The translations under genes and the position numbers were made by a program. From Pedobacter jejuensis (GTDB lineage: Bacteria; Bacteroidota; Bacteroidia; Sphingobacteriales; Sphingobacteriaceae): a DNA stretch of 64,000 nt. The notes below the pieces were generated by a model, which had not been told where the DNA came from, searched no databases, and saw nothing but the letters and a program-made list of their open reading frames with translations. Where the stretch lies: positions 1 to 64,000 of the forward strand of contig NZ_RBEE01000003.1 of NCBI RefSeq assembly GCF_003725795.1, in the 5' to 3' direction. Positions 1-64,000 of this stretch are shown in pieces (within the stretch, counting starts at the first letter, position 1; each line of letters begins with the position of its first letter).

Positions 1-118
1 AAATTTATTGGTATATGCACTATCGCCATCAGTTAAGGAACAAACCCGCCCCACGTCCCCGGGTTTTGTTATTTTTATCCTAAATCATTTGATACCCCAA
101 AGAGATATTTTTAACCTT

Positions 119-290
119 CGATTAGTAATTTTTCTTCACATGATTAATAAGCTATTTTTTTGTAGTTTACGTCACCCTGCACTTATCTTTGCAGGAAAGA
201 TGCTGAAATAAATTCAGCAAGACGTGGCGTGTATGCAATACGGTGATAAAACACCAAAATATTAAGTTTAAGAATTGAATTCAGGTTACA
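119..290. repeat. Dispersed palindromic repeat, copy 1 (left arm degenerate)
   Basis: This is one of five copies in the window of an element of about 170-180 bp. Its core begins CGTCACCCTG and ends GACGT (170-225 here). In full copies the core has two arms, CTGAATTTATTTCAG and CTGAAATAAATTCAG, which are exact reverse complements and are each also self-complementary. Copy 1 has lost most of the left arm but keeps the right arm and the flanks (TTCACATGATTAATAA before, TTAAGTTTAAGAATTGAA after). No open frame is credible here. Confidence 0.8.
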
Positions 291-366
291 AAGATTTCTT
301 GGCTACGCTCGAAATGACGCTGTGTATTCCCGTCTCGATTGGAGCGCAGCGGAACAGAGAGATCTT
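291..366. repeat. Imperfect inverted repeat of a second type
   Basis: The left half (291-319, with GGCTACGCTCGAAATGACG) and the right half (331-366, with CGTCTCGATTGGAGCGCAGC) form an imperfect palindrome around an 11-nt loop. It resembles the short non-coding palindromes scattered through Sphingobacteriaceae genomes. Only one copy is seen in this window. Confidence 0.55.
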
Positions 367-400
367 TGACCAATAGTTTTGCTAATTGTAAACTTGAGTT

Positions 401-582
401 CGATTATTAATTTTTCTTCACATGATTAATAACCTGCTTTTTATTAGTTTACGTCACCCTGAATTTATTTCAGGGACTTCTTTGCAAGAAAGATGCTGAA
501 ATAAATTCAGCAAGACGTGGCGTTTAGGCAATACAGTGATAAAACAGCAAAATATTAAGTTTAAGAATGGAACTCATGTTTT
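401..582. repeat. Dispersed palindromic repeat, copy 2
   Basis: This is a full copy. The core is at 452-518 with both arms intact, and the flanking CACATGATTAATAA and TTAAGTTTAAGAATGGAACTCA are shared with the copies near 19 kb and 48 kb. The two arms can pair with each other as one long hairpin or fold separately as two small ones. Confidence 0.85.
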
Positions 583-690
583 GACAACCTGCTTTTTTTT
601 TGTTAACGTCACCCTTAATTTATTTCAGGGTCTTCTTTGCAGGTAAGATGCTGAAATAAATTCAGCAAGACGTGGCATACAAGCAAATTT
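583..690. repeat. Dispersed palindromic repeat, copy 3 (truncated flanks)
   Basis: The core is at 607-673 and follows copy 2 almost directly. Both arms are present with one change in the left arm. The left flank is shortened and the right flank diverges after the core. Three copies therefore sit within 600 bp in this gene-free stretch. Confidence 0.8.
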
Positions 691-1108
691 GATACCATCA
701 AAGCAAAATCGACAGGCAACAAAAAGATACACTTATTAGTACCAATCGGACACTAATCTGACATTTACAATATTGATGCACGATTCAGCTTCACCACGCT
801 ACCCTTGAGTGTAAAAATAAGCAGGCTTGAATATTGTATAGCATATACCGGAAACTAAAATTTACGATATGGAAACTTCTTTAAATCAATCGAATATGCT
901 CAGCACTGAAATAAAAGTTTATCGGGCATTTGCGGGAAAACCGCAGATAAAAAAAATAATGTTTTCCAACTTAATCACTTCTTTTTTGAACAGTTATCAA
1001 AAAGCCCGCAAAAAAATATAAGAATGTTCAATAGGCAATAAGATTTTAAACCAAAATCTTATTACTTCAAAGCATACGTCAGACATATTTACGTTTAAAG
1101 GCCGCGCT
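691..1108. other. Gene-free stretch
   Basis: I see no credible coding frame or RNA gene here. A 15-bp palindrome with a 3-bp spacer (TTTGAT-ACC-ATCAAA, 688-702) lies at its left edge but has no gene behind it. Together with the repeats to the left it makes about 1.1 kb without an intact gene. Confidence 0.6.
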
Positions 1109-1132
1109 ACATATTGTTTTTGAACAATATGT
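1109..1132. terminator. Hairpin after the kinase remnant
   Basis: A perfect 10-bp inverted repeat, ACATATTGTT and AACAATATGT with a 4-nt loop, lies directly after the stop codon of the minus-strand frame ending at 1134. It has no clean U-run, so its activity as an intrinsic terminator is uncertain. Confidence 0.4.
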
Positions 1133-1133
1133 T

Positions 1134-1799
1134 TTAAACTTGTTTTAAAGGCAAACTAAAAGAAAACCTGGAGCCTTTCCCCAATTCACTTTCCATCCAG
1201 ATCTTTACATTGTGCAATTTTACTAGCTCAGCTGAAAGGTTTAGTCCAAGGCCAAATCCCGACACTTTACGTGTCTGTATGTTATCAGCCCGGTAATATC
1301 TATCAAAAAGTTTTTTTTGGTCTTCTTCTTTAATGCCTGCGCCATGATCTTTCACACTAATGCTTACCGTTTTCTTATACGCTCTAAAAGAGATTTCGAT
1401 AGTTGTTTCTGCTGGTGAATACTTTGCAGCATTGGAAGTAAGGTTATTGATTACCTGGCCAATTTTATCCCGGTCGGCCGTAATTATACAGTCGGCATGG
1501 AATATCAACTGAATATCATGATCGAGTACATTTACTTTTAAATCAGCTATTGTTTCCCGAAGCAAATCGTTTAATTCGGAAGCCTCAGTATTTAAAAAGA
1601 CCTTACCTGCATCAAAACTTGAGGTATTCAAAAAACCGTTTATTAGGCCAGACATCTTTTTAACCTGCAGGTTTACTTTTCCAAGAGAAGTATTTAAGCA
1701 TTCATCACCGCTATTTTTAGTTCTGGATTCCATCAACTGAATGTATCCCTTAATCGTAGTCAGCGGATTTCTTAGTTCATGACTTGCGATAGCAATAAA
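1134..1799 (-). pseudogene. Detached histidine-kinase tail (HisKA-HATPase) of the upstream CheB-CheR protein
   Basis: The frame encodes the H-box segment FIAIASHELRNPLTTIKGYI (phospho-accepting His codon at 1779-1781), then N-box NNLTSNAAKYSP, G1 box DHGAGI, F-box and G2 box GFGLGLN of a sensor kinase ATPase domain. The H-box lies before any start codon: the first ATG is downstream at 1736 and would give a kinase without its histidine. The frame is preceded by TGA. Upstream, the CheB-CheR frame reads TIHK, TAA, D, TAG, IRKND, and one missing T near 1797-1800 would restore a continuous junction of the usual PAS-kinase type. I read this as the C-terminal part of a former CheB-CheR-PAS-kinase protein broken by two nonsense changes and one deletion. 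It is probably inactive. Confidence 0.75.
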
Positions 1800-1819
1800 T
1801 CATTTTTTCTAATCTAATC

Positions 1820-4672
1820 TTATTTATGAATCGTCACATCGTTTAACAATCCGGCAAAATACATAGGCTTATTCTTATCATTATAAACAAGGTTGCCGAT
1901 AGATCGCACCCACATTGGCGTATCATCAGGAGAAAGGATTAACGGATACTCAATATCCATTTTTTCGCCCGTGCTGATGCTGTGCTCAACCCCGTCGGTA
2001 AATAGTTTCCTGTATTCTGGTCCGACTCTGGAAACAGCATCCTGATAAGACATATCCTGCTCAGGCTCGTATCCAAAAAACTTTTTCATGCGCAAGGAAG
2101 GCGTAAAAACCCTGGTATTGACATCGATAGAATACATACCCATTTCTGCAGCGTCCAGCGCCATAGCCAGCGTCCTGTTGCTTACATCAAGTTCATGCTG
2201 AGCTTTTTTTAGCTGTGTAACATCATTAAAGGTTACAATGGCACCGCTGTTTTTATGGTCAGATTGCTGCAAGTAGGGCATGGTCATCACCTGGTACCAT
2301 TTCCCATTATTGGTTTCGATTTCCTTGGTAATAATATCCCCGTCTTTGAGTACTCGTTTAATGTCTTCGATAATGGTTTCAAATTTGATATTGGTGGTGA
2401 TATTGCTCAAAGGTCTGCCAATATCGGTTTCCAGCAGATTGATCTGCTTTACCGTACCCGGAGAAAACTTCATCAGTAGCAAATCGTTATTGATAAAGAG
2501 TTGCCCGTTAATATTACTTCTGAAATAATTATTCAGGTCATCATTAATATCCAGAAGTTCTTTATTCTTGAGCTGGTATTCAGAATTTATGGTATCAAGT
2601 TCTTCATTAACCGATTGCATTTCCTCATTTGTACTCTGCATTTCCTCATTAGCAGATATCATCTCCTCATTAAAAGACTGCATGTTCTCGTTTGATGCAT
2701 CGAGCTGCTCATAGGTAGATTTAAGCTTTTCCTTCAAATCCTTAAGTTCTTCTTCAAGATTTAAGGTATACTCATCATGATATAGTTTTTCATTAAAATC
2801 CATACCTTCCGCCTCCAATTCGGCAAAAGATTTATCTTCTGTAAAAGTGACCATGATCAGTTTTTGTTCATCTCCTTTCACTTCCATCGGGGTTAGGCTC
2901 AGGTTAACACGCATAAAAGAATCACCTTGTTTTATCTTTATCCGGTTCAGAGAAGCTTTTTTTCCCGTTTTGATTACATTGTTGCTCATGGTATGAAAAA
3001 CCATAGCCAGTTTCTTGGGCAGCAGTTTTTCCAGGTTTGTAGTGAAATGTTTTGCAAGCAGGAATTTAGTTGTGCTTCCATAAGATTTGATCACATTTTT
3101 GTGTTCATCTATGCAAAGGGCAAGATAGTCCAGGTCTTCAGCAAGGTTTATCTGCATCATCTCTGATAGCGTGCTGCTGGTATCACTATTCATTCCTTCG
3201 CTGGAAGCAAAAGCTGGCCTGTGTTTGACTTCCAAAGTATCGGGCATCGAAAAGGCATCGAAGCTAAACATACGCTTGGATTTGATGTTACGATATATTT
3301 TATACTGCTTACTAACCACTTCAAGGTTCTGAATGATCGGCATAGGATTCTCGCTCGAGCCTAAGAAAAGATAGCCATCCATTTTAAGCCCAAAAAGGAG
3401 CATTGAAAAAACTTTTCGCTGTAAAACCGGAGCCATATAGATTAAAAGATTGCGACAACTGATGAAGTGCATATTGCAATAAGGAGGGTTTTTGACCAGG
3501 TCATGCTGAGCAAAAATAGCCATCTTACGGAGCGACGGCTTAATGCGATATTGCGCTCCTTCTTTTATAAAAAATTTTTTCAACCTATCTGCACTAACGT
3601 TTTTTACCGTATCAGCCTGATAAATTCCTTTACCTGCATGAATTAGCGCCGCACTGTCGATATCGGTTGCAAAAATCTTGACCACCGTGAAAGCAAGCTC
3701 TCCGGTAAGCTGTTCTGCAATAAGCATCGCCAGCGAGTAAACCTCTTCCCCGGTTGCGCATCCAGCCACCCAGAACTTAAGCTCTTCGCCCGATACCAGC
3801 TTTTTAAGTATTCGGGGTATTACATTCTTCTGTATATAGTCAAAAGCTTCTTTATCCCTGAAAAAGGCGGTAACACTAATTAGAAAATCCTTAGAAAGTG
3901 CTTCGATTTCTTCAGGGGAATTTTTTAAAAAATCATAATACTGAGAAAGGGTAGCAAAATCATGGTAGGCAGCCCTACGCTTAGTTCTTCTTAAAATAGT
4001 CGTCGGCTTGTAGTCCGAAAAATCAAGTGGGGAGCGCTGTTTAATCAGGTCGATTATCATCACGAGGTTTTTATCATCATCCTTAGTATTATTCTTGGAT
4101 TCTCCCTGGTAATTCACATAGTCCTCTATTGCACCAGGCATAGAGGCTGGCTCCAGTATAAAATCGACCATTCCTGTGGCAATGGCCTTATAGGGCATGC
4201 TTGGAAAAGAAGAGGTTTCGGGATTTCTGGCCATCACCATACCACCAGCTTTCTTGACGGCAATCAGTCCCTCAGCGCCATCATTTCCCAATCCAGATAA
4301 TACCACTACAATAGCTTTATTCCCGCAATCAAGAGCGAGTGAACTAAAAAATGTATTTATGGTTAGATGGGGGCTTTTTGTTTTCTGTTTATCACGCAAG
4401 TAAAGATGACCCTTATTGATGGTCATAAATTTATCGTGAGGAATAAGGTAAACCCGGTTGGTTTCAACAAGAATCCCTTCGGTTGCCTCCTCCACAGAAA
4501 GCTTGCTATGTTTGGCAAGCACTTCAGCCATCCTGCTTTTAAAGTCTGCCGAGAGGTGCTGCACCACAATATAGGATACACCATCCAGCGGAGTATGGTC
4601 GAAAAAGGTATTGATTTCTTCAAGACCTCCGGCGGATGCACCGATGGCTATTATATATTCAGGGTCTTTCAT
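1820..4672 (-). CDS. CheB-CheR fusion with PAS domains (chemotaxis-type methylesterase/methyltransferase)
   Basis: A 950-aa cytoplasmic signalling protein. Residues 1-185 are a CheB methylesterase domain without a receiver domain. The triad is visible as Ser13 (GASAGG), His39 (VVQHLS) and Asp131 (SGLGNDG). Next come the CheR N-terminal helices and the SAM-binding methyltransferase domain (WVAGCATGEEVYS; NPPYCNMHFISCRNLLIYM). A strongly heptad-like coiled coil at about 645-720 (repeats of NEEMQS) is followed by two PAS domains ending in a PAC motif. Such proteins normally run on into a histidine kinase, and here that part is separated (1134-1799) by in-frame stops, so output by phosphotransfer is probably lost. 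No chemoreceptor or other che gene lies nearby, so a non-chemotaxis signalling role is likely. No regulatory site was recognised upstream; the palindrome CAATCG-TGT-CGATTG at 4704-4718 is unassigned. Confidence 0.88.
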   Translation of the reverse strand: MKDPEYIIAIGASAGGLEEINTFFDHTPLDGVSYIVVQHLSADFKSRMAEVLAKHSKLSVEEATEGILVETNRVYLIPHDKFMTINKGHLYLRDKQKTKSPHLTINTFFSSLALDCGNKAIVVVLSGLGNDGAEGLIAVKKAGGMVMARNPETSSFPSMPYKAIATGMVDFILEPASMPGAIEDYVNYQGESKNNTKDDDKNLVMIIDLIKQRSPLDFSDYKPTTILRRTKRRAAYHDFATLSQYYDFLKNSPEEIEALSKDFLISVTAFFRDKEAFDYIQKNVIPRILKKLVSGEELKFWVAGCATGEEVYSLAMLIAEQLTGELAFTVVKIFATDIDSAALIHAGKGIYQADTVKNVSADRLKKFFIKEGAQYRIKPSLRKMAIFAQHDLVKNPPYCNMHFISCRNLLIYMAPVLQRKVFSMLLFGLKMDGYLFLGSSENPMPIIQNLEVVSKQYKIYRNIKSKRMFSFDAFSMPDTLEVKHRPAFASSEGMNSDTSSTLSEMMQINLAEDLDYLALCIDEHKNVIKSYGSTTKFLLAKHFTTNLEKLLPKKLAMVFHTMSNNVIKTGKKASLNRIKIKQGDSFMRVNLSLTPMEVKGDEQKLIMVTFTEDKSFAELEAEGMDFNEKLYHDEYTLNLEEELKDLKEKLKSTYEQLDASNENMQSFNEEMISANEEMQSTNEEMQSVNEELDTINSEYQLKNKELLDINDDLNNYFRSNINGQLFINNDLLLMKFSPGTVKQINLLETDIGRPLSNITTNIKFETIIEDIKRVLKDGDIITKEIETNNGKWYQVMTMPYLQQSDHKNSGAIVTFNDVTQLKKAQHELDVSNRTLAMALDAAEMGMYSIDVNTRVFTPSLRMKKFFGYEPEQDMSYQDAVSRVGPEYRKLFTDGVEHSISTGEKMDIEYPLILSPDDTPMWVRSIGNLVYNDKNKPMYFAGLLNDVTIHK

Positions 4673-4808
4673 TGTATTTACGGTAATCCTTATTAGGTAA
4701 AATCAATCGTGTCGATTGGCAAAACAGCACTGGTTGTACTGGTTAAAAAGAAAGGTGAAAAGAAAAATATGTGATTAAAGGTAAGTATTAATACCCGGCA
4801 AAAGCTAT

Positions 4809-5579
4809 TTATGCAATTTCCTTCCCTTTAGCTCCCCCTAACAGACTATTATCTTTTCTACGGTATCGAAAATTAGAGTAATATCTTTTGATATTTAAAC
4901 GGAATACATCATATAGCAGCGTAAAACAGAGTACCATTGCCGGAAGTAGAAACGATCTATAACTAATAAAGGTAAAAAGATATGCGCCCGATAGCGCACC
5001 AAGCATAAAAAACAGAATAATGGAAATCCTGAGTTTAATCTTGGAAATCAGCACACTTTGCGCTGCATAATTATCCGTTCTGAGCTGGGCAAGCTCTATC
5101 CCCAAATCAGTAAAAGTGCGGGTTAGATGCGTGGTACGAACAACGGAACCTGAAATGACAGACACCAGTGCATTCTGCATACCCATCGCTAAGAGGAGGC
5201 TACCTGCAAAAAAGCTGCCTGACAAACCCCATTGTTTTATTGATGGCGAAAAAGAGCAAAAAAGCAGGATGAAGGTTTCTAAAACAATAGGAATGGCAAA
5301 TGAGAATCTTCCGTTATGGCCTATTTTGGTTACAATCAAACTGCTAGAAAAAGCTCCGGCAAGAAAAAGTATCATCCAGATTGCGACACGCCTTGCCATT
5401 ACCCAGTCTTGCCGGGCAATGCCCTCTGCAAAAAGCGCTGCATGGCCGGTAACATTTGTAGTTAGTGCAGAAAAGCCCAGAAAACCTGCTGCATTTACAA
5501 AACCGGCAGTAAGACTTAAGAGCACAGCCAGTTTCAGGTTGTGGGCATAAGTTCTTTTTACTCCGAAATGCCTCAGCAT
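4809..5579 (-). CDS. DUF1275 (YoaK-like) membrane protein
   Basis: 256 aa with six or so hydrophobic segments. The opening stretch (LSLTAGFVNAAGFLGF, TTNVTGHAALFAEGI) is the signature of the DUF1275/YoaK family, whose function is not established. It is the last gene of the minus-strand run that begins with the porin at 12385, 22 bp after the DUF6544 gene, so it is probably co-transcribed. A substrate or role cannot be inferred. Confidence 0.8.
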   Translation of the reverse strand: MLRHFGVKRTYAHNLKLAVLLSLTAGFVNAAGFLGFSALTTNVTGHAALFAEGIARQDWVMARRVAIWMILFLAGAFSSSLIVTKIGHNGRFSFAIPIVLETFILLFCSFSPSIKQWGLSGSFFAGSLLLAMGMQNALVSVISGSVVRTTHLTRTFTDLGIELAQLRTDNYAAQSVLISKIKLRISIILFFMLGALSGAYLFTFISYRSFLLPAMVLCFTLLYDVFRLNIKRYYSNFRYRRKDNSLLGGAKGKEIA

Positions 5580-5601
5580 GGGTTAATTTTTTTTACATCC
5601 A

Positions 5602-6411
5602 TCAATAACGCAATGCCATATCATATTCTATTTCCTGAACTTCAAACCTTGCGTAGGGAATCATTTTCCCATCTATTTTCCAGCTGGCCTCTGCCAAAAG
5701 TGGAATGCTAACTGAATTTATTTCGCTATATCCTGAAAGGCTAATCATCCAGGTTTCAAGTTTTTCTCCCATATATCTTTTGGTTGAAAGCGTTGTTATT
5801 TCTCCTTTATCATGGAAGGATACAAGATAGCTTAAGTCTAGTCCATCTACCTTTACCTTGAGCCTGGCAGTTTTTGAATCGACTGGAAACCAATGCTTAT
5901 TTTCGTCTTGAAGAAAGTTCGTCGGAAACCAAACGCTCTCTGCAAGCCACCGCAACAGCTCGCCCTGATCAAACTTTTCTCCCCTACCGTTAACAATCTT
6001 TAGTGCATCAAGCAGAAAAACCTCCAGCATTCCCTTGGTTCCTATGTACATATCTCTTGCACTAAATAGTTTAGTACTGCCTTTCCAGATAAATCCGGGC
6101 GGTAAAGTGGTAAAATACTGCTCACCTTTAATCGTTATCCATGGCTTATCCAGACCAGTTTTGAATTGGCCTCCATGCTTCAGCCGAATTGTTCCGGGAT
6201 AATGCTGACCTTCTTTAAGCACTAATCTGAAATATTTTTCTACCGGCGAGGGAAGCCCGGAAAGCTGATCAAAGCTAAAAATCTTTGGTGCAGATTTATC
6301 CCGTAGCGCAAACATCCTGTTAAGCTGCCTGTTAAAACGCCAATTGGATAGCAGCACCAAAAAGGCGTAAAGAACTAAAAGGGCAATCACTAGATAAGCT
6401 GAGAGAATCAT
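5602..6411 (-). CDS. DUF6544-type protein, membrane-anchored
   Basis: 269 aa. One N-terminal transmembrane helix (about 3-24) is followed by a soluble part rich in beta strands, containing the segments LPSPVEKYFRLVL and PPGFIWKG and the C-terminal PYARFEVQEIEYD. I place it in DUF6544 from overall resemblance; no enzymatic motif is visible. The gene starts 4 bp after the sdhB stop, which suggests co-translation with the succinate dehydrogenase genes, but a link in function is unproven. Confidence 0.65.
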   Translation of the reverse strand: MILSAYLVIALLVLYAFLVLLSNWRFNRQLNRMFALRDKSAPKIFSFDQLSGLPSPVEKYFRLVLKEGQHYPGTIRLKHGGQFKTGLDKPWITIKGEQYFTTLPPGFIWKGSTKLFSARDMYIGTKGMLEVFLLDALKIVNGRGEKFDQGELLRWLAESVWFPTNFLQDENKHWFPVDSKTARLKVKVDGLDLSYLVSFHDKGEITTLSTKRYMGEKLETWMISLSGYSEINSVSIPLLAEASWKIDGKMIPYARFEVQEIEYDMALRY

Positions 6412-6415
6412 TTCA

Positions 6416-7162
6416 TTATTTTTTTAGTAAGAGTGCTTTATTGTATTCATAATTCATCCGCCCGATGTGCAGAACTGATATTTCCTGTGGGCATTCTACC
6501 TCACAAGCTTCTGTATTGGAGCAATGTCCAAAACCTTCAGCATCCATCTGGCCAACCATTTTAATCACGCGGTCGGCAGATTCGAGCTTTCCTTGTGGCA
6601 ATAGCACCAAATGAGAAATCTTGGCCGAGGTAAAGAGCGCCGCACTCGAATTTTTGCAGGTAGCCACGCAGGCACCGCAGCCGATACAGGCTGCTGCATC
6701 AAATGCCGCCTCCGTCACTTCGTGAGCAATTGGGATGCTGTTTGATTCTGGCGCCTGGCCTGTAGATGCTGAAATATAACCACCTGACTGGATGATATGA
6801 TCAAAAGCCGATCGGTCAATTTTTAAATCCCTCAATACCGGAAAAGCCGTAGCACGGAAAGGCTCGATATAAACAGTTTCTCCATCTTTAAAACCTCTCA
6901 TATGCAACTGGCAGGTTGTTGTTCCAGTGAGCGGTCCATGTGCCCTTCCGTTGATCATCATGCCGCATGCGCCACAGATGCCTTCCCTGCAATCGTGGTC
7001 AAATTCGATAACCCTTTCCCCTTTGCCAATCAATCTTTCATTCAGTAAATCAAGCATCTCCAGAAAAGACATGTGGGCGGAAATGCCATCAACTTCGTAG
7101 TTCACCATATTCCCTTTTGATTCCTTGTGCTCCTGACGCCAGACTTTCAGATATAATTTCAT
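6416..7162 (-). CDS. sdhB: Succinate dehydrogenase/fumarate reductase iron-sulfur subunit
   Basis: 248 aa electron-transfer subunit linking the flavoprotein to the membrane quinone site. The plant-type [2Fe-2S] ligands are C58-x4-C63-x2-C66 ([10 protein letters not shown]) plus the Cys in TTTCQ. The C-terminal ferredoxin domain has [11 protein letters not shown] and [12 protein letters not shown], which fit the [4Fe-4S] and [3Fe-4S] clusters. Order sdhC-sdhA-sdhB with one large cytochrome b subunit is the Bacteroidetes arrangement. Sequence alone does not tell succinate oxidation from fumarate reduction. The shared operon with a dicarboxylate transporter and an FNR-like promoter makes fumarate reduction a serious possibility. 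Confidence 0.95.
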
Positions 7163-7186
7163 AATAATAAATTTCTATGTGATTAA

Positions 7187-9097
7187 CTATTTGTAACTTC
7201 TAACGGTAAGCTGCACGGTCTCAAAAACCAATGGTTCCTTGTGCAGTTCAGGCTCCGCTCCTTCGCCTTTCCATTCCCATGCAGACACATAGCAGAAATC
7301 CTTATCATTACGAACGGCTTCGCCATCGCTTGTCTGGTATTCTTCACGGAAATGTGCTCCACAGGATTCTTCACGTTGCAGCGCATCATGACACATCAGT
7401 TCGCCGAGTTCCAGAAAATCAGAAACCCGTCCTGCCTTTTCAAGTTCAGAATTTACCCCCTCATCTCCGGTTATTTTCAGTTCGTGATCAAAAGATTTTT
7501 TGAGTGCCCGGATTTCCACAATGGCCTCCTGTAAACTTTCTCTCGTTCGGGAAAGTCCGCATTTATTATAAAGCAACCTGCCGAGTGTTTTATGGAAATG
7601 ATCGGCAGACAAATGGCCCTTGAGGTTTAAGAACCTACTAAGCTGTTCTCTTACAGAATCTTCTGCTTCGGCAAAAGACGGATGATCGGTAGTAACCTTT
7701 TCTGCTTTAAGTTCGCCCGAGAGATAATTAGGAATGGTGTATGGTGCAATAAAGTAACCATCTACGCAGGATTGAAGTAGCGAATTTGCCCCCAGCCTGT
7801 TGGCGCCGTGATCTGAAAAGTTGGCCTCGCCCAAGGCAAAAAGCCCCGGAATGGTTGTCATCAAGTCATAATCTACCCAAAGCCCGCCCATGGTAAAGTG
7901 CGCAGCAGGAGAAATCAGCATCGGTTCCTTGTAGGCATCAACTCCGTTAATCTTATCGTACATCCGGAACAGGTTGCCGTATTTCTCTTCGATCTTATCT
8001 CTTCCCTGTTCCTTTATTGCCTTTGAAAAATCAAGGCATACCGCATTCTTCATTGGCCCAACGCCACAACCGGCATCAATTCTTTCCTTTGCTGCACGTG
8101 AGGAGATATCCCTTGGAGAAAGGTTACCGAAAGTAGGATAACGTCTTTCCAGATAATAATCTCTTTCCTCTTCGGGTATTTCATTTGGCACCCGCTCATC
8201 CCCTGATTTTTTGGGCACCCAGATCCGTCCGTCGTTACGGAGGGATTCGGACATCAGCGTGAGTTTTGATTGGGTTTCGCCAATCTGCGGCAAACAGGTT
8301 GGGTGGAACTGGATCCAGCTGACTCCCGATAGGAAAGCACCTTTCTTGTGCGCCCTCCAAATTGCAGAACTGTTGCAGCCCATGGCAAGGGTAGAAAGAT
8401 AATATACCTTTCCATAGCCGCCTGTGGCGAGTACAACAGCATTAGCCGCATGGCGTTCAATTTCTCCTGTTTCCAGGTTACGGGCAATAATGCCACGGGC
8501 CTTTCCATCGACTAAAACCAGTTCTAGCATTTCGTGGCGGGTATAAGTTTTCACCTTTCCTGCAGACACCTGTCTCATAAGCGCCTGATAGGCACCGATC
8601 ATCAGCTGTTGACCGGTCTGTCCACGGGCATAAAAAGTACGCGACACCTGCACGCCACCAAAAGATCGATTATTTAAATATCCTCCGTATTCTCTTGCGA
8701 AGGGAACACCTTGTGCTACAGCTTGATCAATTAAAGCAAGTGAGCATTCTGCCAATCGATAAACATTGGCTTCCCGGGAGCGAAAATCGCCACCCTTAAT
8801 CGTATCATAAAACATTCGGTAAACGCTATCCCCATCATTTTTATAATTCTTCGCTGCATTTACCCCTCCCTGTGCAGCAACCGAATGTGCCCTCCGGGCA
8901 GAATCCTGAAAACAAAAAGATTTTACGTTATAACCTTGCTCGGCCAGCGTTGCTGCACACGATGAGCCAGCTAGTCCCGTTCCCACCACAATGATATCAA
9001 GCTTTTTACGGTTGGCAGGGTTTATAAGTTTTGAGCTGTCCTTGTAATTGTTCCATTTATCGGCGAGATCGCCGACAGGAATTTTAGCGTCCATCAT
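7187..9097 (-). CDS. sdhA: Succinate dehydrogenase/fumarate reductase flavoprotein subunit
   Basis: 636 aa, the usual family length for this type. The N-terminal dinucleotide fold is [20 protein letters not shown]. The covalent FAD-linking histidine lies in the AHSVAAQGG segment. The substrate site is represented by HPTCLPQ and the FAD C-terminal motif by NRLGANSLL. It forms the catalytic dicarboxylate site at the cytoplasmic face. The start overlaps the sdhC stop by 4 nt (ATGA type), showing tight coupling. Direction of catalysis is not decided by the sequence. Confidence 0.95.
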
Positions 9098-9762
9098 AAT
9101 GCGTTTAGATTAAAATAAATATAAATGGGTATTAACATAAAGCCCAGTGTGATTGCTAAAGAATAGACCCACCCAAACACGCGAACTGCACCTGAATATT
9201 TGGGATGGTAAAGACCAAGTGTTCTTGATGCGCTGAAAAATCCATGTAAAAGATGAAAGCCAAGCGCAATGAACGAAAGCTCATAAATGATGATGTACCA
9301 GCCTTGCTGAAATGAAGTGATCACAATCGAATACAGATCTTTGTTACCTTTTGCATCCAAAGGCAAATGGCCAAACTTATACACATACCAGTAATCTTTA
9401 AAATGGATAATCAGAAAAATTAGGATAATGGTACCTAAGATTCCCATGTTTCGGCTGTTCCATGCACTAACCTGACTACGTTTATCGTAAACATATTTGC
9501 TACCATTCGCCGCAATATTTTTCCTTGTGATGATTAGCGCATAAACCGCATGCCCTATAAGTGAGAGATACAGGATGTAGGAAATAATTTTGATTAGGAT
9601 ATTTCCCGAAAGCAGATGGGAATACCAGTTAAACTGTTCCCGCGCTTCAGATTCAGGCAACAAGAGCTGCAGGTTTCCCAGCAGATGAATCACCAGAAAG
9701 AAGCAGAGGAAAAGCCCCGTTGCGGCCATCATTAGTTTATATGTTAACGTAGCTTGTTTCAT
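9094..9762 (-). CDS. sdhC: Succinate dehydrogenase cytochrome b subunit
   Basis: 222 aa with five predicted transmembrane helices, as in the single-subunit (class B, Wolinella- and Bacillus-like) dihaem cytochrome b anchors. Histidines in [27 protein letters not shown] and LGFHLLHGF are suitable haem ligands. It anchors SdhAB and exchanges electrons with menaquinone. It sits 34 bp after the DASS transporter gene and is the first sdh gene. Confidence 0.92.
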
Positions 9763-9796
9763 ATTATCAATTTAAATAGATGAACATTTAAGTTTC

Positions 9797-11227
9797 CTAC
9801 CAAAGTCCGATGACTTTCCACCATAACCCGCCTACCAGAAACCAAACGAGCAAGAAAAGCACACTCATAAAAAAGCCTTGTTTCCACCAGTCCTTTAGAT
9901 CGACATAGGTGCTTCCAAAAAATATCGGCGCCGGACCGTGTCCGTAATGTGTTAAAGACCCCATCAATGAAGCGCAGGCTCCAAGAAATATTGCAAGCAT
10001 AGTTCCGGGAACACCAACAGCAATACCTACGGCTAAAAACACCGAGTACATGGCCGCAACCTGTGCGGTTGCGCTGGCAAACATATAGTGGCAATAAGAA
10101 TAAACAAGGATGATGAGCGGAAAAGCAAGTTGCCAGCTCAAATGCGCCATCTGTCCGCCCACCAGATTGCCAAACCAACCGATAAAGCCCAATGAATTTA
10201 AAAAGGATCCCATCATTACCAGGGAAGAAAACCATACGATGGTATCCCATGCCCCTTTTTCTGATTTCACATCTTCCCAGGTCAGCACGCCACATAACAG
10301 CAGGATACAAAGGCCAATTAATGCGCCCGTAGTGGCATCAATAGAAAACAGGTTACCAAAAATCCAGAGTATAAGTAAAATGAAAAATGTTGCGACCATA
10401 AGCCATTCTTTGATCGTCATCGGTCCCATTTCTTTCAACTGCTTGGCTGCGATGGCAGGTGCTTCTTTGGTTTCTTTCAGCTCAGGTGGAAATACCTTAT
10501 ATAGAAATATTGGAACAAGCAAGAAGCAAACTAACCCTGGAGCGAGTGCCGCAATGGCCCAACTTCCCCAGGTAATGGTTACGCCAAGATCTTTTGCAAA
10601 TTTTTGTGCCATCGGGTTACTGGCTGTTGCAGTAAGGAACATAACCGAGGTTATCATATTCGCGTTGTAACTGCTTAAAGTAAGAAATGCTCCAATTTTA
10701 CGGTGGGTTTCTGCCTTCTCGGGAAGAGAACCCATATTCACCGCAATAGATTTCATGATGGGAAAGATTACACCTCCTGCCCTTGCTGTATTGCTGGGAA
10801 TTGCCGGAGCTAAAATAAGATCGGCTGTATTTAATCCATACGCCAGGCCAAGCGGACTTTTACCGAAAATTTTAATAAAACTATAGGCAATCCTGGTTCC
10901 AAGACCGGTTTTAATAAATCCCCGTGCAATGAAAAAGGCTAGTCCGATAAGCCAAATGGTTGAATTACCAAAACCACTTAATGCATTTAGTATTGATTTT
11001 GTCGGATCGCCGGGTGCTAAAACCTGTGTGGCGGCACAAAGTGTGATACCGATAATAGCCATTGTACCCATTGTTGCGGCTTTGGAAATAATTCCTACGA
11101 TAGTGGCTATAAAAATAGCGAGCAAATGCCATGCGTTGGGTTTCACCCCATCGGGCACAGGAATAAACCAGATGGCCACACCTACCACAAGGGTGATGAT
11201 GAGCGATTTAAAATTGATCTCTTTCAT
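9797..11227 (-). CDS. DASS-family dicarboxylate/anion transporter
   Basis: 476 aa with about 12 hydrophobic segments, of the divalent anion:Na+ symporter (CitT/SLC13) family. Two Ser-Asn-Thr/Pro type substrate motifs are visible: PSNTARAG in the first half and TASNPMAQ in the second. Family members carry succinate, fumarate, malate, citrate or tartrate, by Na+ symport or by exchange. It lies between a porin and sdhCAB, so a C4-dicarboxylate substrate (import, or fumarate-succinate exchange) is the best guess. The porin gene ends 9 bp upstream. Confidence 0.88.
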   Translation of the reverse strand: MKEINFKSLIITLVVGVAIWFIPVPDGVKPNAWHLLAIFIATIVGIISKAATMGTMAIIGITLCAATQVLAPGDPTKSILNALSGFGNSTIWLIGLAFFIARGFIKTGLGTRIAYSFIKIFGKSPLGLAYGLNTADLILAPAIPSNTARAGGVIFPIMKSIAVNMGSLPEKAETHRKIGAFLTLSSYNANMITSVMFLTATASNPMAQKFAKDLGVTITWGSWAIAALAPGLVCFLLVPIFLYKVFPPELKETKEAPAIAAKQLKEMGPMTIKEWLMVATFFILLILWIFGNLFSIDATTGALIGLCILLLCGVLTWEDVKSEKGAWDTIVWFSSLVMMGSFLNSLGFIGWFGNLVGGQMAHLSWQLAFPLIILVYSYCHYMFASATAQVAAMYSVFLAVGIAVGVPGTMLAIFLGACASLMGSLTHYGHGPAPIFFGSTYVDLKDWWKQGFFMSVLFLLVWFLVGGLWWKVIGLW

Positions 11228-11236
11228 ATTATTGTT

Positions 11237-12385
11237 TTAAAAGCGTATTTGTAATTGAACATAGCCCAGGCTGTGATTGTAGGTCGTACTTAATGGCACC
11301 TGGTTTTTAAACCTGTCTATCGCAACGCCAACCTGAACCGCGGCATAAAAATCATCAGCAAAAATTAAGGAGACGTTGGGAATTAGGGTCTGACGGGGAT
11401 TGCTATCGAGCTTATAGTTTTCATCAAAATATTCATATCTGCAAGAGAATTCTATTGCACGCAGCCTTCGGCTTTCGTGATTGTAGCGCAGTGTCGGGAA
11501 GAAATAAAATCCCTGCATCTGGTATTCAATTATATCCGGACGGGTGAGCTGCTTATCCGAGTTATAGGCTAAAAAATTTGCTCCTGTTTTGTATTCAGCC
11601 ATTAAAAGCAGGTCAAATTTCTTGGTTAAAGATATTTTAGCCGTTGCATCCGCACCATAAGCTTTACCAATGCTGCTGGATGCCAAACTACCCGAACCTG
11701 CATTGATGCCAATGGTAAAGTCTTTTAAAAAATCAGCTTCCAGCCTGCCATAAAGATTTTTGGTGTTGTTATCATCCGAAGACTGGTTCTTGTTATTTCC
11801 ATTGTAAGCACCTGCAAAATAGCGTACTTTGCCTCCAGGGATAACATTGCCCAAAACGGAAATCCCGGTTTGAAAACTCTGCCATCCGTTTTTCCCAAAG
11901 GCATAATACTGATTGGAAAAATCAAGAGTACGAATGATGTCGACCGCCATAGCATCCTCTATACCAAAAAATGGACGAAACTGCCCTGCCTGAATATGAA
12001 AATATTCATTGAGGGAGTATTTAATGTAGGCGTTTTCAAGTACTTTGTTGGTCGGGTCGCTATTAAACTCAGCAAGGTTGGCCAAAATGTTCGCTGAAAA
12101 ATGATCATTGATATCACCTTTCACCATCACCCTGGCCCGTTTTACCAGAAAAGTATTTGATATGGCTTTTGAGCTTCCTGGATCGAAGTTCTTACCATTA
12201 ATGTCAGCATTCTTATTCAGAGCAATTACATACCTGGTTTGCAGAACGCCAGCAAAAGAAAGTTTTCTTTTGTAGGCAGAATAGTTTTTAAGGGTATCAC
12301 TCAGTCTTGTCCGATCCTTTTGTTGCGCCCCGCTCACAAATGGACTGATCATGAAGATTATTACAAGTAAGTTGAAGTATTTCAC
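11237..12385 (-). CDS. Outer-membrane porin (OprO/OprP-like)
   Basis: 382 aa with a cleavable signal peptide (MKYFNLLVIIFMISPFVSGA). The rest alternates in beta-strand style and ends in an aromatic residue (VQLQIRF), as outer-membrane barrels do. The segments AGQFRPFFGIED and LARVMVKGDIN-like strands are typical of phosphate-selective-porin-type proteins found beside anion transporters. It heads the operon, and its upstream region carries two FNR-like sites. It probably admits organic anions for the DASS transporter; the substrate is inferred from context. Confidence 0.8.
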   Translation of the reverse strand: MKYFNLLVIIFMISPFVSGAQQKDRTRLSDTLKNYSAYKRKLSFAGVLQTRYVIALNKNADINGKNFDPGSSKAISNTFLVKRARVMVKGDINDHFSANILANLAEFNSDPTNKVLENAYIKYSLNEYFHIQAGQFRPFFGIEDAMAVDIIRTLDFSNQYYAFGKNGWQSFQTGISVLGNVIPGGKVRYFAGAYNGNNKNQSSDDNNTKNLYGRLEADFLKDFTIGINAGSGSLASSSIGKAYGADATAKISLTKKFDLLLMAEYKTGANFLAYNSDKQLTRPDIIEYQMQGFYFFPTLRYNHESRRLRAIEFSCRYEYFDENYKLDSNPRQTLIPNVSLIFADDFYAAVQVGVAIDRFKNQVPLSTTYNHSLGYVQLQIRF

Positions 12386-12414
12386 GATGTGTTTTTTTTG
12401 TTGTTAATGTGCTG

Positions 12415-12479
12415 TAAAGGTGCGCAAGGCTAGGTAGCTCAACCATGACCGCTATCAAGAGATGAGGTGATGTCGATCA
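12415..12479 (-). promoter_or_regulatory. Porin-DASS-sdh promoter with two FNR-like sites
   Basis: TGACCGCTATCA (12446-12457) and TGATGTCGATCA (12468-12479) are centred exactly 22 bp apart. On the minus strand the -7-like box CACCTTTA (12415-12422) lies 33 bp from the first centre and 55 bp from the second. This is the same spacing seen at ten other promoters of the window. Confidence 0.6.
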
Positions 12480-12557
12480 GTAGCCATCAAACACATTTAA
12501 GGCTATCTTGTGAAAAGTGATAACCAATTCAGGTCTATCCGTATCAAATAACTATTT

Positions 12558-12953
12558 ATGCCCTATCTTCAGTTGGAAGTAATCAGAAACTACCCTTATG
12601 CAACCAAAAAATTATTGGCGAAAAGAATCGGCGAGGTCTATTCGAAAGTAATGAAAGCAGATCAAAACTGCATAACCGTAAGTATCCGTGAACTAGGAGA
12701 AGGCGCTATTTGGCGCTGCGGAGATGGAGAGCCTATGCCAGCAGCAATTATGATGTGCGATATTAGAAAAGGAAGGGATGCACATGTAAGAACAGAACTT
12801 TTCAGGGCCCTTATTGATATGTGCAATGAGGTGCTAGGGCTGGAAACCGGGCAGCTTAATATCGAATTTACCCAGCACAACGGCGATGAAATGTATCACC
12901 AGCGGCTGGGAAGTTTTAGTGCAGAATGGAATGAGGACGAGGGATCGCTATGA
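12558..12953 (+). CDS. Tautomerase-superfamily protein
   Basis: 131 aa. It begins MPYLQLEV, so removal of Met would expose the Pro1 that acts as general base in the 4-oxalocrotonate tautomerase/MIF superfamily. The length fits a double beta-alpha-beta unit, longer than the 62-aa monomers. The substrate is unknown. It is divergent from the porin operon and shares its intergenic region, but I see no -7 box in its direction at the spacing used by the minus-strand promoter. Confidence 0.7.
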   Translation: MPYLQLEVIRNYPYATKKLLAKRIGEVYSKVMKADQNCITVSIRELGEGAIWRCGDGEPMPAAIMMCDIRKGRDAHVRTELFRALIDMCNEVLGLETGQLNIEFTQHNGDEMYHQRLGSFSAEWNEDEGSL

Positions 12954-12969
12954 CCAATCCCTTAAAGGC

Positions 12970-14472
12970 TTATCGCCTGGAGCTGATTTTCTTATCTGAT
13001 GCAAGCAGCTTTTCGTACCCATACATGGCCATTTCCAGCGATCTGTCTTGCGCATAGATATCCCTATAAATAACAAGCTGACTATCGACCATTTCACAGG
13101 TCAGGTAAGTTATTTTTATCGGAACGGATTTGTTTAGCTTAAAATCTGTGGTTTTATCATTTGCAATTGAAGCAAGAAGTGATGATTTTTTATTGGAAGC
13201 CCCATCCTGAATCAAAAGCAATCCGGCAAGTTTTTCTGCCTGATCAATCTGGATACAGCCCGTACTCAAGGCCCTTTGCGCTGAGCGTGCTAATTTAGGT
13301 AAGGGCATGCCGTGGAGATATATACCTGCGTCACCTGAAAAACGGAAAAGCACTTTACCCATTGTATTACCACAACCCTCGGATTGCCTTGAATAATAGC
13401 CTTTTGACTGCGATTTTATCTGCTGGAGTTTCTTCGCCGTGATTTCCACCAACTTACCCTTTGCATTATATATGGCATAATGGTTATTGTCCAGATAGTC
13501 AGTGTTTTTTATTGCTCCTGGCAGAACTTCACTTATAAATGCTTTAGCACTTACCCTTCGGTCTGGCACAGCGGTAATATCCGTCAGCATACTTTCAAAT
13601 ATTGGCGTAGGCGAAGATGGTTTTCCCACAATAATATTAAAAACATATACCGAGTCTTTTAGCTTCATTTTGGCGCTAAATGCAGGAATATTGATGATTA
13701 AACTTGGGGTTTGGCTGGCAGAAAGCCATCTTAAACGTTCCATATTTATCGTCATTTTCTTAACACTTTCCTCTGGGAATTCATAGCTGTCCTCCAGATA
13801 CTGGCCGCGTACAAGATGAAGATATTTTTGCAGGTCATCATATTCTTTTGAAGAGGGCTGTACTGAGGCAATTTCATTATAGAAATCTTTGCTTTCCATT
13901 AAAGACAGTAATCTGAGCTCAGCACTAAAATCCCCATAACCGCCTTCGTCAATTCTGGAAGGGGGCAGCGTGGTGTTGAATTTTCCGTAGTGCAGATGGT
14001 TCATAAAGGTAATCATGGCATCGGTCATCAGCACATCGAATATTGCCCGCTGGCCGCCACCAAGCATATCGGGCGCCTCTGATAAGGCTGTAACCTGCTC
14101 GTAAATAAGCTCACTGGGATGAAAATCCTGGCGTTTAAGACCGAACTGGGAAACGCAATCCAGGATCATCATCGCCGGAGCAAGTTGCCTGTTGTGGTTT
14201 TGCTTTTCCACCCAGGCCAGTTTATAACCTTTTTCTTTGTAAAAGCGCTCTACAGACTTCGGATAATTTAGTGTACCCTGGCAGGCTAAAAGCTGCGCTT
14301 TGGTCTGCTCGGAAATAAAAGCATTTTGTTTTTCTCCCTCCTTAGTAAAAGTAATTGCAGGATTCTGCGCCAGTACGTTAAAGGAGATATGTGCAAGAAG
14401 GCAGATCATCCATATGATGAAAACGGTTCTATAGCTTTTTGAAAGCTGCTTGGTTCTAAAGATATTTTTCAT
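12970..14472 (-). CDS. L,D-transpeptidase (YkuD/YcbB type), periplasmic
   Basis: 500 aa. An N-terminal hydrophobic signal (about 15-36, ending NVLAQ) exports it. A scaffold region with peptidoglycan-binding-like character (YKEKGYKLAWVE) precedes the YkuD catalytic domain. The catalytic motif is YLHGMP followed by ALSTGCIQ, with the nucleophilic Cys in S-T-G-C; the usual His of SHGC is Thr here. The enzyme would make 3-3 peptidoglycan cross-links or attach proteins to the wall. It is the last gene of a probable Usp-unknown-transpeptidase operon, linking it to envelope stress. A second such enzyme is encoded at 31150-32778. Confidence 0.85.
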   Translation of the reverse strand: MKNIFRTKQLSKSYRTVFIIWMICLLAHISFNVLAQNPAITFTKEGEKQNAFISEQTKAQLLACQGTLNYPKSVERFYKEKGYKLAWVEKQNHNRQLAPAMMILDCVSQFGLKRQDFHPSELIYEQVTALSEAPDMLGGGQRAIFDVLMTDAMITFMNHLHYGKFNTTLPPSRIDEGGYGDFSAELRLLSLMESKDFYNEIASVQPSSKEYDDLQKYLHLVRGQYLEDSYEFPEESVKKMTINMERLRWLSASQTPSLIINIPAFSAKMKLKDSVYVFNIIVGKPSSPTPIFESMLTDITAVPDRRVSAKAFISEVLPGAIKNTDYLDNNHYAIYNAKGKLVEITAKKLQQIKSQSKGYYSRQSEGCGNTMGKVLFRFSGDAGIYLHGMPLPKLARSAQRALSTGCIQIDQAEKLAGLLLIQDGASNKKSSLLASIANDKTTDFKLNKSVPIKITYLTCEMVDSQLVIYRDIYAQDRSLEMAMYGYEKLLASDKKISSRR

Positions 14473-14580
14473 CTGTTTATTTATTGTTTTTAATGGTGAT
14501 GAAGCTTTCAGGATTTTTTGTAAACTTTAATGGGTTCAGTGTTCAACTACTTAGCAGAAGAAAAAAAGCCGTCGATGAAT

Positions 14581-14997
14581 TTATGCTATTTCTTGCCGAG
14601 CTTTTATAACTTGCTGTATCAGTAAAAAAAGTTCTTTTTTCAAGGTTCTGTAAGCCGTTGTGAGATGAGTCATCTCATGTTCCATTTGCTCATGTTTAAC
14701 TGACAGGAATTCGCCGCGGTCAAATACCAAATCTTCGGTCTGCCCTTCCAAATCTTTAAGATGCTCGATAAGGTGGATGTCTGCACTATACTTATCCTTT
14801 TCAAGCTGAAGTAGTTTAGCGCCTACGCTTTTTAGTGCTTCAAAATATTCAGGACCCGAAAGGCGGATAAAATGGTCATCTAAAAGGTGGTGCAGGAAAA
14901 CGATTTCGATTTTAAAAAAATCTACGTCGGATGCCCAGTGCCGGGCTATAGCATGATATTGACGATACTCTGCAGAGGTGCTGTTTATGGTATTCAT
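14581..14997 (-). CDS. Uncharacterised helical protein
   Basis: 138 aa with no signal peptide. It is almost entirely helical and charged, probably a four-helix or coiled-coil cytoplasmic protein. His/Asp/Glu residues in HHLLDDHF and KHEQMEHEMTH could bind metal, as in hemerythrin-like folds, but no family motif is recognised. It lies 24 bp after the Usp gene and upstream of the transpeptidase, so it is probably co-expressed with both. Confidence 0.6.
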   Translation of the reverse strand: MNTINSTSAEYRQYHAIARHWASDVDFFKIEIVFLHHLLDDHFIRLSGPEYFEALKSVGAKLLQLEKDKYSADIHLIEHLKDLEGQTEDLVFDRGEFLSVKHEQMEHEMTHLTTAYRTLKKELFLLIQQVIKARQEIA

Positions 14998-15021
14998 ATT
15001 AGATTATTTTAGTAGAAAGGG

Positions 15022-15846
15022 TTAAAATGGAAAGATTAGCAATGGCACAGGCTTATAGCGTGCACATTTGTCTTTAAAATATTGTTTGGTTAGGGTATTA
15101 AAATGAAAATGCTGATTAACCATAACCAACAGGTCGGCCTGCATACCACTTACCATAATTTCCAGGGTGTTCAGTTCATCGTTTTTTTCCAGCATATTCA
15201 GGAACAGTTTTGAGTAACCTACATTCAGGCTCACTTCCTGGTTAAAAATATTCTCCGCCTCTTTCATTGCAATTTCGGGAAGTCCGCTTGCGGAGCTGTG
15301 TGCAATTACAAGATTGGCCTTCCAGCATCCTGCAAGTCTAACCAGAAACCTGACGGTTTCAATTCCGCAGAAACGTAGGTCGGTTAGATAGACCAGTCGG
15401 GTAAATTCATTTTCTGACCATGAAGATGGAACGAGCAGTAAGGGAACCTGAAGCTGATCCAGCAAAGTATTGATCGCTAAATTCACATTAAGCAGTGCCT
15501 GAGGAAGAAATTCATCCATTCCCTTTACAACCATATAAATATCATTTCTTATGGAAAGCAGAAAAAGTCCTTTTCTATCCACTTCAACCTCCTGAATCAG
15601 CGGACTGAAGCCGGGATGCAGTTTTTTTCTCCTGAGCAGCTTTTTCATCAAAGGCGTATGGATAGGTTCTGCGATGGTTTCGTCATGAGAACTTCCTGCC
15701 CATCCGTAATCCCGCGAATCAAGCTTTAACTCCATACTGGTTGCAATAATGATATTCATATGCAAGCGCTGGGCAAGTACAAGTGCAAATCCCGCAGCAT
15801 GTTCTGCTTCCTGACTATGATCGTTGATGACAAGTATCGTTTTCAT
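15022..15846 (-). CDS. Universal stress protein family, tandem-domain, divergent
   Basis: 274 aa. It opens MKTILVINDHSQEAEHAAGFALVLA, the first strand and helix of a UspA fold, and repeats the fold in the second half (VYLTDLRFCGIETVRFLV; DLLVMVNQHFHF). The Walker-like G-2x-G-9x-G-S/T motif of ATP-binding Usps is missing from both halves, so nucleotide binding is doubtful. It has its own promoter with a perfect ATGAT-N4-ATCAT palindrome (15906-15919) and heads the operon with the 138-aa gene and the transpeptidase. It is one of three Usp genes in the window. Confidence 0.78.
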   Translation of the reverse strand: MKTILVINDHSQEAEHAAGFALVLAQRLHMNIIIATSMELKLDSRDYGWAGSSHDETIAEPIHTPLMKKLLRRKKLHPGFSPLIQEVEVDRKGLFLLSIRNDIYMVVKGMDEFLPQALLNVNLAINTLLDQLQVPLLLVPSSWSENEFTRLVYLTDLRFCGIETVRFLVRLAGCWKANLVIAHSSASGLPEIAMKEAENIFNQEVSLNVGYSKLFLNMLEKNDELNTLEIMVSGMQADLLVMVNQHFHFNTLTKQYFKDKCARYKPVPLLIFPF

Positions 15847-15875
15847 TTGAAATATTTTAAGCTATCTGCTGAGCA

Positions 15876-15918
15876 TAAATATCTGCATATACTTTAGCAG
15901 CCTAAATGATGGCAATCA
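15876..15918 (-). promoter_or_regulatory. Usp promoter with FNR-like site
   Basis: TGATGGCAATCA (15907-15918) sits inside the perfect palindrome ATGAT-GGCA-ATCAT. The minus-strand box GATATTTA (15876-15883) is centred 33 bp downstream, matching four of six bases of TAnnTTTG. Confidence 0.55.
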
Positions 15919-16125
15919 TGTTATAGATTGTTTATCGTCACCAAAGCAGAACTGATATTATAGAGAGGCATTAGTTTCATTTATCACGAAACTTCAAATG
16001 TTTACAACAAGATGCAAACTGGATCGAAAACCCAATTCCTAATGTAAATTTTAGCGGATTGGTCAATGAAAATTTGACCTGACGATATTTCACCAAGGCC
16101 AAGTAAATTATATGTCAGTAGAAAT

Positions 16126-17796
16126 CTATTTTTTTGAAACTTTCAATCTGTTAAAGAACTTTAAGCCTTCTAACCAGATAACAGCAATAAAACCTGCGAT
16201 AAAACAAAGCGAGAACTGTTTTAAGTTCAAAGGAGAAAAGCCAAAGAAAAGGCTGACCGGAGTAATATAGATCATGATTAAAGTAAGGGAAAGCGTGATG
16301 GTGATAACAATGGGAACCAGATTATTTTTATATTGTATGGTTTCGACAATTGAGTAAAAGAAAGACCGATTGACCAAGGTGAGAAAGATATTTGATACCA
16401 CAAGAACGCTGAAGGTCATGGTTCGGACGACACTTTCATTAAAATTGCATGCAATGGCATATCTATATATTAGTAATGCAGCAAGGGCTATACAAATGCC
16501 CTGTATAATACTAAGCAGTAACTCTTTAATATTAAAAAACGTATCTGCAGGCAACCTTGGTTTTCGAGACATTGCGTTTTTTTCCATGGGTTCATTTTCA
16601 TAAATGATTGAACAGGTAGGCCCCATGATAAGCTCAAGAAATATAATGTGAATTGGAGAAAAAAGGTTTGGATAACGCCAGCCAAATGCCAGAGGAATAA
16701 AAACACAGAGGATAATGGGAATGTGTATTGAAATGATGTATTGGATTTCCTTTTTTAAATTGGCATAAATTCTTCTTCCCATAGCTACGGCATCAACCAT
16801 TTTGGAAAGATCATCTTCCGGCAGAATCAAAGAGGCGGCTTGCTTGGCAATTTCAGTTCCCTTTTTTCCCATTGCGATCCCAATGTTTGCGGCCTTAAGT
16901 GCCGGTCCATCATTAACGCCATCACCGGTCATGGCTACAATTTCGCCGTTGGCTTTAAGCGCATTAATGATTCTAAGCTTAGCTTCGGGGAACATCCTGG
17001 TAAAAACCTGTATCTCTTTAACCTGTCTTTGAAGCTCTAAATCGCTCAGCTTCATCAGCTCATCACCATTCATGCCTTTTCCTGCTCCCTTTAATCCAAT
17101 TTCCCGGGCTATAAAACCAGTGGTCTGGGCATTATCACCGGTTATGATTTTAACAACTATCCCTGCCTGATAAAAATCTTTCATCACCGAACGGATATTC
17201 TTCTTAGGTGGGTCGTTAAAGGCGATAAGCCCGCTAAAAACCATAGGTAATTCCTGCTGCGTTTTTGGAAAGTCTAAACCCCGAAAATCTACAGAAGCAA
17301 CGCCCAGAACACGATACCCGTTTGAGGATAAAGTTTCGACTGCTTTCAAAACTTCCGTCTTTTCATCCTTTGTGAGATGGCATACCTCAATGATGGCTTC
17401 GGGGGCACCTTTAGCTGCAACCACCCTATTGCCGTTTTTATCTTCAAGAATATGGGTCATCATTGGAGGCTTTCCGCTTAATGGATACTCATGCCGCATT
17501 GAAAATCTGGTTCTTTTATCGTTGGTACAATACTTAATATATTTTTCAACAATGGAAATTTCCATGGGGTCGAATGGAATGGGTTCGCTTGCCCACATCG
17601 CTGTTTCAATCAGCAAAAGTAGTTCTGTATCCGGAGTACCATTAAGATCGGTAAACTTCCCTGACTGCGGCAAATAAGCACGATCGAGACTCATGCGGTT
17701 TTCTGTTAATGTGCCTGTTTTATCGGTACATATTACCGTTGCACTTCCCAGGGTCTCAACGGTTTTCATCTGTTTAACGATAATGCCCAACTTCAT
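16126..17796 (-). pseudogene. P-type cation ATPase, C-terminal half (cut by an amber codon)
   Basis: 556 aa in the same frame as the half at 17803-18633, separated only by TAG (17803-17805) and two codons (R, L). It contains the phosphorylation motif DKTGTLTEN, the nucleotide-binding domain, the TGDNAQT and GDGVNDGPALKAAN motifs and about six C-terminal membrane helices. Together the halves make about 835 residues, the normal length of this bacterial P-type family. The ATG at 17796 is an internal Met of the membrane-to-phosphorylation linker, not a natural start. The catalytic half without its first four helices and actuator domain should not pump. Readthrough of TAG is possible but unsupported. 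Confidence 0.8.
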
Positions 17797-17802
17797 CAGC
17801 CG

Positions 17803-18633
17803 CTAGGCACCAAGTGCCATAAAGCTAGTGAAGGCCACGGGGATTTCTTCGGGAATAATACTCATGGCCAAGGTGAGGGATTTAAGCAAACTGTCGAGAA
17901 ACAGAGGGCTATGTATAAAATTGATAATCCAAACCATCAGAAATACAATGCCGCCGACAATTACCATTTTTCTGACAAAACTATTGACCTGCAGTTCAAG
18001 TGGTGTCTTTTGTTCTTTTATCATCGAGAGGCTCGTACCTATCTTTCCAAGACGTGTTTCTAATCCGATGGCAGTTACAGTTGCAATTGCAAGCCCTGTT
18101 ATAGCAGTAGTTCCTCTATAAACGCCCCTATCTGCAGATTCAGTATTCTTAAAAACGGGCAATGACTCTCCGGTTAGCAGGGATTCGTTTACAGAGAAAT
18201 CGTTGGCATGGAAGATTATGCCATCAGCAGGAATGGACGAACCTTCCTCAATGAGCATGCTGTCTCCAACAACAAGAGATTCAGTCTGGATATCGCTCAC
18301 TAAACCCTTTCGAATGACTTTGCAGCTTGGCTTATTATATGATTGGAGTTTGCTCAGAGCATTTCGGCTCCTGGAATCTTGAAACAAAGTAATCAGGCAA
18401 AGAAACAATATGGAGATTGATAAGAATATGCCGTTTGAAAAATCTCCGCTAAGGAAGTATATGGAGGAAGCTATTAAAAGAATAATGATCATAGGCTCTT
18501 TTAAGAGCTTTAGCAGTACAGAAAAAATACCGCCTTCTGAATCACAAGTTAAAATATTTAGGCCATATTTTTCCCGCGATTCTTTGATCTGTACATCTGA
18601 TAGACCTTCCGCTCCAAAATTGTTCATAGCCAT
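17803..18633 (-). pseudogene. P-type cation ATPase, N-terminal half (cut by an amber codon)
   Basis: 276 aa: cation-ATPase N-terminal segment, helices M1-M2, the actuator domain with the TGES loop (NESLLTGESLPV), and M3-M4 with SIIPEEIPVAFTSFMALG. The PEE(I/F)P ion-binding motif is that of bacterial plasma-membrane-type ATPases of unsettled specificity. The frame stops at TAG where relatives have an aromatic residue (Tyr or Trp), so one base change explains the break. Everything else in both halves looks intact, which suggests a recent event. The intact ATPase at 21324-24017 may cover its role. Confidence 0.8.
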
Positions 18634-18656
18634 CTGTAATTAATAATTCAATCAGT

Positions 18657-18854
18657 TTATTTTTTAGAATGCTTGAATATGCACCCAATAAAATGGAACA
18701 GCGGTTGGTAAGGCCAAAGGGTTAATTGCTTTGAAAGTTCAATTAAGAGATAACGCGTGGCTATCCAGTTCAAAACAACAAACCTTGTGTGGAGGTAAAT
18801 CCTGGCAAGGTCAAAAGAATGATTTTCTGGCTTATCTTTTTCAAATGGTTGCAT
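18657..18854 (-). CDS. Small hypothetical protein, doubtful
   Basis: 65 aa, in the orientation of the split ATPase and ending 23 bp before it. A hydrophobic stretch (TRFVVLNWIATRYLLIELS) could be one membrane helix. I recognise no family. It directly abuts a dispersed repeat. It may be real, a remnant or chance. Confidence 0.25.
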   Translation of the reverse strand: MQPFEKDKPENHSFDLARIYLHTRFVVLNWIATRYLLIELSKQLTLWPYQPLFHFIGCIFKHSKK

Positions 18855-18879
18855 GGTTTATAAACCTAAGAGTTCAATT

Positions 18880-19052
18880 ATATCTTTCACATTATTAATA
18901 AGCTGTCTTTTTTTAGTTAACGTCACCCTGAATTTATTTCAGGGTCTTGCTTGCAGGAAAGATGCTGAAATAAATTCAGCATGACGTGTCGTACAAGCAA
19001 TACGGCTGTAAAACAGCAAATTCATTAAGTTTAATAATCGAGCTCAAGTTAT
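18880..19052. repeat. Dispersed palindromic repeat, copy 4
   Basis: Core at 18921-18987 with both arms intact, flanked by CACATTATTAATAAGCTG and by ATTAAGTTTAATAATCGAGCTCA, as in copies 2 and 5. It runs into the last codons of the BON gene that ends at 19044, so the repeat supplies or abuts that gene's 3' end. Confidence 0.85.
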
Positions 19053-19694
19053 AAGCAATTCGTTATGAACATTCCACACGCCCGGTGCATTCCAGGCAAT
19101 ACGTTCGGCCACATCCTTTTGATAAATTGATTTTACTTTTCCGCTCAGGGTCACCCTGTTGCCGAACACATTGACCAGGATATGATGATCATCGATTGCC
19201 CAGTTCCGATGCAGTGCATTTTCAATGGCTACCTTTTCTACATCATCTGCAGTATCTGATCTTACCTGTATTATATTGGTTAAGTTTTTTACCCCTTTAA
19301 GCCCTTCAACTAATTTTTGTATATCCCCTTTAAGGGTGTACCATTTCACTTCTCCCTCAATAGTAACCAAACCATTCTCAACCTTTATTATGATTTTGTT
19401 TACGGGAATTTCGGGGTTTAGCTTTAGTGCTTTAAGGATTTCCCCGGCCAAATCGAGGTCTGTTTTCTTTTCCAAGCTGCCAAAATCAACTTCAATCTTC
19501 TCTATAATAGCCTTAACACCTACAACAGTTTTTGCTGCATGTTCCGCTCTGGCTTTCTTCGCATAGCTATCTACTGTACCAGTTAAGGTAACGATTCCCT
19601 CCTGAGCAATTACGCCAATCTCCGCAGCATGAAGTAAGGGTTCCCACTTAATTGCCTCAAGTACATCAAGCTGTAATTTTTCGTTGTGTCTCAT
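19044..19694 (-). CDS. Triple BON-domain protein (paralogue 1 of 4)
   Basis: 216 aa from the ATG at 19694. An earlier ATG at 19742 overlaps the SHOCT gene and adds residues absent from the paralogues, so I reject it. Three BON repeats follow one another (IVTLTGTVDSYAKK; LVTIEGEVKWYTLK; RVTLSGKVKSIYQKD). OsmY-type BON proteins are usually exported and bind lipid, but this one has no signal peptide, so it is probably cytoplasmic. Close paralogues lie at 37269, 39052 and 42000. It follows the SHOCT gene and probably shares its transcript. Its molecular role is unknown; a stress role is inferred from the neighbours. Confidence 0.88.
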   Translation of the reverse strand: MRHNEKLQLDVLEAIKWEPLLHAAEIGVIAQEGIVTLTGTVDSYAKKARAEHAAKTVVGVKAIIEKIEVDFGSLEKKTDLDLAGEILKALKLNPEIPVNKIIIKVENGLVTIEGEVKWYTLKGDIQKLVEGLKGVKNLTNIIQVRSDTADDVEKVAIENALHRNWAIDDHHILVNVFGNRVTLSGKVKSIYQKDVAERIAWNAPGVWNVHNELLIT

Positions 19695-19738
19695 TTTTAT
19701 AATTTTTAAAATGTGTGGATTAAACCTGACAGACTTCA

Positions 19739-19966
19739 TCATGATGGTACCATTTTATCACGTTCCAAGATTTTTTTATTCCGTTCATATTCTTTAAGAT
19801 CTATAGCACCTTTGGCAAAGCGTTCCTGAAGAATATGTATTGCAGACCGCTTTCTATTGCGCTGTCCAGGAATATCATAAGGCACCAGAAATATCCAGAC
19901 TAAAATAGCGAACCAGAAGATCCACCACAAGAAATCCATTCCGAGGAAATTATTTGTAAAGAACAT
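19739..19966 (-). CDS. Small SHOCT-domain membrane protein (paralogue 1 of 2)
   Basis: 75 aa: one membrane helix (MDFLWWIFWFAILVWIFLV), a conserved basic linker (DIPGQRNRK), then a short SHOCT motif (ILQERFAKGAIDLKEYERNK). SHOCT domains are short oligomerisation segments often found at protein ends. A near-identical layout occurs at 40328-40543, and in both places a BON-domain gene is adjacent. Function unknown. Confidence 0.8.
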   Translation of the reverse strand: MFFTNNFLGMDFLWWIFWFAILVWIFLVPYDIPGQRNRKRSAIHILQERFAKGAIDLKEYERNKKILERDKMVPS

Positions 19967-20013
19967 ATTTGATTTTATTAAAGGATTAATTCTTTTTCTA
20001 ACTCGTACAATTG

Positions 20014-20262
20014 TTAACCTACCTCACTGTTTTCCAGCAGTATTCCCATTTCACTTACCACCCATTCAGAAAGGCTATCACCATTATTCCTGCTTAAGGC
20101 TGCTACTTTTTTAAACATTGTAGTCCTTTCTAATAAATTCTTATTTTTCCAGATTCTGAACTTCTCTTCTATTCTAGAAAGTTGTTCCAGATATTCCGAT
20201 TCAGTCAAAGAGCCATCATCATTAATACAATGCTCTAAATTAAAGGCTGTGTGTAAGTCCAT
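20014..20262 (-). CDS. Short fragment resembling the aldehyde dehydrogenase N-terminus
   Basis: 82 aa. Residues from about 35 onward (FRIWKNKNLLERTTMFKKVA, then EMGILLENSEVG) align with the N-terminal region of the intact ALDH at 35844-37226 (FQYWRKTTFTERANLLHKVA, then EMGKLLAQSYGE). The frame ends at TAA exactly there, with no NAD-binding or catalytic domain after it. I read it as the surviving start of an ALDH gene, either a remnant or a very short protein with a new use. It lies between a Usp gene and the SHOCT-BON pair. Confidence 0.55.
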   Translation of the reverse strand: MDLHTAFNLEHCINDDGSLTESEYLEQLSRIEEKFRIWKNKNLLERTTMFKKVAALSRNNGDSLSEWVVSEMGILLENSEVG

Positions 20263-20309
20263 TTTATGATTATTTCACCTGGTGGTGGGGATAATTTGAT
20301 TGATTAATT

Positions 20310-21185
20310 TTAGGCGATATGTTCAGCTTCCGGTATGGCCTTAAAGATCAGCATGGGAAAATCAAGGTCTTTTGCTAGTCTTTGCGTAAGGCTCCCATTT
20401 AAAAGTCTGCTGAGAAAACTTTTCTCACGATGAACCATCACCAGTAAATCCATTTTAGATTTATCCATAAGTTTATTTAGGCCTGCCAATTCACTTTCTT
20501 CATTCATCCGAACATAATGAATACCAGGATAACCCAAATCACTATTAAATTCGAACACCATAGCCTTGGTTTTTTCTGATATATCGCTGGCTATGGTTTG
20601 GGGCGTTGAAATGTGGGCTATAAAAATCTCAGCCTTGTATGCCCCTGCTATTGGAACGAGTGTTTTTAAAAAAGCACTATCGCCATGGGGATCGCTGAAA
20701 TCAGAAGCAAAATAGATATTTTTAAACGGCGAAATCTTGGTTTTTGACGGAACGAGTAAAAGCGGAACACTTAACGAATCAATCATATTCCGGGTGTGGT
20801 TTAAAAGAAAAATACTTCCAAATTCATCTTCATGTGTTCCCATAACCACAAAATCAATCAGCTGATCAGCAACCAAACTCTCTACAACATCCTGAAGATA
20901 ACCAGACTGGTGTACGACACCTATCTGCGGTTTTTTATCATGAGATTGGTCTGTTTTTTTGAGATGGTCCTTTAATTTTTCAAGTTCGCTTACACTTCCT
21001 TCTTCCAATATTGCGGCGTCATCCATTGGCCAAACAACAAGTCCGGCCTGTGGCATCTCTGCAGGTACTATTATTGCGTTGCAAAGAATAATGTTGGCAT
21101 CTATTTTTTTGGCCATCGCATAAGCGTATTCTGCTGTATGTTTTGCATGGGTGGAGAAATCGGTTAGTACCAGTAAATTTTTCAT
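20310..21185 (-). CDS. Universal stress protein family, tandem-domain
   Basis: 291 aa with two UspA folds: MKNLLVLTDFSTHAKHTAEYAYAMA and FKNIYFASDFSDPHGDSAFLKTLV as the first strands, DFVVMGTHEDEFG and DLLVMVHREKSFLS as the later ones. The ATP motif G-2x-G-9x-G-S/T is not complete in either domain. It is cytoplasmic. It follows the P-type ATPase gene by about 140 bp, and that gap contains a TGAT-N4-RTCA site, so it can be transcribed separately. It is the second of three Usp genes. Confidence 0.88.
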   Translation of the reverse strand: MKNLLVLTDFSTHAKHTAEYAYAMAKKIDANIILCNAIIVPAEMPQAGLVVWPMDDAAILEEGSVSELEKLKDHLKKTDQSHDKKPQIGVVHQSGYLQDVVESLVADQLIDFVVMGTHEDEFGSIFLLNHTRNMIDSLSVPLLLVPSKTKISPFKNIYFASDFSDPHGDSAFLKTLVPIAGAYKAEIFIAHISTPQTIASDISEKTKAMVFEFNSDLGYPGIHYVRMNEESELAGLNKLMDKSKMDLLVMVHREKSFLSRLLNGSLTQRLAKDLDFPMLIFKAIPEAEHIA

Positions 21186-21230
21186 TAATTTATATTTTAA
21201 TAATATGAATGAATTATGTTTTTCTTAGGA

Positions 21231-21273
21231 TAAAATTGGCCAAAATATAAATCCCCTACACTGATGGCAGTCA
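21231..21273 (-). promoter_or_regulatory. Usp promoter with FNR-like site
   Basis: TGATGGCAGTCA (21262-21273) is centred 33 bp upstream of the minus-strand box CAATTTTA (21231-21238). The box is weak (four of six bases of TAnnTTTG), but the spacing is exactly that of the other promoters. Confidence 0.5.
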
Positions 21274-21323
21274 CTTAAAAAGATGTTTATCATCAATAAA
21301 GATCGGTACCAGCCTAACTTATA

Positions 21324-24017
21324 TTAATTGCCAGGAACAGCTCTTTTCTCCAATACCAACTTATAAAACTGTACGAAAAATAATGGAAGCATGCTGGCAA
21401 ATCCTATAATAAACATAGCCTGAAGGGGAATTAAATATAGATTTAGTGCCTCACGGCTCTGCCTAAACGAGTATACTGCTGCCAGGAGAACAAAGCAAAG
21501 CAGAAGCGCAATCCAAACGAATTTATTTTTAGTAACCTCATTAACGAGTATTCTTGAATGAGCCGAAGACATATTAAAAACATGAAACAACTGCGAGGCG
21601 GCCAGGGTTAGGAAAGCGACATTATTGAGCACCTTTACATCAGTAGTAACATATATCTTGCATAGGAAGATGGCCAGCAATACAGATCCAGTCATCATTA
21701 AGGCATAAATCAAAATAACCAGCCAGTTGTAGTTAGAAATAATATCCAGTTTGGGATCACGTGGCGGCCTTTGCATAACCGTTGCATCCCCTTTACCCAG
21801 GCCGAGTGCAAGAGCAGGAAATACGTCGGTAACCATATTCAGGAACAAAATCTGTAAAGGAAAAAGCATTGCTACATTTGCCAGGAAGCCCAAGATCGTC
21901 ACGATAAAAATCTCGCTTAAGTTGCAGGATACCAGATAAATCACGAAGCGCTGGATGTTCTGAAAGATTTCCCTTCCATGGGCAACAGCCTGTGAAATGG
22001 AAGTAAAAGAATCATCCTTGAGAACAATACTCGCCGTTTCTTTAGCCACCTGTGTTCCCCTAAGTCCCATTGCAATGCCTATATCTGCTTTTTTTAGTGC
22101 CGGTGCATCGTTCACCCCATCTCCGGTCATTGCTACAATAAACCCTGCTTTTTGATAGACTTCTACGATTTCAAGTTTCTGTTTCGGCGTTGTCCTTGCA
22201 AATACGGAGGTGGAAAGAACACGCTTTGTCCATTCATCTCCAAGAACTTCCATTTCCGGCAGTTCACTCCCAGCAATTACCTTATTATCATCCATCGCTG
22301 TTATACCTACTTTTTTAGCAATATTCAGGGCGGTCATGGGATGGTCTCCGGTAATCATTACAATTTTAATCCCGGCTGAATGGCAGGCGCTGATGGCACC
22401 CTTTATATCCATTCTGGGCGGATCTAAAAAGCCAACCATTCCTACGTAAACCAAATCTAGTAGATAATCCCCTGCCGGCATTTCAGTGAATATGCGGTAC
22501 GCAAAAGCAAGCACCCTAAGGCCCGATGAGGAAAGCGCTTCTGCCCGGGATAGAATCTTTTCGCGTTCCTCTTTTGATAAGTCCCTGGCTGTGGTTCCAA
22601 ATTTTAAGGTTTTGCATTTAAGCAGCAGGTCTTCGACTGACCCTTTCGCAGAAACAAAAAAACCCGTGCTAGCCTGATGGAGGGTACCCATAAGCTTGGT
22701 TTCGGAACTAAAGGGTATTTCAGCCAGGCGCTTAAATTCACCTGCAGTTTTTTTCGCAGGAAATCCAGTGGCATCAGCCAGCACCAATAATGCTATTTCA
22801 ATGGGATCTCCGGAAGATTTCTTGTCTTTATCTGCTTGGTGCAATGGCGCATTGTTGCAAAGGCTCCCGATACGCACAAGCAACTCGAGATTCTCCTGAC
22901 ATTTTTCAATTCCGGTTTCTTTGTATTCAAGTGAACCATTCTTTATCGAAACATTCAGCTCAAGGGAAGGAAAAGAGAGTACTTCAACAAAAATTTTGTT
23001 TTCGGTAAGCGTTCCGGTTTTATCCGTCAGGATAACATTTACGCCGCCGAGCGTTTCTACAGAGGATAGTTTTTTAACAATGGCATTTTTTCTGGCCATC
23101 AGCAGCATTCCATACGCAAGCGCTACAGTAGCTACAATTGGAAGTCCTTCGGGGAAAGCCGCAACAGCCAATGCGATTGAAGTTTCCAGGATCTGCAGCC
23201 ACGGTTTTCCTTCGATTATACCCGAAAAAGCAAAAATGCCGGTCATAATCAAGGTAATCCAAATGAGTTTTTTGGTCAGCTTACTTATTTTGATATCAAG
23301 GGGTGTCTTTGTCGAAGCTGAACGACCGACCAGTTCGCTTATCTTTCCAAGCTCTGTATTTTCGGCAATCCCGGTAATGATTACCCTTGCATTCCCATTC
23401 ATTATAGCTGTTCCTTTATATACCATATTCTCGGCAGCTAAAGGCTCTATTTTTTCGGTAAGTGTTTTATTCGTTTTTAAAACAGGAAAGGATTCTCCCG
23501 TTAGAGCAGATTCATCAACCTGAAGACCATTGATTGAAACAATCCTTCCATCACCCGAAACTACATCTCCTGCTTCCAAAAGAAGTAGATCACCGGGTGT
23601 AAGACCATCTGAAGAGATTTCAATTGTCTTTCCACCCCTAATTACCCTAGAATAGCTGACGTCCATTTCCCTTAGGGCACGCATGGAACTTCTTGCCTGC
23701 AGCTCCATAAAAAAACCGATCATGGCATTAACGAGGATAACAATATATATCGCTATCGCCTCCACGATATTTTTAAAATAAAGAGAGGCAAATCCGGTCA
23801 GTAAGAGCAGGTAAACTATCGGACTATTGAACTGTTCAAAAGCCATACTCCACAGGCTTTTCTGCTTTTGGCTTTTATTAATATTAAGTCCAAACCGTTT
23901 GGATCGCTTGGAAGCCTCTGCTTTACTAAGTCCTTCGTGCCGTTCTGTCGATAGGTTTTTTACAACACTTTCAATTTTTAGAGAATAAGCTGCTTTAAGT
24001 GGATACTCAATGTTCAT
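21324..24017 (-). CDS. P-type cation-transporting ATPase (Ca2+-ATPase-like, type II)
   Basis: 897 aa and intact. Cation-ATPase N-terminal domain, M1-M2, actuator domain with TGES (DESALTGESFPV), M4 with AAFPEGLPIVATVALAYG (the PEGLP motif of Ca2+/Na+/H+-type pumps), phosphorylation motif DKTGTLTEN, TGDHPMT, GDGVNDAPALKKADIGIAMG and a six-helix C-terminal domain. It should export Ca2+ or another cation from the cytoplasm; the exact ion cannot be settled from motifs. It starts 4 bp after ackA and is clearly co-transcribed with it. CtpF in the mycobacterial hypoxia regulon is a comparable case. Confidence 0.93.
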   Translation of the reverse strand: MNIEYPLKAAYSLKIESVVKNLSTERHEGLSKAEASKRSKRFGLNINKSQKQKSLWSMAFEQFNSPIVYLLLLTGFASLYFKNIVEAIAIYIVILVNAMIGFFMELQARSSMRALREMDVSYSRVIRGGKTIEISSDGLTPGDLLLLEAGDVVSGDGRIVSINGLQVDESALTGESFPVLKTNKTLTEKIEPLAAENMVYKGTAIMNGNARVIITGIAENTELGKISELVGRSASTKTPLDIKISKLTKKLIWITLIMTGIFAFSGIIEGKPWLQILETSIALAVAAFPEGLPIVATVALAYGMLLMARKNAIVKKLSSVETLGGVNVILTDKTGTLTENKIFVEVLSFPSLELNVSIKNGSLEYKETGIEKCQENLELLVRIGSLCNNAPLHQADKDKKSSGDPIEIALLVLADATGFPAKKTAGEFKRLAEIPFSSETKLMGTLHQASTGFFVSAKGSVEDLLLKCKTLKFGTTARDLSKEEREKILSRAEALSSSGLRVLAFAYRIFTEMPAGDYLLDLVYVGMVGFLDPPRMDIKGAISACHSAGIKIVMITGDHPMTALNIAKKVGITAMDDNKVIAGSELPEMEVLGDEWTKRVLSTSVFARTTPKQKLEIVEVYQKAGFIVAMTGDGVNDAPALKKADIGIAMGLRGTQVAKETASIVLKDDSFTSISQAVAHGREIFQNIQRFVIYLVSCNLSEIFIVTILGFLANVAMLFPLQILFLNMVTDVFPALALGLGKGDATVMQRPPRDPKLDIISNYNWLVILIYALMMTGSVLLAIFLCKIYVTTDVKVLNNVAFLTLAASQLFHVFNMSSAHSRILVNEVTKNKFVWIALLLCFVLLAAVYSFRQSREALNLYLIPLQAMFIIGFASMLPLFFVQFYKLVLEKRAVPGN

Positions 24018-24021
24018 ATTT

Positions 24022-25269
24022 TTAAGCTGTTTCTACACCTGAATGCATTGAAAATTTTGGATCTATTTCTTCACAAGCCAAGAGAATACTTTTTGTATGC
24101 ATGGCTATCATGCGTTCTTCATTGGTTTCCATCACACGGATGCATACCTTGCTGCTTTGACAGGAAATAATTTTTTCGGAACGCAGGTTGAGGCAGTGAT
24201 CGATTTTCAGACCCATGAAATCCATATCTGCACATATACGCTCCCTGATTTCAAATGAGTTTTCCCCTATCCCACCAGTAAAGATGAGCAGATCAAGACC
24301 GCCGAGCGAGGCAGCGAGGGCTGCAATAAATTTCTTTGCCTGTGTGCAGTATAAAGTAAATGCATCCTCCGCAAGCTTATCACTATTCCTGCGTTTTAAA
24401 ATATCCCGCATGTCAGCAGTACCGGCAATGGCTTTTATGCCAGCATCCTCGCTAAGTTCTACATCAAGTTCTTCAGGGGTGATATCGTTCATTTTGAGCA
24501 TAAAAAGGATGGCGCCGGGATCAAGGTCGCCACAGCGGGTAGCCATAACCAGCCCACCCATCGGGCTGATGCCCATGGTCGTATCAACACCTATACCTGC
24601 TGAAACGGCAGCCATGCTCGAGCCACTTCCAAGATGAGCAATGATGATCTTTTTCTGATCGATAAAAGCATGTTGCTGATTGAGTTTTTGCATAATGTAC
24701 TCATAAGAAAGGCCATGAAAGCCATACCTCATCAATCCCTGCTCTTTATACTTTATCGGCAGTGGGTAATATTTATTCTGATCGGGCATATCCCGGTGAA
24801 AGTTCGTATCAAAACAGGCGACATGTTTAATCTTTGGAAACGCTATCAAAAAGGTATCGATAAGACTCAGCTCTTCAGGCAAATGATTGGGGGCTAAAAA
24901 TATGAGTGCTTTTAAATCCACCAATACTTTTTCGGTGATAATTTCCGGAATCCTGTGCTCGGGTCCTCCCTGTACCAAACGGTAGCCAATGGCGGATATC
25001 AGGCAGTATTTTTTATTTTCCTTCATCCAGAGAATTATAGCCGTTGCAGCATCTGCAATGTTCCGGTAGTGTTGTGTACTTGTGCGTAGCTGATGATGGT
25101 GACTATCAGATATCTTCATAGTACCAGATGCTTTGCCAATCCCATTTATCACCCCAGACCATTGCCTGTGCATCGTGTGGTAATGGTAAATAGCAAATTT
25201 CAGACTTGAGGAGCCGGAATTGAGCACCAGCACGAAATGTTCCTTGATTGATTGCATACTCTTTTCCAT
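24022..25269 (-). CDS. ackA: Acetate kinase
   Basis: 415 aa, near the usual 400. N-terminal phosphate loop LVLNSGSSSLKFAIY, the first acetate-kinase signature; HGLSYEYI and HLGSGSSMAAV follow; the C-terminal part has GGIGENSFEIRERI. It makes ATP and acetate from acetyl phosphate and ADP. No phosphotransacetylase gene lies beside it. The phosphoketolase at 43613-45997 can supply acetyl phosphate directly. It heads the ackA-ATPase operon, divergent from the FixL-like kinase gene at 25535. The start could be one of several upstream Met codons; MEKSMQSIKEHF is followed by the conserved VLVLNSGSSS core. Confidence 0.95.
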   Translation of the reverse strand: MEKSMQSIKEHFVLVLNSGSSSLKFAIYHYHTMHRQWSGVINGIGKASGTMKISDSHHHQLRTSTQHYRNIADAATAIILWMKENKKYCLISAIGYRLVQGGPEHRIPEIITEKVLVDLKALIFLAPNHLPEELSLIDTFLIAFPKIKHVACFDTNFHRDMPDQNKYYPLPIKYKEQGLMRYGFHGLSYEYIMQKLNQQHAFIDQKKIIIAHLGSGSSMAAVSAGIGVDTTMGISPMGGLVMATRCGDLDPGAILFMLKMNDITPEELDVELSEDAGIKAIAGTADMRDILKRRNSDKLAEDAFTLYCTQAKKFIAALAASLGGLDLLIFTGGIGENSFEIRERICADMDFMGLKIDHCLNLRSEKIISCQSSKVCIRVMETNEERMIAMHTKSILLACEEIDPKFSMHSGVETA

Positions 25270-25320
25270 ATTTCTATCCGAATTAAATTTTACTGAATCG
25301 CTTTCTTACCTTCGTTATGG

Positions 25321-25385
25321 TAAAGGTAGCTTGTGGAGAAGCCACTGTAAATGACCTTGCCACAAGCTTATCGTGATGCCAATCA
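25321..25385 (-). promoter_or_regulatory. ackA promoter with FNR-like site
   Basis: The palindrome GTGAT-GCCA-ATCAC (25373-25386) lies between ackA and the divergent kinase gene. The minus-strand box TACCTTTA (25321-25328) is centred 55 bp from the site, matching five of six bases of TAnnTTTG. No comparable box is seen toward the kinase gene. Confidence 0.6.
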
Positions 25386-25534
25386 CCTATATGCCGATTA
25401 TTGTACCTACATTGTACCAAAACGTAGGAACTTAAATGGTCTTTCAATTGATCAGGAGTTGCAGGGATGAAACAAAAGCATCTGCCGATTGTCTGTTTTA
25501 AACAGCTAATTATTTACCTGTTAATCAATAATTT

Positions 25535-26752
25535 ATGGAAAACACCGTATTGCTTAAAGCAATCATTGAAAATGCAATAGACGGCTTGATTACCATAGAT
25601 GATCGTGGGATTATTGAATCCATCAACCCTTCGGCATGTAAACTTTTTCATTATTCGGCTGACGAGGTCGTTGGTCATAATATATCTATGCTAATGCCGC
25701 AACCCGACCGGACCAGGCATGACGGCTATCTTTTTCAGTATAAAAAAACAGGGCATGCCAGTATCATAGGTATTGGAAGGGAACTTGTTGGATTGAAAAA
25801 AAACGGTAGCCAGTTTCCTTTTCGGCTGGGGGTAAGTGAGGTGCAATATTCTGGAAGAATTATTTATGCCGGATTTATACACGATCTGACCCGGGAAAAG
25901 GAAGCTGAAGGGAAATTACAGGATTATGCGGCATTACTGGAGGAACAGGTTGAAGAACGTACGCATTCGCTAAAAAATGCGGTTAATGTATTACAGCAAA
26001 CACAGGATGAGCTGAATTTATCCCTGAATAAGGAAAAAGAACTCGGACAGCTCAAGAGCCGCTTTGTATCTATTGCATCACATGAGTTCCGTACTCCGTT
26101 GAGTATGGTCCAGCTCTCCGCTTCACTCATCGACCGTTATGCAGAAAACCAGGACCGGGAAAGCATTGGAAAACATGTTGTCAAGATCAAAGATGCAGTG
26201 CTGAATATTACAGCTATACTCAATGATTTTCTTTCGCTGGAAAAACTCGATTCGGGCATGGTGAAACCAAAGCTCAGCCATTTTAACCTTTCGGAAATGG
26301 CCGAAGAGATTACCGGCGAAATGCAAATTACGCTTAAAGGAAAACAGAAAATTATTTTTAAGCACAGAGGACCTGGCCAGATAATTAACCTAGACCAGAA
26401 TCTGCTGAAAAACTGCATTGTGATCCTCATCGATAATGCAATCAAATATTCGGGCGATGAGAGCGAAATCCAGTTCTATACAAAAATCAATGAAAACAAT
26501 TTTTCAATAAGAATTTGCGACAATGGGATCGGCATTCCCGAAACGGATCACAAACACCTCTTTGAAGCATTTTTCAGGGCCCATAACACAGGAAACATTT
26601 CCGGGAATGGCCTTGGTCTGAGCATACTCTCCAGATATACCGGGCTAATGAACGGAAAAGTAAGTTTTAGGAGCAGAGTTAACCGAGGTACATTATTTAC
26701 ACTAACCTTTCCACTATCCAATAACCATGAGCAAAAAAATACTGATCATTGA
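25535..26752 (+). CDS. FixL-like haem-PAS sensor histidine kinase
   Basis: 405 aa, soluble, no membrane segment. PAS domain 1-125 has the FixL sequence pattern GLITIDDRGIIESINPSACK with LMPQPDRTRHDGY and IIGIGRELVG. His62 and Arg82 fall at the positions of the FixL haem-ligating His and O2-contacting Arg (20 residues apart in both). A coiled-coil linker, HisKA H-box (SIASHEFRTPL) and HATPase domain (N-box IDNAIKYSG, DNGIGIPE, GNGLGLS) follow. It should autophosphorylate according to ligand state and signal to the regulator at 26727, whose gene overlaps its 3' end by 26 nt. Haem binding is inferred, not shown. Paralogue at 59919-61109. Confidence 0.88.
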   Translation: MENTVLLKAIIENAIDGLITIDDRGIIESINPSACKLFHYSADEVVGHNISMLMPQPDRTRHDGYLFQYKKTGHASIIGIGRELVGLKKNGSQFPFRLGVSEVQYSGRIIYAGFIHDLTREKEAEGKLQDYAALLEEQVEERTHSLKNAVNVLQQTQDELNLSLNKEKELGQLKSRFVSIASHEFRTPLSMVQLSASLIDRYAENQDRESIGKHVVKIKDAVLNITAILNDFLSLEKLDSGMVKPKLSHFNLSEMAEEITGEMQITLKGKQKIIFKHRGPGQIINLDQNLLKNCIVILIDNAIKYSGDESEIQFYTKINENNFSIRICDNGIGIPETDHKHLFEAFFRAHNTGNISGNGLGLSILSRYTGLMNGKVSFRSRVNRGTLFTLTFPLSNNHEQKNTDH

Positions 26753-27776
26753 AGATCATGATGCTATCCGTGCAAACGTGGTAGAAATTTTAGAAATGGC
26801 ACTCTATACCGTATTTCAGGCAGAAAATGGAAAAATTGGTGTAGATATGGCCCTAAAAAATATCCCTGACATTATTTTGTGCGACATTATGATGCCCGAA
26901 CTGGATGGCTATGGCGTACTGTATATGCTCAATAAACATGTAGAAACTTCAGGGATACCCTTTATTTTTCTAACGGCAAAGGCTGAGCATGCAGACCTTA
27001 GAAAGGGAATGGAACTCGGCGCAGACGATTATCTAATCAAGCCTTTTGATGATATGGAACTGCTGAACGCAATAGACATCCGCTTAAGAAAAAAAGCCAT
27101 GGCTGAACATTCCCACAAAACCAATTCTGAGGAATTTAAAGTACTTGTATCAAAGACAGATGGGCTGGCAGAATTCAATAAAATTATTGAAGGCAGAAAG
27201 AGCAGGGAGTTTAAAAAGAACCAGGTTATCTATTATGAAGACGATCATGGTAAAGGGTTGTACCTCATCACCCAAGGCAGGGTCAAAACCATCAAGCTTG
27301 CTCAAGATGGCCGCGAACTAATGACAGGCATGTACAGCGAGGGAGATTACATTGGGATAAATGCCGTATTAAGCGGCAGCACTTATGCCGATACTGCAAC
27401 AACAATAGAAGACAGCCTGCTCTGCCTGATACCTACAGAACAGATGGAAAGTGTTTTCAGTCTTTATCCTGAGGTTGCCAGAAAGTTTATCCATTTGCTT
27501 TCGAGAGATAACCGCGAAAAGGAAGATCAACTCTTACAACTGGCTTATCATTCGGTAAGAAAAAAAATGGCAGGAACATTGGTTAAGCTGCACAGCAAGG
27601 ATATGAAAAATAACTTTTTCACCATTACCAGGGAAGATCTTGCTGCGATGGCCTGCATGGCTACCGAAACGGTTAGCCGTACACTTTCAGATTTTAAGGA
27701 TGAAAAACTGATTGAAAGAACTGGTTCAAGGATTACCTTACTGGACCTCAATGGACTTTCAAAAATGAAAAATTAG
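26727..27776 (+). CDS. Response regulator with CRP/FNR output (REC-cNMP-HTH)
   Basis: 349 aa. Receiver domain 1-125 with acidic pair E9/D10, phospho-acceptor Asp53 (ILCDIMMPELDG) and the KPFDD lysine. A cyclic-nucleotide-type beta-barrel (about 145-260) and a CRP-type winged helix (about 275-345) follow. The recognition helix reads ETVSRTLSDFK. E-x2-S-R is the FNR/FixK arrangement that reads TGAT half-sites. FNR's cysteines are absent, so sensing is presumably by phosphorylation from the FixL-like kinase. It is a natural candidate for the TGAT-N4-ATCA sites of this window. Confidence 0.88.
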   Translation: MSKKILIIEDHDAIRANVVEILEMALYTVFQAENGKIGVDMALKNIPDIILCDIMMPELDGYGVLYMLNKHVETSGIPFIFLTAKAEHADLRKGMELGADDYLIKPFDDMELLNAIDIRLRKKAMAEHSHKTNSEEFKVLVSKTDGLAEFNKIIEGRKSREFKKNQVIYYEDDHGKGLYLITQGRVKTIKLAQDGRELMTGMYSEGDYIGINAVLSGSTYADTATTIEDSLLCLIPTEQMESVFSLYPEVARKFIHLLSRDNREKEDQLLQLAYHSVRKKMAGTLVKLHSKDMKNNFFTITREDLAAMACMATETVSRTLSDFKDEKLIERTGSRITLLDLNGLSKMKN

Positions 27777-27799
27777 AGAACCTAAATAAAGCTTTATAG

Positions 27800-28102
27800 T
27801 TAATTATGCAGAATTAAATCAGGAAAAATGGCTGTTATTGGCATTTTTAGTTCAATTTTCAATATTGCGATCTGTTCTAATAATCCTTTAATTGCATGTA
27901 AGCCCTCCAGATTGATTTCAAGCTCTTGGTGCAGGCGGATCATTTTCTCCAAATCCGCGAGTTCATCCTTTAAAAGGTAATCCTGCTGCGCTATTTTAAA
28001 TACGTTTACAATACCGAATTCATGCAGCCGATAAATAAAGGAAATCTCTACTTCATTGTATAGACAGAATATTTCCAATGGTACTAAATGCTCAGTTTCC
28101 AT
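27800..28102 (-). CDS. cbpM: CbpM-like chaperone modulator
   Basis: 100 aa. It is a MerR-like helical protein (LVPLEIFCLYNEVEISFIYRL; GIVNVFKIAQQDYLLKDEL) of the CbpM family, which binds the J-domain of CbpA and tunes its activity. The gene overlaps the end of cbpA by 11 nt, the arrangement seen for cbpA-cbpM in many bacteria. The family call rests mainly on size, helical pattern and this partner. Confidence 0.75.
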   Translation of the reverse strand: METEHLVPLEIFCLYNEVEISFIYRLHEFGIVNVFKIAQQDYLLKDELADLEKMIRLHQELEINLEGLHAIKGLLEQIAILKIELKMPITAIFPDLILHN

Positions 28103-28979
28103 TTCTGATGTTGCTTAATTCGGTGAATAATTCCTTTTCCCGATCGGAAAGATCTGTTGGGAGTTTAACCTTGAAGTTTATGTAAAGATCTCCATATTGG
28201 TTTTCCTTTTTATAAATGGGAAAACCTTTGCCTTTCAGTTTTACTTTGGTTTCACTCTGCGTACCGGGTGCCACTTTTAATTTAACTTTTCCTGTGAAAG
28301 TTTCAATTAGAATTTCACCGCCCAGCATTGCCTTATAAAGGTCAAGATCAACATCGAGATGCAGGTTATTTCCATTTCTTTTAAAAAGCGTATTGTTTTC
28401 AACCACAAATGTGATATAAAGATCTCCGTTAGGTCCACCATTGGCTCCGGGGCTGCCATGATCCTTTATCTTGATGACCTGGCCGTTTTCTATTCCGGCA
28501 GGAAAAGTCAATCTAATCTGCTTACCGTTTACCGTTAAGGTTTGTTTCCGGCTTTCATAAACATCCCTGAGTTTAAGATTTACTTCCGCATTAAGATCCT
28601 GTCCGCGGTATTTTGTCTGTCTGCCACGGTTCCCGGCTCCATACATGGATGCAAAGAATTCAGAAAAATCATCAGCTCCGAACGATTGTTTAGCGTTCTG
28701 CCCTCCGTAGCTGTGTTGTTGCTGTTGTTGTGCTGCTTTTTCAAACTGTTCGGCATTTTTCCAGTCTTTTCCATGTTTATCGTATTTCTTACGTTTTTCC
28801 GGATCGCTTAAAACCTCATTGGCCTCGTTGATGGCTTTGAATTTCTGCTCGGCCTCTTTATTATCAGGATTAAGATCCGGATGGTATTTGCGGGCAAATT
28901 TTCGGTAAGCGGTTTTAATCTCAGCGGCTGTCGCTGCCTTTGTAATACCGAGCAACTGATAGTAATCTATAAACTCCAT
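28092..28979 (-). CDS. cbpA: DnaJ-class co-chaperone CbpA
   Basis: 295 aa. J-domain 1-70 with HPD (KYHPDLNPDN), a Gly/Gln/Ser-rich linker (about 82-110) and two C-terminal substrate-binding domains (LTFPAGIENGQVIKIKDHG; PGTQSETKVKLKGKGFP). It lacks the zinc-finger of true DnaJ, which is the CbpA/DnaJ type II form. It stimulates DnaK ATPase on misfolded protein. It lies 31 bp after the SDR gene and before cbpM, so it probably shares the FNR-like promoter at 29772-29814. Confidence 0.92.
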   Translation of the reverse strand: MEFIDYYQLLGITKAATAAEIKTAYRKFARKYHPDLNPDNKEAEQKFKAINEANEVLSDPEKRKKYDKHGKDWKNAEQFEKAAQQQQQHSYGGQNAKQSFGADDFSEFFASMYGAGNRGRQTKYRGQDLNAEVNLKLRDVYESRKQTLTVNGKQIRLTFPAGIENGQVIKIKDHGSPGANGGPNGDLYITFVVENNTLFKRNGNNLHLDVDLDLYKAMLGGEILIETFTGKVKLKVAPGTQSETKVKLKGKGFPIYKKENQYGDLYINFKVKLPTDLSDREKELFTELSNIRNGN

Positions 28980-29010
28980 TCTGTTTGGATGAACCTATGC
29001 GTAATAAAAA

Positions 29011-29751
29011 TTATTTGGAAAGATATCCGCCATCAATTGGATAGTAGCTTCCAGTTACAAAGGAGGCTTTCTCGCTTCCAAGCCAAAATATCAACTCTGC
29101 CACTTCAGCGCTTTTACCCAAACGGCCAATAGGATGCATTGAAATAAGCTGATTTTTCATTTCAGCATCCAAGGCATTCAGTAAGGGTGTATCGATGAAA
29201 CCTGGACCAACAGCATTAACACGGATATTCTGCGATGAATATTCTAATGCGGCTGTTTGGGTGAGTCCGATGATGCCATGCTTTGCCGCACTATATCCTG
29301 CGGAGCCGGCAAAACCTACCGCCCCAAGTATCGAAGAGATATTGACCACGCTGCCTCCGCCGTTTTTGAGCATTGCTGCGATCTGGTATTTCATTCCATA
29401 AAAAACACTGTTTAGGTTTACAGATATAATTTTCTGCCAGCCTTCCAGGCTCATATTTGTAACGTTATTCTGTTCGCCTCCAATCCCTGCATTATTTACT
29501 GCTATATCCAGTTTTCCATAAGTATTTATTGCGTACTCAACTAAGGCTTCCATTTGCTCAGGAATGGCAACATCTGTTTGGTAAAAAGAGGCAATACCTC
29601 CTTTAGAAATTATTTCTTTTACAAAGAGATCTCCCTGAAGCTTATCGATGTCTGAAATGATTACGTTTGCTCCTGCCTCTGCAAATAATACGGCTGTTGC
29701 TTTTCCGATTCCGGATGCGCCACCGGTAATAATAACTGTTTTACCTTCCAT
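29011..29751 (-). CDS. SDR-family oxidoreductase
   Basis: 246 aa classical short-chain dehydrogenase. The NAD(P)-binding motif is GGASGIGKATAV, the Asp in ISDID favours NAD(H), NNAGIGG is present, and the catalytic Ser in NISSIL and Tyr-x3-Lys in YSAAKHG are present. The substrate cannot be read from the sequence. It heads an operon with cbpA and cbpM, and an FNR-like site lies 57 bp before its start. Confidence 0.88.
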   Translation of the reverse strand: MEGKTVIITGGASGIGKATAVLFAEAGANVIISDIDKLQGDLFVKEIISKGGIASFYQTDVAIPEQMEALVEYAINTYGKLDIAVNNAGIGGEQNNVTNMSLEGWQKIISVNLNSVFYGMKYQIAAMLKNGGGSVVNISSILGAVGFAGSAGYSAAKHGIIGLTQTAALEYSSQNIRVNAVGPGFIDTPLLNALDAEMKNQLISMHPIGRLGKSAEVAELIFWLGSEKASFVTGSYYPIDGGYLSK

Positions 29752-29771
29752 TATGTGATTTTATTATCTGG

Positions 29772-29814
29772 TAAATTTAGGTCGAGCAAAAAGCTTAGAC
29801 CATGACAAAGATCA
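29772..29814 (-). promoter_or_regulatory. SDR-cbpA-cbpM promoter with FNR-like site
   Basis: TGACAAAGATCA (29803-29814) is centred 33 bp from the minus-strand box TAAATTTA (29772-29779), which matches five of six bases of TAnnTTTG. Confidence 0.55.
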
Positions 29815-29918
29815 CTTGTATAGATGACCAAAAACATGGAAAACTGGAACTGTTCCAGGCTAATGGAATTAAAGAAATACAGGTGAATTAAAGGGAATAC
29901 ATTAAAAAAACTGAATGA

Positions 29919-30791
29919 TTAGCAGAGCGTTCCAGGATAACCTTCGGGCATAACTAATAAGGGAAGTTTAGTCTCCCGGGCCATTTTCTGGGCATGGCTT
30001 CCGTGTACGAAATCATTCATAACGCCATGTCTGCGGTGAATCATCACCAATAAATCTGTTTCTCCATGGTTCTTTAACCATCCTAGGCCATCTTCAACTT
30101 TCCCCTGGTAAACATTTTCATAATAAATCCGGTCGTAAATTATTTTATTTTTAAGCTCAGTCAAAAATGCGTTAATACGCCCGGTCATTCCCTTATTTAT
30201 GTTGCGCCCGATCACGTGTACAATAGGCAGTTCCGCATGGAGCAAACCTGCAAAATCGGCCAGCGACTGGATCGAATCCATGTCTTCAACACAAAGGTCA
30301 GTTGCGAAGGCGATTTTTCGGATGGGTTTATAAGCAGTGCCTTTCGGAATCAGTAGTACTGGATAATCTGCGGAATCTATTATATCACGGCTGCTACTCC
30401 CCAGGATTAATCGTTTCATATTCCCCGCCCCTGAAAGTCCCATCACTACAAGACCTATTCCTTCTTGCTGAACGGTTTCCCTGAGCAGATCGGTAACGGA
30501 GCCCAAATCGGACTTTATAGCAATCTTCGGTAAGATCAGGGTATTTTCTGAGGTGGCATGCATCCGTTCCAGTAGGACTTCTGAAAGATCTTTTAGGCGG
30601 ATATCCGTACGCTTAATGAGCGTTTGATAATCTTCCATTGGCCATAGAATCTCCACCGGGGAGTCTGTGGTAATTGCAGCAGCATTGAGCAATATGGTAT
30701 CGGTCCTGACTGCTTGGGCCAGTTGAATGGCATATCGTGCGGCATCGTCAGCAGCTACTGAAAAATCGGTGGCAATAAGTATTTTTTTCAT
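29919..30791 (-). CDS. Universal stress protein family, tandem-domain, ATP motif intact
   Basis: 290 aa with two UspA folds (MKKILIATDFSVAADDAARY; IRKIAFATDLCVEDMDSIQS). Unlike the other two Usps here, the first domain has the full G-2x-G-9x-G-S nucleotide motif (GLSGAGNMKRLILGS), so it probably binds ATP. It is divergent from the L,D-transpeptidase gene, and the shared region has an FNR-like site oriented toward this gene. Confidence 0.9.
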   Translation of the reverse strand: MKKILIATDFSVAADDAARYAIQLAQAVRTDTILLNAAAITTDSPVEILWPMEDYQTLIKRTDIRLKDLSEVLLERMHATSENTLILPKIAIKSDLGSVTDLLRETVQQEGIGLVVMGLSGAGNMKRLILGSSSRDIIDSADYPVLLIPKGTAYKPIRKIAFATDLCVEDMDSIQSLADFAGLLHAELPIVHVIGRNINKGMTGRINAFLTELKNKIIYDRIYYENVYQGKVEDGLGWLKNHGETDLLVMIHRRHGVMNDFVHGSHAQKMARETKLPLLVMPEGYPGTLC

Positions 30792-30893
30792 CCAAGTATT
30801 CTTAGGTTTTTAATGGTAATCAAGTGAGCAGAATCTATTGCATAGCGACGGTCTTAAAAATCATAATGGTTCATTATGTTATATTTTCAGATA

Positions 30894-30936
30894 CAAAACT
30901 TGTAAATCCAAAGTTGCAGGGCAATGATGATGGTCA
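30894..30936 (-). promoter_or_regulatory. Usp promoter with FNR-like site
   Basis: TGATGATGGTCA (30925-30936) is centred 33 bp from the minus-strand box AAGTTTTG (30894-30901), which matches five of six bases of TAnnTTTG. The rest of the 358-bp gap to the transpeptidase gene holds the motif at 30975-30991 and nothing else I recognise. Confidence 0.58.
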
Positions 30937-30974
30937 AGTAAGTATATGATGCCCGACACGGCAACGATTTGGGA

Positions 30975-30991
30975 AAGTGTGAATCATGCAA
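30975..30991 (+). promoter_or_regulatory. Recurring motif AAGTGTGAATCATRYAA, copy 1
   Basis: AAGTGTGAATCATGCAA. The 13-nt core AAGTGTGAATCAT is identical in three intergenic places of the window, always on the strand of the next gene. Here it precedes the L,D-transpeptidase start by 158 bp. What binds it is unknown. Confidence 0.5.
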
Positions 30992-31149
30992 CATATGCAG
31001 ATAAAAAGATAACATGCTCAAATCCGAAAACCAGATATTGCATATCCATATTGTTATCCTACTGCAGATCTATCGGTCCGCAGCCGTTAGACTGCTTATT
31101 AATTCCATCGGAAAAGGAATTTCTATTCCATTATCCAAAATCCCTTAAT

Positions 31150-32778
31150 ATGAAATTCAGAAAAGATCGCTTACTTAAATACTTATACACGGCTTTGCGA
31201 CCGATTACCCTGATTTCTGTAATGCTGAGCTGCAGAGCGCAAACAAAAACAGAGCTGGTCAGTACAGATTCGCTTTCAGTGACTGGAAAATTCAGCGATC
31301 AAAAAATAGCTGTTTTCGATAGTTTAAATGTAATAACCTTTTTTTCACGCTACCCAAAACTTGCAACTTACCAGCCTGCACTTGTGGATTTCTACCGAAA
31401 AAGAAAATTCTCTTATGCATGGTATGATAAAGGCAGACTAAATTTTCAGGCGCACAACCTTAGTAGCCGTGTGCTAAACATAAGTGCGGAAGGCATCTAT
31501 CAAACCTTGCCTTACCTCAGTGTACTGGATTCCCTTGTAAACAGCCCCACAGAAGGCACTAAAAAACTCACGCCAAATCCCACCACCGAGCTGATGCTTA
31601 CTGCACAATATTTTCTGTTTTCCAAAATAGCCTGGCAGGGACAGGACGACTCGTTGAGTACTACCTCGGGCTGGTTTATCCCACGAAAAAAAATCGCTTA
31701 TGCGCAGCTCCTCGATAGTTTGCTTAGTGAACAGAATACCAAAAGACAGTTTGCTGTACCTGTTTACAGACAGTATGAATTGCTAAAATCATTTCTTAAA
31801 AAATACAGAGACCTGTCTTTTCAAGACTGGCCGGTACTTCTTGACAGCCTAAGACCTTTAAGACCTGGCGATAGTGCGCTTGTAATTGCTGAGGTAAGGT
31901 TGCGGCTTTTCAAGCTTGGCGATCTTATTGGCGATACCATTAGCACAACATATGATCAGGAACTTATCGACGGGCTGGAACATTTTCAGCAAAGGCACGG
32001 CTTAAAGGAAGATGGACTTTTAGGGCCGGATACATTTGCCCAGCTTAATGTTCCCATAGCGCAACGCATCAAACAAATTATTGTAAATATGGAACGCTGC
32101 AGGTGGCTTCCGGTGGGTTCGGATGCGGATTACCTGGCTGTAAATATTCCTGAATATAAACTGCATGTGTACCGAGGCGACAGTTTGCTTTGGAGCTGCA
32201 ATGTGGTGGTTGGACAAAGCTGGAGCAGAACAACTGTTTTTTTTGGCGAGCTAAAACATATTGTGTTCAGTCCTTACTGGAATATTCCGGAAAGCATCGT
32301 AAAAAAGGAGGTTCTTCCGGGCATGCAAAGAGATCCTGCTTACTTATCCAAACACGATATGCAGATAACCACTTATCGAGGTAAGATTCCTGTTGTAAGG
32401 CAAAAACCTGGAAAAAGGAACTCCCTTGGACTTGTTAAATTTATTTTTCCAAACAGCTACAGCATTTACATGCATGATACACCCAGCAAATCCCTATTTG
32501 GGGAAACTGAGCGGGCTTTCAGTCATGGCTGCATCAGAGTAATGGAGCCTGTAAAGCTCGCAGAATTCTTACTGGCTAATCAAAAGAATTGGAACAAGGA
32601 AAAAATTTTAGGTGCAATGCATTTAGGCAGAGAACGGTACGTAACCTTAACACAGCAGGTACCTGTTTATATTGCTTACCTGACAGCCTTTTGTGACCGC
32701 AACAATGTCCTCAACTTCAGAAATGATATTTATAACCTGGATGAACCTATGGCGGCTTCTTTAATAGCAAACCAGTAA
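31150..32778 (+). CDS. L,D-transpeptidase (YkuD) lipoprotein
   Basis: 542 aa from the ATG at 31150. The open frame extends to 30946, but that part has no signal peptide and contains the regulatory motif at 30975, so I reject it. From 31150 it begins with a basic region, a hydrophobic core and LISVMLSCR, a lipobox, so it is probably a lipoprotein. A peptidoglycan-binding domain (DGLEHFQQRHGLKEDGLLGP) precedes the YkuD domain with IYMHDTPSK and FSHGCIRV, whose Cys is the nucleophile. It should form 3-3 cross-links. Its catalytic motif is canonical, unlike the enzyme at 12970-14472. Confidence 0.88.
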   Translation: MKFRKDRLLKYLYTALRPITLISVMLSCRAQTKTELVSTDSLSVTGKFSDQKIAVFDSLNVITFFSRYPKLATYQPALVDFYRKRKFSYAWYDKGRLNFQAHNLSSRVLNISAEGIYQTLPYLSVLDSLVNSPTEGTKKLTPNPTTELMLTAQYFLFSKIAWQGQDDSLSTTSGWFIPRKKIAYAQLLDSLLSEQNTKRQFAVPVYRQYELLKSFLKKYRDLSFQDWPVLLDSLRPLRPGDSALVIAEVRLRLFKLGDLIGDTISTTYDQELIDGLEHFQQRHGLKEDGLLGPDTFAQLNVPIAQRIKQIIVNMERCRWLPVGSDADYLAVNIPEYKLHVYRGDSLLWSCNVVVGQSWSRTTVFFGELKHIVFSPYWNIPESIVKKEVLPGMQRDPAYLSKHDMQITTYRGKIPVVRQKPGKRNSLGLVKFIFPNSYSIYMHDTPSKSLFGETERAFSHGCIRVMEPVKLAEFLLANQKNWNKEKILGAMHLGRERYVTLTQQVPVYIAYLTAFCDRNNVLNFRNDIYNLDEPMAASLIANQ

Positions 32779-32813
32779 TCTCGAAACACCACCTGCGTAA
32801 TGAAATGATACAT

Positions 32814-32830
32814 AAGTGTGAATCATACAA
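32814..32830 (+). promoter_or_regulatory. Recurring motif AAGTGTGAATCATRYAA, copy 2
   Basis: AAGTGTGAATCATACAA, 146 bp before mlaE and on the same strand. The core is identical to the copies at 30975 and 40224. Confidence 0.5.
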
Positions 32831-32976
32831 TATATCAAAAGAATTGGATAACGTTTTAGCCTACCAAAAATGGAATTTTGCAGCAGGATCTTTTGTCAAT
32901 AGGCAATAAAGCATCCATCTAATAATTCTTGGAAAAGAGGGCTTGATATCTTCGTTCCCATTTAACAAAGTCATAT

Positions 32977-33747
32977 ATGTCAATAATTTCTGAGTCAAAA
33001 GATTTTCTGGACCAAACCGGGCAGATTTCCAGGTTTGCGGGGCGTTTTTTCTCGCATGGGCTTAAGCCTAAGTTTGAAGTTAAAGAACTTCTGGTACAGT
33101 GCTATTTAATTGGCTACAAGTCATTTCCGCTGGTGGGACTTACCGGTTTTATTATGGGACTTGTGCTCACCATGCAGCTTCGTCCATCACTGGTAAGCTA
33201 CGGGGTACAGTCTGAACTTCCGGTCATGGTGGGCATTGCTATTGTAAGGGAAATTGGTCCGGTTATCACCGCATTAATCTTTGCTGGAAAAATAGGTAGT
33301 AGTATTGGTGCCGAACTGGGATCGATGAAGGTAACCGAGCAAATCGATTCGATGGATGTAAGCGGGACAAATCCCTTTAAATACCTGGTAGCTACAAGGG
33401 TAATCGCGACCAGCTTAATGCTTCCGATATTGACTATTCTTGGAGATGCCATTTCGCTCTTCGGCGCATACATTGGCGTAAACATCAAATCCGTAACCAA
33501 TATCAGGTTCTTTTTTGTTCAGGTGTTTGAAAGTTTAAGCTATAGCGATGTACTTCCGGCTGTGATAAAAACCATATTCTTTGGTTTTGCTGTAGGTCTG
33601 GTTGGATGCTATAAAGGCTTTAACTCTACAAAGGGTACTCAAGGCGTAGGACGTTCCGCCAATTCTGCGGTCGTGCTTTCTTCTGTACTAATATTCATTC
33701 TGGATCTCCTTACCGTCCAACTGACCAATCTGCTGGGTTTAAATTGA
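32977..33747 (+). CDS. mlaE: MlaE-type ABC transporter permease (lipid transport)
   Basis: 256 aa inner-membrane permease of the MlaE family (GFIMGLVLTMQLRPSL; EIGPVITALIFAGKIGSSIGAELGSMKVTEQIDSM, the family's cytoplasmic coupling region). With MlaF and MlaD it moves phospholipids between inner and outer membranes. The three genes form a tight operon: the stop overlaps the mlaF ATG (TGATG) and mlaD starts 5 bp after mlaF. The periplasmic MlaC and the outer-membrane MlaA genes are not nearby, as is common in Bacteroidetes. Confidence 0.92.
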   Translation: MSIISESKDFLDQTGQISRFAGRFFSHGLKPKFEVKELLVQCYLIGYKSFPLVGLTGFIMGLVLTMQLRPSLVSYGVQSELPVMVGIAIVREIGPVITALIFAGKIGSSIGAELGSMKVTEQIDSMDVSGTNPFKYLVATRVIATSLMLPILTILGDAISLFGAYIGVNIKSVTNIRFFFVQVFESLSYSDVLPAVIKTIFFGFAVGLVGCYKGFNSTKGTQGVGRSANSAVVLSSVLIFILDLLTVQLTNLLGLN

Positions 33748-34532
33748 TGGACATGGATAAAGAAATAACAGCAGTTCAACCAACACAACACCATCAGCCA
33801 ATAAGCGAGCCGGTCATCGTCATCGAAAACCTCTACAAAAAATTTGGAGATAACGTCATTTTGGAAAATTTTTCCCTTAGCGTAAAAAGAGAAGAAAACG
33901 TAGTGGTACTCGGAAAATCCGGCGCAGGAAAATCAGTATTGATTAAATGCATTATCGGACTTTTAAAACCTGATAAAGGTAAGATCTTGGTTTTTGGAGA
34001 AGATATTACAATGATGGATGAGGACGAACTCGCAACGGCACGGACCAAAATTGGTTTTCTATTTCAAGCCAATGCACTTTATGATTCAATGACGGTTAGG
34101 GAGAATTTAGAATTTCCACTGCGCAGGCACTGGACCAGCCTTGGAGAAGCTGAAGTTGACAAAATGGTTAAGGAAGCACTTGAAAATGTTGGACTGACCC
34201 ATACTTCGGATATGATGCCAACCGAACTTTCAGGAGGCATGCTCAAAAGAATTGCCTTGGCCAGGACATTGATTCTAAAACCGGAAATCATCCTGTATGA
34301 CGAGCCTACAACCGGACTTGATCCAATTACAGCCAGAGAAATCGATCAACTAATCCTTACCCTTCAAAAGAAATATAAAACTTCATCCATCATCATCTCT
34401 CATGACATGAACTGTGTGAGAAATATTGCAGACCGTGTCGTACTCCTTTTGGAAGGCATGTGTTATGCGCAGGGAACATACGAAACGCTAGAGGCTTCTA
34501 GCGACCCTAAAATCAATCAATTTTTTAAATAA
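33747..34532 (+). CDS. mlaF: MlaF-type ABC transporter ATP-binding protein
   Basis: 261 aa. I choose the ATG at 33747, which shares one base with the mlaE stop; a TTG three bases earlier is also open. Walker A is GKSGAGKSV, the signature LSGGMLKRIALAR, Walker B IILYDEPTTGLD and the switch His is in IISHDM. It energises the MlaE permease at the cytoplasmic face. The N-terminal 20 residues are poorly conserved. Confidence 0.92.
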   Translation: MDMDKEITAVQPTQHHQPISEPVIVIENLYKKFGDNVILENFSLSVKREENVVVLGKSGAGKSVLIKCIIGLLKPDKGKILVFGEDITMMDEDELATARTKIGFLFQANALYDSMTVRENLEFPLRRHWTSLGEAEVDKMVKEALENVGLTHTSDMMPTELSGGMLKRIALARTLILKPEIILYDEPTTGLDPITAREIDQLILTLQKKYKTSSIIISHDMNCVRNIADRVVLLLEGMCYAQGTYETLEASSDPKINQFFK

Positions 34533-34537
34533 ACATT

Positions 34538-35527
34538 ATGGCAAAGACAGAAGGAAAAAATATCAAACTTGGCATTTTCGTCCTAGCGGGCTTAATGGTA
34601 CTGGTATTCTCATTTTATATGATAGGCCGAAGCCGCAATATATTTGGAAGGGACTTTGAAATAAAGGCACGCTTTAATAACCTTAATGGATTGATGGAAG
34701 GTAACAACGTTTTGTTCTCAGGCATTCAAGCAGGAACGGTAAAAAGCATCGATATGGTTAACGATACCACAATTGAGGTGACCATGCAGATCAACAGCAA
34801 GGTTCGTCCTTATATTCACAAAAATGCACAAGCAGCGATAGGAACCGAAGGACTAATGGGCAACAAAGTGATCAATATTGAACCCGTAAAATTGCCTGGT
34901 GAAAAAGTTTCTGAAGGAGATATGCTGGATGCACAGAAGCTGGTGAGCACCGATGAGATGCTCAAAACCCTCTCTAAGACTAATAATGATGTAGCTGCGA
35001 TAGCCAAGGCGCTAAAAGAAACCGTTCTTCGCTTAGATACCAGTGAAATTTTCAATCTGATGAATGATCCGGAAATTGGACTAAGCCTAAAATCTTCACT
35101 TAACGAAATCAACATGGCTACGAAAAATGCCAATCAGATGAGCAATGGGTTAAACGCTTTGGTTGGAAATATCCGAAATGGGAAAGGTGCTGCAGGACTT
35201 TTATTAACCGACACCTTGCTCGCCGCTGATTTGAAATATGCAGTCGCTGATTTCAAAGCTACAGCAGGAAATACCAAAAAGGTTACCGGCCAGCTTGGTG
35301 ATATGGTGAAAGGAATTGATTATGAAATAAATTATGGTAAAGGGCCATTGCATGCCCTGCTCAGGGATTCATCTTTTACGATAAAACTTGGTAACAGCTT
35401 AGATAACCTTCAGAAAGGAACTGATGGATTCGCTGATTTGATGGATGCTACCAAGCATAGTTTTCTCTTCCGCGGATATTTCAGAAAACAGGAGCAGAAG
35501 CAGCAAAAAACCAAAACTAAAGAATAG
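34538..35527 (+). CDS. mlaD: MlaD/MCE-family lipid-binding subunit
   Basis: 329 aa. One N-terminal membrane helix (LGIFVLAGLMVLVFSFYMIG) anchors it. The MCE domain follows (FEIKARFNNLNGLMEGNNVL; GTVKSIDM; AAIGTEGLMGNKVINIEP). The C-terminal half is helical, which in MCE proteins builds a tube or coiled coil across the periplasm. It is the third gene of the mlaEFD operon. No signal for a partner gene is seen downstream; a hairpin lies at 35783. Confidence 0.9.
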   Translation: MAKTEGKNIKLGIFVLAGLMVLVFSFYMIGRSRNIFGRDFEIKARFNNLNGLMEGNNVLFSGIQAGTVKSIDMVNDTTIEVTMQINSKVRPYIHKNAQAAIGTEGLMGNKVINIEPVKLPGEKVSEGDMLDAQKLVSTDEMLKTLSKTNNDVAAIAKALKETVLRLDTSEIFNLMNDPEIGLSLKSSLNEINMATKNANQMSNGLNALVGNIRNGKGAAGLLLTDTLLAADLKYAVADFKATAGNTKKVTGQLGDMVKGIDYEINYGKGPLHALLRDSSFTIKLGNSLDNLQKGTDGFADLMDATKHSFLFRGYFRKQEQKQQKTKTKE

Positions 35528-35782
35528 CGAAAAATGGAACTAATAAGGCCATAATCGATACATAGACTACAAAAAAAATGTCTGCATCTGCAGAGCATGC
35601 GTCTGTTTTCTGTTTATCATAGCAATCTGCCAAATAATTGGCTCGCCTGGTTATCAATAGATGATTTAGTTAAGCCAAGCGTACAATCAAGATCGAATTC
35701 AAGCAGTTTTTCATATTAGTAGATTATTTCCTTTTAAATGTCGATTTCCTGACCAGCTTCTAAATTTTTAAATAAAAAATGC

Positions 35783-35822
35783 CTTTCCTAACCCTGTTTA
35801 AAATAGTACAGGACCGGGAAAG
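35783..35822. terminator. Hairpin between convergent mlaD and ALDH genes
   Basis: CTTTCC and GGAAAG enclose an inner stem CCTGT/ACAGG in the gap between convergent transcripts, with A-rich sequence on the left and T-rich on the right. It may end either transcript. The remainder of the 316-bp gap (35528-35843) shows no gene. Confidence 0.5.
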
Positions 35823-35843
35823 ACATTGCTATTTATTTTGCTG

Positions 35844-37226
35844 TTAAAATGGATCGGTCAGTGCACTAACCCTAATCAGTTTTTTGTTTACAAATTCCTG
35901 TATACCAAGACTGGAAAGCTCCCTTCCGTATCCGGAACCCTTGGTACCTCCAAAAGGCAGATCTGCCTGGGTCCAGGTTGGATGGTTAATAAAAACCATA
36001 CCCGTATCTATCTGTTCGGCCAGGCGTTTGCCTTTTTCAATATCGCTGGTAAAAATACTCCCACCTAATCCAAATAGCGAATCATTGGCCAGATCGATTG
36101 CCGCCTGTTCATCTTTTACCCTGTAAAAAGCTGCAACGGGTCCGAATAACTCTTCGTGGTAAGCGGCCATTCCTGGTTTTATATCACCTAAAATAGTGGC
36201 TTCAATAAATGCTCCCTGACGATCGATCAGTTTCCCACCCAACAGGACCTTCGCCCCTGCGCTTACGCTCCGTTGAACCTGTTCGATTAGATTGATTACT
36301 GCACCTTCAGAACTTAATGGTCCAAGTTGGGTATCACTATCCATCGGACCGCCTACTTTCAAACCGCTCATTTTAGCTTTGAACTTAGCCAGAAATTCAT
36401 CCGCAACTTCCTCCACCACAATGATCCTTTTTGCTGCAACGCAGCATTGACCAGTATTGTTCATTCTTCCGATCACTGCCCAGTCTACCGACTGATCGAT
36501 ATCTGCATCAGCAAGAACGATGAAAGCATCGCTACCACCAAGCTCAAGAACAGATTTCTTTAGTGCTTTTCCGGCCGCGGCAGCAATGCTTGCACCTGCT
36601 GCTTCACTTCCAGTAAGGGAAACTCCTTTTATGCGCACATCCGCTACAACTTCATCAATACGGCTTCCGCTTAAGAAAAGATTGGTGTAAACGCCATTGG
36701 GTGCTCCGGCTTCCTCAAAAAGTCTGTGTATGGCCAATGCACATTGGGGAACATTGCTGGCGTGTTTCACTACAACAACATTTCCTGCCATGATGTTAGG
36801 CGCTGCAAAACGGGCTACCTGGTAAAAGGGAAAGTTCCAGGGCTCTACTCCCAGCAGCACGCCTATTGGCGTACTCTTAATGTATGCTTCCCCAAATTCA
36901 GGTTCAAGACGCTGATCTTCCAAAAAAGTTTCTGCATTCTCTGCATAGTAATCTATAATATCTGCACTCAGGTCTATTTCTCCGTAACTCTGCGCAAGCA
37001 GTTTTCCCATTTCAAGAGTAATAAGTTTAGCAAGGATATCTTTTTGCTTACGCATGAGATTTGCAACTTTGTGTAGCAGGTTTGCCCGCTCAGTAAAAGT
37101 CGTTTTCCTCCAATACTGAAAGGTTTCATCTGCAATGGAGATTGCGATTTCTACTGCATCGGGTGTCATTTCCTCGTAGCTTTTAATAACCTGATTATTA
37201 AAAGGGTTGATGGTTTGTATGGCCAT
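35844..37226 (-). CDS. NAD(P)-dependent aldehyde dehydrogenase (succinate-semialdehyde dehydrogenase-like)
   Basis: 460 aa, the length of the short GabD/YneI-type subgroup. Catalytic Cys lies in NNTGQCCVAAKR and the general-base Glu in LELGGSDA; WNFPFYQVARFAAPNIMAGN and GGTKGSGYGRE are family motifs. It oxidises an aldehyde, possibly succinic semialdehyde, to the acid. It follows a BON gene by 42 bp and probably shares its transcript and FNR-like promoter. A truncated relative is at 20014-20262. Confidence 0.9.
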   Translation of the reverse strand: MAIQTINPFNNQVIKSYEEMTPDAVEIAISIADETFQYWRKTTFTERANLLHKVANLMRKQKDILAKLITLEMGKLLAQSYGEIDLSADIIDYYAENAETFLEDQRLEPEFGEAYIKSTPIGVLLGVEPWNFPFYQVARFAAPNIMAGNVVVVKHASNVPQCALAIHRLFEEAGAPNGVYTNLFLSGSRIDEVVADVRIKGVSLTGSEAAGASIAAAAGKALKKSVLELGGSDAFIVLADADIDQSVDWAVIGRMNNTGQCCVAAKRIIVVEEVADEFLAKFKAKMSGLKVGGPMDSDTQLGPLSSEGAVINLIEQVQRSVSAGAKVLLGGKLIDRQGAFIEATILGDIKPGMAAYHEELFGPVAAFYRVKDEQAAIDLANDSLFGLGGSIFTSDIEKGKRLAEQIDTGMVFINHPTWTQADLPFGGTKGSGYGRELSSLGIQEFVNKKLIRVSALTDPF

Positions 37227-37268
37227 GTTTAAAAATTAAGGTATTTATTTATATTTTTTCTTTAATGT

Positions 37269-37949
37269 TCAATAACTATGCTCTGATGAGCAATCAGCAT
37301 ATTCTATCTTCAGTTTATTGTAGACGTTACAAACTCCGGGTGCATTCCAGGCAATCCGTTCTGCGGTATTGCGCTGATAAATGGAATGCACTTTCCCCAT
37401 CAAGGTAACCTGGTTGTCAAGAACGGAAACTTCAATTTCCTGATCATCTATAGCCCAGTTTCTCAGAAGTGCATTCTCGATAGTTGCCTTTTCAACATCA
37501 TCTTCGCTCTCAGAACGGATGCTTATATTATTGGTAATCATCCTCACTCCTGGCAGATGATGTACTGCTCTTTCCGCCTCCTCTTTTTGAGCGATCCATT
37601 TGACTTTGCCCTCAAGGGTAACCCAGCCATCCTCAACAAGTACGCTTATACTGTCTTTGATTATATCGGGGCTGAACGCTAACGCTTTCAGAATATCCGA
37701 TGCCAGTGCTTCATCTGTTTTAATTTCATCCGCCCCGAATTTCACCTTAATCTTTTCCTCTACTGCATGTACTCCGGGTATCATCCCTGCAACGTGCTCA
37801 GCTGCTCTTTTTTTGACGTAGCTATCAACCGTCCCTGATAAGGTAACGATGCCTTCATTTGCGCTAACCTCTATATGTGCTGTATCGAGTAATGGCTCGA
37901 GCATTATGGCCTCCGTTACTTCGTTTTTTAGTGTTTCATTGTGTTTCAT
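37269..37949 (-). CDS. Triple BON-domain protein (paralogue 2 of 4)
   Basis: 226 aa: MKHNETLKNEVTEAIMLEPL, then three BON units (IVTLSGTVDSYVKK; WVTLEGKVKWIAQK; QVTLMGKVHSIYQRN) and AERIAWNAPGV near the end, shared with the paralogues. There is no signal peptide. The tail (YADCSSEHSY) is specific to this copy. It heads a BON-ALDH operon with a TGAT-N4-RTCA site 142 bp upstream. Confidence 0.88.
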   Translation of the reverse strand: MKHNETLKNEVTEAIMLEPLLDTAHIEVSANEGIVTLSGTVDSYVKKRAAEHVAGMIPGVHAVEEKIKVKFGADEIKTDEALASDILKALAFSPDIIKDSISVLVEDGWVTLEGKVKWIAQKEEAERAVHHLPGVRMITNNISIRSESEDDVEKATIENALLRNWAIDDQEIEVSVLDNQVTLMGKVHSIYQRNTAERIAWNAPGVCNVYNKLKIEYADCSSEHSY

Positions 37950-38054
37950 TTGATATTGATATTAGTATCTGGTAAAAGTCTCCCTTCAAAACCTATTTAA
38001 TTTGGTCATTTAGTGCCTCGATTTTAAGGAAGAATCAATAGAATTATTAATTAA

Positions 38055-38097
38055 TAAAGGTCTTCCTATTCTATTTCTTCACAAATGATGCAAGTCA
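38055..38097 (-). promoter_or_regulatory. BON-ALDH promoter with FNR-like site
   Basis: TGATGCAAGTCA (38086-38097) is centred 33 bp from the minus-strand box GACCTTTA (38055-38062), which matches four of six bases of TAnnTTTG. Confidence 0.5.
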
Positions 38098-38213
38098 TGA
38101 TGATATAAGACGTTCATCAACGCTTAAAATGCTGATAACTGGTCAACGCTCGAAACAGCGATCAAAGGTTGCCTATTTGTTAACTGTATACGTTGCACCA
38201 TTAAAGAAAAGCT

Positions 38214-38230
38214 TTGCAGGATTCACACTA
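38214..38230 (-). promoter_or_regulatory. Recurring motif AAGTGTGAATCATRYAA, imperfect copy on the minus strand
   Basis: Read on the minus strand it is TAGTGTGAATCCTGCAA, 15 of 17 positions of the consensus, upstream of the BON-ALDH operon. Confidence 0.35.
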
Positions 38231-38423
38231 AGCATATCCTTTCAACCATCGAATAAAATTGAAACGCATATTAGCTTATACCAAAATCTGTATGATGATG
38301 AACATCTACGAACCGCATGACGGGCGTCATTCCCAAAACAGTGCTCAATACTGAATTTTGTTGAATGGGCGGTGTGCCTATAAAATGCTTTTTAGTTTTT
38401 AATCCATCATAAGCGATTCAACT

Positions 38424-38984
38424 ATGAAATTACATATCAGGAATATGGTCAGCAACCCTTGTAAAATGATCGTAAAAAACGAGCTCGATCGGATCGGCTT
38501 AGACTATGAAAGCATTTCACTTGGAGAGGTTGCAATGCGAAACATACCAACAAAAGATGAATACAGGTTGCTTAAAGCAGCACTAATTAGGTTTGGTCTT
38601 GAACTTATGGTAGATAAAAAAGCGATGCTGATTGAGCGAATCAAGAATACGATAATCGATATGGTACACTATACAGATGAGCTACCCAAAGTTAAAAACT
38701 CCAATTACATCAGTGAAAAGATTGAACATGATTACACCTATCTGGCCAATGTATTTTCGCAGGAAACAGGAATGACCATTGAACATTATATTATAAACCA
38801 TAAAATAGAGCGGGCAAAAGAACTGATCCTTTACGATGAATTAAACCTCACTGAAATTTCCTACTTGTTGAACTATAGTAGCGTAGCCCATCTTTCAAGA
38901 CAGTTTAAGCAGGTAACGGGGCTGACAGCCTCATTTTTCAGGAATGCGCCGTTTGATAGTCGTATTGCACTTGAAAATGTTTAG
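38424..38984 (+). CDS. AraC-family transcriptional regulator, short form
   Basis: 186 aa. The C-terminal 100 residues form two helix-turn-helix units of AraC type (YTYLANVFSQETGMTIEHYI; LTEISYLLNYSSVAHLSRQFKQVTG). The N-terminal 80 residues are too short for a cupin sensor domain; this small form is common in Bacteroidetes. The ligand, if any, is unknown. It is divergent from the BON-ALDH operon and sits upstream of another BON gene, so local stress control is plausible. Confidence 0.85.
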   Translation: MKLHIRNMVSNPCKMIVKNELDRIGLDYESISLGEVAMRNIPTKDEYRLLKAALIRFGLELMVDKKAMLIERIKNTIIDMVHYTDELPKVKNSNYISEKIEHDYTYLANVFSQETGMTIEHYIINHKIERAKELILYDELNLTEISYLLNYSSVAHLSRQFKQVTGLTASFFRNAPFDSRIALENV

Positions 38985-39051
38985 GAAAAGATTAAAAAAT
39001 ATTATCCGGATTAGGATATTAAACTGGTACTGGATACAAAACAGAGAAAAA

Positions 39052-39705
39052 ATGAAAAAAAACGAGGAATTACAGAAAGATGTGCAGGATGCCATCAGAT
39101 GGGAACCGCTTTTGCACGCCGCAGAGATCGGAGTAACGGTTAAGGACGGTATTGTTACCTTAACAGGATCAGTTGACAGCTATCGAAAAAAACTTGAAGC
39201 CGAAGAGGCTGCAAAAAACGTATCGGGAGTTAAGGGTGTAGCAGAAGAAATAACGGTTAATTTGGGTTCAGCTTCCAACAGTAATGATACGGATATAGCG
39301 GCCAACGTAATCAATACTTTCAAAGGAGATTCCGAAGTGCCAGATAATCATTTGAGCGTTGAAGTGGAACAAGGATGGGTTACCTTGAGCGGAAAGGTAA
39401 AGTGGAACTATCAGCGTGATGCAGCAGAAAAAGCAGCTACCAACCTCGCTGGTGTAAAAGGAATTTCTAACTACATCGAGATCAGATCTGTTCATGGAGA
39501 TGATATCGAAAAGTCTGCTATTGAAAAAGCAATTAAGCGTAATTCTTCGCTAAAAGATTGTAAGATCAAAGTTAAGGTTTCGGGCAACCAAGTAAACCTG
39601 CACGGACATGTAAGTACTTTTTACCAGAAAGATGAGGCCGGAAGAATGGCCTGGAACGCCTGTGGTGTAACTATGGTTGGCAACGACTTGCTAGTTGAAC
39701 ACTAG
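39052..39705 (+). CDS. Triple BON-domain protein (paralogue 3 of 4)
   Basis: 217 aa from the ATG at 39052, chosen because MKKNEELQKDVQDAIRWEPL matches the start of the other paralogues. The open frame reaches back into the AraC gene (38944), which is not credible coding. Three BON units (IVTLTGSVDSYRKK; WVTLSGKVKWNYQRD; QVNLHGHVSTFYQKD) follow. There is no signal peptide. The last unit is the most divergent of the four paralogues (NACGVTMVGNDLL). Confidence 0.88.
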   Translation: MKKNEELQKDVQDAIRWEPLLHAAEIGVTVKDGIVTLTGSVDSYRKKLEAEEAAKNVSGVKGVAEEITVNLGSASNSNDTDIAANVINTFKGDSEVPDNHLSVEVEQGWVTLSGKVKWNYQRDAAEKAATNLAGVKGISNYIEIRSVHGDDIEKSAIEKAIKRNSSLKDCKIKVKVSGNQVNLHGHVSTFYQKDEAGRMAWNACGVTMVGNDLLVEH

Positions 39706-39733
39706 GTTTTAAAGATGATACTCATCTGGTAAG

Positions 39734-39770
39734 GCATTGGAGACTTAATATTATCCAATGCTTTATATTT
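39734..39770 (+). terminator. Probable intrinsic terminator after BON gene
   Basis: GCATTGG (39734-39740) and CCAATGC (39755-39761) form a 7-bp stem followed by TTTATATTTT. It lies 28 bp after the BON stop and argues against the ATG at 39758 as a start for the next gene. Confidence 0.5.
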
Positions 39771-39820
39771 TAAAAAATCCGACAGAATTTAGTTTATACA
39801 AATCAATTATCCATCAACTG

Positions 39821-40231
39821 ATGTCAATTCAACGAGAGATTACGTGGCTCTTCCTATTATCGATACCAATTGCTTGCGTGGCCTGGACGGTTACGCATGA
39901 GGAAGTTTTCCGCGAACCCAGGGAATATTGTACAAAAAGAAGCCTAAATAGTAAAAGCATTCTGGTTAGGAAATTCTTTTACCTGTTTACCTGCGAATAC
40001 TGTTTTAGCCATTATATTTCAATTATTTTTATAATCCTCACTGACTTTCACCTTTTAATGGATGATTGGAGAGGATATCTGATTGCTGGCTTTTCCCTAG
40101 TCTGGATTGCCAACACCTACATGAGCCTATTCGGACTTATCCGCCAGGACATCTCAAAGGAGAAGGCTGAAATCCGCGAAATCGTTTCCAACTTAAAAGA
40201 AGCTCCACAAAAAAACAATGCAAAAGTGTGA
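39821..40231 (+). CDS. Uncharacterised membrane protein with CxxC motif
   Basis: 136 aa from the ATG at 39821 (MSIQREITWLFLL). The ATG at 39758 lies inside the hairpin above and is less likely. Three hydrophobic segments (TWLFLLSIPIACVAW; HYISIIFIILTDFHLL; YLIAGFSLVWIANTYMSLFGL) and CEYCFSHY, a C-x2-C before a helix that recalls the DUF1360 layout. The charged C-terminus is probably cytoplasmic. Function unknown. Confidence 0.6.
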   Translation: MSIQREITWLFLLSIPIACVAWTVTHEEVFREPREYCTKRSLNSKSILVRKFFYLFTCEYCFSHYISIIFIILTDFHLLMDDWRGYLIAGFSLVWIANTYMSLFGLIRQDISKEKAEIREIVSNLKEAPQKNNAKV

Positions 40232-40240
40232 ATCATGTAA
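40224..40240 (+). promoter_or_regulatory. Recurring motif AAGTGTGAATCATRYAA, copy 3
   Basis: AAGTGTGAATCATGTAA overlaps the last codon and stop of the preceding membrane-protein gene and lies 87 bp before the SHOCT gene. The core is identical to copies 1 and 2. Confidence 0.5.
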
Positions 40241-40327
40241 GGAATAAACAGAATTCCATAAACTGCAAGCGTACTAAAACAGGCAGATTTGTTGAGTCCG
40301 GATGTCTGGTCAAAAATCAATAAAATT

Positions 40328-40543
40328 ATGATGTTTTATGAAAATAATTACTGGGGAATGGATTTCATCTGGTGGTGTATATGGGTAGTATTCCTGTTTT
40401 GGATATTCGCGCTACCCTATCAAATACCTGGACAAAGACACAGAAAAGATACGCCTCTTGATATTTTGAACCGAAGATTTGCATCGGGAGAAATCAGTAA
40501 GGAAGAATTTAAGGAAAGAAAAGATATTCTTCTGGCATCATAA
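40328..40543 (+). CDS. Small SHOCT-domain membrane protein (paralogue 2 of 2)
   Basis: 71 aa from the ATG at 40328, the start that matches its paralogue at 19739-19966; an upstream ATG at 40289 adds 13 unrelated residues. It has a membrane helix (MDFIWWCIWVVFLFWIFAL), the linker QIPGQRHRK and the SHOCT motif ILNRRFASGEISKEEFKERK. It ends before a strong terminator. Confidence 0.78.
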   Translation: MMFYENNYWGMDFIWWCIWVVFLFWIFALPYQIPGQRHRKDTPLDILNRRFASGEISKEEFKERKDILLAS

Positions 40544-40554
40544 TCACAAACCAT

Positions 40555-40582
40555 AAAAACGGCTTATCAAATGCCGTTTTTT
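40555..40582 (+). terminator. Intrinsic terminator after SHOCT gene
   Basis: AAAAACGGC and GCCGTTTTTT form a 9-bp stem with a 9-nt loop and a T-run, 12 bp after the stop codon. Confidence 0.8.
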
Positions 40583-40602
40583 CAAACTTAAAAAAAAATC
40601 GC

Positions 40603-41001
40603 ATGAACGGATTTAAAAGTAGTATCGAAGCGGATACTTTGGAAAATACCAATTTCAGAAAAGTACTCTACACAGGTAAACACCTCCAGGTAGTATTGAT
40701 GAACCTGCCTCCAGGAACGGACATCGGTGAAGAGGTTCACCATTCAAACGACCAGTTTTTCCGTTTTGAAGGCGGGCATGGCAAATGTTTTATAGACGGT
40801 AACGAATATTACGTAAAAGCCGGCGATGCCATTGTGGTTCCTGCTGGTGCAAATCACAATGTTATCAATACCGATACAGAAGTTGACCTAAGCATATACA
40901 CCATTTACGGTCCACCTAACCATAAGGATGGAATTATGAGGGCAACAAAAGAAGCTGCAGAAGAGCATGGCGAGGGATTTGATGGCATGACCACAGAATA
41001 A
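40603..41001 (+). CDS. Cupin-domain protein
   Basis: 132 aa single cupin barrel. Motif 1 is represented by GTDIGEEVHHSNDQFFRFEGG with candidate metal ligands His-His and Glu, and motif 2 by DAIVVPAGANHNVIN with its His. It has no signal peptide. It could be a small metal-dependent enzyme or a ligand-binding protein; no substrate can be named. It starts only 20 bp after the SHOCT terminator. Confidence 0.8.
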   Translation: MNGFKSSIEADTLENTNFRKVLYTGKHLQVVLMNLPPGTDIGEEVHHSNDQFFRFEGGHGKCFIDGNEYYVKAGDAIVVPAGANHNVINTDTEVDLSIYTIYGPPNHKDGIMRATKEAAEEHGEGFDGMTTE

Positions 41002-41114
41002 ACTTAGAAAAAACCCTGTTTTTTACACCTTAAAGAAATCTAAGTAAAAGATATTATCAATGTTAATATCCAAAGAAATGAAAGAGATGTAAACTCCATA
41101 AACACTAATAACTA

Positions 41115-41411
41115 ATGACTACTGAAATAAAAAACATAAGATGGGTTACTTCAGAGGATCTATTTGGAACCCTGAAAACAGATTTTGCCGATTACCTGAA
41201 CAAAAAACTGGATGCAGCAGTTGCAGTTGAATTCGAACGCATTTATGATATTATCAATGTATCTTTTCCGGAAATAATTACTGGCACAGCCTTTCATATT
41301 GTCGTTTCTGAAGAAGAAATTACGCTTTCCACAGATAATACTATTCCTGCAAACAACAGTGAGGCCCTGGAAAAACAGCTTATCGATTTTCTGAAATTGA
41401 ACCTTAATTAA
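41115..41411 (+). CDS. Hypothetical protein
   Basis: 98 aa, acidic, with mixed helix and strand (ITGTAFHIVVSEEEITLSTDN). No motif or family is recognised. The codon pattern and the clear start after a gap make it likely to be real. An inverted repeat GATATTA/TAATATC (41050-41070) lies in its leader. Confidence 0.5.
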   Translation: MTTEIKNIRWVTSEDLFGTLKTDFADYLNKKLDAAVAVEFERIYDIINVSFPEIITGTAFHIVVSEEEITLSTDNTIPANNSEALEKQLIDFLKLNLN

Positions 41412-41483
41412 ACACCTCTTCAATCCAAGGCAATATAGATTATAGGCTTTGCCTTAAAATTGCCCTACCTAGAAAATAGCACC

Positions 41484-41876
41484 ATGATAAAAAAAACAAA
41501 AATCGGCATATGGATGAATCATTCTGTGGCCAACCTAATGGACTATCCAGCGAGCCCTATACTTACAAGGACAGTCGAGTGTGCCTTTACCACAAAAGCT
41601 AAAGAAGAATCACTAACACGTGGGGAAAGCACGATGCACACCAAAGAACAGGGAGAACAGGCAGATTACTATAAGAAATTGGGTGAGCTCATCAGGAAAT
41701 ATGATGAGGTGCTGCTTTTTGGACCTACTGAAGCTAAAACCGAATTGTATAATACTTTTAAGGATAATTATCTGTTTTCGAAAATTAAGGTGGAAATCCG
41801 CTCGGCTGATAAAATGACCGAAAACCAGCAACATGCTTTCGTCAAAACCTACTTTGAATCGAATTCAATAAATTAA
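41484..41876 (+). CDS. Hypothetical protein, possibly eRF1-domain-3-like
   Basis: 130 aa from the ATG at 41484; a TTG at 41460 is also open but unneeded. The second half (YDEVLLFGPTEAKTELYNTF, then KIKVEIRSADKMTENQQHAF) resembles the C-terminal domain of archaeal-type release-factor relatives in bacteria, where a nucleic-acid-like alpha-beta fold ends the protein. The catalytic central domain of those proteins is absent. The assignment is tentative. Confidence 0.55.
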   Translation: MIKKTKIGIWMNHSVANLMDYPASPILTRTVECAFTTKAKEESLTRGESTMHTKEQGEQADYYKKLGELIRKYDEVLLFGPTEAKTELYNTFKDNYLFSKIKVEIRSADKMTENQQHAFVKTYFESNSIN

Positions 41877-41965
41877 TATGGCAGGGCTAAAAGCATCTTT
41901 AAAAACATTTAATGAAGACTAGTTTTCTGGTTCTTGAATCAATAAAAAAATCGGGAGAATATTAA

Positions 41966-42000
41966 AATTAAAAGGGGAGCAAAAAGCTCCCCTTTTAATT
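41966..42000. terminator. Strong bidirectional terminator
   Basis: A perfect 15-bp stem, AATTAAAAGGGGAGC (41966-41980) and its complement (41986-42000), around AAAAA. It sits between convergent genes and abuts the stop codon of the BON gene at 42000. Confidence 0.88.
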
Positions 42001-42671
42001 TAGTCCATCATTAAATAATCGTATTGTACTGAGATTTCATTATCCACAAACCAAACACCCGGAGCGTTCCAGGCGATACGCTGTGCTTCGTCTTTTTGAA
42101 ATAATGAACTTACCTCACCGCTCAGTGTAACACGATTTCCCAAAACGTTTACATGGATATCCTGATCATTAATTGACCAGTTGCGGGCTATGGCTCTTTC
42201 GATGTCGCTTTTTTCAACAGCATCTTTTACATCAGAGGCAATTTTGATGCTATTGATTACTCCTTTTACGCCAAGCAAATTTTTAATAGCCGTTTTTGCA
42301 GCATCTTTTTGATAATTCCAGCTTAGTTCGCCTTCAAGCGTTACCCAACCTTTTTCTACCTTAACCTTAATTTTATCATTGGGTACCTGCCAGCTCCAGT
42401 TTAATGCGTTGAGTACTTCTCTTGCAATATCACCATCTTCTTTTTCGCCCCAGTCGCCAAATCTAACTTCAATATTTTCAACTACTGCCGAAACGCCACT
42501 TACCTTTTTTGCTGCATCTTCTGCCTCTGTTTTTTTAACATAACTGTCAACATTCCCTGTCAAAGTTACTACGCCATCTTTAACTGTTACGCCTATTTCT
42601 GCTGCATTCAAAAGTGGTTCCCATTTAATGGCCTCCTGAACGTCTTTCTGTAAACTTTCGTTACTTTTCAT
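42000..42671 (-). CDS. Triple BON-domain protein (paralogue 4 of 4)
   Basis: 223 aa: MKSNESLQKDVQEAIKWEPL and three BON units (VVTLTGNVDSYVKK; WVTLEGELSWNYQKD; RVTLSGEVSSLFQKD). It is closest to paralogues 1 and 3 at the N-terminus. No signal peptide; a short acidic tail (YDYLMMD). It is divergent from the HAD-phosphoketolase operon. The TGAATTATTTCA site at 42689 is only 18 bp from its start codon, so it may repress or be irrelevant for this gene. Confidence 0.88.
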   Translation of the reverse strand: MKSNESLQKDVQEAIKWEPLLNAAEIGVTVKDGVVTLTGNVDSYVKKTEAEDAAKKVSGVSAVVENIEVRFGDWGEKEDGDIAREVLNALNWSWQVPNDKIKVKVEKGWVTLEGELSWNYQKDAAKTAIKNLLGVKGVINSIKIASDVKDAVEKSDIERAIARNWSINDQDIHVNVLGNRVTLSGEVSSLFQKDEAQRIAWNAPGVWFVDNEISVQYDYLMMD

Positions 42672-42688
42672 CTTTGATGATTTTAGCG

Positions 42689-42731
42689 TGAATTATTTCA
42701 CAATCAAAGGTTGGTCAATTGGTGAGTTTTG
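42689..42731 (+). promoter_or_regulatory. HAD-xfp-aldolase-acg promoter with FNR-like site variant
   Basis: The palindrome GTGAA-TTAT-TTCAC (42688-42701) has TGA and TCA half-sites at the same distance as the other sites but A/T in place of T/A at the fourth base. The plus-strand box GAGTTTTG (42724-42731), five of six bases of TAnnTTTG, is centred exactly 33 bp downstream. This predicts a leader of about 165 nt before 42903. Confidence 0.5.
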
Positions 42732-42799
42732 ATGTTATATCTTTTAATGAAATCCTTATACAATTCACATACAGCTTCTAGAAATTTCTTATACATCAA

Positions 42800-42816
42800 A
42801 AGTGTGAATTCTATAA
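42800..42816 (+). promoter_or_regulatory. Recurring motif, imperfect copy before HAD gene
   Basis: AAGTGTGAATTCTATAA keeps AAGTGTGAAT of the 17-nt consensus and diverges after it. It lies 86 bp before the HAD gene, about the same distance as copy 3 from the SHOCT gene. Confidence 0.3.
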
Positions 42817-42902
42817 AATTATACCGCATTTGTGCAACTCGAAAAACGTCTATCCTTACCATCTTTACCTGATGAGTAGCAAAGGATTTAGAACGTTTAA
42901 AC

Positions 42903-43571
42903 ATGAGAACTAGAACACGCATAACAACACTTTTCGTGGATATCGGTGGCGTATTGCTGAGCGACGGCTGGGACAGAAATGCACGAAAAAGCGCTGCCCA
43001 ACAGTTTAACATTAACCATCAGGAAATGGAAGAAAGGCATCATATTAATTTTGAAACCTATGAACTTGGTAAGATTTCACTAGACACCTATCTCAAAAGT
43101 GCTGTGTTCTATAAAAAAAGGAATTTCGCTTTAGAGGATTTCAGAAGCTTCATGTTTGCAGCTTCGAAACCTTATCCTGAAATGCTGTCTCTAATCACAA
43201 CCTTAAAAGAAAAATACTGTTTAAAAATTGCAGTGGTGAGTAACGAAGGCCGAGAACTAAATGAATACCGTATCCATAAATTCAAATTGGAAGATTTTGT
43301 GGATTCGTTTATTTCTTCCTCTTTCGTGCATCTGCGCAAACCGGATATGGATATTTTCCAAATGGCGATAGACATAGTCCAATCTACGCCATCGGAAATT
43401 CTTTACATCGAAAATCAGCCTGTTTTTATTCAGAATGCTGAGCAGATCGGTATCAGGGGAATTTTGCATAAGAATTATAAGAATACATTAAATGAGCTCA
43501 TTGGATTTGGGCTAGAACCCTTTTCTGCCGATTGCAACGTGCTTAATCAAGAAATTACACTTATCGCATAA
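42903..43571 (+). CDS. HAD-superfamily hydrolase
   Basis: 222 aa. Motif I is [12 protein letters not shown] with the nucleophilic Asp. The cap is helical ([15 protein letters not shown]-like region), motif II is in [10 protein letters not shown], motif III includes the Lys in [10 protein letters not shown], and motif IV is in [11 protein letters not shown]. It is probably a sugar-phosphate or similar phosphatase; the substrate is unknown. It is the first gene of the plus-strand operon with phosphoketolase, aldolase and nitroreductase. Confidence 0.85.
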
Positions 43572-43612
43572 ATGACAGTTATAAATTACTACGCTTTAAA
43601 CATATAAAAAGA

Positions 43613-45997
43613 ATGGAAGAATTATTATTAGATACCGAATTAGAGCAAATCTCACCGGAACTTTTAAATAAGATGGATGCTTACTGGAGAGCGGCTAATT
43701 ACCTCTCAGTAGGACAGATTTATCTTTATGATAATCCACTGCTCAGGAACAAACTATTATTGTCTCATGTAAAACCCATTGTTGTCGGTCATTGGGGAAC
43801 TACTCCTGGCCAGAACTTTATCTATGTTCACCTTAACCGGGTAATCAAAAAATTTGATTTGAACATGTTTTACATTTCAGGGCCTGGGCATGGAGGGCCA
43901 GCATTGGTTGCCAACACTTATCTGGAGGGCAGCTACACCGAAGTCTATCCTAACATCAGCCAGGATGAAGATGGAATAAAAAAGCTATTTACCCAGTTTT
44001 CGTTTCCAGGTGGAATATCAAGCCATGTGGCCCCAAGTACTCCGGGTTCAATCCATGAAGGTGGAGAACTGGGTTATTCACTAAGCCATGCTTTTGGGGC
44101 TGTTTTCGATAACCCCAAACTTATCGTTGCCTGTATTGTAGGTGATGGCGAAGCGGAAACTGGTCCTCTAGCTACGGCATGGCATTCAAACAAATTTCTT
44201 AACCCAATTACTGATGGAGCGGTATTGCCTATCCTTCACCTTAATGGATATAAAATTAGTAATCCTACGCTCCTAGCCCGCATAGCACATGAAGAATTAG
44301 AACAGTTTTTTAAGGGTTGTGGGTGGAAGCCTTATTTTGTTGAAGGAAACGATCCGGAAAAAATGCACATGGAAATGGCGATTGTTACAGAAAAAGCCGT
44401 GACTGATATACGAAGGTTTCAGGAACATGCAAGAACAAAATCTGACAATACAAGACCACACTGGCCGATGATTGTGCTTCGTTCACCAAAGGGCTGGACA
44501 GGTCCAAAAGTTGTCGATGGTTTGCAGAATGAAGGTACTTTCCGCTCCCATCAGGTTCCAATTCTGGTAGATGAAAAACATCCGCAAAATGTTGTGTTAC
44601 TGGAAAACTGGATGAAAAGTTATAGGGCCAAAGAGCTTTTTGACGAGGAAGGCAGGCTGATACCGGAACTGGCAGCGCTTGCTCCTAAAGGCAACAGCCG
44701 CATGGGTTCCAATCCACACACCAATGGTGGGCTATTGCTTGAAGACCTGATAATGCCGGATTTCCGAGCGTTCGCAATTGATGTACCATCACCCGGAGCA
44801 GTTGAGGGACAGGATACAATGATATTAGCAAAGTTCTTGAGCGAAGTCGTCAGGCTAAACCAAAACAATTTCAGGGTATTTGGTCCGGATGAAACCTTAT
44901 CCAATCTTTTAGGTGCTGTTTTTCAGGTGAGTAACCGTCAGTGGGACGCCAATATACAGGATAATGATGAATTTCTTTCACCGTCAGGACGCATACTGGA
45001 TGCTCAACTCAGTGAGCATCAATGCGAAGGCTGGCTGGAAGGCTATTTGCTTACCGGAAGGCATGGGATTTTTAATAGTTACGAAGCATTTATACGCATC
45101 GTGGATTCCATGTTCAGTCAGCATGCCAAATGGCTGAAGGTTACCAGGGAACTTCCATGGAGAAGAAATATAGCATCGCTGAATTATCTTCTAGCGTCGC
45201 ACGTCTGGCAACAGGATCATAATGGATTTACCCATCAGGATCCAGGCTTTCTGGATCATGTGATCAGTAAAAAAGCAGATGTTGTTAGGGTTTACCTACC
45301 ACCAGATGCGAACTGCCTGCTTTCTGTATTCGATCACTGTCTTCGCAGCAAACACTATGTAAATGTTGTTGTCGCCGGAAAACACGCCTTGCCACAATGG
45401 CTGAACATGCAGCAGGCTGAAACGCATTGCACAGAGGGCATCGGTATCTGGCAATGGGCAAGTAATGACCAGGGTTCAGAACCTGATGTTATTATGGCGA
45501 GTTGTGGCGATACCGTTACACTCGAGCTCCTCGCAGCAGTTTCGATATTAAGGGAACATCTCCCAGAGCTTAAAGTCAGGGTTGTTAATGTGGTTGATTT
45601 GATGAAAATGCAGTCCAGTTCGGAACATCCGCATGGCCTAAGTGAAGTGGATTATGATTCTATATTTACTCGGGATAAACACATTATATTCAACTTTCAT
45701 GGTTATCCATGGCTGGTACACCGCATCAGCTACCGAAGGGCTAACCGCAATCTACATGTACGGGGATATAAAGAAGAAGGAACCATTACAACCCCTTTCG
45801 ACTTGAGGGTACAGAACGAGATTGACCGTTTCCACCTAGTTATCGATGTCATCGATCGTGTACCTAATCTTGGCAGCAAGGGCGCTTATTTAAAACAGCA
45901 ACTGAAGGATAAGCTTATTGAACATAAGCACTATGTAAACAGATATGGAAAAGATATGCCCGAAATACTGGAATGGAAATGGAATATCAAAGTATGA
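43613..45997 (+). CDS. xfp: Xylulose-5-phosphate/fructose-6-phosphate phosphoketolase
   Basis: 794 aa, typical length. TPP-dependent enzyme that cleaves xylulose 5-phosphate or fructose 6-phosphate with inorganic phosphate to acetyl phosphate plus glyceraldehyde 3-phosphate or erythrose 4-phosphate. Signatures: [37 protein letters not shown] and [18 protein letters not shown] (TPP/Mg site), plus the C-terminal [17 protein letters not shown]. Acetyl phosphate can feed AckA (24022-25269) for one ATP. It is co-transcribed with the aldolase, whose ATG overlaps its stop. Confidence 0.95.
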
Positions 45998-47049
45998 ATG
46001 TAAAGAAACTCACCGAAACCACCCATGCATTGCTTGCCGATAACAAGGGGCTTTTTGCTATGGACGAGAGTATTTCCACCTGCAACAAACGTTTCGCAGA
46101 TGCTGGCATTGCTCAAACAGAAGAAAACCGAAGACGCTATAGGGAGTTGATCATCAAGACCAGTGGCCTTAATGAAAGCATCAGTGGGGTGATTTTATAC
46201 CATGAAACCATTCGACAAAGTGACGAATCGGGAATTCCTTTCATCAAAATCATTACCGATGCAGGAATAATACCGGGAATTAAGGTTGACATCGGCACGG
46301 AAGATCTCGCCGGATTTCCGGATGAAAAAATAACCGAAGGGCTGGATGGATTGAGGTATCGCCTGAAAGAATATGCCAGGATGGGTGCCAGATTTTCCAA
46401 ATGGAGAGCAGTAATGTTCATTGGCCAGGGAATTCCATCAAGAAACTGTATCATATCCAACGCAAATGCACTCGCTAGGTATGCAGCACTTTGCCAGGAA
46501 TGTGGCCTGGTTCCTATTGTGGAACCAGAGGTGATGATGCTTGGCGGTCATTCTTCCAAAATGTGTTATACAATTACCAAAGAAGTAATCAACACCGTAT
46601 TTGATGAGCTCTACCTTCAAAATATCGCGTTGGAGGGAATAATCCTGAAACCCAATATGATCCTGCCTGGACTGGATTCCGGAGAAAAAAAATCTGCAGA
46701 AAAAATCGCAGAGGATACCATTAAATGTTTAATGGAATGCGTACCGGCGGCTGTTCCTGGTATTGCATTTCTTTCAGGCGGCCAGTCTCCACAAGAGGCC
46801 TCCATAAGACTGAATGCCATGAAGCAAAACCCGGCATCAAACCTGCCATGGAAACTTACGTTTTCGTTTGGACGGGCACTCCAGGAGACGGCACTTATGA
46901 GCTGGAAAGGAGATGATGCTAATATGGTTAATGCACAACAGGATATCTATCATCGTGCAAAATGCAACAGGGCGGCAAACATGGGCCTTTATAATGATGA
47001 GATTGAGAAAAGAAACCAAAAAGGATTGAAACTCCATATTTTAGGATAA
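45994..47049 (+). CDS. Class I fructose-bisphosphate aldolase
   Basis: 351 aa from the ATG at 45994, which overlaps the xfp stop (ATGA); an ATG 21 bases upstream is possible but less likely. The Schiff-base Lys lies in [13 protein letters not shown], and [27 protein letters not shown] and [12 protein letters not shown] are family motifs. It interconverts fructose 1,6-bisphosphate with dihydroxyacetone phosphate and glyceraldehyde 3-phosphate without metal. Beside phosphoketolase it can rebuild fructose phosphates from the triose product. Confidence 0.93.
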
Positions 47050-47052
47050 ATA

Positions 47053-48168
47053 ATGAACAGAAGAAAATTTTTACTGGGCTCAGGTGCAGTTGTGGTAATT
47101 GCAGGATTTTCAGGCTACCTGGTGAGTGACAGGAATAACTTTGAAAGAGCAGATTCCCTTGCTGGAAATAATAAAGAAACCGGCCTGACATCTGATGAAA
47201 TAAAGATTTTATCCCTTGCTTCCCTCGCTCCAAGTGGTCACAATACACAGCCATGGTTCATTAAATGCATCGCACCATACCATTGGATCATCTGCAACGA
47301 TAAAAGCAGGTGGTTGCCAGCGGTTGATCCTACCCAACGGGAAACAATGCTATCAATAGGCGCTTTCCTGCAGAATCTCGAATATGCAGCCGATAATATG
47401 GGATATAGCCACCAGTTTAATCTCATGGCAATAAGCAATCAGGCTGAAGAGGTAATGGAGGTGAAGCTGAAAAAATCTGGCAACAGATTTAGTTTCGATT
47501 TGGAGCTTATAAGACAGCGTAGAACAATGCGGTCGAATTTGCTTATTGATCCTTTAAAAACAAAAGACATAAGACATTTAATTGGCGAGGATAAAGATCT
47601 AATCCATTTTATCCCGGGTTTATCAAAAGAATATGCATACATCAATGAACAGACTATTGAAGCGAACAAAATCCAGTCTTACAGGAATGCTGCCCAAAGG
47701 GAGCTTTCTAACTGGATTCGCTTTTCCTCAGCAGATGCAAAGAAAAAACTTGATGGACTGACTACTGGAAGTATGGAAATTGATGGCATTCCAGGTTGGA
47801 TGGTAAGGAATTTTTATGATAGAGATAACGTGATGTCGAAAAGTTTCAGGGACCAAGGTATCGCACAGGTAGAAAAGCAGGTTGCCTACTCTGCAGGTTG
47901 GTTTTTAATCTCTAGCAAAGCAGATTCAGTTGAATGTCTAATTGAAACGGGAAAAATGATGCAGAGGCTCTTTTTAAAGGTAAGGGAGCGAAATATTGGC
48001 ATACATCCTATGACGCAAATACTTGAAGAGCCATCCATAAAACAAAGCCTGAACACTTCGATAAGAATAAAGGACGAGATACAGTTTATTCTCCGGACGG
48101 GTTATGTAAAAAATTATCCTGACCCGGTTTCATTACGGCGATCATTGAACATGTTTATCAGGAGCTAA
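47053..48168 (+). CDS. Acg-type nitroreductase-family protein, exported
   Basis: 371 aa. The N-terminus MNRRKFLLGSGAVVVIAGF is a twin-arginine-type signal with a membrane-spanning core. The rest has the split nitroreductase layout (ASLAPSGHNTQPWFI; QRRTMRSNLLI; GIHPMTQILEEP) of the Acg family, FMN-binding proteins without known substrate. The mycobacterial member Acg (Rv2032) belongs to the hypoxia-induced DosR set, which fits this operon. It starts 3 bp after the aldolase stop. Confidence 0.82.
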   Translation: MNRRKFLLGSGAVVVIAGFSGYLVSDRNNFERADSLAGNNKETGLTSDEIKILSLASLAPSGHNTQPWFIKCIAPYHWIICNDKSRWLPAVDPTQRETMLSIGAFLQNLEYAADNMGYSHQFNLMAISNQAEEVMEVKLKKSGNRFSFDLELIRQRRTMRSNLLIDPLKTKDIRHLIGEDKDLIHFIPGLSKEYAYINEQTIEANKIQSYRNAAQRELSNWIRFSSADAKKKLDGLTTGSMEIDGIPGWMVRNFYDRDNVMSKSFRDQGIAQVEKQVAYSAGWFLISSKADSVECLIETGKMMQRLFLKVRERNIGIHPMTQILEEPSIKQSLNTSIRIKDEIQFILRTGYVKNYPDPVSLRRSLNMFIRS

Positions 48169-48231
48169 TATTGTTTCATCTTGGGATTAGCTGTCGTGCT
48201 CAAAATCAATTTTAAATTATTAACCTTAGTA

Positions 48232-48415
48232 CGATTATTAATTTTCCCTCATGTTATTAATAAGGGGCTTCCTTTTTTTTTACGTCACCCTGAATTTATT
48301 TCAGGGTCTTTTCGGCAGGAAAGATGCTGAAATAAATTCAGCAAGACGTGTCGTATAAGCAATGCGACGATAAAACAGCAAACCTATTAAGTTTAAGAAT
48401 GGAACTCAGGTTATT
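48232..48415. repeat. Dispersed palindromic repeat, copy 5
   Basis: Core at 48283-48349 with both arms intact; left flank CATGTTATTAATAAGG and right flank TTAAGTTTAAGAATGGAACTCA as in copy 2. It lies between the convergent nitroreductase and TauE/SafE-like genes, so the hairpin may also act as a terminator. Confidence 0.85.
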
Positions 48416-48438
48416 AGGTTCATAACTAAACAAAAAAA

Positions 48439-49140
48439 CTATTTACATTCTGCTGAATGTGAAAATGAGTTTGTGGTTTTTGGCGATAAAAATGGAATGC
48501 CTAAGTCTGCCGACCTTAAGATAAACAGCATACCCATAAAAAACATAAACCATGGCAAAAATTTATTTGTGTTGAAACGAATATATTTTTTCAAATATAT
48601 TCCACCTAAAGAGATCATCATCATTAAAGGAGCTGTTCCCAAACCGAACAAAAACATAAATATTCCTCCAGCTTTTGCATTGCCGGTGTATAATGCTGTG
48701 GCTAATGCCAGATAAACCATACCACATGGAATTAGGCCATTAAGCATTCCGGCGAATAAACCCCAGAACGGCGAATTAAACACCCTCCCCATTAATTTAC
48801 TTATCGGATTTAAGGCTTTTGCCTGTATCATTGCAAACCTGTTCTTATAACTTCGGTTAAATTGCAAAGCGGTAAAAAGAATTAACAACGAACCTATAAT
48901 TATGCTGAGGATTTTCTGGTTGCTGAAGATGCGAATGCTATTGCCCAATGCGCCTACTACTAAACCTAATACCGTGTAAACCAAAATCCTACCGAATTGA
49001 TACAATAAAAGTTGAGCACCAGATTTTAAAAAACTTTCCTTCTTAAACGGCATACCAAGCATTATCGGACCGCACATTACCGCACAGTGCAGGCTTCCAA
49101 AAATACCCATTAAAAATGCCAGTGGCAAAAGACTTATCAC
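48439..49140 (-). CDS. TauE/SafE-like membrane protein of the cbb3 locus
   Basis: 233 aa with about six membrane helices. It opens with LAFLMGIFGSLHCAVMCGPIMLGMP, which holds His and two Cys in the first helix, as in the DsbD/TauE-like proteins that accompany cbb3 assembly genes and may handle copper or thiols. It is the last gene of the ccoNOQPGH run and overlaps ccoH by 4 nt. The exact role in oxidase maturation is not established. Confidence 0.82.
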   Translation of the reverse strand: MISLLPLAFLMGIFGSLHCAVMCGPIMLGMPFKKESFLKSGAQLLLYQFGRILVYTVLGLVVGALGNSIRIFSNQKILSIIIGSLLILFTALQFNRSYKNRFAMIQAKALNPISKLMGRVFNSPFWGLFAGMLNGLIPCGMVYLALATALYTGNAKAGGIFMFLFGLGTAPLMMMISLGGIYLKKYIRFNTNKFLPWFMFFMGMLFILRSADLGIPFLSPKTTNSFSHSAECK

Positions 49141-49565
49141 AAGTTGATATTTTTTTTATATAAATAATTTCGATTACCCGAGCGCCATTGTAAATTCAAA
49201 AACCACATCCCTTTGGCCATTTTAGATTTATCAACTAGAATGAAATTTGCTTCACCAGCTGTATTCCCTTTAAGCTTAACATCATCTAAACTGTTTGATG
49301 GTCGCATTAAATTCAGTTCATACTTTGCAGCTTTTTTTAACTCGATAACAATTTGGGTTTTGGTAACTGTTATTTTAGGTTGCGCATTATCGTTAAGTAC
49401 GTTCCTTTTGGCATTGTATTCTACATTATAATTAATGCCTTTCTCATAATAATCTTCCTCGATTAAAGCATCTCTACCATGCACATGAAACATATACACC
49501 ACCATACAAACAATAAATAACATGAACGTAATCATACCTAAAACAACCTTTGTTCCCCAATTCAT
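49137..49565 (-). CDS. ccoH: cbb3 oxidase assembly protein FixH/CcoH
   Basis: 142 aa. One N-terminal membrane helix (VVLGMITFMLFIVCMVVYMF) is followed by an extracytoplasmic beta-rich domain that starts EEDYYEKGINYN, the FixH signature. It is needed for maturation of cbb3 oxidase in other bacteria. It lies 11 bp after ccoG. Confidence 0.87.
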   Translation of the reverse strand: MNWGTKVVLGMITFMLFIVCMVVYMFHVHGRDALIEEDYYEKGINYNVEYNAKRNVLNDNAQPKITVTKTQIVIELKKAAKYELNLMRPSNSLDDVKLKGNTAGEANFILVDKSKMAKGMWFLNLQWRSGNRNYLYKKNINL

Positions 49566-49576
49566 ATTCCTAATTT

Positions 49577-50947
49577 TTAATTATCATCTGGCTGAGCGAA
49601 AAAACTGGTTTTAGCAGTGCTTAAAACTTTACCATCGGCAACAATTTCAAAAACAACGTCAGTTTTATATTTCTCTATCAAGTTATTTTTCCTGATTAAA
49701 AAGAAGGTGACTTGCACTGAACCCTCTTTTGGCAAAACAGTTGCTTTTTGTATAAATTCTATTTTATCAGATTCGTTCTTCGATTTAAAAATGAAGTGTA
49801 TCGGTTTGTTTGTCTTATTGATTAACTCTGCGTTATACAGGTTACTTGTTTTATCTTCACCCCGATTTTGGTAAAGCGTTCCGCTTGCACGTAAAACAGT
49901 AGTTTGAATATCTTCTCGTTTGTAAATCAAAGATGAAAAAACCATCATTATAATAAATAGCACCGCAGCATAACCATAAGATTTTAAACCAATTTTATAA
50001 AGTGTCCTATCTTTTAAAAAATCCTGATTAAAGAAGCCGATTAAGTTTTTAGGTTTGTTTATTTTAAGCATTACCTCGTTACACGAATCGATGCATGCTG
50101 TACAGTTAACACATTCTAGTTGGGTTCCGTTACGAATATCAATGCCAGTTGGGCAAACCTGCACACAAAGTCCGCAGTCGATACAATCTCCGGTTTTTGA
50201 AAGCAGTTCGTTTTTCTGCAAATGTCCCCGGGGTTCTCCCCTTGTAAAATCATAAGCAACTACCAAACTCTGATTATCGAGTAAAACGCCTTGTAACCTA
50301 CCATATGGACAAATTACGGTGCAAACGATTTCACGTACATAAGCGAAAACGCCATAAAAAATTAGCGTAAACAGCCAAATGGATATAAAACCAGAAACAT
50401 GCTGTGAAACAGGTTCGGTAATAATTTTGATAAGAATATTTGAGCCAATAATGTAAGCTAAAAAGGTATTTGCAATGGCAAACGATATGAGCAGAAAAAG
50501 AAAATGTTTACTGCCTTTTTTAATAAATTTCTCGGCATTCCAATTTTGTGCATCGAGTTTTTGTTGCTTAATAGCATCACCTTCAATCCAATATTCAATC
50601 CTTCGGAAAACCATTTCCATAAAAATTGTTTGCGGGCAAGCCCAGCCACACCACAATCGGCCTAAAACTACTGTAAAGCATACAATGAATAGGATAAAAA
50701 TGAGCATTGCTAAAGCGAATAAATAGAAATCCTGCGGGGTGAAAATTAATCCGAAAAAGACAAACTTTCTTTCAATAAAATTTAACAGAATTAACTGCTC
50801 TCCATTAAACTGTATAAAAGGAAATGAAAATAAAAATGCGAGCAAAACATAGCTAAGCCATTTACGATAAGTATATAACTTGCCCGATGGTTTTTTAGGG
50901 TATAGGAAATTTCTGCCTTTACGTTCAGTTTTATTTTTTTGAGACAT
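49577..50947 (-). CDS. ccoG: cbb3 oxidase accessory ferredoxin CcoG
   Basis: 456 aa. Several membrane helices frame a NapH/CcoG-like core with CGWACPQTIFMEMVFRRIEYW. The two [4Fe-4S] motifs are CIDCGLCVQVCPTGID and CVNCTACIDSCN. An Ig-like C-terminal domain ends the protein. Known CcoG proteins reduce Cu(II) for delivery to the oxidase. The start overlaps the end of ccoP by 17 nt. Confidence 0.93.
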   Translation of the reverse strand: MSQKNKTERKGRNFLYPKKPSGKLYTYRKWLSYVLLAFLFSFPFIQFNGEQLILLNFIERKFVFFGLIFTPQDFYLFALAMLIFILFIVCFTVVLGRLWCGWACPQTIFMEMVFRRIEYWIEGDAIKQQKLDAQNWNAEKFIKKGSKHFLFLLISFAIANTFLAYIIGSNILIKIITEPVSQHVSGFISIWLFTLIFYGVFAYVREIVCTVICPYGRLQGVLLDNQSLVVAYDFTRGEPRGHLQKNELLSKTGDCIDCGLCVQVCPTGIDIRNGTQLECVNCTACIDSCNEVMLKINKPKNLIGFFNQDFLKDRTLYKIGLKSYGYAAVLFIIMMVFSSLIYKREDIQTTVLRASGTLYQNRGEDKTSNLYNAELINKTNKPIHFIFKSKNESDKIEFIQKATVLPKEGSVQVTFFLIRKNNLIEKYKTDVVFEIVADGKVLSTAKTSFFAQPDDN

Positions 50948-51896
50948 CTGTTTTGGTTACACTATCTGCTACCTCTTTCATTTCACTATCTTCAACATCT
51001 TTATCTTCGTATTTTTCTCCTTGCTTTGCTTTAGCGCCTGGAGGATTTGTGCCATTTAAAGAAAGAATATAGTTTGAAACCGCACTAATTTGTTTGGGGT
51101 TTAAATTCTTTTCCCAACTAATCATACCTTTTGCTGGCACACCATATTTTATTGTTTTAAAAACATTGCTCACTCCACCGCCATGTATCCAGTATTCATC
51201 AGTTAAATTTGGGCCAATAATTCCCTGACCTTTATCACCATGGCAAACCACACAGTTGGTGTTAAAAATGGTTTTTCCATCTTCTAGAACGATTGCTGTA
51301 TTATCAAACTTTACAGAATTTTCATCAATCGTATTTGCTGATTTTTCTAAATACGCAGCCTTTTCAATTTCAGCTTTTGCAATTTCATTTGCATATTCTT
51401 TATCCTGTAAATCGCCGTATCCACCAATGTGATAATAGAACAGGTAACCGGCGGCAAAAACCATTGTACCAAAAAATAAGAAATTAAACCATGCCGGAAC
51501 TGGGTTGTTCAGTTCTTTAATTCCATCATAAGAATGGTCGATAACCAAATTATGCTCTTCTTCTATTGGTTTAAGGCTTAATAATTTATTCCATATTGAT
51601 GGTTTGGACGGCCTTTTTTTCAACCAGCTATCATAATCTAAAACAGGTTCTTTTACTATAATTACATAAGGTGTTGGGCTTAACTGTTCTTTATACATTA
51701 CTTTAAATGCATTAAGTAACGTTACCGAAACAAAAAGCAGCACCATAGTAAAAATCAAAAGCAATACGATTAACAATTCTGAACTTGTTAAACCCAAACC
51801 AGGTTCGCCTGGCATAACAAGAGCAGCCTTTTCATCAGCAGCAAAAGCTGGGCTTGATAAAACAATAAAAGGCAACAACAATTTAATCTTCTTCAT
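50931..51896 (-). CDS. ccoP: cbb3 oxidase subunit CcoP, single c-haem
   Basis: 321 aa. A signal-like N-terminus (LLLPFIVLSSPAFA) precedes two membrane helices (about 41-63 and 137-155) and one C-terminal cytochrome c domain with CVVCH at 215-219 and a Met in the KGMISW segment. Proteobacterial CcoP has two c-haems; only one is present here, a form known from Bacteroidetes. The Lys/Glu-rich tail after the haem domain is low in complexity. It passes electrons toward CcoO/CcoN. Confidence 0.92.
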   Translation of the reverse strand: MKKIKLLLPFIVLSSPAFAADEKAALVMPGEPGLGLTSSELLIVLLLIFTMVLLFVSVTLLNAFKVMYKEQLSPTPYVIIVKEPVLDYDSWLKKRPSKPSIWNKLLSLKPIEEEHNLVIDHSYDGIKELNNPVPAWFNFLFFGTMVFAAGYLFYYHIGGYGDLQDKEYANEIAKAEIEKAAYLEKSANTIDENSVKFDNTAIVLEDGKTIFNTNCVVCHGDKGQGIIGPNLTDEYWIHGGGVSNVFKTIKYGVPAKGMISWEKNLNPKQISAVSNYILSLNGTNPPGAKAKQGEKYEDKDVEDSEMKEVADSVTKTDVSKK

Positions 51897-52065
51897 ATCC
51901 TTCAGGCTGATTGTCTTGAATTGGGAGTTCGCTCATTATTTTAATGTGCTGTTTACTTAATTTTAGAAGGTAAATACCAACGATAATAAAAAATGCCATA
52001 AACATCAATAAGGATAGTATCAGGTACATTTCGCCTCCGGCTAAATTTTTAATTTGATTGAACAT
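51883..52065 (-). CDS. ccoQ: CcoQ-like small subunit
   Basis: 60 aa with one membrane helix (LILSLLMFMAFFIIVGIYLL) and a charged tail, located between ccoNO and ccoP where CcoQ/FixQ is expected. It overlaps ccoP by 14 nt. It is an assembly or stability subunit without cofactor. Confidence 0.8.
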   Translation of the reverse strand: MFNQIKNLAGGEMYLILSLLMFMAFFIIVGIYLLKLSKQHIKIMSELPIQDNQPEGYEED

Positions 52066-52066
52066 T

Positions 52067-54211
52067 TTATTGTTGATTTGAAGGAATAGTTTCTTTATTG
52101 GCTTTAATATCGGTGCCTAACCTTTGCAGATAAGCAATAATGGCCACAATCTCCCGGTCGCTTTTTATTTTAATGTTGTTCTGTTTCAATTCCAGAGCAA
52201 TTTTTTTGGCTTGATTTTTCAAATCATCATTCGCCAACCTATCGTAACCATCGGGGTATGGAACGCCTAAGGTTTGCATAGCTCTTATTTTGCTTGGTGT
52301 TGTGGAAATATCCAACTCTTGTTCGACCAACCATGGATATGGGGGCATAATACTTCCCGGCGACATTGAAGTAGGATCGAGCAGGTGATTGTAGTGCCAT
52401 GCATCAGAATACTTGCCACCGATACGATGCAAATCTGGCCCAGTACGCTTACTACCCCATAAAAACGGGTGGTCGTAAACAAATTCGCCTGCTTTACTAT
52501 ATTCACCATATCGTTCTGTTTCTGAACGAAACGGACGAACAGTTTGTGTATGGCAGTTTACGCAACCTTCACGTATGTACAAATCTCTACCCTGAAGTTC
52601 TAAAGCAGAATACGGTTTTACACTGTTAATGGTTGGTACGTTAGATTGTATGGTGAAAGTTGGCATCATCTCTACCATGCCGCCAATAAGAATTATGATT
52701 AATGAAAATACCATAAACTTCATTGGCTTGCGTTCCAAAACCCTATGCCAAGATTTGTCGGCCTGCGAAACATCTATAATAATTTCGGTCAAAGGCATGG
52801 CTTCTGCAGGTTCATTTGCAACAAGTTTTGCACCCAACATTGTTTTTGCAAGGTTATAAGCCATGGCAATTACACCAGCTAAATACATTGCACCACCTAT
52901 CGACCTTAAAATATGCATCGGTATAATTTGAAGCGTTGTAGCTAAAAAGTTTGGGTATTTCAACAAACCATCAGGTGTAAACTCCTTCCACATTAAACCT
53001 TGGGTAAAGCCAGCCCAATACATTGGTACAGCATAAAAAAGGATGCCCAAAGTGCCTATCCAGAAATGGAAACCAGCTAGCTTTTTAGAATATAATTCGG
53101 TTTTATAAATACGCGGAATTAACCAATACAAAACGCCAAAAGTTAAAAATCCATTCCATCCTAAGGCTCCAACGTGTACGTGAGCAACTATCCAATCGGT
53201 AAAATGTGCAACACCATTAATTTGTTTAAGTGATAACAACGGACCTTCGAAAGTTGCCATACCATAAGCGGTAAGTGCCACAACCATAAACTTAAGTGTT
53301 ACATCCTCCCTAACCTTGTCCCAAGCTCCGCGAAGCGTTAAAAGACCGTTAATCATACCGCCCCAACTTGGTGCAATTAGCATGATAGAGAAAGCTACCC
53401 CTAAAGACTGTACCCAACCAGGAAGCGAACTATATAGTAAATGGTGAGGACCTGCCCAGATGTAAATAAATATTAACGACCAAAAGTGAAGAATACTCAA
53501 CTTGTATGAATAAACCGGTCTGTTAGCCATTTTAGGAAGGAAATAATACATCATGCCTAAATATGGTGTGGTTAGAAAAAATGCAACAGCATTGTGTCCG
53601 TACCACCATTGTACCAATGCATCCTGAACACCAGCATACACATAATAACTTTTCATAAAAGAGATGGGTAATTCGAAAGAGTTTACTATATGCAAAACAG
53701 CAATGGTTACAAACGTTGCGATGTAAAACCAAATGGCTACATATAGATGCCTTTCTCTTCTTTTAATGATGGTACCAAACATATTGATACCAAAAACTAC
53801 CCATATTATCGTTATGGCAATATCTATTGGCCATTCCAGTTCAGCATATTCATGTGATGTAGTTAAACCCAATGGTAGAGTAATAACTGCCGAAACAATT
53901 ATCAATTGCCAACCCCAAAAATGTATTTTACTTAAGATATCACTAAACATCCTGGCTTTTAAAAGCCTTTGCAAAGAATAATAAACACCCATAAAAATTG
54001 CATTGCCAACAAAAGCGAAAATTACCGCATTGGTATGTAATGGCCTTATCCGCCCGAAGGTGGTATATTGGCTGCCAAGATTCATTGATGGTTTAAAAAG
54101 TTGCATGGCTACGAGTAAGCCTACCGTCATTCCAATAATCCCCCAAACCAATGTGGCGAGTGCAAAGTTTCTAACTATTTTATTATCGTATGTAAATTTT
54201 TCTAACTGCAT
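52067..54211 (-). CDS. ccoN: cbb3 oxidase fused subunit CcoN-CcoO
   Basis: 714 aa. Residues 1-490 are CcoN, the catalytic haem-copper subunit with about 12 helices; the haem and CuB histidines include those in GHNAVAFFLTTPYLG, GPHHLLYSS and HVHVGALGWNG. Residues from about 520 are CcoO with the c-haem motif CVNCH at 550-554, QTVRPFRSE and SIMPPYPWL. The fusion is the usual Bacteroidetes form. It reduces O2 to water with high affinity at the inner membrane. An FNR-like promoter overlaps the ccoS stop just upstream. Confidence 0.95.
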   Translation of the reverse strand: MQLEKFTYDNKIVRNFALATLVWGIIGMTVGLLVAMQLFKPSMNLGSQYTTFGRIRPLHTNAVIFAFVGNAIFMGVYYSLQRLLKARMFSDILSKIHFWGWQLIIVSAVITLPLGLTTSHEYAELEWPIDIAITIIWVVFGINMFGTIIKRRERHLYVAIWFYIATFVTIAVLHIVNSFELPISFMKSYYVYAGVQDALVQWWYGHNAVAFFLTTPYLGMMYYFLPKMANRPVYSYKLSILHFWSLIFIYIWAGPHHLLYSSLPGWVQSLGVAFSIMLIAPSWGGMINGLLTLRGAWDKVREDVTLKFMVVALTAYGMATFEGPLLSLKQINGVAHFTDWIVAHVHVGALGWNGFLTFGVLYWLIPRIYKTELYSKKLAGFHFWIGTLGILFYAVPMYWAGFTQGLMWKEFTPDGLLKYPNFLATTLQIIPMHILRSIGGAMYLAGVIAMAYNLAKTMLGAKLVANEPAEAMPLTEIIIDVSQADKSWHRVLERKPMKFMVFSLIIILIGGMVEMMPTFTIQSNVPTINSVKPYSALELQGRDLYIREGCVNCHTQTVRPFRSETERYGEYSKAGEFVYDHPFLWGSKRTGPDLHRIGGKYSDAWHYNHLLDPTSMSPGSIMPPYPWLVEQELDISTTPSKIRAMQTLGVPYPDGYDRLANDDLKNQAKKIALELKQNNIKIKSDREIVAIIAYLQRLGTDIKANKETIPSNQQ

Positions 54212-54240
54212 AATCGAAAATGAGTTGTTGGTTTATGCAT

Positions 54241-54283
54241 CAAAGGTATCTTGGTGCAGTGATTTAAATGATGATGATGGTTA
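54241..54283 (-). promoter_or_regulatory. Internal ccoNO promoter with FNR-like site
   Basis: TGATGATGGTTA (54272-54283, one base from the consensus half-site) is centred 33 bp from TACCTTTG (54241-54248, minus strand), a perfect TAnnTTTG box. The site overlaps the ccoS stop codon. It allows ccoNOQPGH to be driven separately from hemN-ccoI-ccoS. Confidence 0.6.
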
Positions 54284-54460
54284 AGCAGAAAAGTGATCTT
54301 CTTCACTTTTTTCTTCAATTACCTCATCATCAAAAAGCATTCTTATTGCGGGAGTATGTACATCATCATTCTGACCGGTTTTGTAAGCCCAAATAAATGC
54401 CGCTAAAAAAATGAGTGCCATTACAATACTGCATCCCACTAAAAAGTAAAGGATGTTCAT
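54281..54460 (-). CDS. ccoS: cbb3 oxidase maturation protein CcoS
   Basis: 59 aa, easily missed because of its size. It begins MNILYFLVGCSIVMALIFLA and has one membrane helix and an acidic tail (DDEVIEEKSEEDHF). In relatives CcoS is needed for insertion of haem b and CuB into CcoN. Its ATG overlaps the ccoI stop (ATGA), and it precedes ccoNO, the expected position. Confidence 0.9.
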   Translation of the reverse strand: MNILYFLVGCSIVMALIFLAAFIWAYKTGQNDDVHTPAIRMLFDDEVIEEKSEEDHFSA

Positions 54461-56844
54461 AGCAGTTTATTTTTATGTGCAAACCACCTGGTGGCCAGTG
54501 TTGTAAATGAAATTATGGTTATTGTACTAATGGGCATTAACACCGCAGCAACAAGCGGATATAACGTACCTTGCACTGCATAAAAAATACCTATGCAGTT
54601 GTAGACAATCGCTATGGCAAAACTGATTTTAATGATTTTCAAGCCATCTTTACTTTGCTGAATAAAATTTGGCAGCAGGTTTAGAGCATTTCCTTTTAAA
54701 ATGGCATCGCAGCCCGGTGTAAAATTGTTGATGTTATCGGTTATTGCTATGCCGAAATCACTTTGTTTTAATGCACCGGCATCATTCAATCCATCGCCCA
54801 ACATCATTACCACATTTCCCTGCTGTTGAAGTTCTAAAACCGCATTCAGTTTTTGATGCGGGTTTTGCTGAAATTTGATTTTTGCTTTTGGCGGGAAAAT
54901 TTCTTTCAGTACCGATTCATCTTTATTGGTATCACCAGATAATACCTGAAGTTCGAAACTACTTTTTAAATTGTCCAGAAGAGTTTTTAAATCAGGTCGC
55001 CATTTTTGATTGATAACAAAACAGCCTTTGTAATTACCATCTATTAAAATATGCACACCATTCTCAGCAGAACTTGTTACATCAACAGGTAAAAGAGAGA
55101 GATTGCCTACATAAACAGTATAGCCATTGATATTACCGCTTAAACCCTTTCCAGGGATTTCCAGAAAACTTCGAACCGTATAAAATTTATCGACACTTAA
55201 TGCTTTTAAAATTTGCCTACTTAAAGGGTGTGCAGAATTTCGAATAAGCGAACAAACTGCTATTTTTTCTTCTTCATCTAGTAATCCACTAAATGTAATT
55301 GCAGCAGTTTCGCTGCTGGTTAACGTACCGGTTTTATCAAAAACAATTGTATTGCATTTTGCAAGCGCTTCTACGGCATCTGTATTTTTAACGTAAAAAC
55401 CCTTTTTATCAAAAACAGATAAAATTGCCGATAATGTGAAAGGTGTACTTAAGGCCAATACGCATGGGCATGCTACTATGATAACTGCTGTAAATGCCGA
55501 CCAAGCTTTATGGCTATCGCTTTGTAATAACCAAAATCCGGTTGCAAAAAAAGCTATAGCAAATACAGCCAGACTAAAATATTTGGCTACACTATCGTTA
55601 AAATTCTGCTTAGCGTTATTGATTTTATAATGCTCATTGTTCCATAAGCCTGTTAAATAGCTTTGAGAAACCGGTTTAATCACTTCAAGTTCTATCGCCT
55701 CTCCTATTTGCCTGCCGCCGGCATAAATAATTTCGCCTAAAACTTTGTTTATCGGCTCAGATTCGCCGGTTACAAAACTCATGTCCATGTTCCCATCGCC
55801 TTTCATTAAAATAGCATCAGCCGGTACTAATTCTCCATTTCTAATCCAAAGGCGATCGCCGATATTAATTTCGTTTATTGATACCGGTTTTTCTTTACCG
55901 TTTTGTAATGTTGTTACCGCTATCGGGAAATAAGAACGATAATCTCTATCGAATGAAATGTGGTGATAAGTGCGTTGTTTTAACCATTTACCCATTAGCA
56001 GCAAAAACACAAGGCCACTCAGCGTATCTGCAAATCCTGGCCCATGGTTAAAAATTATTTCAAATGCTGTTCGGAAAAACAATACGGCAATTATTAAAGC
56101 CAAAGGCGTATCGAGGTTAATGTGTTTGTGTTTTAAACTTGTAATTGCCGATGTAAAATAATCGCGGCCACAATAAAAAGCCACAGGAATTGAAAAAGCG
56201 AGATTTAACCAACCAAAAAGCCACTGAAATTCCTCTTCAAAACCTGAAAGTCCAAAATATTCTGGAAAGCTAAACAGCATAACATTGCCCATGCAAAAAC
56301 CTGCAATCGCAATTTTTAATATCAAAGTTTTATCAGCCGAATCTTTGTGTTCTTTTACAACGTCCTGCAAACTTATTAACGGTTCGTAGCCTATTTGATT
56401 TAAGGTTTGCACCAACTGTTTCAATGATATTTCTTCGTGATTAAAACTTATGGTAACCTGTTTTTTAAGAAAATCAATTCTCGAGCTAAATATTGCCGGG
56501 TTAATTTTATAAAGATGTTCTAACAACCAAATACAAGAACTACAATGGATTGCCGGAATGTAAAAAGTAATGATGCTTGAGCTTTCATGCCGATAATCAA
56601 GCAATTGTGTAATGATTTTTGGTTCATCGAGATATTCTAAATGCCCGTCATTTTTAAGTTGCTGACCAGGATTGTTATTGTACACATAATAATTACAAAG
56701 GTTATTTTCCGAAAGGATTTTGAAAACGCCCAAGCAACCTGCACAACAAAAATCTTTATCATCTATTTGATATTTTAACTTGGGCAGATCCTCTCCACAG
56801 TGATAGCAAACCGCTTCAGTTGTTGTTTTATTCTGATCTTCCAT
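54457..56844 (-). CDS. ccoI: Copper-transporting P-type ATPase CcoI/FixI
   Basis: 795 aa. N-terminal zinc-ribbon-like Cys set (CYHCGE; CCAGC), an HMA domain with IHCSSCIW, the membrane ion motif CPC (IVACPCVLALSTP), TGES (SFVTGESEPI), DKTGTLT, the SAHPLS motif of P1B pumps and GDGLNDAGALKQSDFG. It exports copper for cbb3 assembly rather than for detoxification, which its position between hemN and ccoS supports. Confidence 0.95.
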   Translation of the reverse strand: MEDQNKTTTEAVCYHCGEDLPKLKYQIDDKDFCCAGCLGVFKILSENNLCNYYVYNNNPGQQLKNDGHLEYLDEPKIITQLLDYRHESSSIITFYIPAIHCSSCIWLLEHLYKINPAIFSSRIDFLKKQVTISFNHEEISLKQLVQTLNQIGYEPLISLQDVVKEHKDSADKTLILKIAIAGFCMGNVMLFSFPEYFGLSGFEEEFQWLFGWLNLAFSIPVAFYCGRDYFTSAITSLKHKHINLDTPLALIIAVLFFRTAFEIIFNHGPGFADTLSGLVFLLLMGKWLKQRTYHHISFDRDYRSYFPIAVTTLQNGKEKPVSINEINIGDRLWIRNGELVPADAILMKGDGNMDMSFVTGESEPINKVLGEIIYAGGRQIGEAIELEVIKPVSQSYLTGLWNNEHYKINNAKQNFNDSVAKYFSLAVFAIAFFATGFWLLQSDSHKAWSAFTAVIIVACPCVLALSTPFTLSAILSVFDKKGFYVKNTDAVEALAKCNTIVFDKTGTLTSSETAAITFSGLLDEEEKIAVCSLIRNSAHPLSRQILKALSVDKFYTVRSFLEIPGKGLSGNINGYTVYVGNLSLLPVDVTSSAENGVHILIDGNYKGCFVINQKWRPDLKTLLDNLKSSFELQVLSGDTNKDESVLKEIFPPKAKIKFQQNPHQKLNAVLELQQQGNVVMMLGDGLNDAGALKQSDFGIAITDNINNFTPGCDAILKGNALNLLPNFIQQSKDGLKIIKISFAIAIVYNCIGIFYAVQGTLYPLVAAVLMPISTITIISFTTLATRWFAHKNKLL

Positions 56845-56854
56845 AGTAAAACAG

Positions 56855-58201
56855 TTAAATTGATGAACTGAAAAGTTGAGTTTTTGGTTGCTTCTCCCAC
56901 AATTTTTCGTCGAAAGCCATGCAAACGTTTCTCAAAAAAGATTTACCTATTGATGTGATTTTGATTTCCTTTTCATTAATGGTGATTAATTTATCGGACA
57001 ATAGAGGTTTTAATCGGGCTTGTATTTCATCAGGTATTCCTTTATGATAGGAAGTGTGTTCCCTACACATAATATTTAGAATATGCCTTCTAATCCCTAG
57101 ATCTTCCTCGCTCAGTAAATGTCCTTTTTCGACCGGGAGAATTCCGCGTTGTATTTTATCTAGATAACTCTCAACTGTTTTTGGATTCTGGGCAAATGCA
57201 GTCCAACTATCGCTGATTGCCGACACACCCAAACCAATAAGCAAATGCGTATGCTGGCTGGTATACCCCATAAAATTCCGGTGAAGTTTTTGTTCCACCA
57301 TCGCTTGGAACAGGGAATCGCTGTTTAGTGCAAAATGATCCATACCAACATCTTCATAGCCTGCTTCAGCAAGTAAATGCCTGCCCAATTGATAAAGTGC
57401 AAATTTATTTTCGCCTATTGGAATATCTTTCTCAGTATAATGTCTCTGCCCGGGTTTTAACCAAGGCACATGCGCATAACTGTAAAAAGCAATCCGATCA
57501 GGTTTCATTAAAATCGCTGTTTTGATGGTATCGCTTAAACCAAAAAGCGTTTGTCCTGGGAGACCATAAATTAAATCAAAATTAATGGAGGTATAACCAA
57601 TTCCTCTGGCTTCTTCGGTTACTTTAGCCACTTGTTCAGGCGTTTGGAAACGGTTAATCAGGAACTGAACCTTTGGATCAAAATCCTGGATACCAAGACT
57701 TAATCTGTTAAAACCAAGTGTGTTTAAAATCTTTAAGTGTTTTAATGTTGTATTGGCTGGATGTGCTTCAAAAGAAAGTTCAGCATCTTTAGTCAACTCA
57801 GCGTTTTGCAAAATCACACTAATCAATACTTCAAGATTTTCAGCACTAAAAAAAGTGGGTGTTCCGCCTCCAAGATGGATTTCCTTAATTTTTGGCATTT
57901 CGCCCAAAACTGAAACATACATTTCCCATTCCTTAATCAAAGCCTCAATGTAAGGCTGCTCTACGTTATGGTTTTTGGTTATTCGGGTATTGCATCCACA
58001 ATAGGTACAAAGACTTTCGCAAAAGGGAAGATGGATGTATAAGCTTATGCCCTCTTTTTTGTAATCTGAATAGGTTTTCCCAACAGTTTTTTCCCAATCG
58101 TATACATTGAATTTTTCATTATCCCAGTAAGGAACTGTTGGATAACTGGTGTACCGTGGCACAGCAACATTGTATTTTTTAAGCAATAAGGCAGTTTCCA
58201 T
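56855..58201 (-). CDS. hemN: Oxygen-independent coproporphyrinogen III oxidase
   Basis: 448 aa from the ATG at 58201, whose A is the last base of the preceding gene's TAA (TAATG). An ATG 27 bases upstream is also open. Radical-SAM cluster motif CESLCTYCGC (C-x3-C-x2-C), HLGGGTPTF, and the C-terminal HemN domain with MGYTSQHTHLLIGLG. It makes protoporphyrinogen without O2, so haem for the oxidase can be made when O2 is low. Confidence 0.95.
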   Translation of the reverse strand: METALLLKKYNVAVPRYTSYPTVPYWDNEKFNVYDWEKTVGKTYSDYKKEGISLYIHLPFCESLCTYCGCNTRITKNHNVEQPYIEALIKEWEMYVSVLGEMPKIKEIHLGGGTPTFFSAENLEVLISVILQNAELTKDAELSFEAHPANTTLKHLKILNTLGFNRLSLGIQDFDPKVQFLINRFQTPEQVAKVTEEARGIGYTSINFDLIYGLPGQTLFGLSDTIKTAILMKPDRIAFYSYAHVPWLKPGQRHYTEKDIPIGENKFALYQLGRHLLAEAGYEDVGMDHFALNSDSLFQAMVEQKLHRNFMGYTSQHTHLLIGLGVSAISDSWTAFAQNPKTVESYLDKIQRGILPVEKGHLLSEEDLGIRRHILNIMCREHTSYHKGIPDEIQARLKPLLSDKLITINEKEIKITSIGKSFLRNVCMAFDEKLWEKQPKTQLFSSSI

Positions 58202-58629
58202 TATTTTAATACTTTTTGGGTTGCACAATCATTTTGACAGCAACATGCTTTACCCACACATTTACCAGCAGCCCATTGGTCAAGGTTTTTTATAACTTGT
58301 TCCATCCGAAGTTTAGGATCCGTATCTCCAATATCAAAAGGAACGTTTGCAACTTTTATTCCTGCAAAACCCGCTGCTTTTAAATCCAGGTGGTCAGTTT
58401 GAAAAGATGAGGTTGCGATGTATTTGATGCCGAAAGATTTTAACCCTTCAATCATAGCTTCACTCAAATAATCATTATTAAACACCAAAAGCGCTTCTTT
58501 GCCTGCTGCAAAAGAAAGCGTGTCGGCCGTTAAGCTATTGGCGATTATGGTGATGTCGTGCTTTTTATAATTTGCAAGAACCAACCATTCCTTTTCATCG
58601 GGCTTAATATTGTAGGCAATAGCTTTCAT
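58201..58629 (-). CDS. Truncated D-lactate dehydrogenase-like protein with Cys-rich tail
   Basis: 142 aa. Residues 1-100 (MKAIAYNIKPDEKEWLVLAN; FGIKYIATSSFQTDHLDLKA; IKVANVPF) match the N-terminal catalytic half-domain of D-2-hydroxyacid dehydrogenases. The NAD-binding domain and active-site Arg/Glu/His are missing. The sequence jumps to a helix like the family's C-terminal end (MEQVIKNLDQWAAGK) and closes with CVGKACCCQNDC. It cannot be a working dehydrogenase. The five-Cys tail could bind a metal or cluster. It heads hemN-ccoI-ccoS and is translationally coupled to hemN, which argues that it is kept for a purpose. Confidence 0.7.
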   Translation of the reverse strand: MKAIAYNIKPDEKEWLVLANYKKHDITIIANSLTADTLSFAAGKEALLVFNNDYLSEAMIEGLKSFGIKYIATSSFQTDHLDLKAAGFAGIKVANVPFDIGDTDPKLRMEQVIKNLDQWAAGKCVGKACCCQNDCATQKVLK

Positions 58630-58647
58630 ATATAGAATTTATCTATA

Positions 58648-58712
58648 CAAAACTATGGGATTGGATGTGCGCAATAGATGAGGATGCTTAGAGAAAAAAA
58701 TGATCCTGATTA
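58648..58712 (-). promoter_or_regulatory. hemN-ccoI-ccoS operon promoter with FNR-like site
   Basis: TGATCCTGATTA (58701-58712, one mismatch in the right half) is centred 55 bp from TAGTTTTG (58648-58655, minus strand), a perfect TAnnTTTG box lying 19 bp before the first start codon. Confidence 0.6.
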
Positions 58713-58863
58713 CATTTTGGATAGAAGTGCCTAATTCTATCATCATAAAAGAAATGTTAACTAATGTCCGTCATTTCTATATAGATGCAAATCGTAATAA
58801 TCTTAACGATTGAAAACTGCACCAGTATATGGAACTAGTTTGATGAAGATTGATTTTACAGGG

Positions 58864-59895
58864 TTACTGCCTAATGTTTCGAAGTTTTTCGATAGACAGA
58901 ATATTGATGGCATTTCCTGTTTTATCAATTAGTTTTTCATCTTTAAAATCAGCAAGCGTTCTGCTGACTGTTTCGCATGCTGTGCCCACTAGTGCCGCAA
59001 GATCATCTCGTGAAATCCGAATGGTGCAACTGTCTGCAGGGTCATCGTTAAATTTGCTAGCAACCTGTAACAAAGCTTCAGCAACACGCTTTCTCACCGA
59101 TGAATAAGCCAGTTGAAGCATTTTGCTACCCTTGTCTCGAATATTTCCAGATAGCAATGCAATAAATGTCTTAGAAACGGTCTGATGATTCAGCAAATAC
59201 TCCATAAAGTCAGCTTTTGGAATTTGTATAATATCCGATTCAATCAAAGTGGCTGCATTATCTGCGTAAAGTTCACCATTACACAAACTTTCATACCCAA
59301 AAAAATCACCATCGTGGTGTAAATTAGAGGAAAGTTCACGCCCGTCTTTAAAACGCTTGTAGGTTTTTACCTGTCCTTTTATGAGATAGTATAAATGAGT
59401 AGGATCATCACCTTCTACATAAATAATCTGTTTATTAGCAATCGACCTCGATTTACCTTTTTTTCGAAGCGCTTCAATAACCGCCTCGCAATTATCAGAA
59501 TCGGTACTAAAACTACCAGATTGCTGCTTTTTCTTAAATCTACTTTCTATTGCCTTAAATAATTCAAGATCATCAAATGGTTTGGTCAGATAATCATCGG
59601 CACCCATTTCCATTCCCTTCCTCATATCAGCACGTTCGGTTTTCGCAGTAATAAAAATGAAGGGAATGTTGGCCGTTTTTGGGTTTTTATTTAAGAGATA
59701 AAGTACTCCGTATCCATCCAATTCAGGCATCATAATATCACACAAAATAATATCTGGCAAATGTTTTAATGCCATCTCTACACCAACCTTGCCATGTTTA
59801 GCCAAAAAAGTTTCGTAACCAGCCAAATCGAGTACCTCGGCAGTACTTTCCCGGATATCGTCATTATCTTCAATAATTAAAACTTTCTTATTCAT
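58864..59895 (-). CDS. Response regulator with CRP/FNR output (REC-cNMP-HTH), second copy
   Basis: 343 aa. Receiver with E9/D10, Asp53 (ILCDIMMPELDG) and KPFDD; a cNMP-type barrel (QIIYVEGDDPTHLYYLIKGQV); a winged helix with SRDDLAALVGTACETVSRTL. The recognition helix is the same E-T-V-S-R as in the regulator at 26727-27776, so both should read the same DNA. FNR-type cysteines are absent. It follows its FixL-like kinase by 23 bp and lies next to the cbb3/hemN operon. Confidence 0.88.
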   Translation of the reverse strand: MNKKVLIIEDNDDIRESTAEVLDLAGYETFLAKHGKVGVEMALKHLPDIILCDIMMPELDGYGVLYLLNKNPKTANIPFIFITAKTERADMRKGMEMGADDYLTKPFDDLELFKAIESRFKKKQQSGSFSTDSDNCEAVIEALRKKGKSRSIANKQIIYVEGDDPTHLYYLIKGQVKTYKRFKDGRELSSNLHHDGDFFGYESLCNGELYADNAATLIESDIIQIPKADFMEYLLNHQTVSKTFIALLSGNIRDKGSKMLQLAYSSVRKRVAEALLQVASKFNDDPADSCTIRISRDDLAALVGTACETVSRTLADFKDEKLIDKTGNAINILSIEKLRNIRQ

Positions 59896-59918
59896 GGCCT
59901 GGAGGATGATTTATAAAC

Positions 59919-61109
59919 CTATTTACTAAAGTGAAAACTTAGCGTAAAAACCGTTCCGTGATGCTGTTCGCTCTTGCAGGCCACCGTTCCTTTCATTAAA
60001 CCAACATATCGCTTTACGATATTCAATCCTAGTCCCGTTCCCGGAATATCGCCTGTATTGTGCGCCCTAAAGAAAGGTTCGAAGAGATTATTTTGATCAG
60101 CTTTGGGAATGCCGATTCCATTATCCTTTACTTCGAGCACGAGTTCATCATTTTTCAAAATCGTATTGAATTGAATCAGCGTATCTTCTCCAGAATATTT
60201 TATAGAATTGGAAATAAGGTTTATAATGCAGTTTTTTAGCAGATTGGAATCCAAAACAACATCAGCTGTCGTCCCTGTATGTTCATAAATAATATGTTGG
60301 TTTTGCTTGGTCATCATCTGCATTTCCTCTGTAATTTCTTCAGCGAAACTGATAATATTGAACGATTGTGGTGAAGCTTCTACTTTACCAGCTTCTAATT
60401 TTTCTAACGAAAGAAAATCGTTTAAGATGGTGGTAAGGTTGTTAATAGAATTTTTAATTTTCGAAGTGTGTTTTTCTACGCTAGCTACATCCTGTTTCGT
60501 GGTATATTTATCAATCAGCGAAGCTGACAATTGAATTGAACTCAGTGGCGTTCTGAATTCATGTGAAGCCATGGAAACGAACCTCGTTTTTAACTGATTA
60601 AGTTCTTTTTCTTTTTGAAAAAGCGCCCTCATATTTTCTTTTGCCATTTCCAGTTCTGATACGAGCTTTACCAAATCCTGTGTGCGTTCCTTTATTTTAA
60701 CCTCAAGTTTTTCGGTATAGCTTTTTATCTGCTCTTCGTTTGCTTTTTCTTTACTCAAATCATGAATAAAACCGGTGTAAATTTTACGGTCGCTAAACTT
60801 AATCTCGCTCACGCCCAATCTAAAAGGAAAAACAGTTCCGTCTTTGCGCTTACCTGAAACTTCTCTCCCAACTCCAATAATATTCTTCTTACCAGTATGC
60901 TCATACTTTGAAAGATAGGCATCATGGCGGGAGCGATCAGGTTCTGGCATCAATACCGAAATATTATGTCCAACCAACTCAGCTCTGGAATAGCCGAAAA
61001 GTTCCAGCGCAGCCGGATTTAAATGTTCTATAATTCCTTTATCGTCAATGGTTATAATTCCATCAATGGCATTCTCTATAATTGCATCTAAAAACTTCGA
61101 CCTATCCAT
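59919..61109 (-). CDS. FixL-like haem-PAS sensor histidine kinase, second copy
   Basis: 396 aa, soluble. PAS domain with GIITIDDKGIIEHLNPAA, MPEPDRSRHDAYL and IIGVGREVSG; His62 and Arg82 occupy the FixL haem and O2-contact positions, as in the paralogue at 25535-26752. The coiled coil, H-box (SMASHEFRTPL) and HATPase (NLISNSIKYSG; DNGIGIPK; GTGLGLN) are complete. It should sense O2 or NO through haem; this is inferred from residues only. It lies 55 bp downstream of the 589-aa gene and may share its promoter. Confidence 0.88.
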   Translation of the reverse strand: MDRSKFLDAIIENAIDGIITIDDKGIIEHLNPAALELFGYSRAELVGHNISVLMPEPDRSRHDAYLSKYEHTGKKNIIGVGREVSGKRKDGTVFPFRLGVSEIKFSDRKIYTGFIHDLSKEKANEEQIKSYTEKLEVKIKERTQDLVKLVSELEMAKENMRALFQKEKELNQLKTRFVSMASHEFRTPLSSIQLSASLIDKYTTKQDVASVEKHTSKIKNSINNLTTILNDFLSLEKLEAGKVEASPQSFNIISFAEEITEEMQMMTKQNQHIIYEHTGTTADVVLDSNLLKNCIINLISNSIKYSGEDTLIQFNTILKNDELVLEVKDNGIGIPKADQNNLFEPFFRAHNTGDIPGTGLGLNIVKRYVGLMKGTVACKSEQHHGTVFTLSFHFSK

Positions 61110-61164
61110 TTAAATATTTGTGTAGATTGGTAAATATAGAAATTTATCATTAGCGCCTTTTTTC

Positions 61165-62934
61165 CTATTGAATAATGATATTATCTAATTTAACTTTCGC
61201 AAGTGCCAATTCATTCAATTGAACGGAAGCCTGATCTGTAAGCTCGTTGAATAGGTTTTTATAATAAATTATACCTTCGGATAATTGTAATTTAAATCCG
61301 TTTAACTGCTTCCGCTTTTTATCGCTGAAATTCTGAAGCTGTTTTTTGATGTCCTGCTGAAGATAATCAATGTACAGATTGAGTTCATTGATGAATATAT
61401 GTGGTCTTGGCACAAGTTCTAAAAGATTGATTTTCCCATAAATATGCCCAACCATTTCATCAAAGGAATATATGTCAGAAAAGTAGGCTAAATTTGGTCC
61501 GGGGCAGATGGCTACCGCTTTATTCTCTTTAGGCTTAGCAATATTATATTTTAAATAAGCCGACGAACATAATCCCTCGCAAAGACAAACTTTTTCAGTA
61601 ATCGATTTAACCTGCTTTTGATAATCATCTTGGGAAAGATGTGAGGCTTTCAAACTTTTGATTTTTAAATGTTGATACTCCCTGGATGCGGTACAAATAG
61701 CCTGCTGGGTAAATTCTGTGTTGTTGCACAAGTATTTTTTCGTGCAGGGACTTCCAGGTCTACCTTTTTCAATTCGTTCGGTACGTTGATTTTCAATGCT
61801 ACTATTTTTGAAATTATTGAACTGTATGCCGAGTGGAGAAGCGCCACTTAAATAAAAATCGCTATGCTTAGCCTTGGCCAAATGCGATAGCGTTTCAGCA
61901 TCAACATTTGTTACTTCCGGCACCAGAAGAAAAGGACTTCCCCAACCTGTTGCATCGAGATCATAATATTTGAGCAGGAAACTGTGTTCTTCTGCAGTAC
62001 CAATACCCCCTTGTACACTAATGCGTTGTTTCGGTTTGCTTTCAATCAGCATGTCTTTTTGTGCTAAAGCGTTTTGGTACATTTCAAAAAGCTCACTAAA
62101 CATTTCTTTTTTTCTGTTTTTAAATTCTTCTAAAATGGGACCTAGTAAATAGCCCTCAGTTGCAAATGCATGACCGCCACAATTTAAACCAGACTCTATT
62201 CTAAATTCTGAAACCCACAATCCTTTCTTCGCCAAAAACTTTGCCTGAATTAAAGCCGATCTAAAATCGCTGACCTTTAAAACGATTCTCTTTTTCAGCA
62301 TGCCTCTTTCATTAGGAAAAAAGTCTTTAAAATCCTCCATGTAACTGTATAATTTTGGATTCATTCCTGCAGATAAAATCACCGAAGCGCTTAAATCACT
62401 TTCTGCAAAACCACGCAAAGCAGATAATGCATCGGTATTTAAATCGCCCGTATATTCACCATTTTCATAGTTCATTTTATCCACCTTCGCCATGATATTC
62501 ACATCGATAGATCCTAGCCTCATGGCATTACGCAATACATTTTGAAAGGCATTTTTTGGCTCGCCCTCCGAATATTCGAGCATTAACTCGTAGCCTTGCT
62601 TTAACTTTGAGGTGTCTGGTAATAATTCGAAGTAACGAGAAAGATCATTTCCTTTAATAAAATTCTGTTTTTTTAACTCTTTGAACTGATCATTAATGAC
62701 TTCATTCAGAAAATTTAAATATGCCTTAATTCTCTTAGAACGATAATCATCATCTGATTTTGGGGTGGGCAGGAACTGATAAAAATTCTTTCCGGAATGA
62801 TATTCCCGCATACGTTCAATCAATTCATCATCAACTATGGATAAAACAGAAGATATTCCATAACGGGAAACTTTCAGAGGTGTATCAATAGAATAGCCTA
62901 AACCTAAAACCGGGATGTGAAAAGTGTGCATCAT
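61165..62934 (-). CDS. Uncharacterised 589-aa protein, possible TIM-barrel with Cys cluster
   Basis: I do not recognise the family with confidence. The opening (FHIPVLGLGYSIDTPLKVSR) and the central part (ISVQGGIGTAEEHSFLLKYY; GWGSPFLLVPEV; DFYLSGASPLG) look like phosphate-binding loops of an FMN-type TIM barrel. Residues 397-477 contain Cys397, 403, 414, 450, 452, 456 and 477, including C-x-C-x3-C, which could hold an iron-sulfur cluster. The C-terminal 90 residues are helical and coiled-coil-like. No signal peptide. A perfect FNR-like site with a perfect -7 box precedes it, and it leads into the FixL-like kinase and regulator genes, so a role in low-O2 physiology or in that signalling is plausible. 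Confidence 0.75.
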   Translation of the reverse strand: MMHTFHIPVLGLGYSIDTPLKVSRYGISSVLSIVDDELIERMREYHSGKNFYQFLPTPKSDDDYRSKRIKAYLNFLNEVINDQFKELKKQNFIKGNDLSRYFELLPDTSKLKQGYELMLEYSEGEPKNAFQNVLRNAMRLGSIDVNIMAKVDKMNYENGEYTGDLNTDALSALRGFAESDLSASVILSAGMNPKLYSYMEDFKDFFPNERGMLKKRIVLKVSDFRSALIQAKFLAKKGLWVSEFRIESGLNCGGHAFATEGYLLGPILEEFKNRKKEMFSELFEMYQNALAQKDMLIESKPKQRISVQGGIGTAEEHSFLLKYYDLDATGWGSPFLLVPEVTNVDAETLSHLAKAKHSDFYLSGASPLGIQFNNFKNSSIENQRTERIEKGRPGSPCTKKYLCNNTEFTQQAICTASREYQHLKIKSLKASHLSQDDYQKQVKSITEKVCLCEGLCSSAYLKYNIAKPKENKAVAICPGPNLAYFSDIYSFDEMVGHIYGKINLLELVPRPHIFINELNLYIDYLQQDIKKQLQNFSDKKRKQLNGFKLQLSEGIIYYKNLFNELTDQASVQLNELALAKVKLDNIIIQ

Positions 62935-62954
62935 GTGTTTAAAGTATTATTACG

Positions 62955-63019
62955 CAAACCTATTAAAGCATCAGCAATTTCTTAAAGATGTATATTACTT
63001 AAAAATATGATTGAAATCA
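62955..63019 (-). promoter_or_regulatory. Promoter of the 589-aa gene with FNR-like site
   Basis: The perfect palindrome ATGAT-TGAA-ATCAT (63007-63020) is centred 55 bp from TAGGTTTG (62955-62962, minus strand), a perfect TAnnTTTG box about 20 bp before the start codon. Confidence 0.65.
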
Positions 63020-63195
63020 TTTTTTTAAAGGTTATTGATAGTATGCTGGATGAACCATCGTGTACTGAGCTCATCTCGCGAAAAATAATTTCAGCATAAA
63101 ATCTTAATCATACAAATAACAAAAGTCACAAAAGGGATAGAACGGGGTCAAATAATTATCTCTTTCAATTAGATTTCATTAAATCTTCTCCTTAG

Positions 63196-63340
63196 TTTGT
63201 CACCAAATCGACTACCAAAAAAAGCAAAAAAAATGCGGTAATTCTGATTGGTTTTATTTAACAATTAATTACAAGAAATTTTCGGTTTTGTAGAGACTTT
63301 AAAAATACAACGAAAATTTGGTAGCCGAATTGGTGACAAC
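63196..63340. repeat. 24-bp inverted repeat pair flanking about 97 bp
   Basis: 63196-63219 and 63317-63340 are inverted copies, 21 of 24 positions identical, with the core TTGTCACCAA and CTACCAAA. The 97 bp between them are AT-rich and non-coding. The placement next to tRNA genes recalls integration ends or a small MITE-like element. No integrase is present in the window. The rest of the 62935-63436 gap shows no gene. Confidence 0.6.
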
Positions 63341-63381
63341 TTGCTTGATATTGACCCACACTATGCCATACTAAAAAACAA

Positions 63382-63410
63382 AACCCCCTAAATTTATAAT
63401 TTAGAGGGTT
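63382..63410 (-). terminator. Terminator of the tRNA transcript
   Basis: A 13-bp stem with one mismatch (AACCCCCTAAATT and AATTTAGAGGGTT) around TAT. On the minus strand it is followed by TTTTGTTTTTT, as expected after the tRNA genes. Confidence 0.75.
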
Positions 63411-63436
63411 CTTAATACAAACTGTATCTGTGTTTG

Positions 63437-63510
63437 TCGGGGTGGCAGGATTCGAACCTACGACCTCCTGCTCCCAAAGCAGGCGCGATACCGGGCTACG
63501 CTACACCCCG
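63437..63510 (-). tRNA. tRNA-Pro (anticodon TGG), copy 1
   Basis: 74 nt, minus strand. 7-bp acceptor CGGGGTG/CACCCCG with discriminator A, anticodon arm CCTGC-TTTGGGA-GCAGG giving TGG, T-arm with GGTTCGAATCC. CCA is not encoded. Confidence 0.96.
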
Positions 63511-63562
63511 AAAATGGCATCGATCTTTTATTTAATTCTTGCAGTTGCAGCTGCAAATTTTG

Positions 63563-63636
63563 TCGGGGTGGCAGGATTCGAACCTACGACCTCCTGCTCC
63601 CAAAGCAGGCGCGATACCGGGCTACGCTACACCCCG
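63563..63636 (-). tRNA. tRNA-Pro (anticodon TGG), copy 2
   Basis: 74 nt, identical in sequence to the copy at 63437-63510 and 52 bp away. A tandem duplication of one tRNA-Pro gene. Confidence 0.96.
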
Positions 63637-63723
63637 AACTTGGTATCTATTTCCCTTTTTGCAAGGGCTGGCAAAGTAACGGTTTTAAAATGATAATTCC
63701 ATTTTAATTTGCCAATTTATTTT

Positions 63724-63811
<88 letters not shown>

Positions 63812-64000
63812 GTTATCTCAAAATTTGTTCTACCAACCTTGTTTTGAGGTCTGCAAATATAGTAAAACAACCTATTCCACAAAAAAAAATTATAAAACTT
63901 GTTGATAATCTATTCGTACATGATAGATACTCATCAGCATTGTCTTGAATATCAATTTGATAGTCTCAATATCTTTTAATGTTAAATCGCAATTATCGAG

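Follow-up and report, generated by a model that had tools for sequence, protein, structure and literature searches.

The window analyzed here, a stretch of 64,000 nucleotides from Pedobacter jejuensis, contains an open reading frame for a 589-residue protein that lies behind an FNR-like promoter, leads into a FixL-like sensor pair and belongs to no named family. What does this protein do, and does it serve the adjoining sensors or a wider response to falling oxygen? To our knowledge, little has been established about low-oxygen metabolic remodelling in aerobic Bacteroidota beyond respiration. A preliminary description of the locus offered two readings, a new redox enzyme carrying flavin and Fe–S, or a ligand-producing partner of the sensors. 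The computed open reading frame is real, starts with ATG and lies on the minus strand. The first of the two readings is well supported as a prediction by the fold of the nitronate monooxygenase (NMO) superfamily, by matches to FabX and PfaD, by GGH and FMN-site motifs, and by invariant cysteines where FabX holds its [4Fe-4S] cluster. On balance we consider it probable that the protein is a low-oxygen FMN/Fe–S oxidoreductase with acyl-thioester-type chemistry and that it represents a new family of the NMO superfamily.

Table 1 Coordinates of the gene, its predicted functional regions, its neighbors and the promoter elements.
Feature	Position	Strand	Basis or remark
Predicted FMN/[4Fe-4S] oxidoreductase, new NMO-superfamily family (working name NPDx)	61165..62934	-	CDS, 589 aa
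Predicted active site, codons E247–H255 (ESGLNCGGH)	62170..62196	-	129/129 invariant; alignment to FabX
Predicted Fe–S ligand region, codons C397–C477	61504..61746	-	Five Cys at 129/129; roles of individual Cys inferred
CRP/FNR-type dyad ATGATTGAAATCAT	63007..63020	.	Centre ~62 bp upstream of inferred transcription start, class I position
Bacteroidota -7 promoter box TAGGTTTG, TAnnTTTG type	62955..62962	-	Sequence scan
PAS histidine kinase, FixL-like	59919..61109	-	Pfam PAS, HisKA, HATPase_c
Receiver domain fused to CRP/FNR regulator, candidate activator	58864..59895	-	Pfam Response_reg, cNMP_binding, HTH_Crp_2
Second dyad and TAGTTTTG box, spacing 58, upstream of ldhN-hemN operon	58648..58713	-	Spacing scans of homologous loci
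ldhN, 142-aa stand-alone N-terminal domain of 2-hydroxyacid dehydrogenase	58201..58629	-	PF00389; first gene of hemN operon
hemN, oxygen-independent coproporphyrinogen oxidase	56855..58228	-	Identified by eye; conserved neighbor
ccoI/fixI-type copper P-type ATPase	54457..56844	-	Identified by eye; conserved neighbor
Dyad and TACCTTTG box, spacing 58, upstream of ccoNO	54241..54306	-	Strict genome scan
ccoNO fusion, cbb3 oxidase	52067..54211	-	TIGR00780 match, G000:C3:52799-54193

Sequence searches and predicted fold

The preliminary description could name no family, and our searches bear this out. Pfam and NCBIfam models gave no match at cut-off, and a sequence search of the PDB returned no family match. 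In NCBIfam nothing appeared at E values up to 5, TIGR02814 (PfaD) included, and the gathering score of PF03060 (NMO) was not reached. FabX chains gave zero matches up to E 10 by phmmer and profile search, i.e., the protein does not belong to FabX at the sequence level. When its own genome was searched with TIGR02814 and PF03060, the models retrieved a FabK-like protein and one other open reading frame, not the 589-residue protein. The family has neither a Pfam nor an NCBIfam model, and a search of an open-access literature library did not find it described. No signal peptide was seen, and the protein is therefore probably cytosolic. Matches of its C-terminus to DUF1451 and apolipoprotein A-I in Pfam and the PDB involve low-complexity helical sequence and were rejected as compositional.

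An AlphaFold2 model built with 42 family sequences has a pTM of 0.88 and a mean pLDDT of 85.8, with weak stretches at residues 151–153 and 400–416. Foldseek comparison of this model with the PDB placed Helicobacter pylori FabX (HP0773) first (E = 1.1e-9, probability 1.00), followed by PfaD (2.2e-8) and the enoyl reductases of trans-AT polyketide synthases (DfnA, MlnA), and then by NMO-type enzymes; NMO and NADH:quinone reductase structures are among the weaker matches. A second model (pTM 0.85), built separately for a homolog with 50% identity to the window protein (L088), matched PfaD first (4.8e-9) and FabX sixth (2.2e-7). TM-scores normalized by FabX length range from 0.60 to 0.66, modest values that are expected given the large insertions. 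In a viral fold library there was one relevant match, a phage protein whose annotation links it to 2-nitropropane dioxygenase. Both computed models are thus assigned to the NMO superfamily, and within it they lie closest to the enzymes that act on acyl thioesters; the "barrel-like loops" remarked on in the preliminary description correspond to a predicted FMN-type TIM barrel.

FabX is an acyl-ACP dehydrogenase/isomerase that carries FMN and a [4Fe-4S] cluster (PMC8626469 for the cofactor sites). The window protein shares with it a predicted FMN barrel, a GGH catalytic-His motif, an SPxG motif and a Cys-rich subdomain after the barrel, as well as a low-oxygen setting. It differs in having only ~15% identity, 589 rather than 363 residues, large helical insertions, C-terminal helices, and another number and spacing of cysteines, and its family is known here from sequence and models. 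Resemblance to NMO and FabK (PF03060) extends to the superfamily fold and the GGH motif, but PF03060 itself does not match, in Foldseek the window model matches these enzymes with E-values some four orders poorer than that of FabX, and the Cys region is extra.

The resemblance to PfaD, DfnA and MlnA, which share the FMN barrel and a similar total size (PfaD chains are 501–533 aa), raises the possibility that the protein catalyzes a reduction. It might then be an enoyl-thioester reductase resembling PfaD or FabK, or some other reductase that draws on NAD(P)H or ferredoxin. The fold ranking, with these domains next after FabX for one model and PfaD ahead of it for the other, favors such a reading, as does the overall length. 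However, TIGR02814 does not match at E values up to 5, the invariant Cys set is a feature of the window protein that sets it apart from these enzymes, and no genes for polyunsaturated fatty acid (PUFA) or polyketide synthases were recognized near the gene. Moreover, in the comparison of FabX with FabK the Fe–S subdomain sits where FabK has its NAD(P)H-binding motif (PMC8626469). We regard the reductive direction as rather unlikely.

Conserved residues and the putative active site

Conservation was assessed in an alignment of 129 sequences whose identity to the window protein has a median of 55% and a minimum of 39%. Invariant throughout are N146, E247, C252, H255, Q308, W331, C397, C414, C450, C452, C477, P478 and G479. 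All seven cysteines counted in the preliminary description (397, 403, 414, 450, 452, 456 and 477) are present; as a conserved cluster, five of them (397, 414, 450, 452 and 477) stand, and 403 and 456 vary among the homologs. The refutation proposed there, a lack of Cys conservation among homologs, thus fails for five of the seven. C252 is an eighth cysteine outside that set.

A single FabX sequence (checked against PDB chain 9lt5) gave nothing usable with hhalign, and a usable alignment was obtained only with the wide family alignment. The resulting family profile is collinear with FabX homologs over 226 columns (P = 0.0043), and among the 44 profiles compared with the family FabX ranked best and FabK second. 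In FabX, the FMN contacts are N99, E175, Q240, T243 and F339-T340-G341, the catalytic residue is His182, and C300, C304, C308 and C320 are the [4Fe-4S] ligands (PMC8626469). The alignment places the NIM segment at N146 on the FabX N99 segment, SPLG on SPVG, and GLNCGGH on GPLSGGH, so that the GGH of H255 falls on that of catalytic His182. The FabX arrangement of a catalytic His in GGH with an upstream Glu is found here as E247 and H255, both at 129/129. C397 lies near FabX C300, and C414 aligns with C320.

By eye, the segment ICPGPN (476–481), within which C477 lies, resembles the FTGAN segment that contacts FMN in FabX. On this reading the cluster would most likely be bound by C397, C414, C450 and C452, with C252 and C477 probably close to the flavin. 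Two observations count against a direct transfer of the FabX site: the ligand pattern C-x3-C-x3-C-x11-C does not occur, the invariant cysteines of the family being spaced otherwise, and C450 and C452 fall inside an insertion relative to FabX. The geometry of the cluster is not readable from the model because pLDDT is below 50 at residues 400–416.

A purely structural role for the cysteines, as a zinc site or as disulfides, would also be compatible with cofactors that are predicted and with a Cys region that is poorly modeled. Several points make it quite improbable: (i) the invariant cysteines occur in 129 of 129 sequences and are collinear with the cluster subdomain of FabX, (ii) the protein, having no visible signal peptide, is probably cytosolic, and (iii) the predicted low-oxygen expression suits an Fe–S protein.

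In the enzyme that we favor, a cytosolic flavoprotein would consist of an FMN-binding NMO-superfamily TIM barrel with helical insertions, and an Fe–S cluster would be held, as in FabX, by invariant cysteines after the barrel. H255 may take a proton from the substrate and FMN a hydride, with the cluster relaying single electrons to or from FMN, a wording that reflects how tentatively we infer the direction of electron flow. The most likely class of substrate would be an acyl thioester, acyl-ACP or acyl-CoA; on the strength of the models, action on such compounds is likely.

Genomic setting and promoter geometry

In the window, as in Pedobacter generally, the gene order is the 589-residue gene, kinase, receiver-CRP regulator, ldhN, hemN, ccoI and ccoNO. 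The kinase starts 55 bp downstream of the gene and is followed by the receiver-CRP regulator, in line with the preliminary description, which had the gene leading into a FixL-like pair. The kinase matches NCBIfam sens_FixL_Rhizob at E 9.5e-51, below the cut-off of that model, and the recognition helix of the regulator, read from the sequence as E-T-V-S-R, is FNR-like. The ldhN product has a Cys-rich tail, CVGKACCCQNDC, and in roughly half of the loci its gene likewise stands on its own ahead of hemN.

Does this adjacency make the protein a dedicated producer of a ligand or signal for the sensors, as had been suggested? In most Pedobacter loci the gene immediately precedes the kinase, at a gap of 43–70 bp. 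However, a survey of genomic context showed that this adjacency is confined to close relatives, chiefly loci of the Pedobacter type. Around the 42 distant loci, not one member of the kinase or receiver-CRP clusters occurs nearby, and in many Mucilaginibacter loci the gene faces ccoI or comes after the cco operon. Distant members are found instead with nos, ric, Rrf2 and nad genes or in unrelated surroundings. A dedicated partnership is thus very improbable, and we conclude that the gene is controlled by the low-oxygen circuit and does not act as the sensor kinase's own partner.

In the distant families, cco genes are absent among the near neighbors, which include RIC/ScdA and Rrf2 (five loci each), a NosY-like permease (four), NosD and NosF (three each), NosL (two), NadA–NadB (three), a di-haem peroxidase and a multicopper oxidase; elsewhere in the distant set the surroundings are often unrelated. 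In 19 of the 67 genomes that contain both genes, the distance to nosZ is at most 13 kb (binomial P about 5e-26, assuming random placement and independence). The gene is beside or near nadA-nadB (quinolinate synthesis) in L138, L140 and L088, and in L138 it lies inside a nosD-nosF-nosY stretch.

The occurrence, in several families, of RIC/ScdA, Rrf2 or nos genes nearby could point to a detoxifying or quinone-reducing flavoprotein of the NMO type that protects from nitrogen oxides or their products, and NMO and NADH:quinone reductase structures do occur among the weaker fold matches. Those matches, however, have Foldseek E-values several orders weaker than those of FabX and PfaD, and in Sphingobacteriaceae the gene travels with the cbb3 oxidase and hemN, the genome of the window itself having no nosZ. 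We therefore consider a protective role of this kind unlikely.

The promoter is as the preliminary description had it, an FNR-like dyad, ATGATTGAAATCAT, ahead of a TAGGTTTG box, and the claim is strengthened by spacing that is kept in homologs. When 60 homologous loci were scanned for dyads with up to two mismatches before a TAnnTTTG box, the dyad-to-box spacing was exactly 58 bp in 26 and 36 bp in 14, compared with 0.04 loci per spacing in shuffled sequence and at most three occurrences of any other spacing; these counts are not independent events because many of the loci are close relatives. In a scan of whole loci, spacing 58 occurred 55 times and spacing 36 occurred 23 times against a mean of 4. 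Where the gene following such a site was labelled, it was mostly the 589-residue gene (39) or the ldhN-hemN operon (19). The genome of the window has 21 copies of the dyad versus 4 of the reversed pattern. Strict combinations of dyad and box at spacing 58 number six genome-wide versus none in the control, two of them belonging to the 589-residue gene and ccoN; at spacing 58 or 36 there are 13 versus one for the reversed control, with both of these genes again included.

The two spacings differ by 22 bp, i.e., two helical turns. We take spacing 58 to correspond to a position of about -62 to -61.5 (class I) and spacing 36 to about -40 to -41.5 (class II) for activators of the CRP/FNR type. Given that the spacing is kept in homologs, at fixed helical phase relative to the core promoter, the computed dyad–box arrangement is far beyond chance. 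It shares TGA-N6-TCA dyads and two spacings 22 bp apart with CRP/FNR class I/II promoters and differs from them in its Bacteroidota TAnnTTTG promoter and in the candidate activator, a receiver-CRP fusion. In our proposal, falling oxygen would switch the gene on through a CRP/FNR-type activator bound at the class I or class II position; the neighboring receiver-CRP regulator, fed by the FixL-like kinase, is the candidate for this role. The geometry common to the 589-residue gene, ccoNO and ldhN-hemN offers a practical marker with which the low-oxygen regulon could be delimited throughout Bacteroidota.

Distribution and possible role at low oxygen

In a sample of 395 evenly drawn Bacteroidota genomes the family occurs in 142 (36%), as a single copy in nearly all carriers. 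Named genomes, mainly of Pedobacter and Mucilaginibacter, contributed 61 loci, and the closest named homolog, from Pedobacter fastidiosus, is 87% identical. One homolog (43%) lies on a contig labelled Fibrobacter (L091), and a plasmid search returned zero homologs. One genome (G095) holds, besides an intact copy elsewhere, pieces of a second gene copy (G095:C1:4371176-4372459), one with two in-frame TGA stops.

With kinship ignored, ccoN is present in 104 of 142 carriers versus 82 of 253 non-carriers, and within the window's own family it tracks the gene perfectly (8/8 versus 0/3, kinship again ignored). Against our preferred explanation, 23 carriers have neither a strict ccoN nor nosZ. The evidence from physical linkage and promoter spacing does not rest on these co-occurrence tests.

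Since the neighbors are the cbb3 oxidase, oxygen-independent haem synthesis, N2O respiration and Fe–S repair, the shared setting is one of oxygen shortage. Under such conditions the simplest task for an FMN/Fe–S enzyme resembling FabX or PfaD would be to stand in for an oxygen-dependent step, and its most likely role would be an oxidation or isomerization, e.g., the formation of unsaturated acyl chains once desaturases stop. By analogy, the best-known precedent for such a replacement is unsaturated fatty acid synthesis by FabX in H. pylori; a report cited in PMC11300592 has the Neisseria gonorrhoeae FabX homolog as essential for this synthesis under anaerobic conditions.

The most specific form of our explanation is accordingly worded after FabX/UfaA: an acyl-ACP dehydrogenase/isomerase that would supply unsaturated fatty acids independently of an oxygen-dependent desaturase when oxygen is scarce or during denitrification. 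That the protein makes unsaturated fatty acids without oxygen is plausible from this analogy, and we regard the full reading as a possibility, though less likely than not, with evidence on both sides. FabX, with its FMN and [4Fe-4S] cluster, is the best fold match of the window model, but for the L088 model the enoyl reductase PfaD matches just as well. Desaturases (PF00487) are commoner in carriers (104/142 versus 107/253, kinship ignored), an association that could just mirror an aerobic lifestyle; at E 1e-15 a PF00487 desaturase is missing from 38 of the 142 carriers, and the idea of desaturase replacement therefore does not fit every carrier. True FabX occurs in just five of the 395 genomes, and none of the five carries the 589-residue gene or a PF00487 desaturase; this non-overlap is suggestive, yet compatible with chance and lifestyle. 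Two null results count against an acyl-chain role: no fatty-acid gene is recurrent beside the homologs, and no recognized lipid gene lies behind the strict dyad–box sites of the window's genome. Furthermore, FabX itself takes O2 as acceptor in vitro.

A broader version, in which an unnamed phylum-wide class of FMN/[4Fe-4S] enzymes oxidizes acyl chains in facultative Bacteroidota when desaturases stall, most simply for unsaturated fatty acid synthesis, and is wired into the cbb3 and N2O-respiration regulons, strikes us as doubtful. If unsaturated lipids are indeed supplied, or another oxygen-dependent step replaced, the family would help to explain how Bacteroidota grow as oxygen disappears. 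In any case, a conserved family embedded in cbb3 and N2O-reductase clusters across more than a third of the sampled genomes is a concrete target.

Other features of the window were recorded in passing. The region 6416–54211 resembles a low-oxygen island, with fumarate reductase, Usp proteins, cation ATPases, acetate kinase, phosphoketolase and the cbb3 oxidase, most of them identified by eye. Within it, another perfect ATGAT-N4-ATCAT dyad (15906–15919) lies upstream of a UspA-like gene (15022–15846, minus strand), and a second pair of PAS kinase and receiver-CRP regulator (25535–27776, plus strand) is a paralog of the pair at 58864–61109. On the minus strand, tandem tRNA-Pro(TGG) genes at 63436–63510 and 63562–63636, 126 bp apart, look near-identical.
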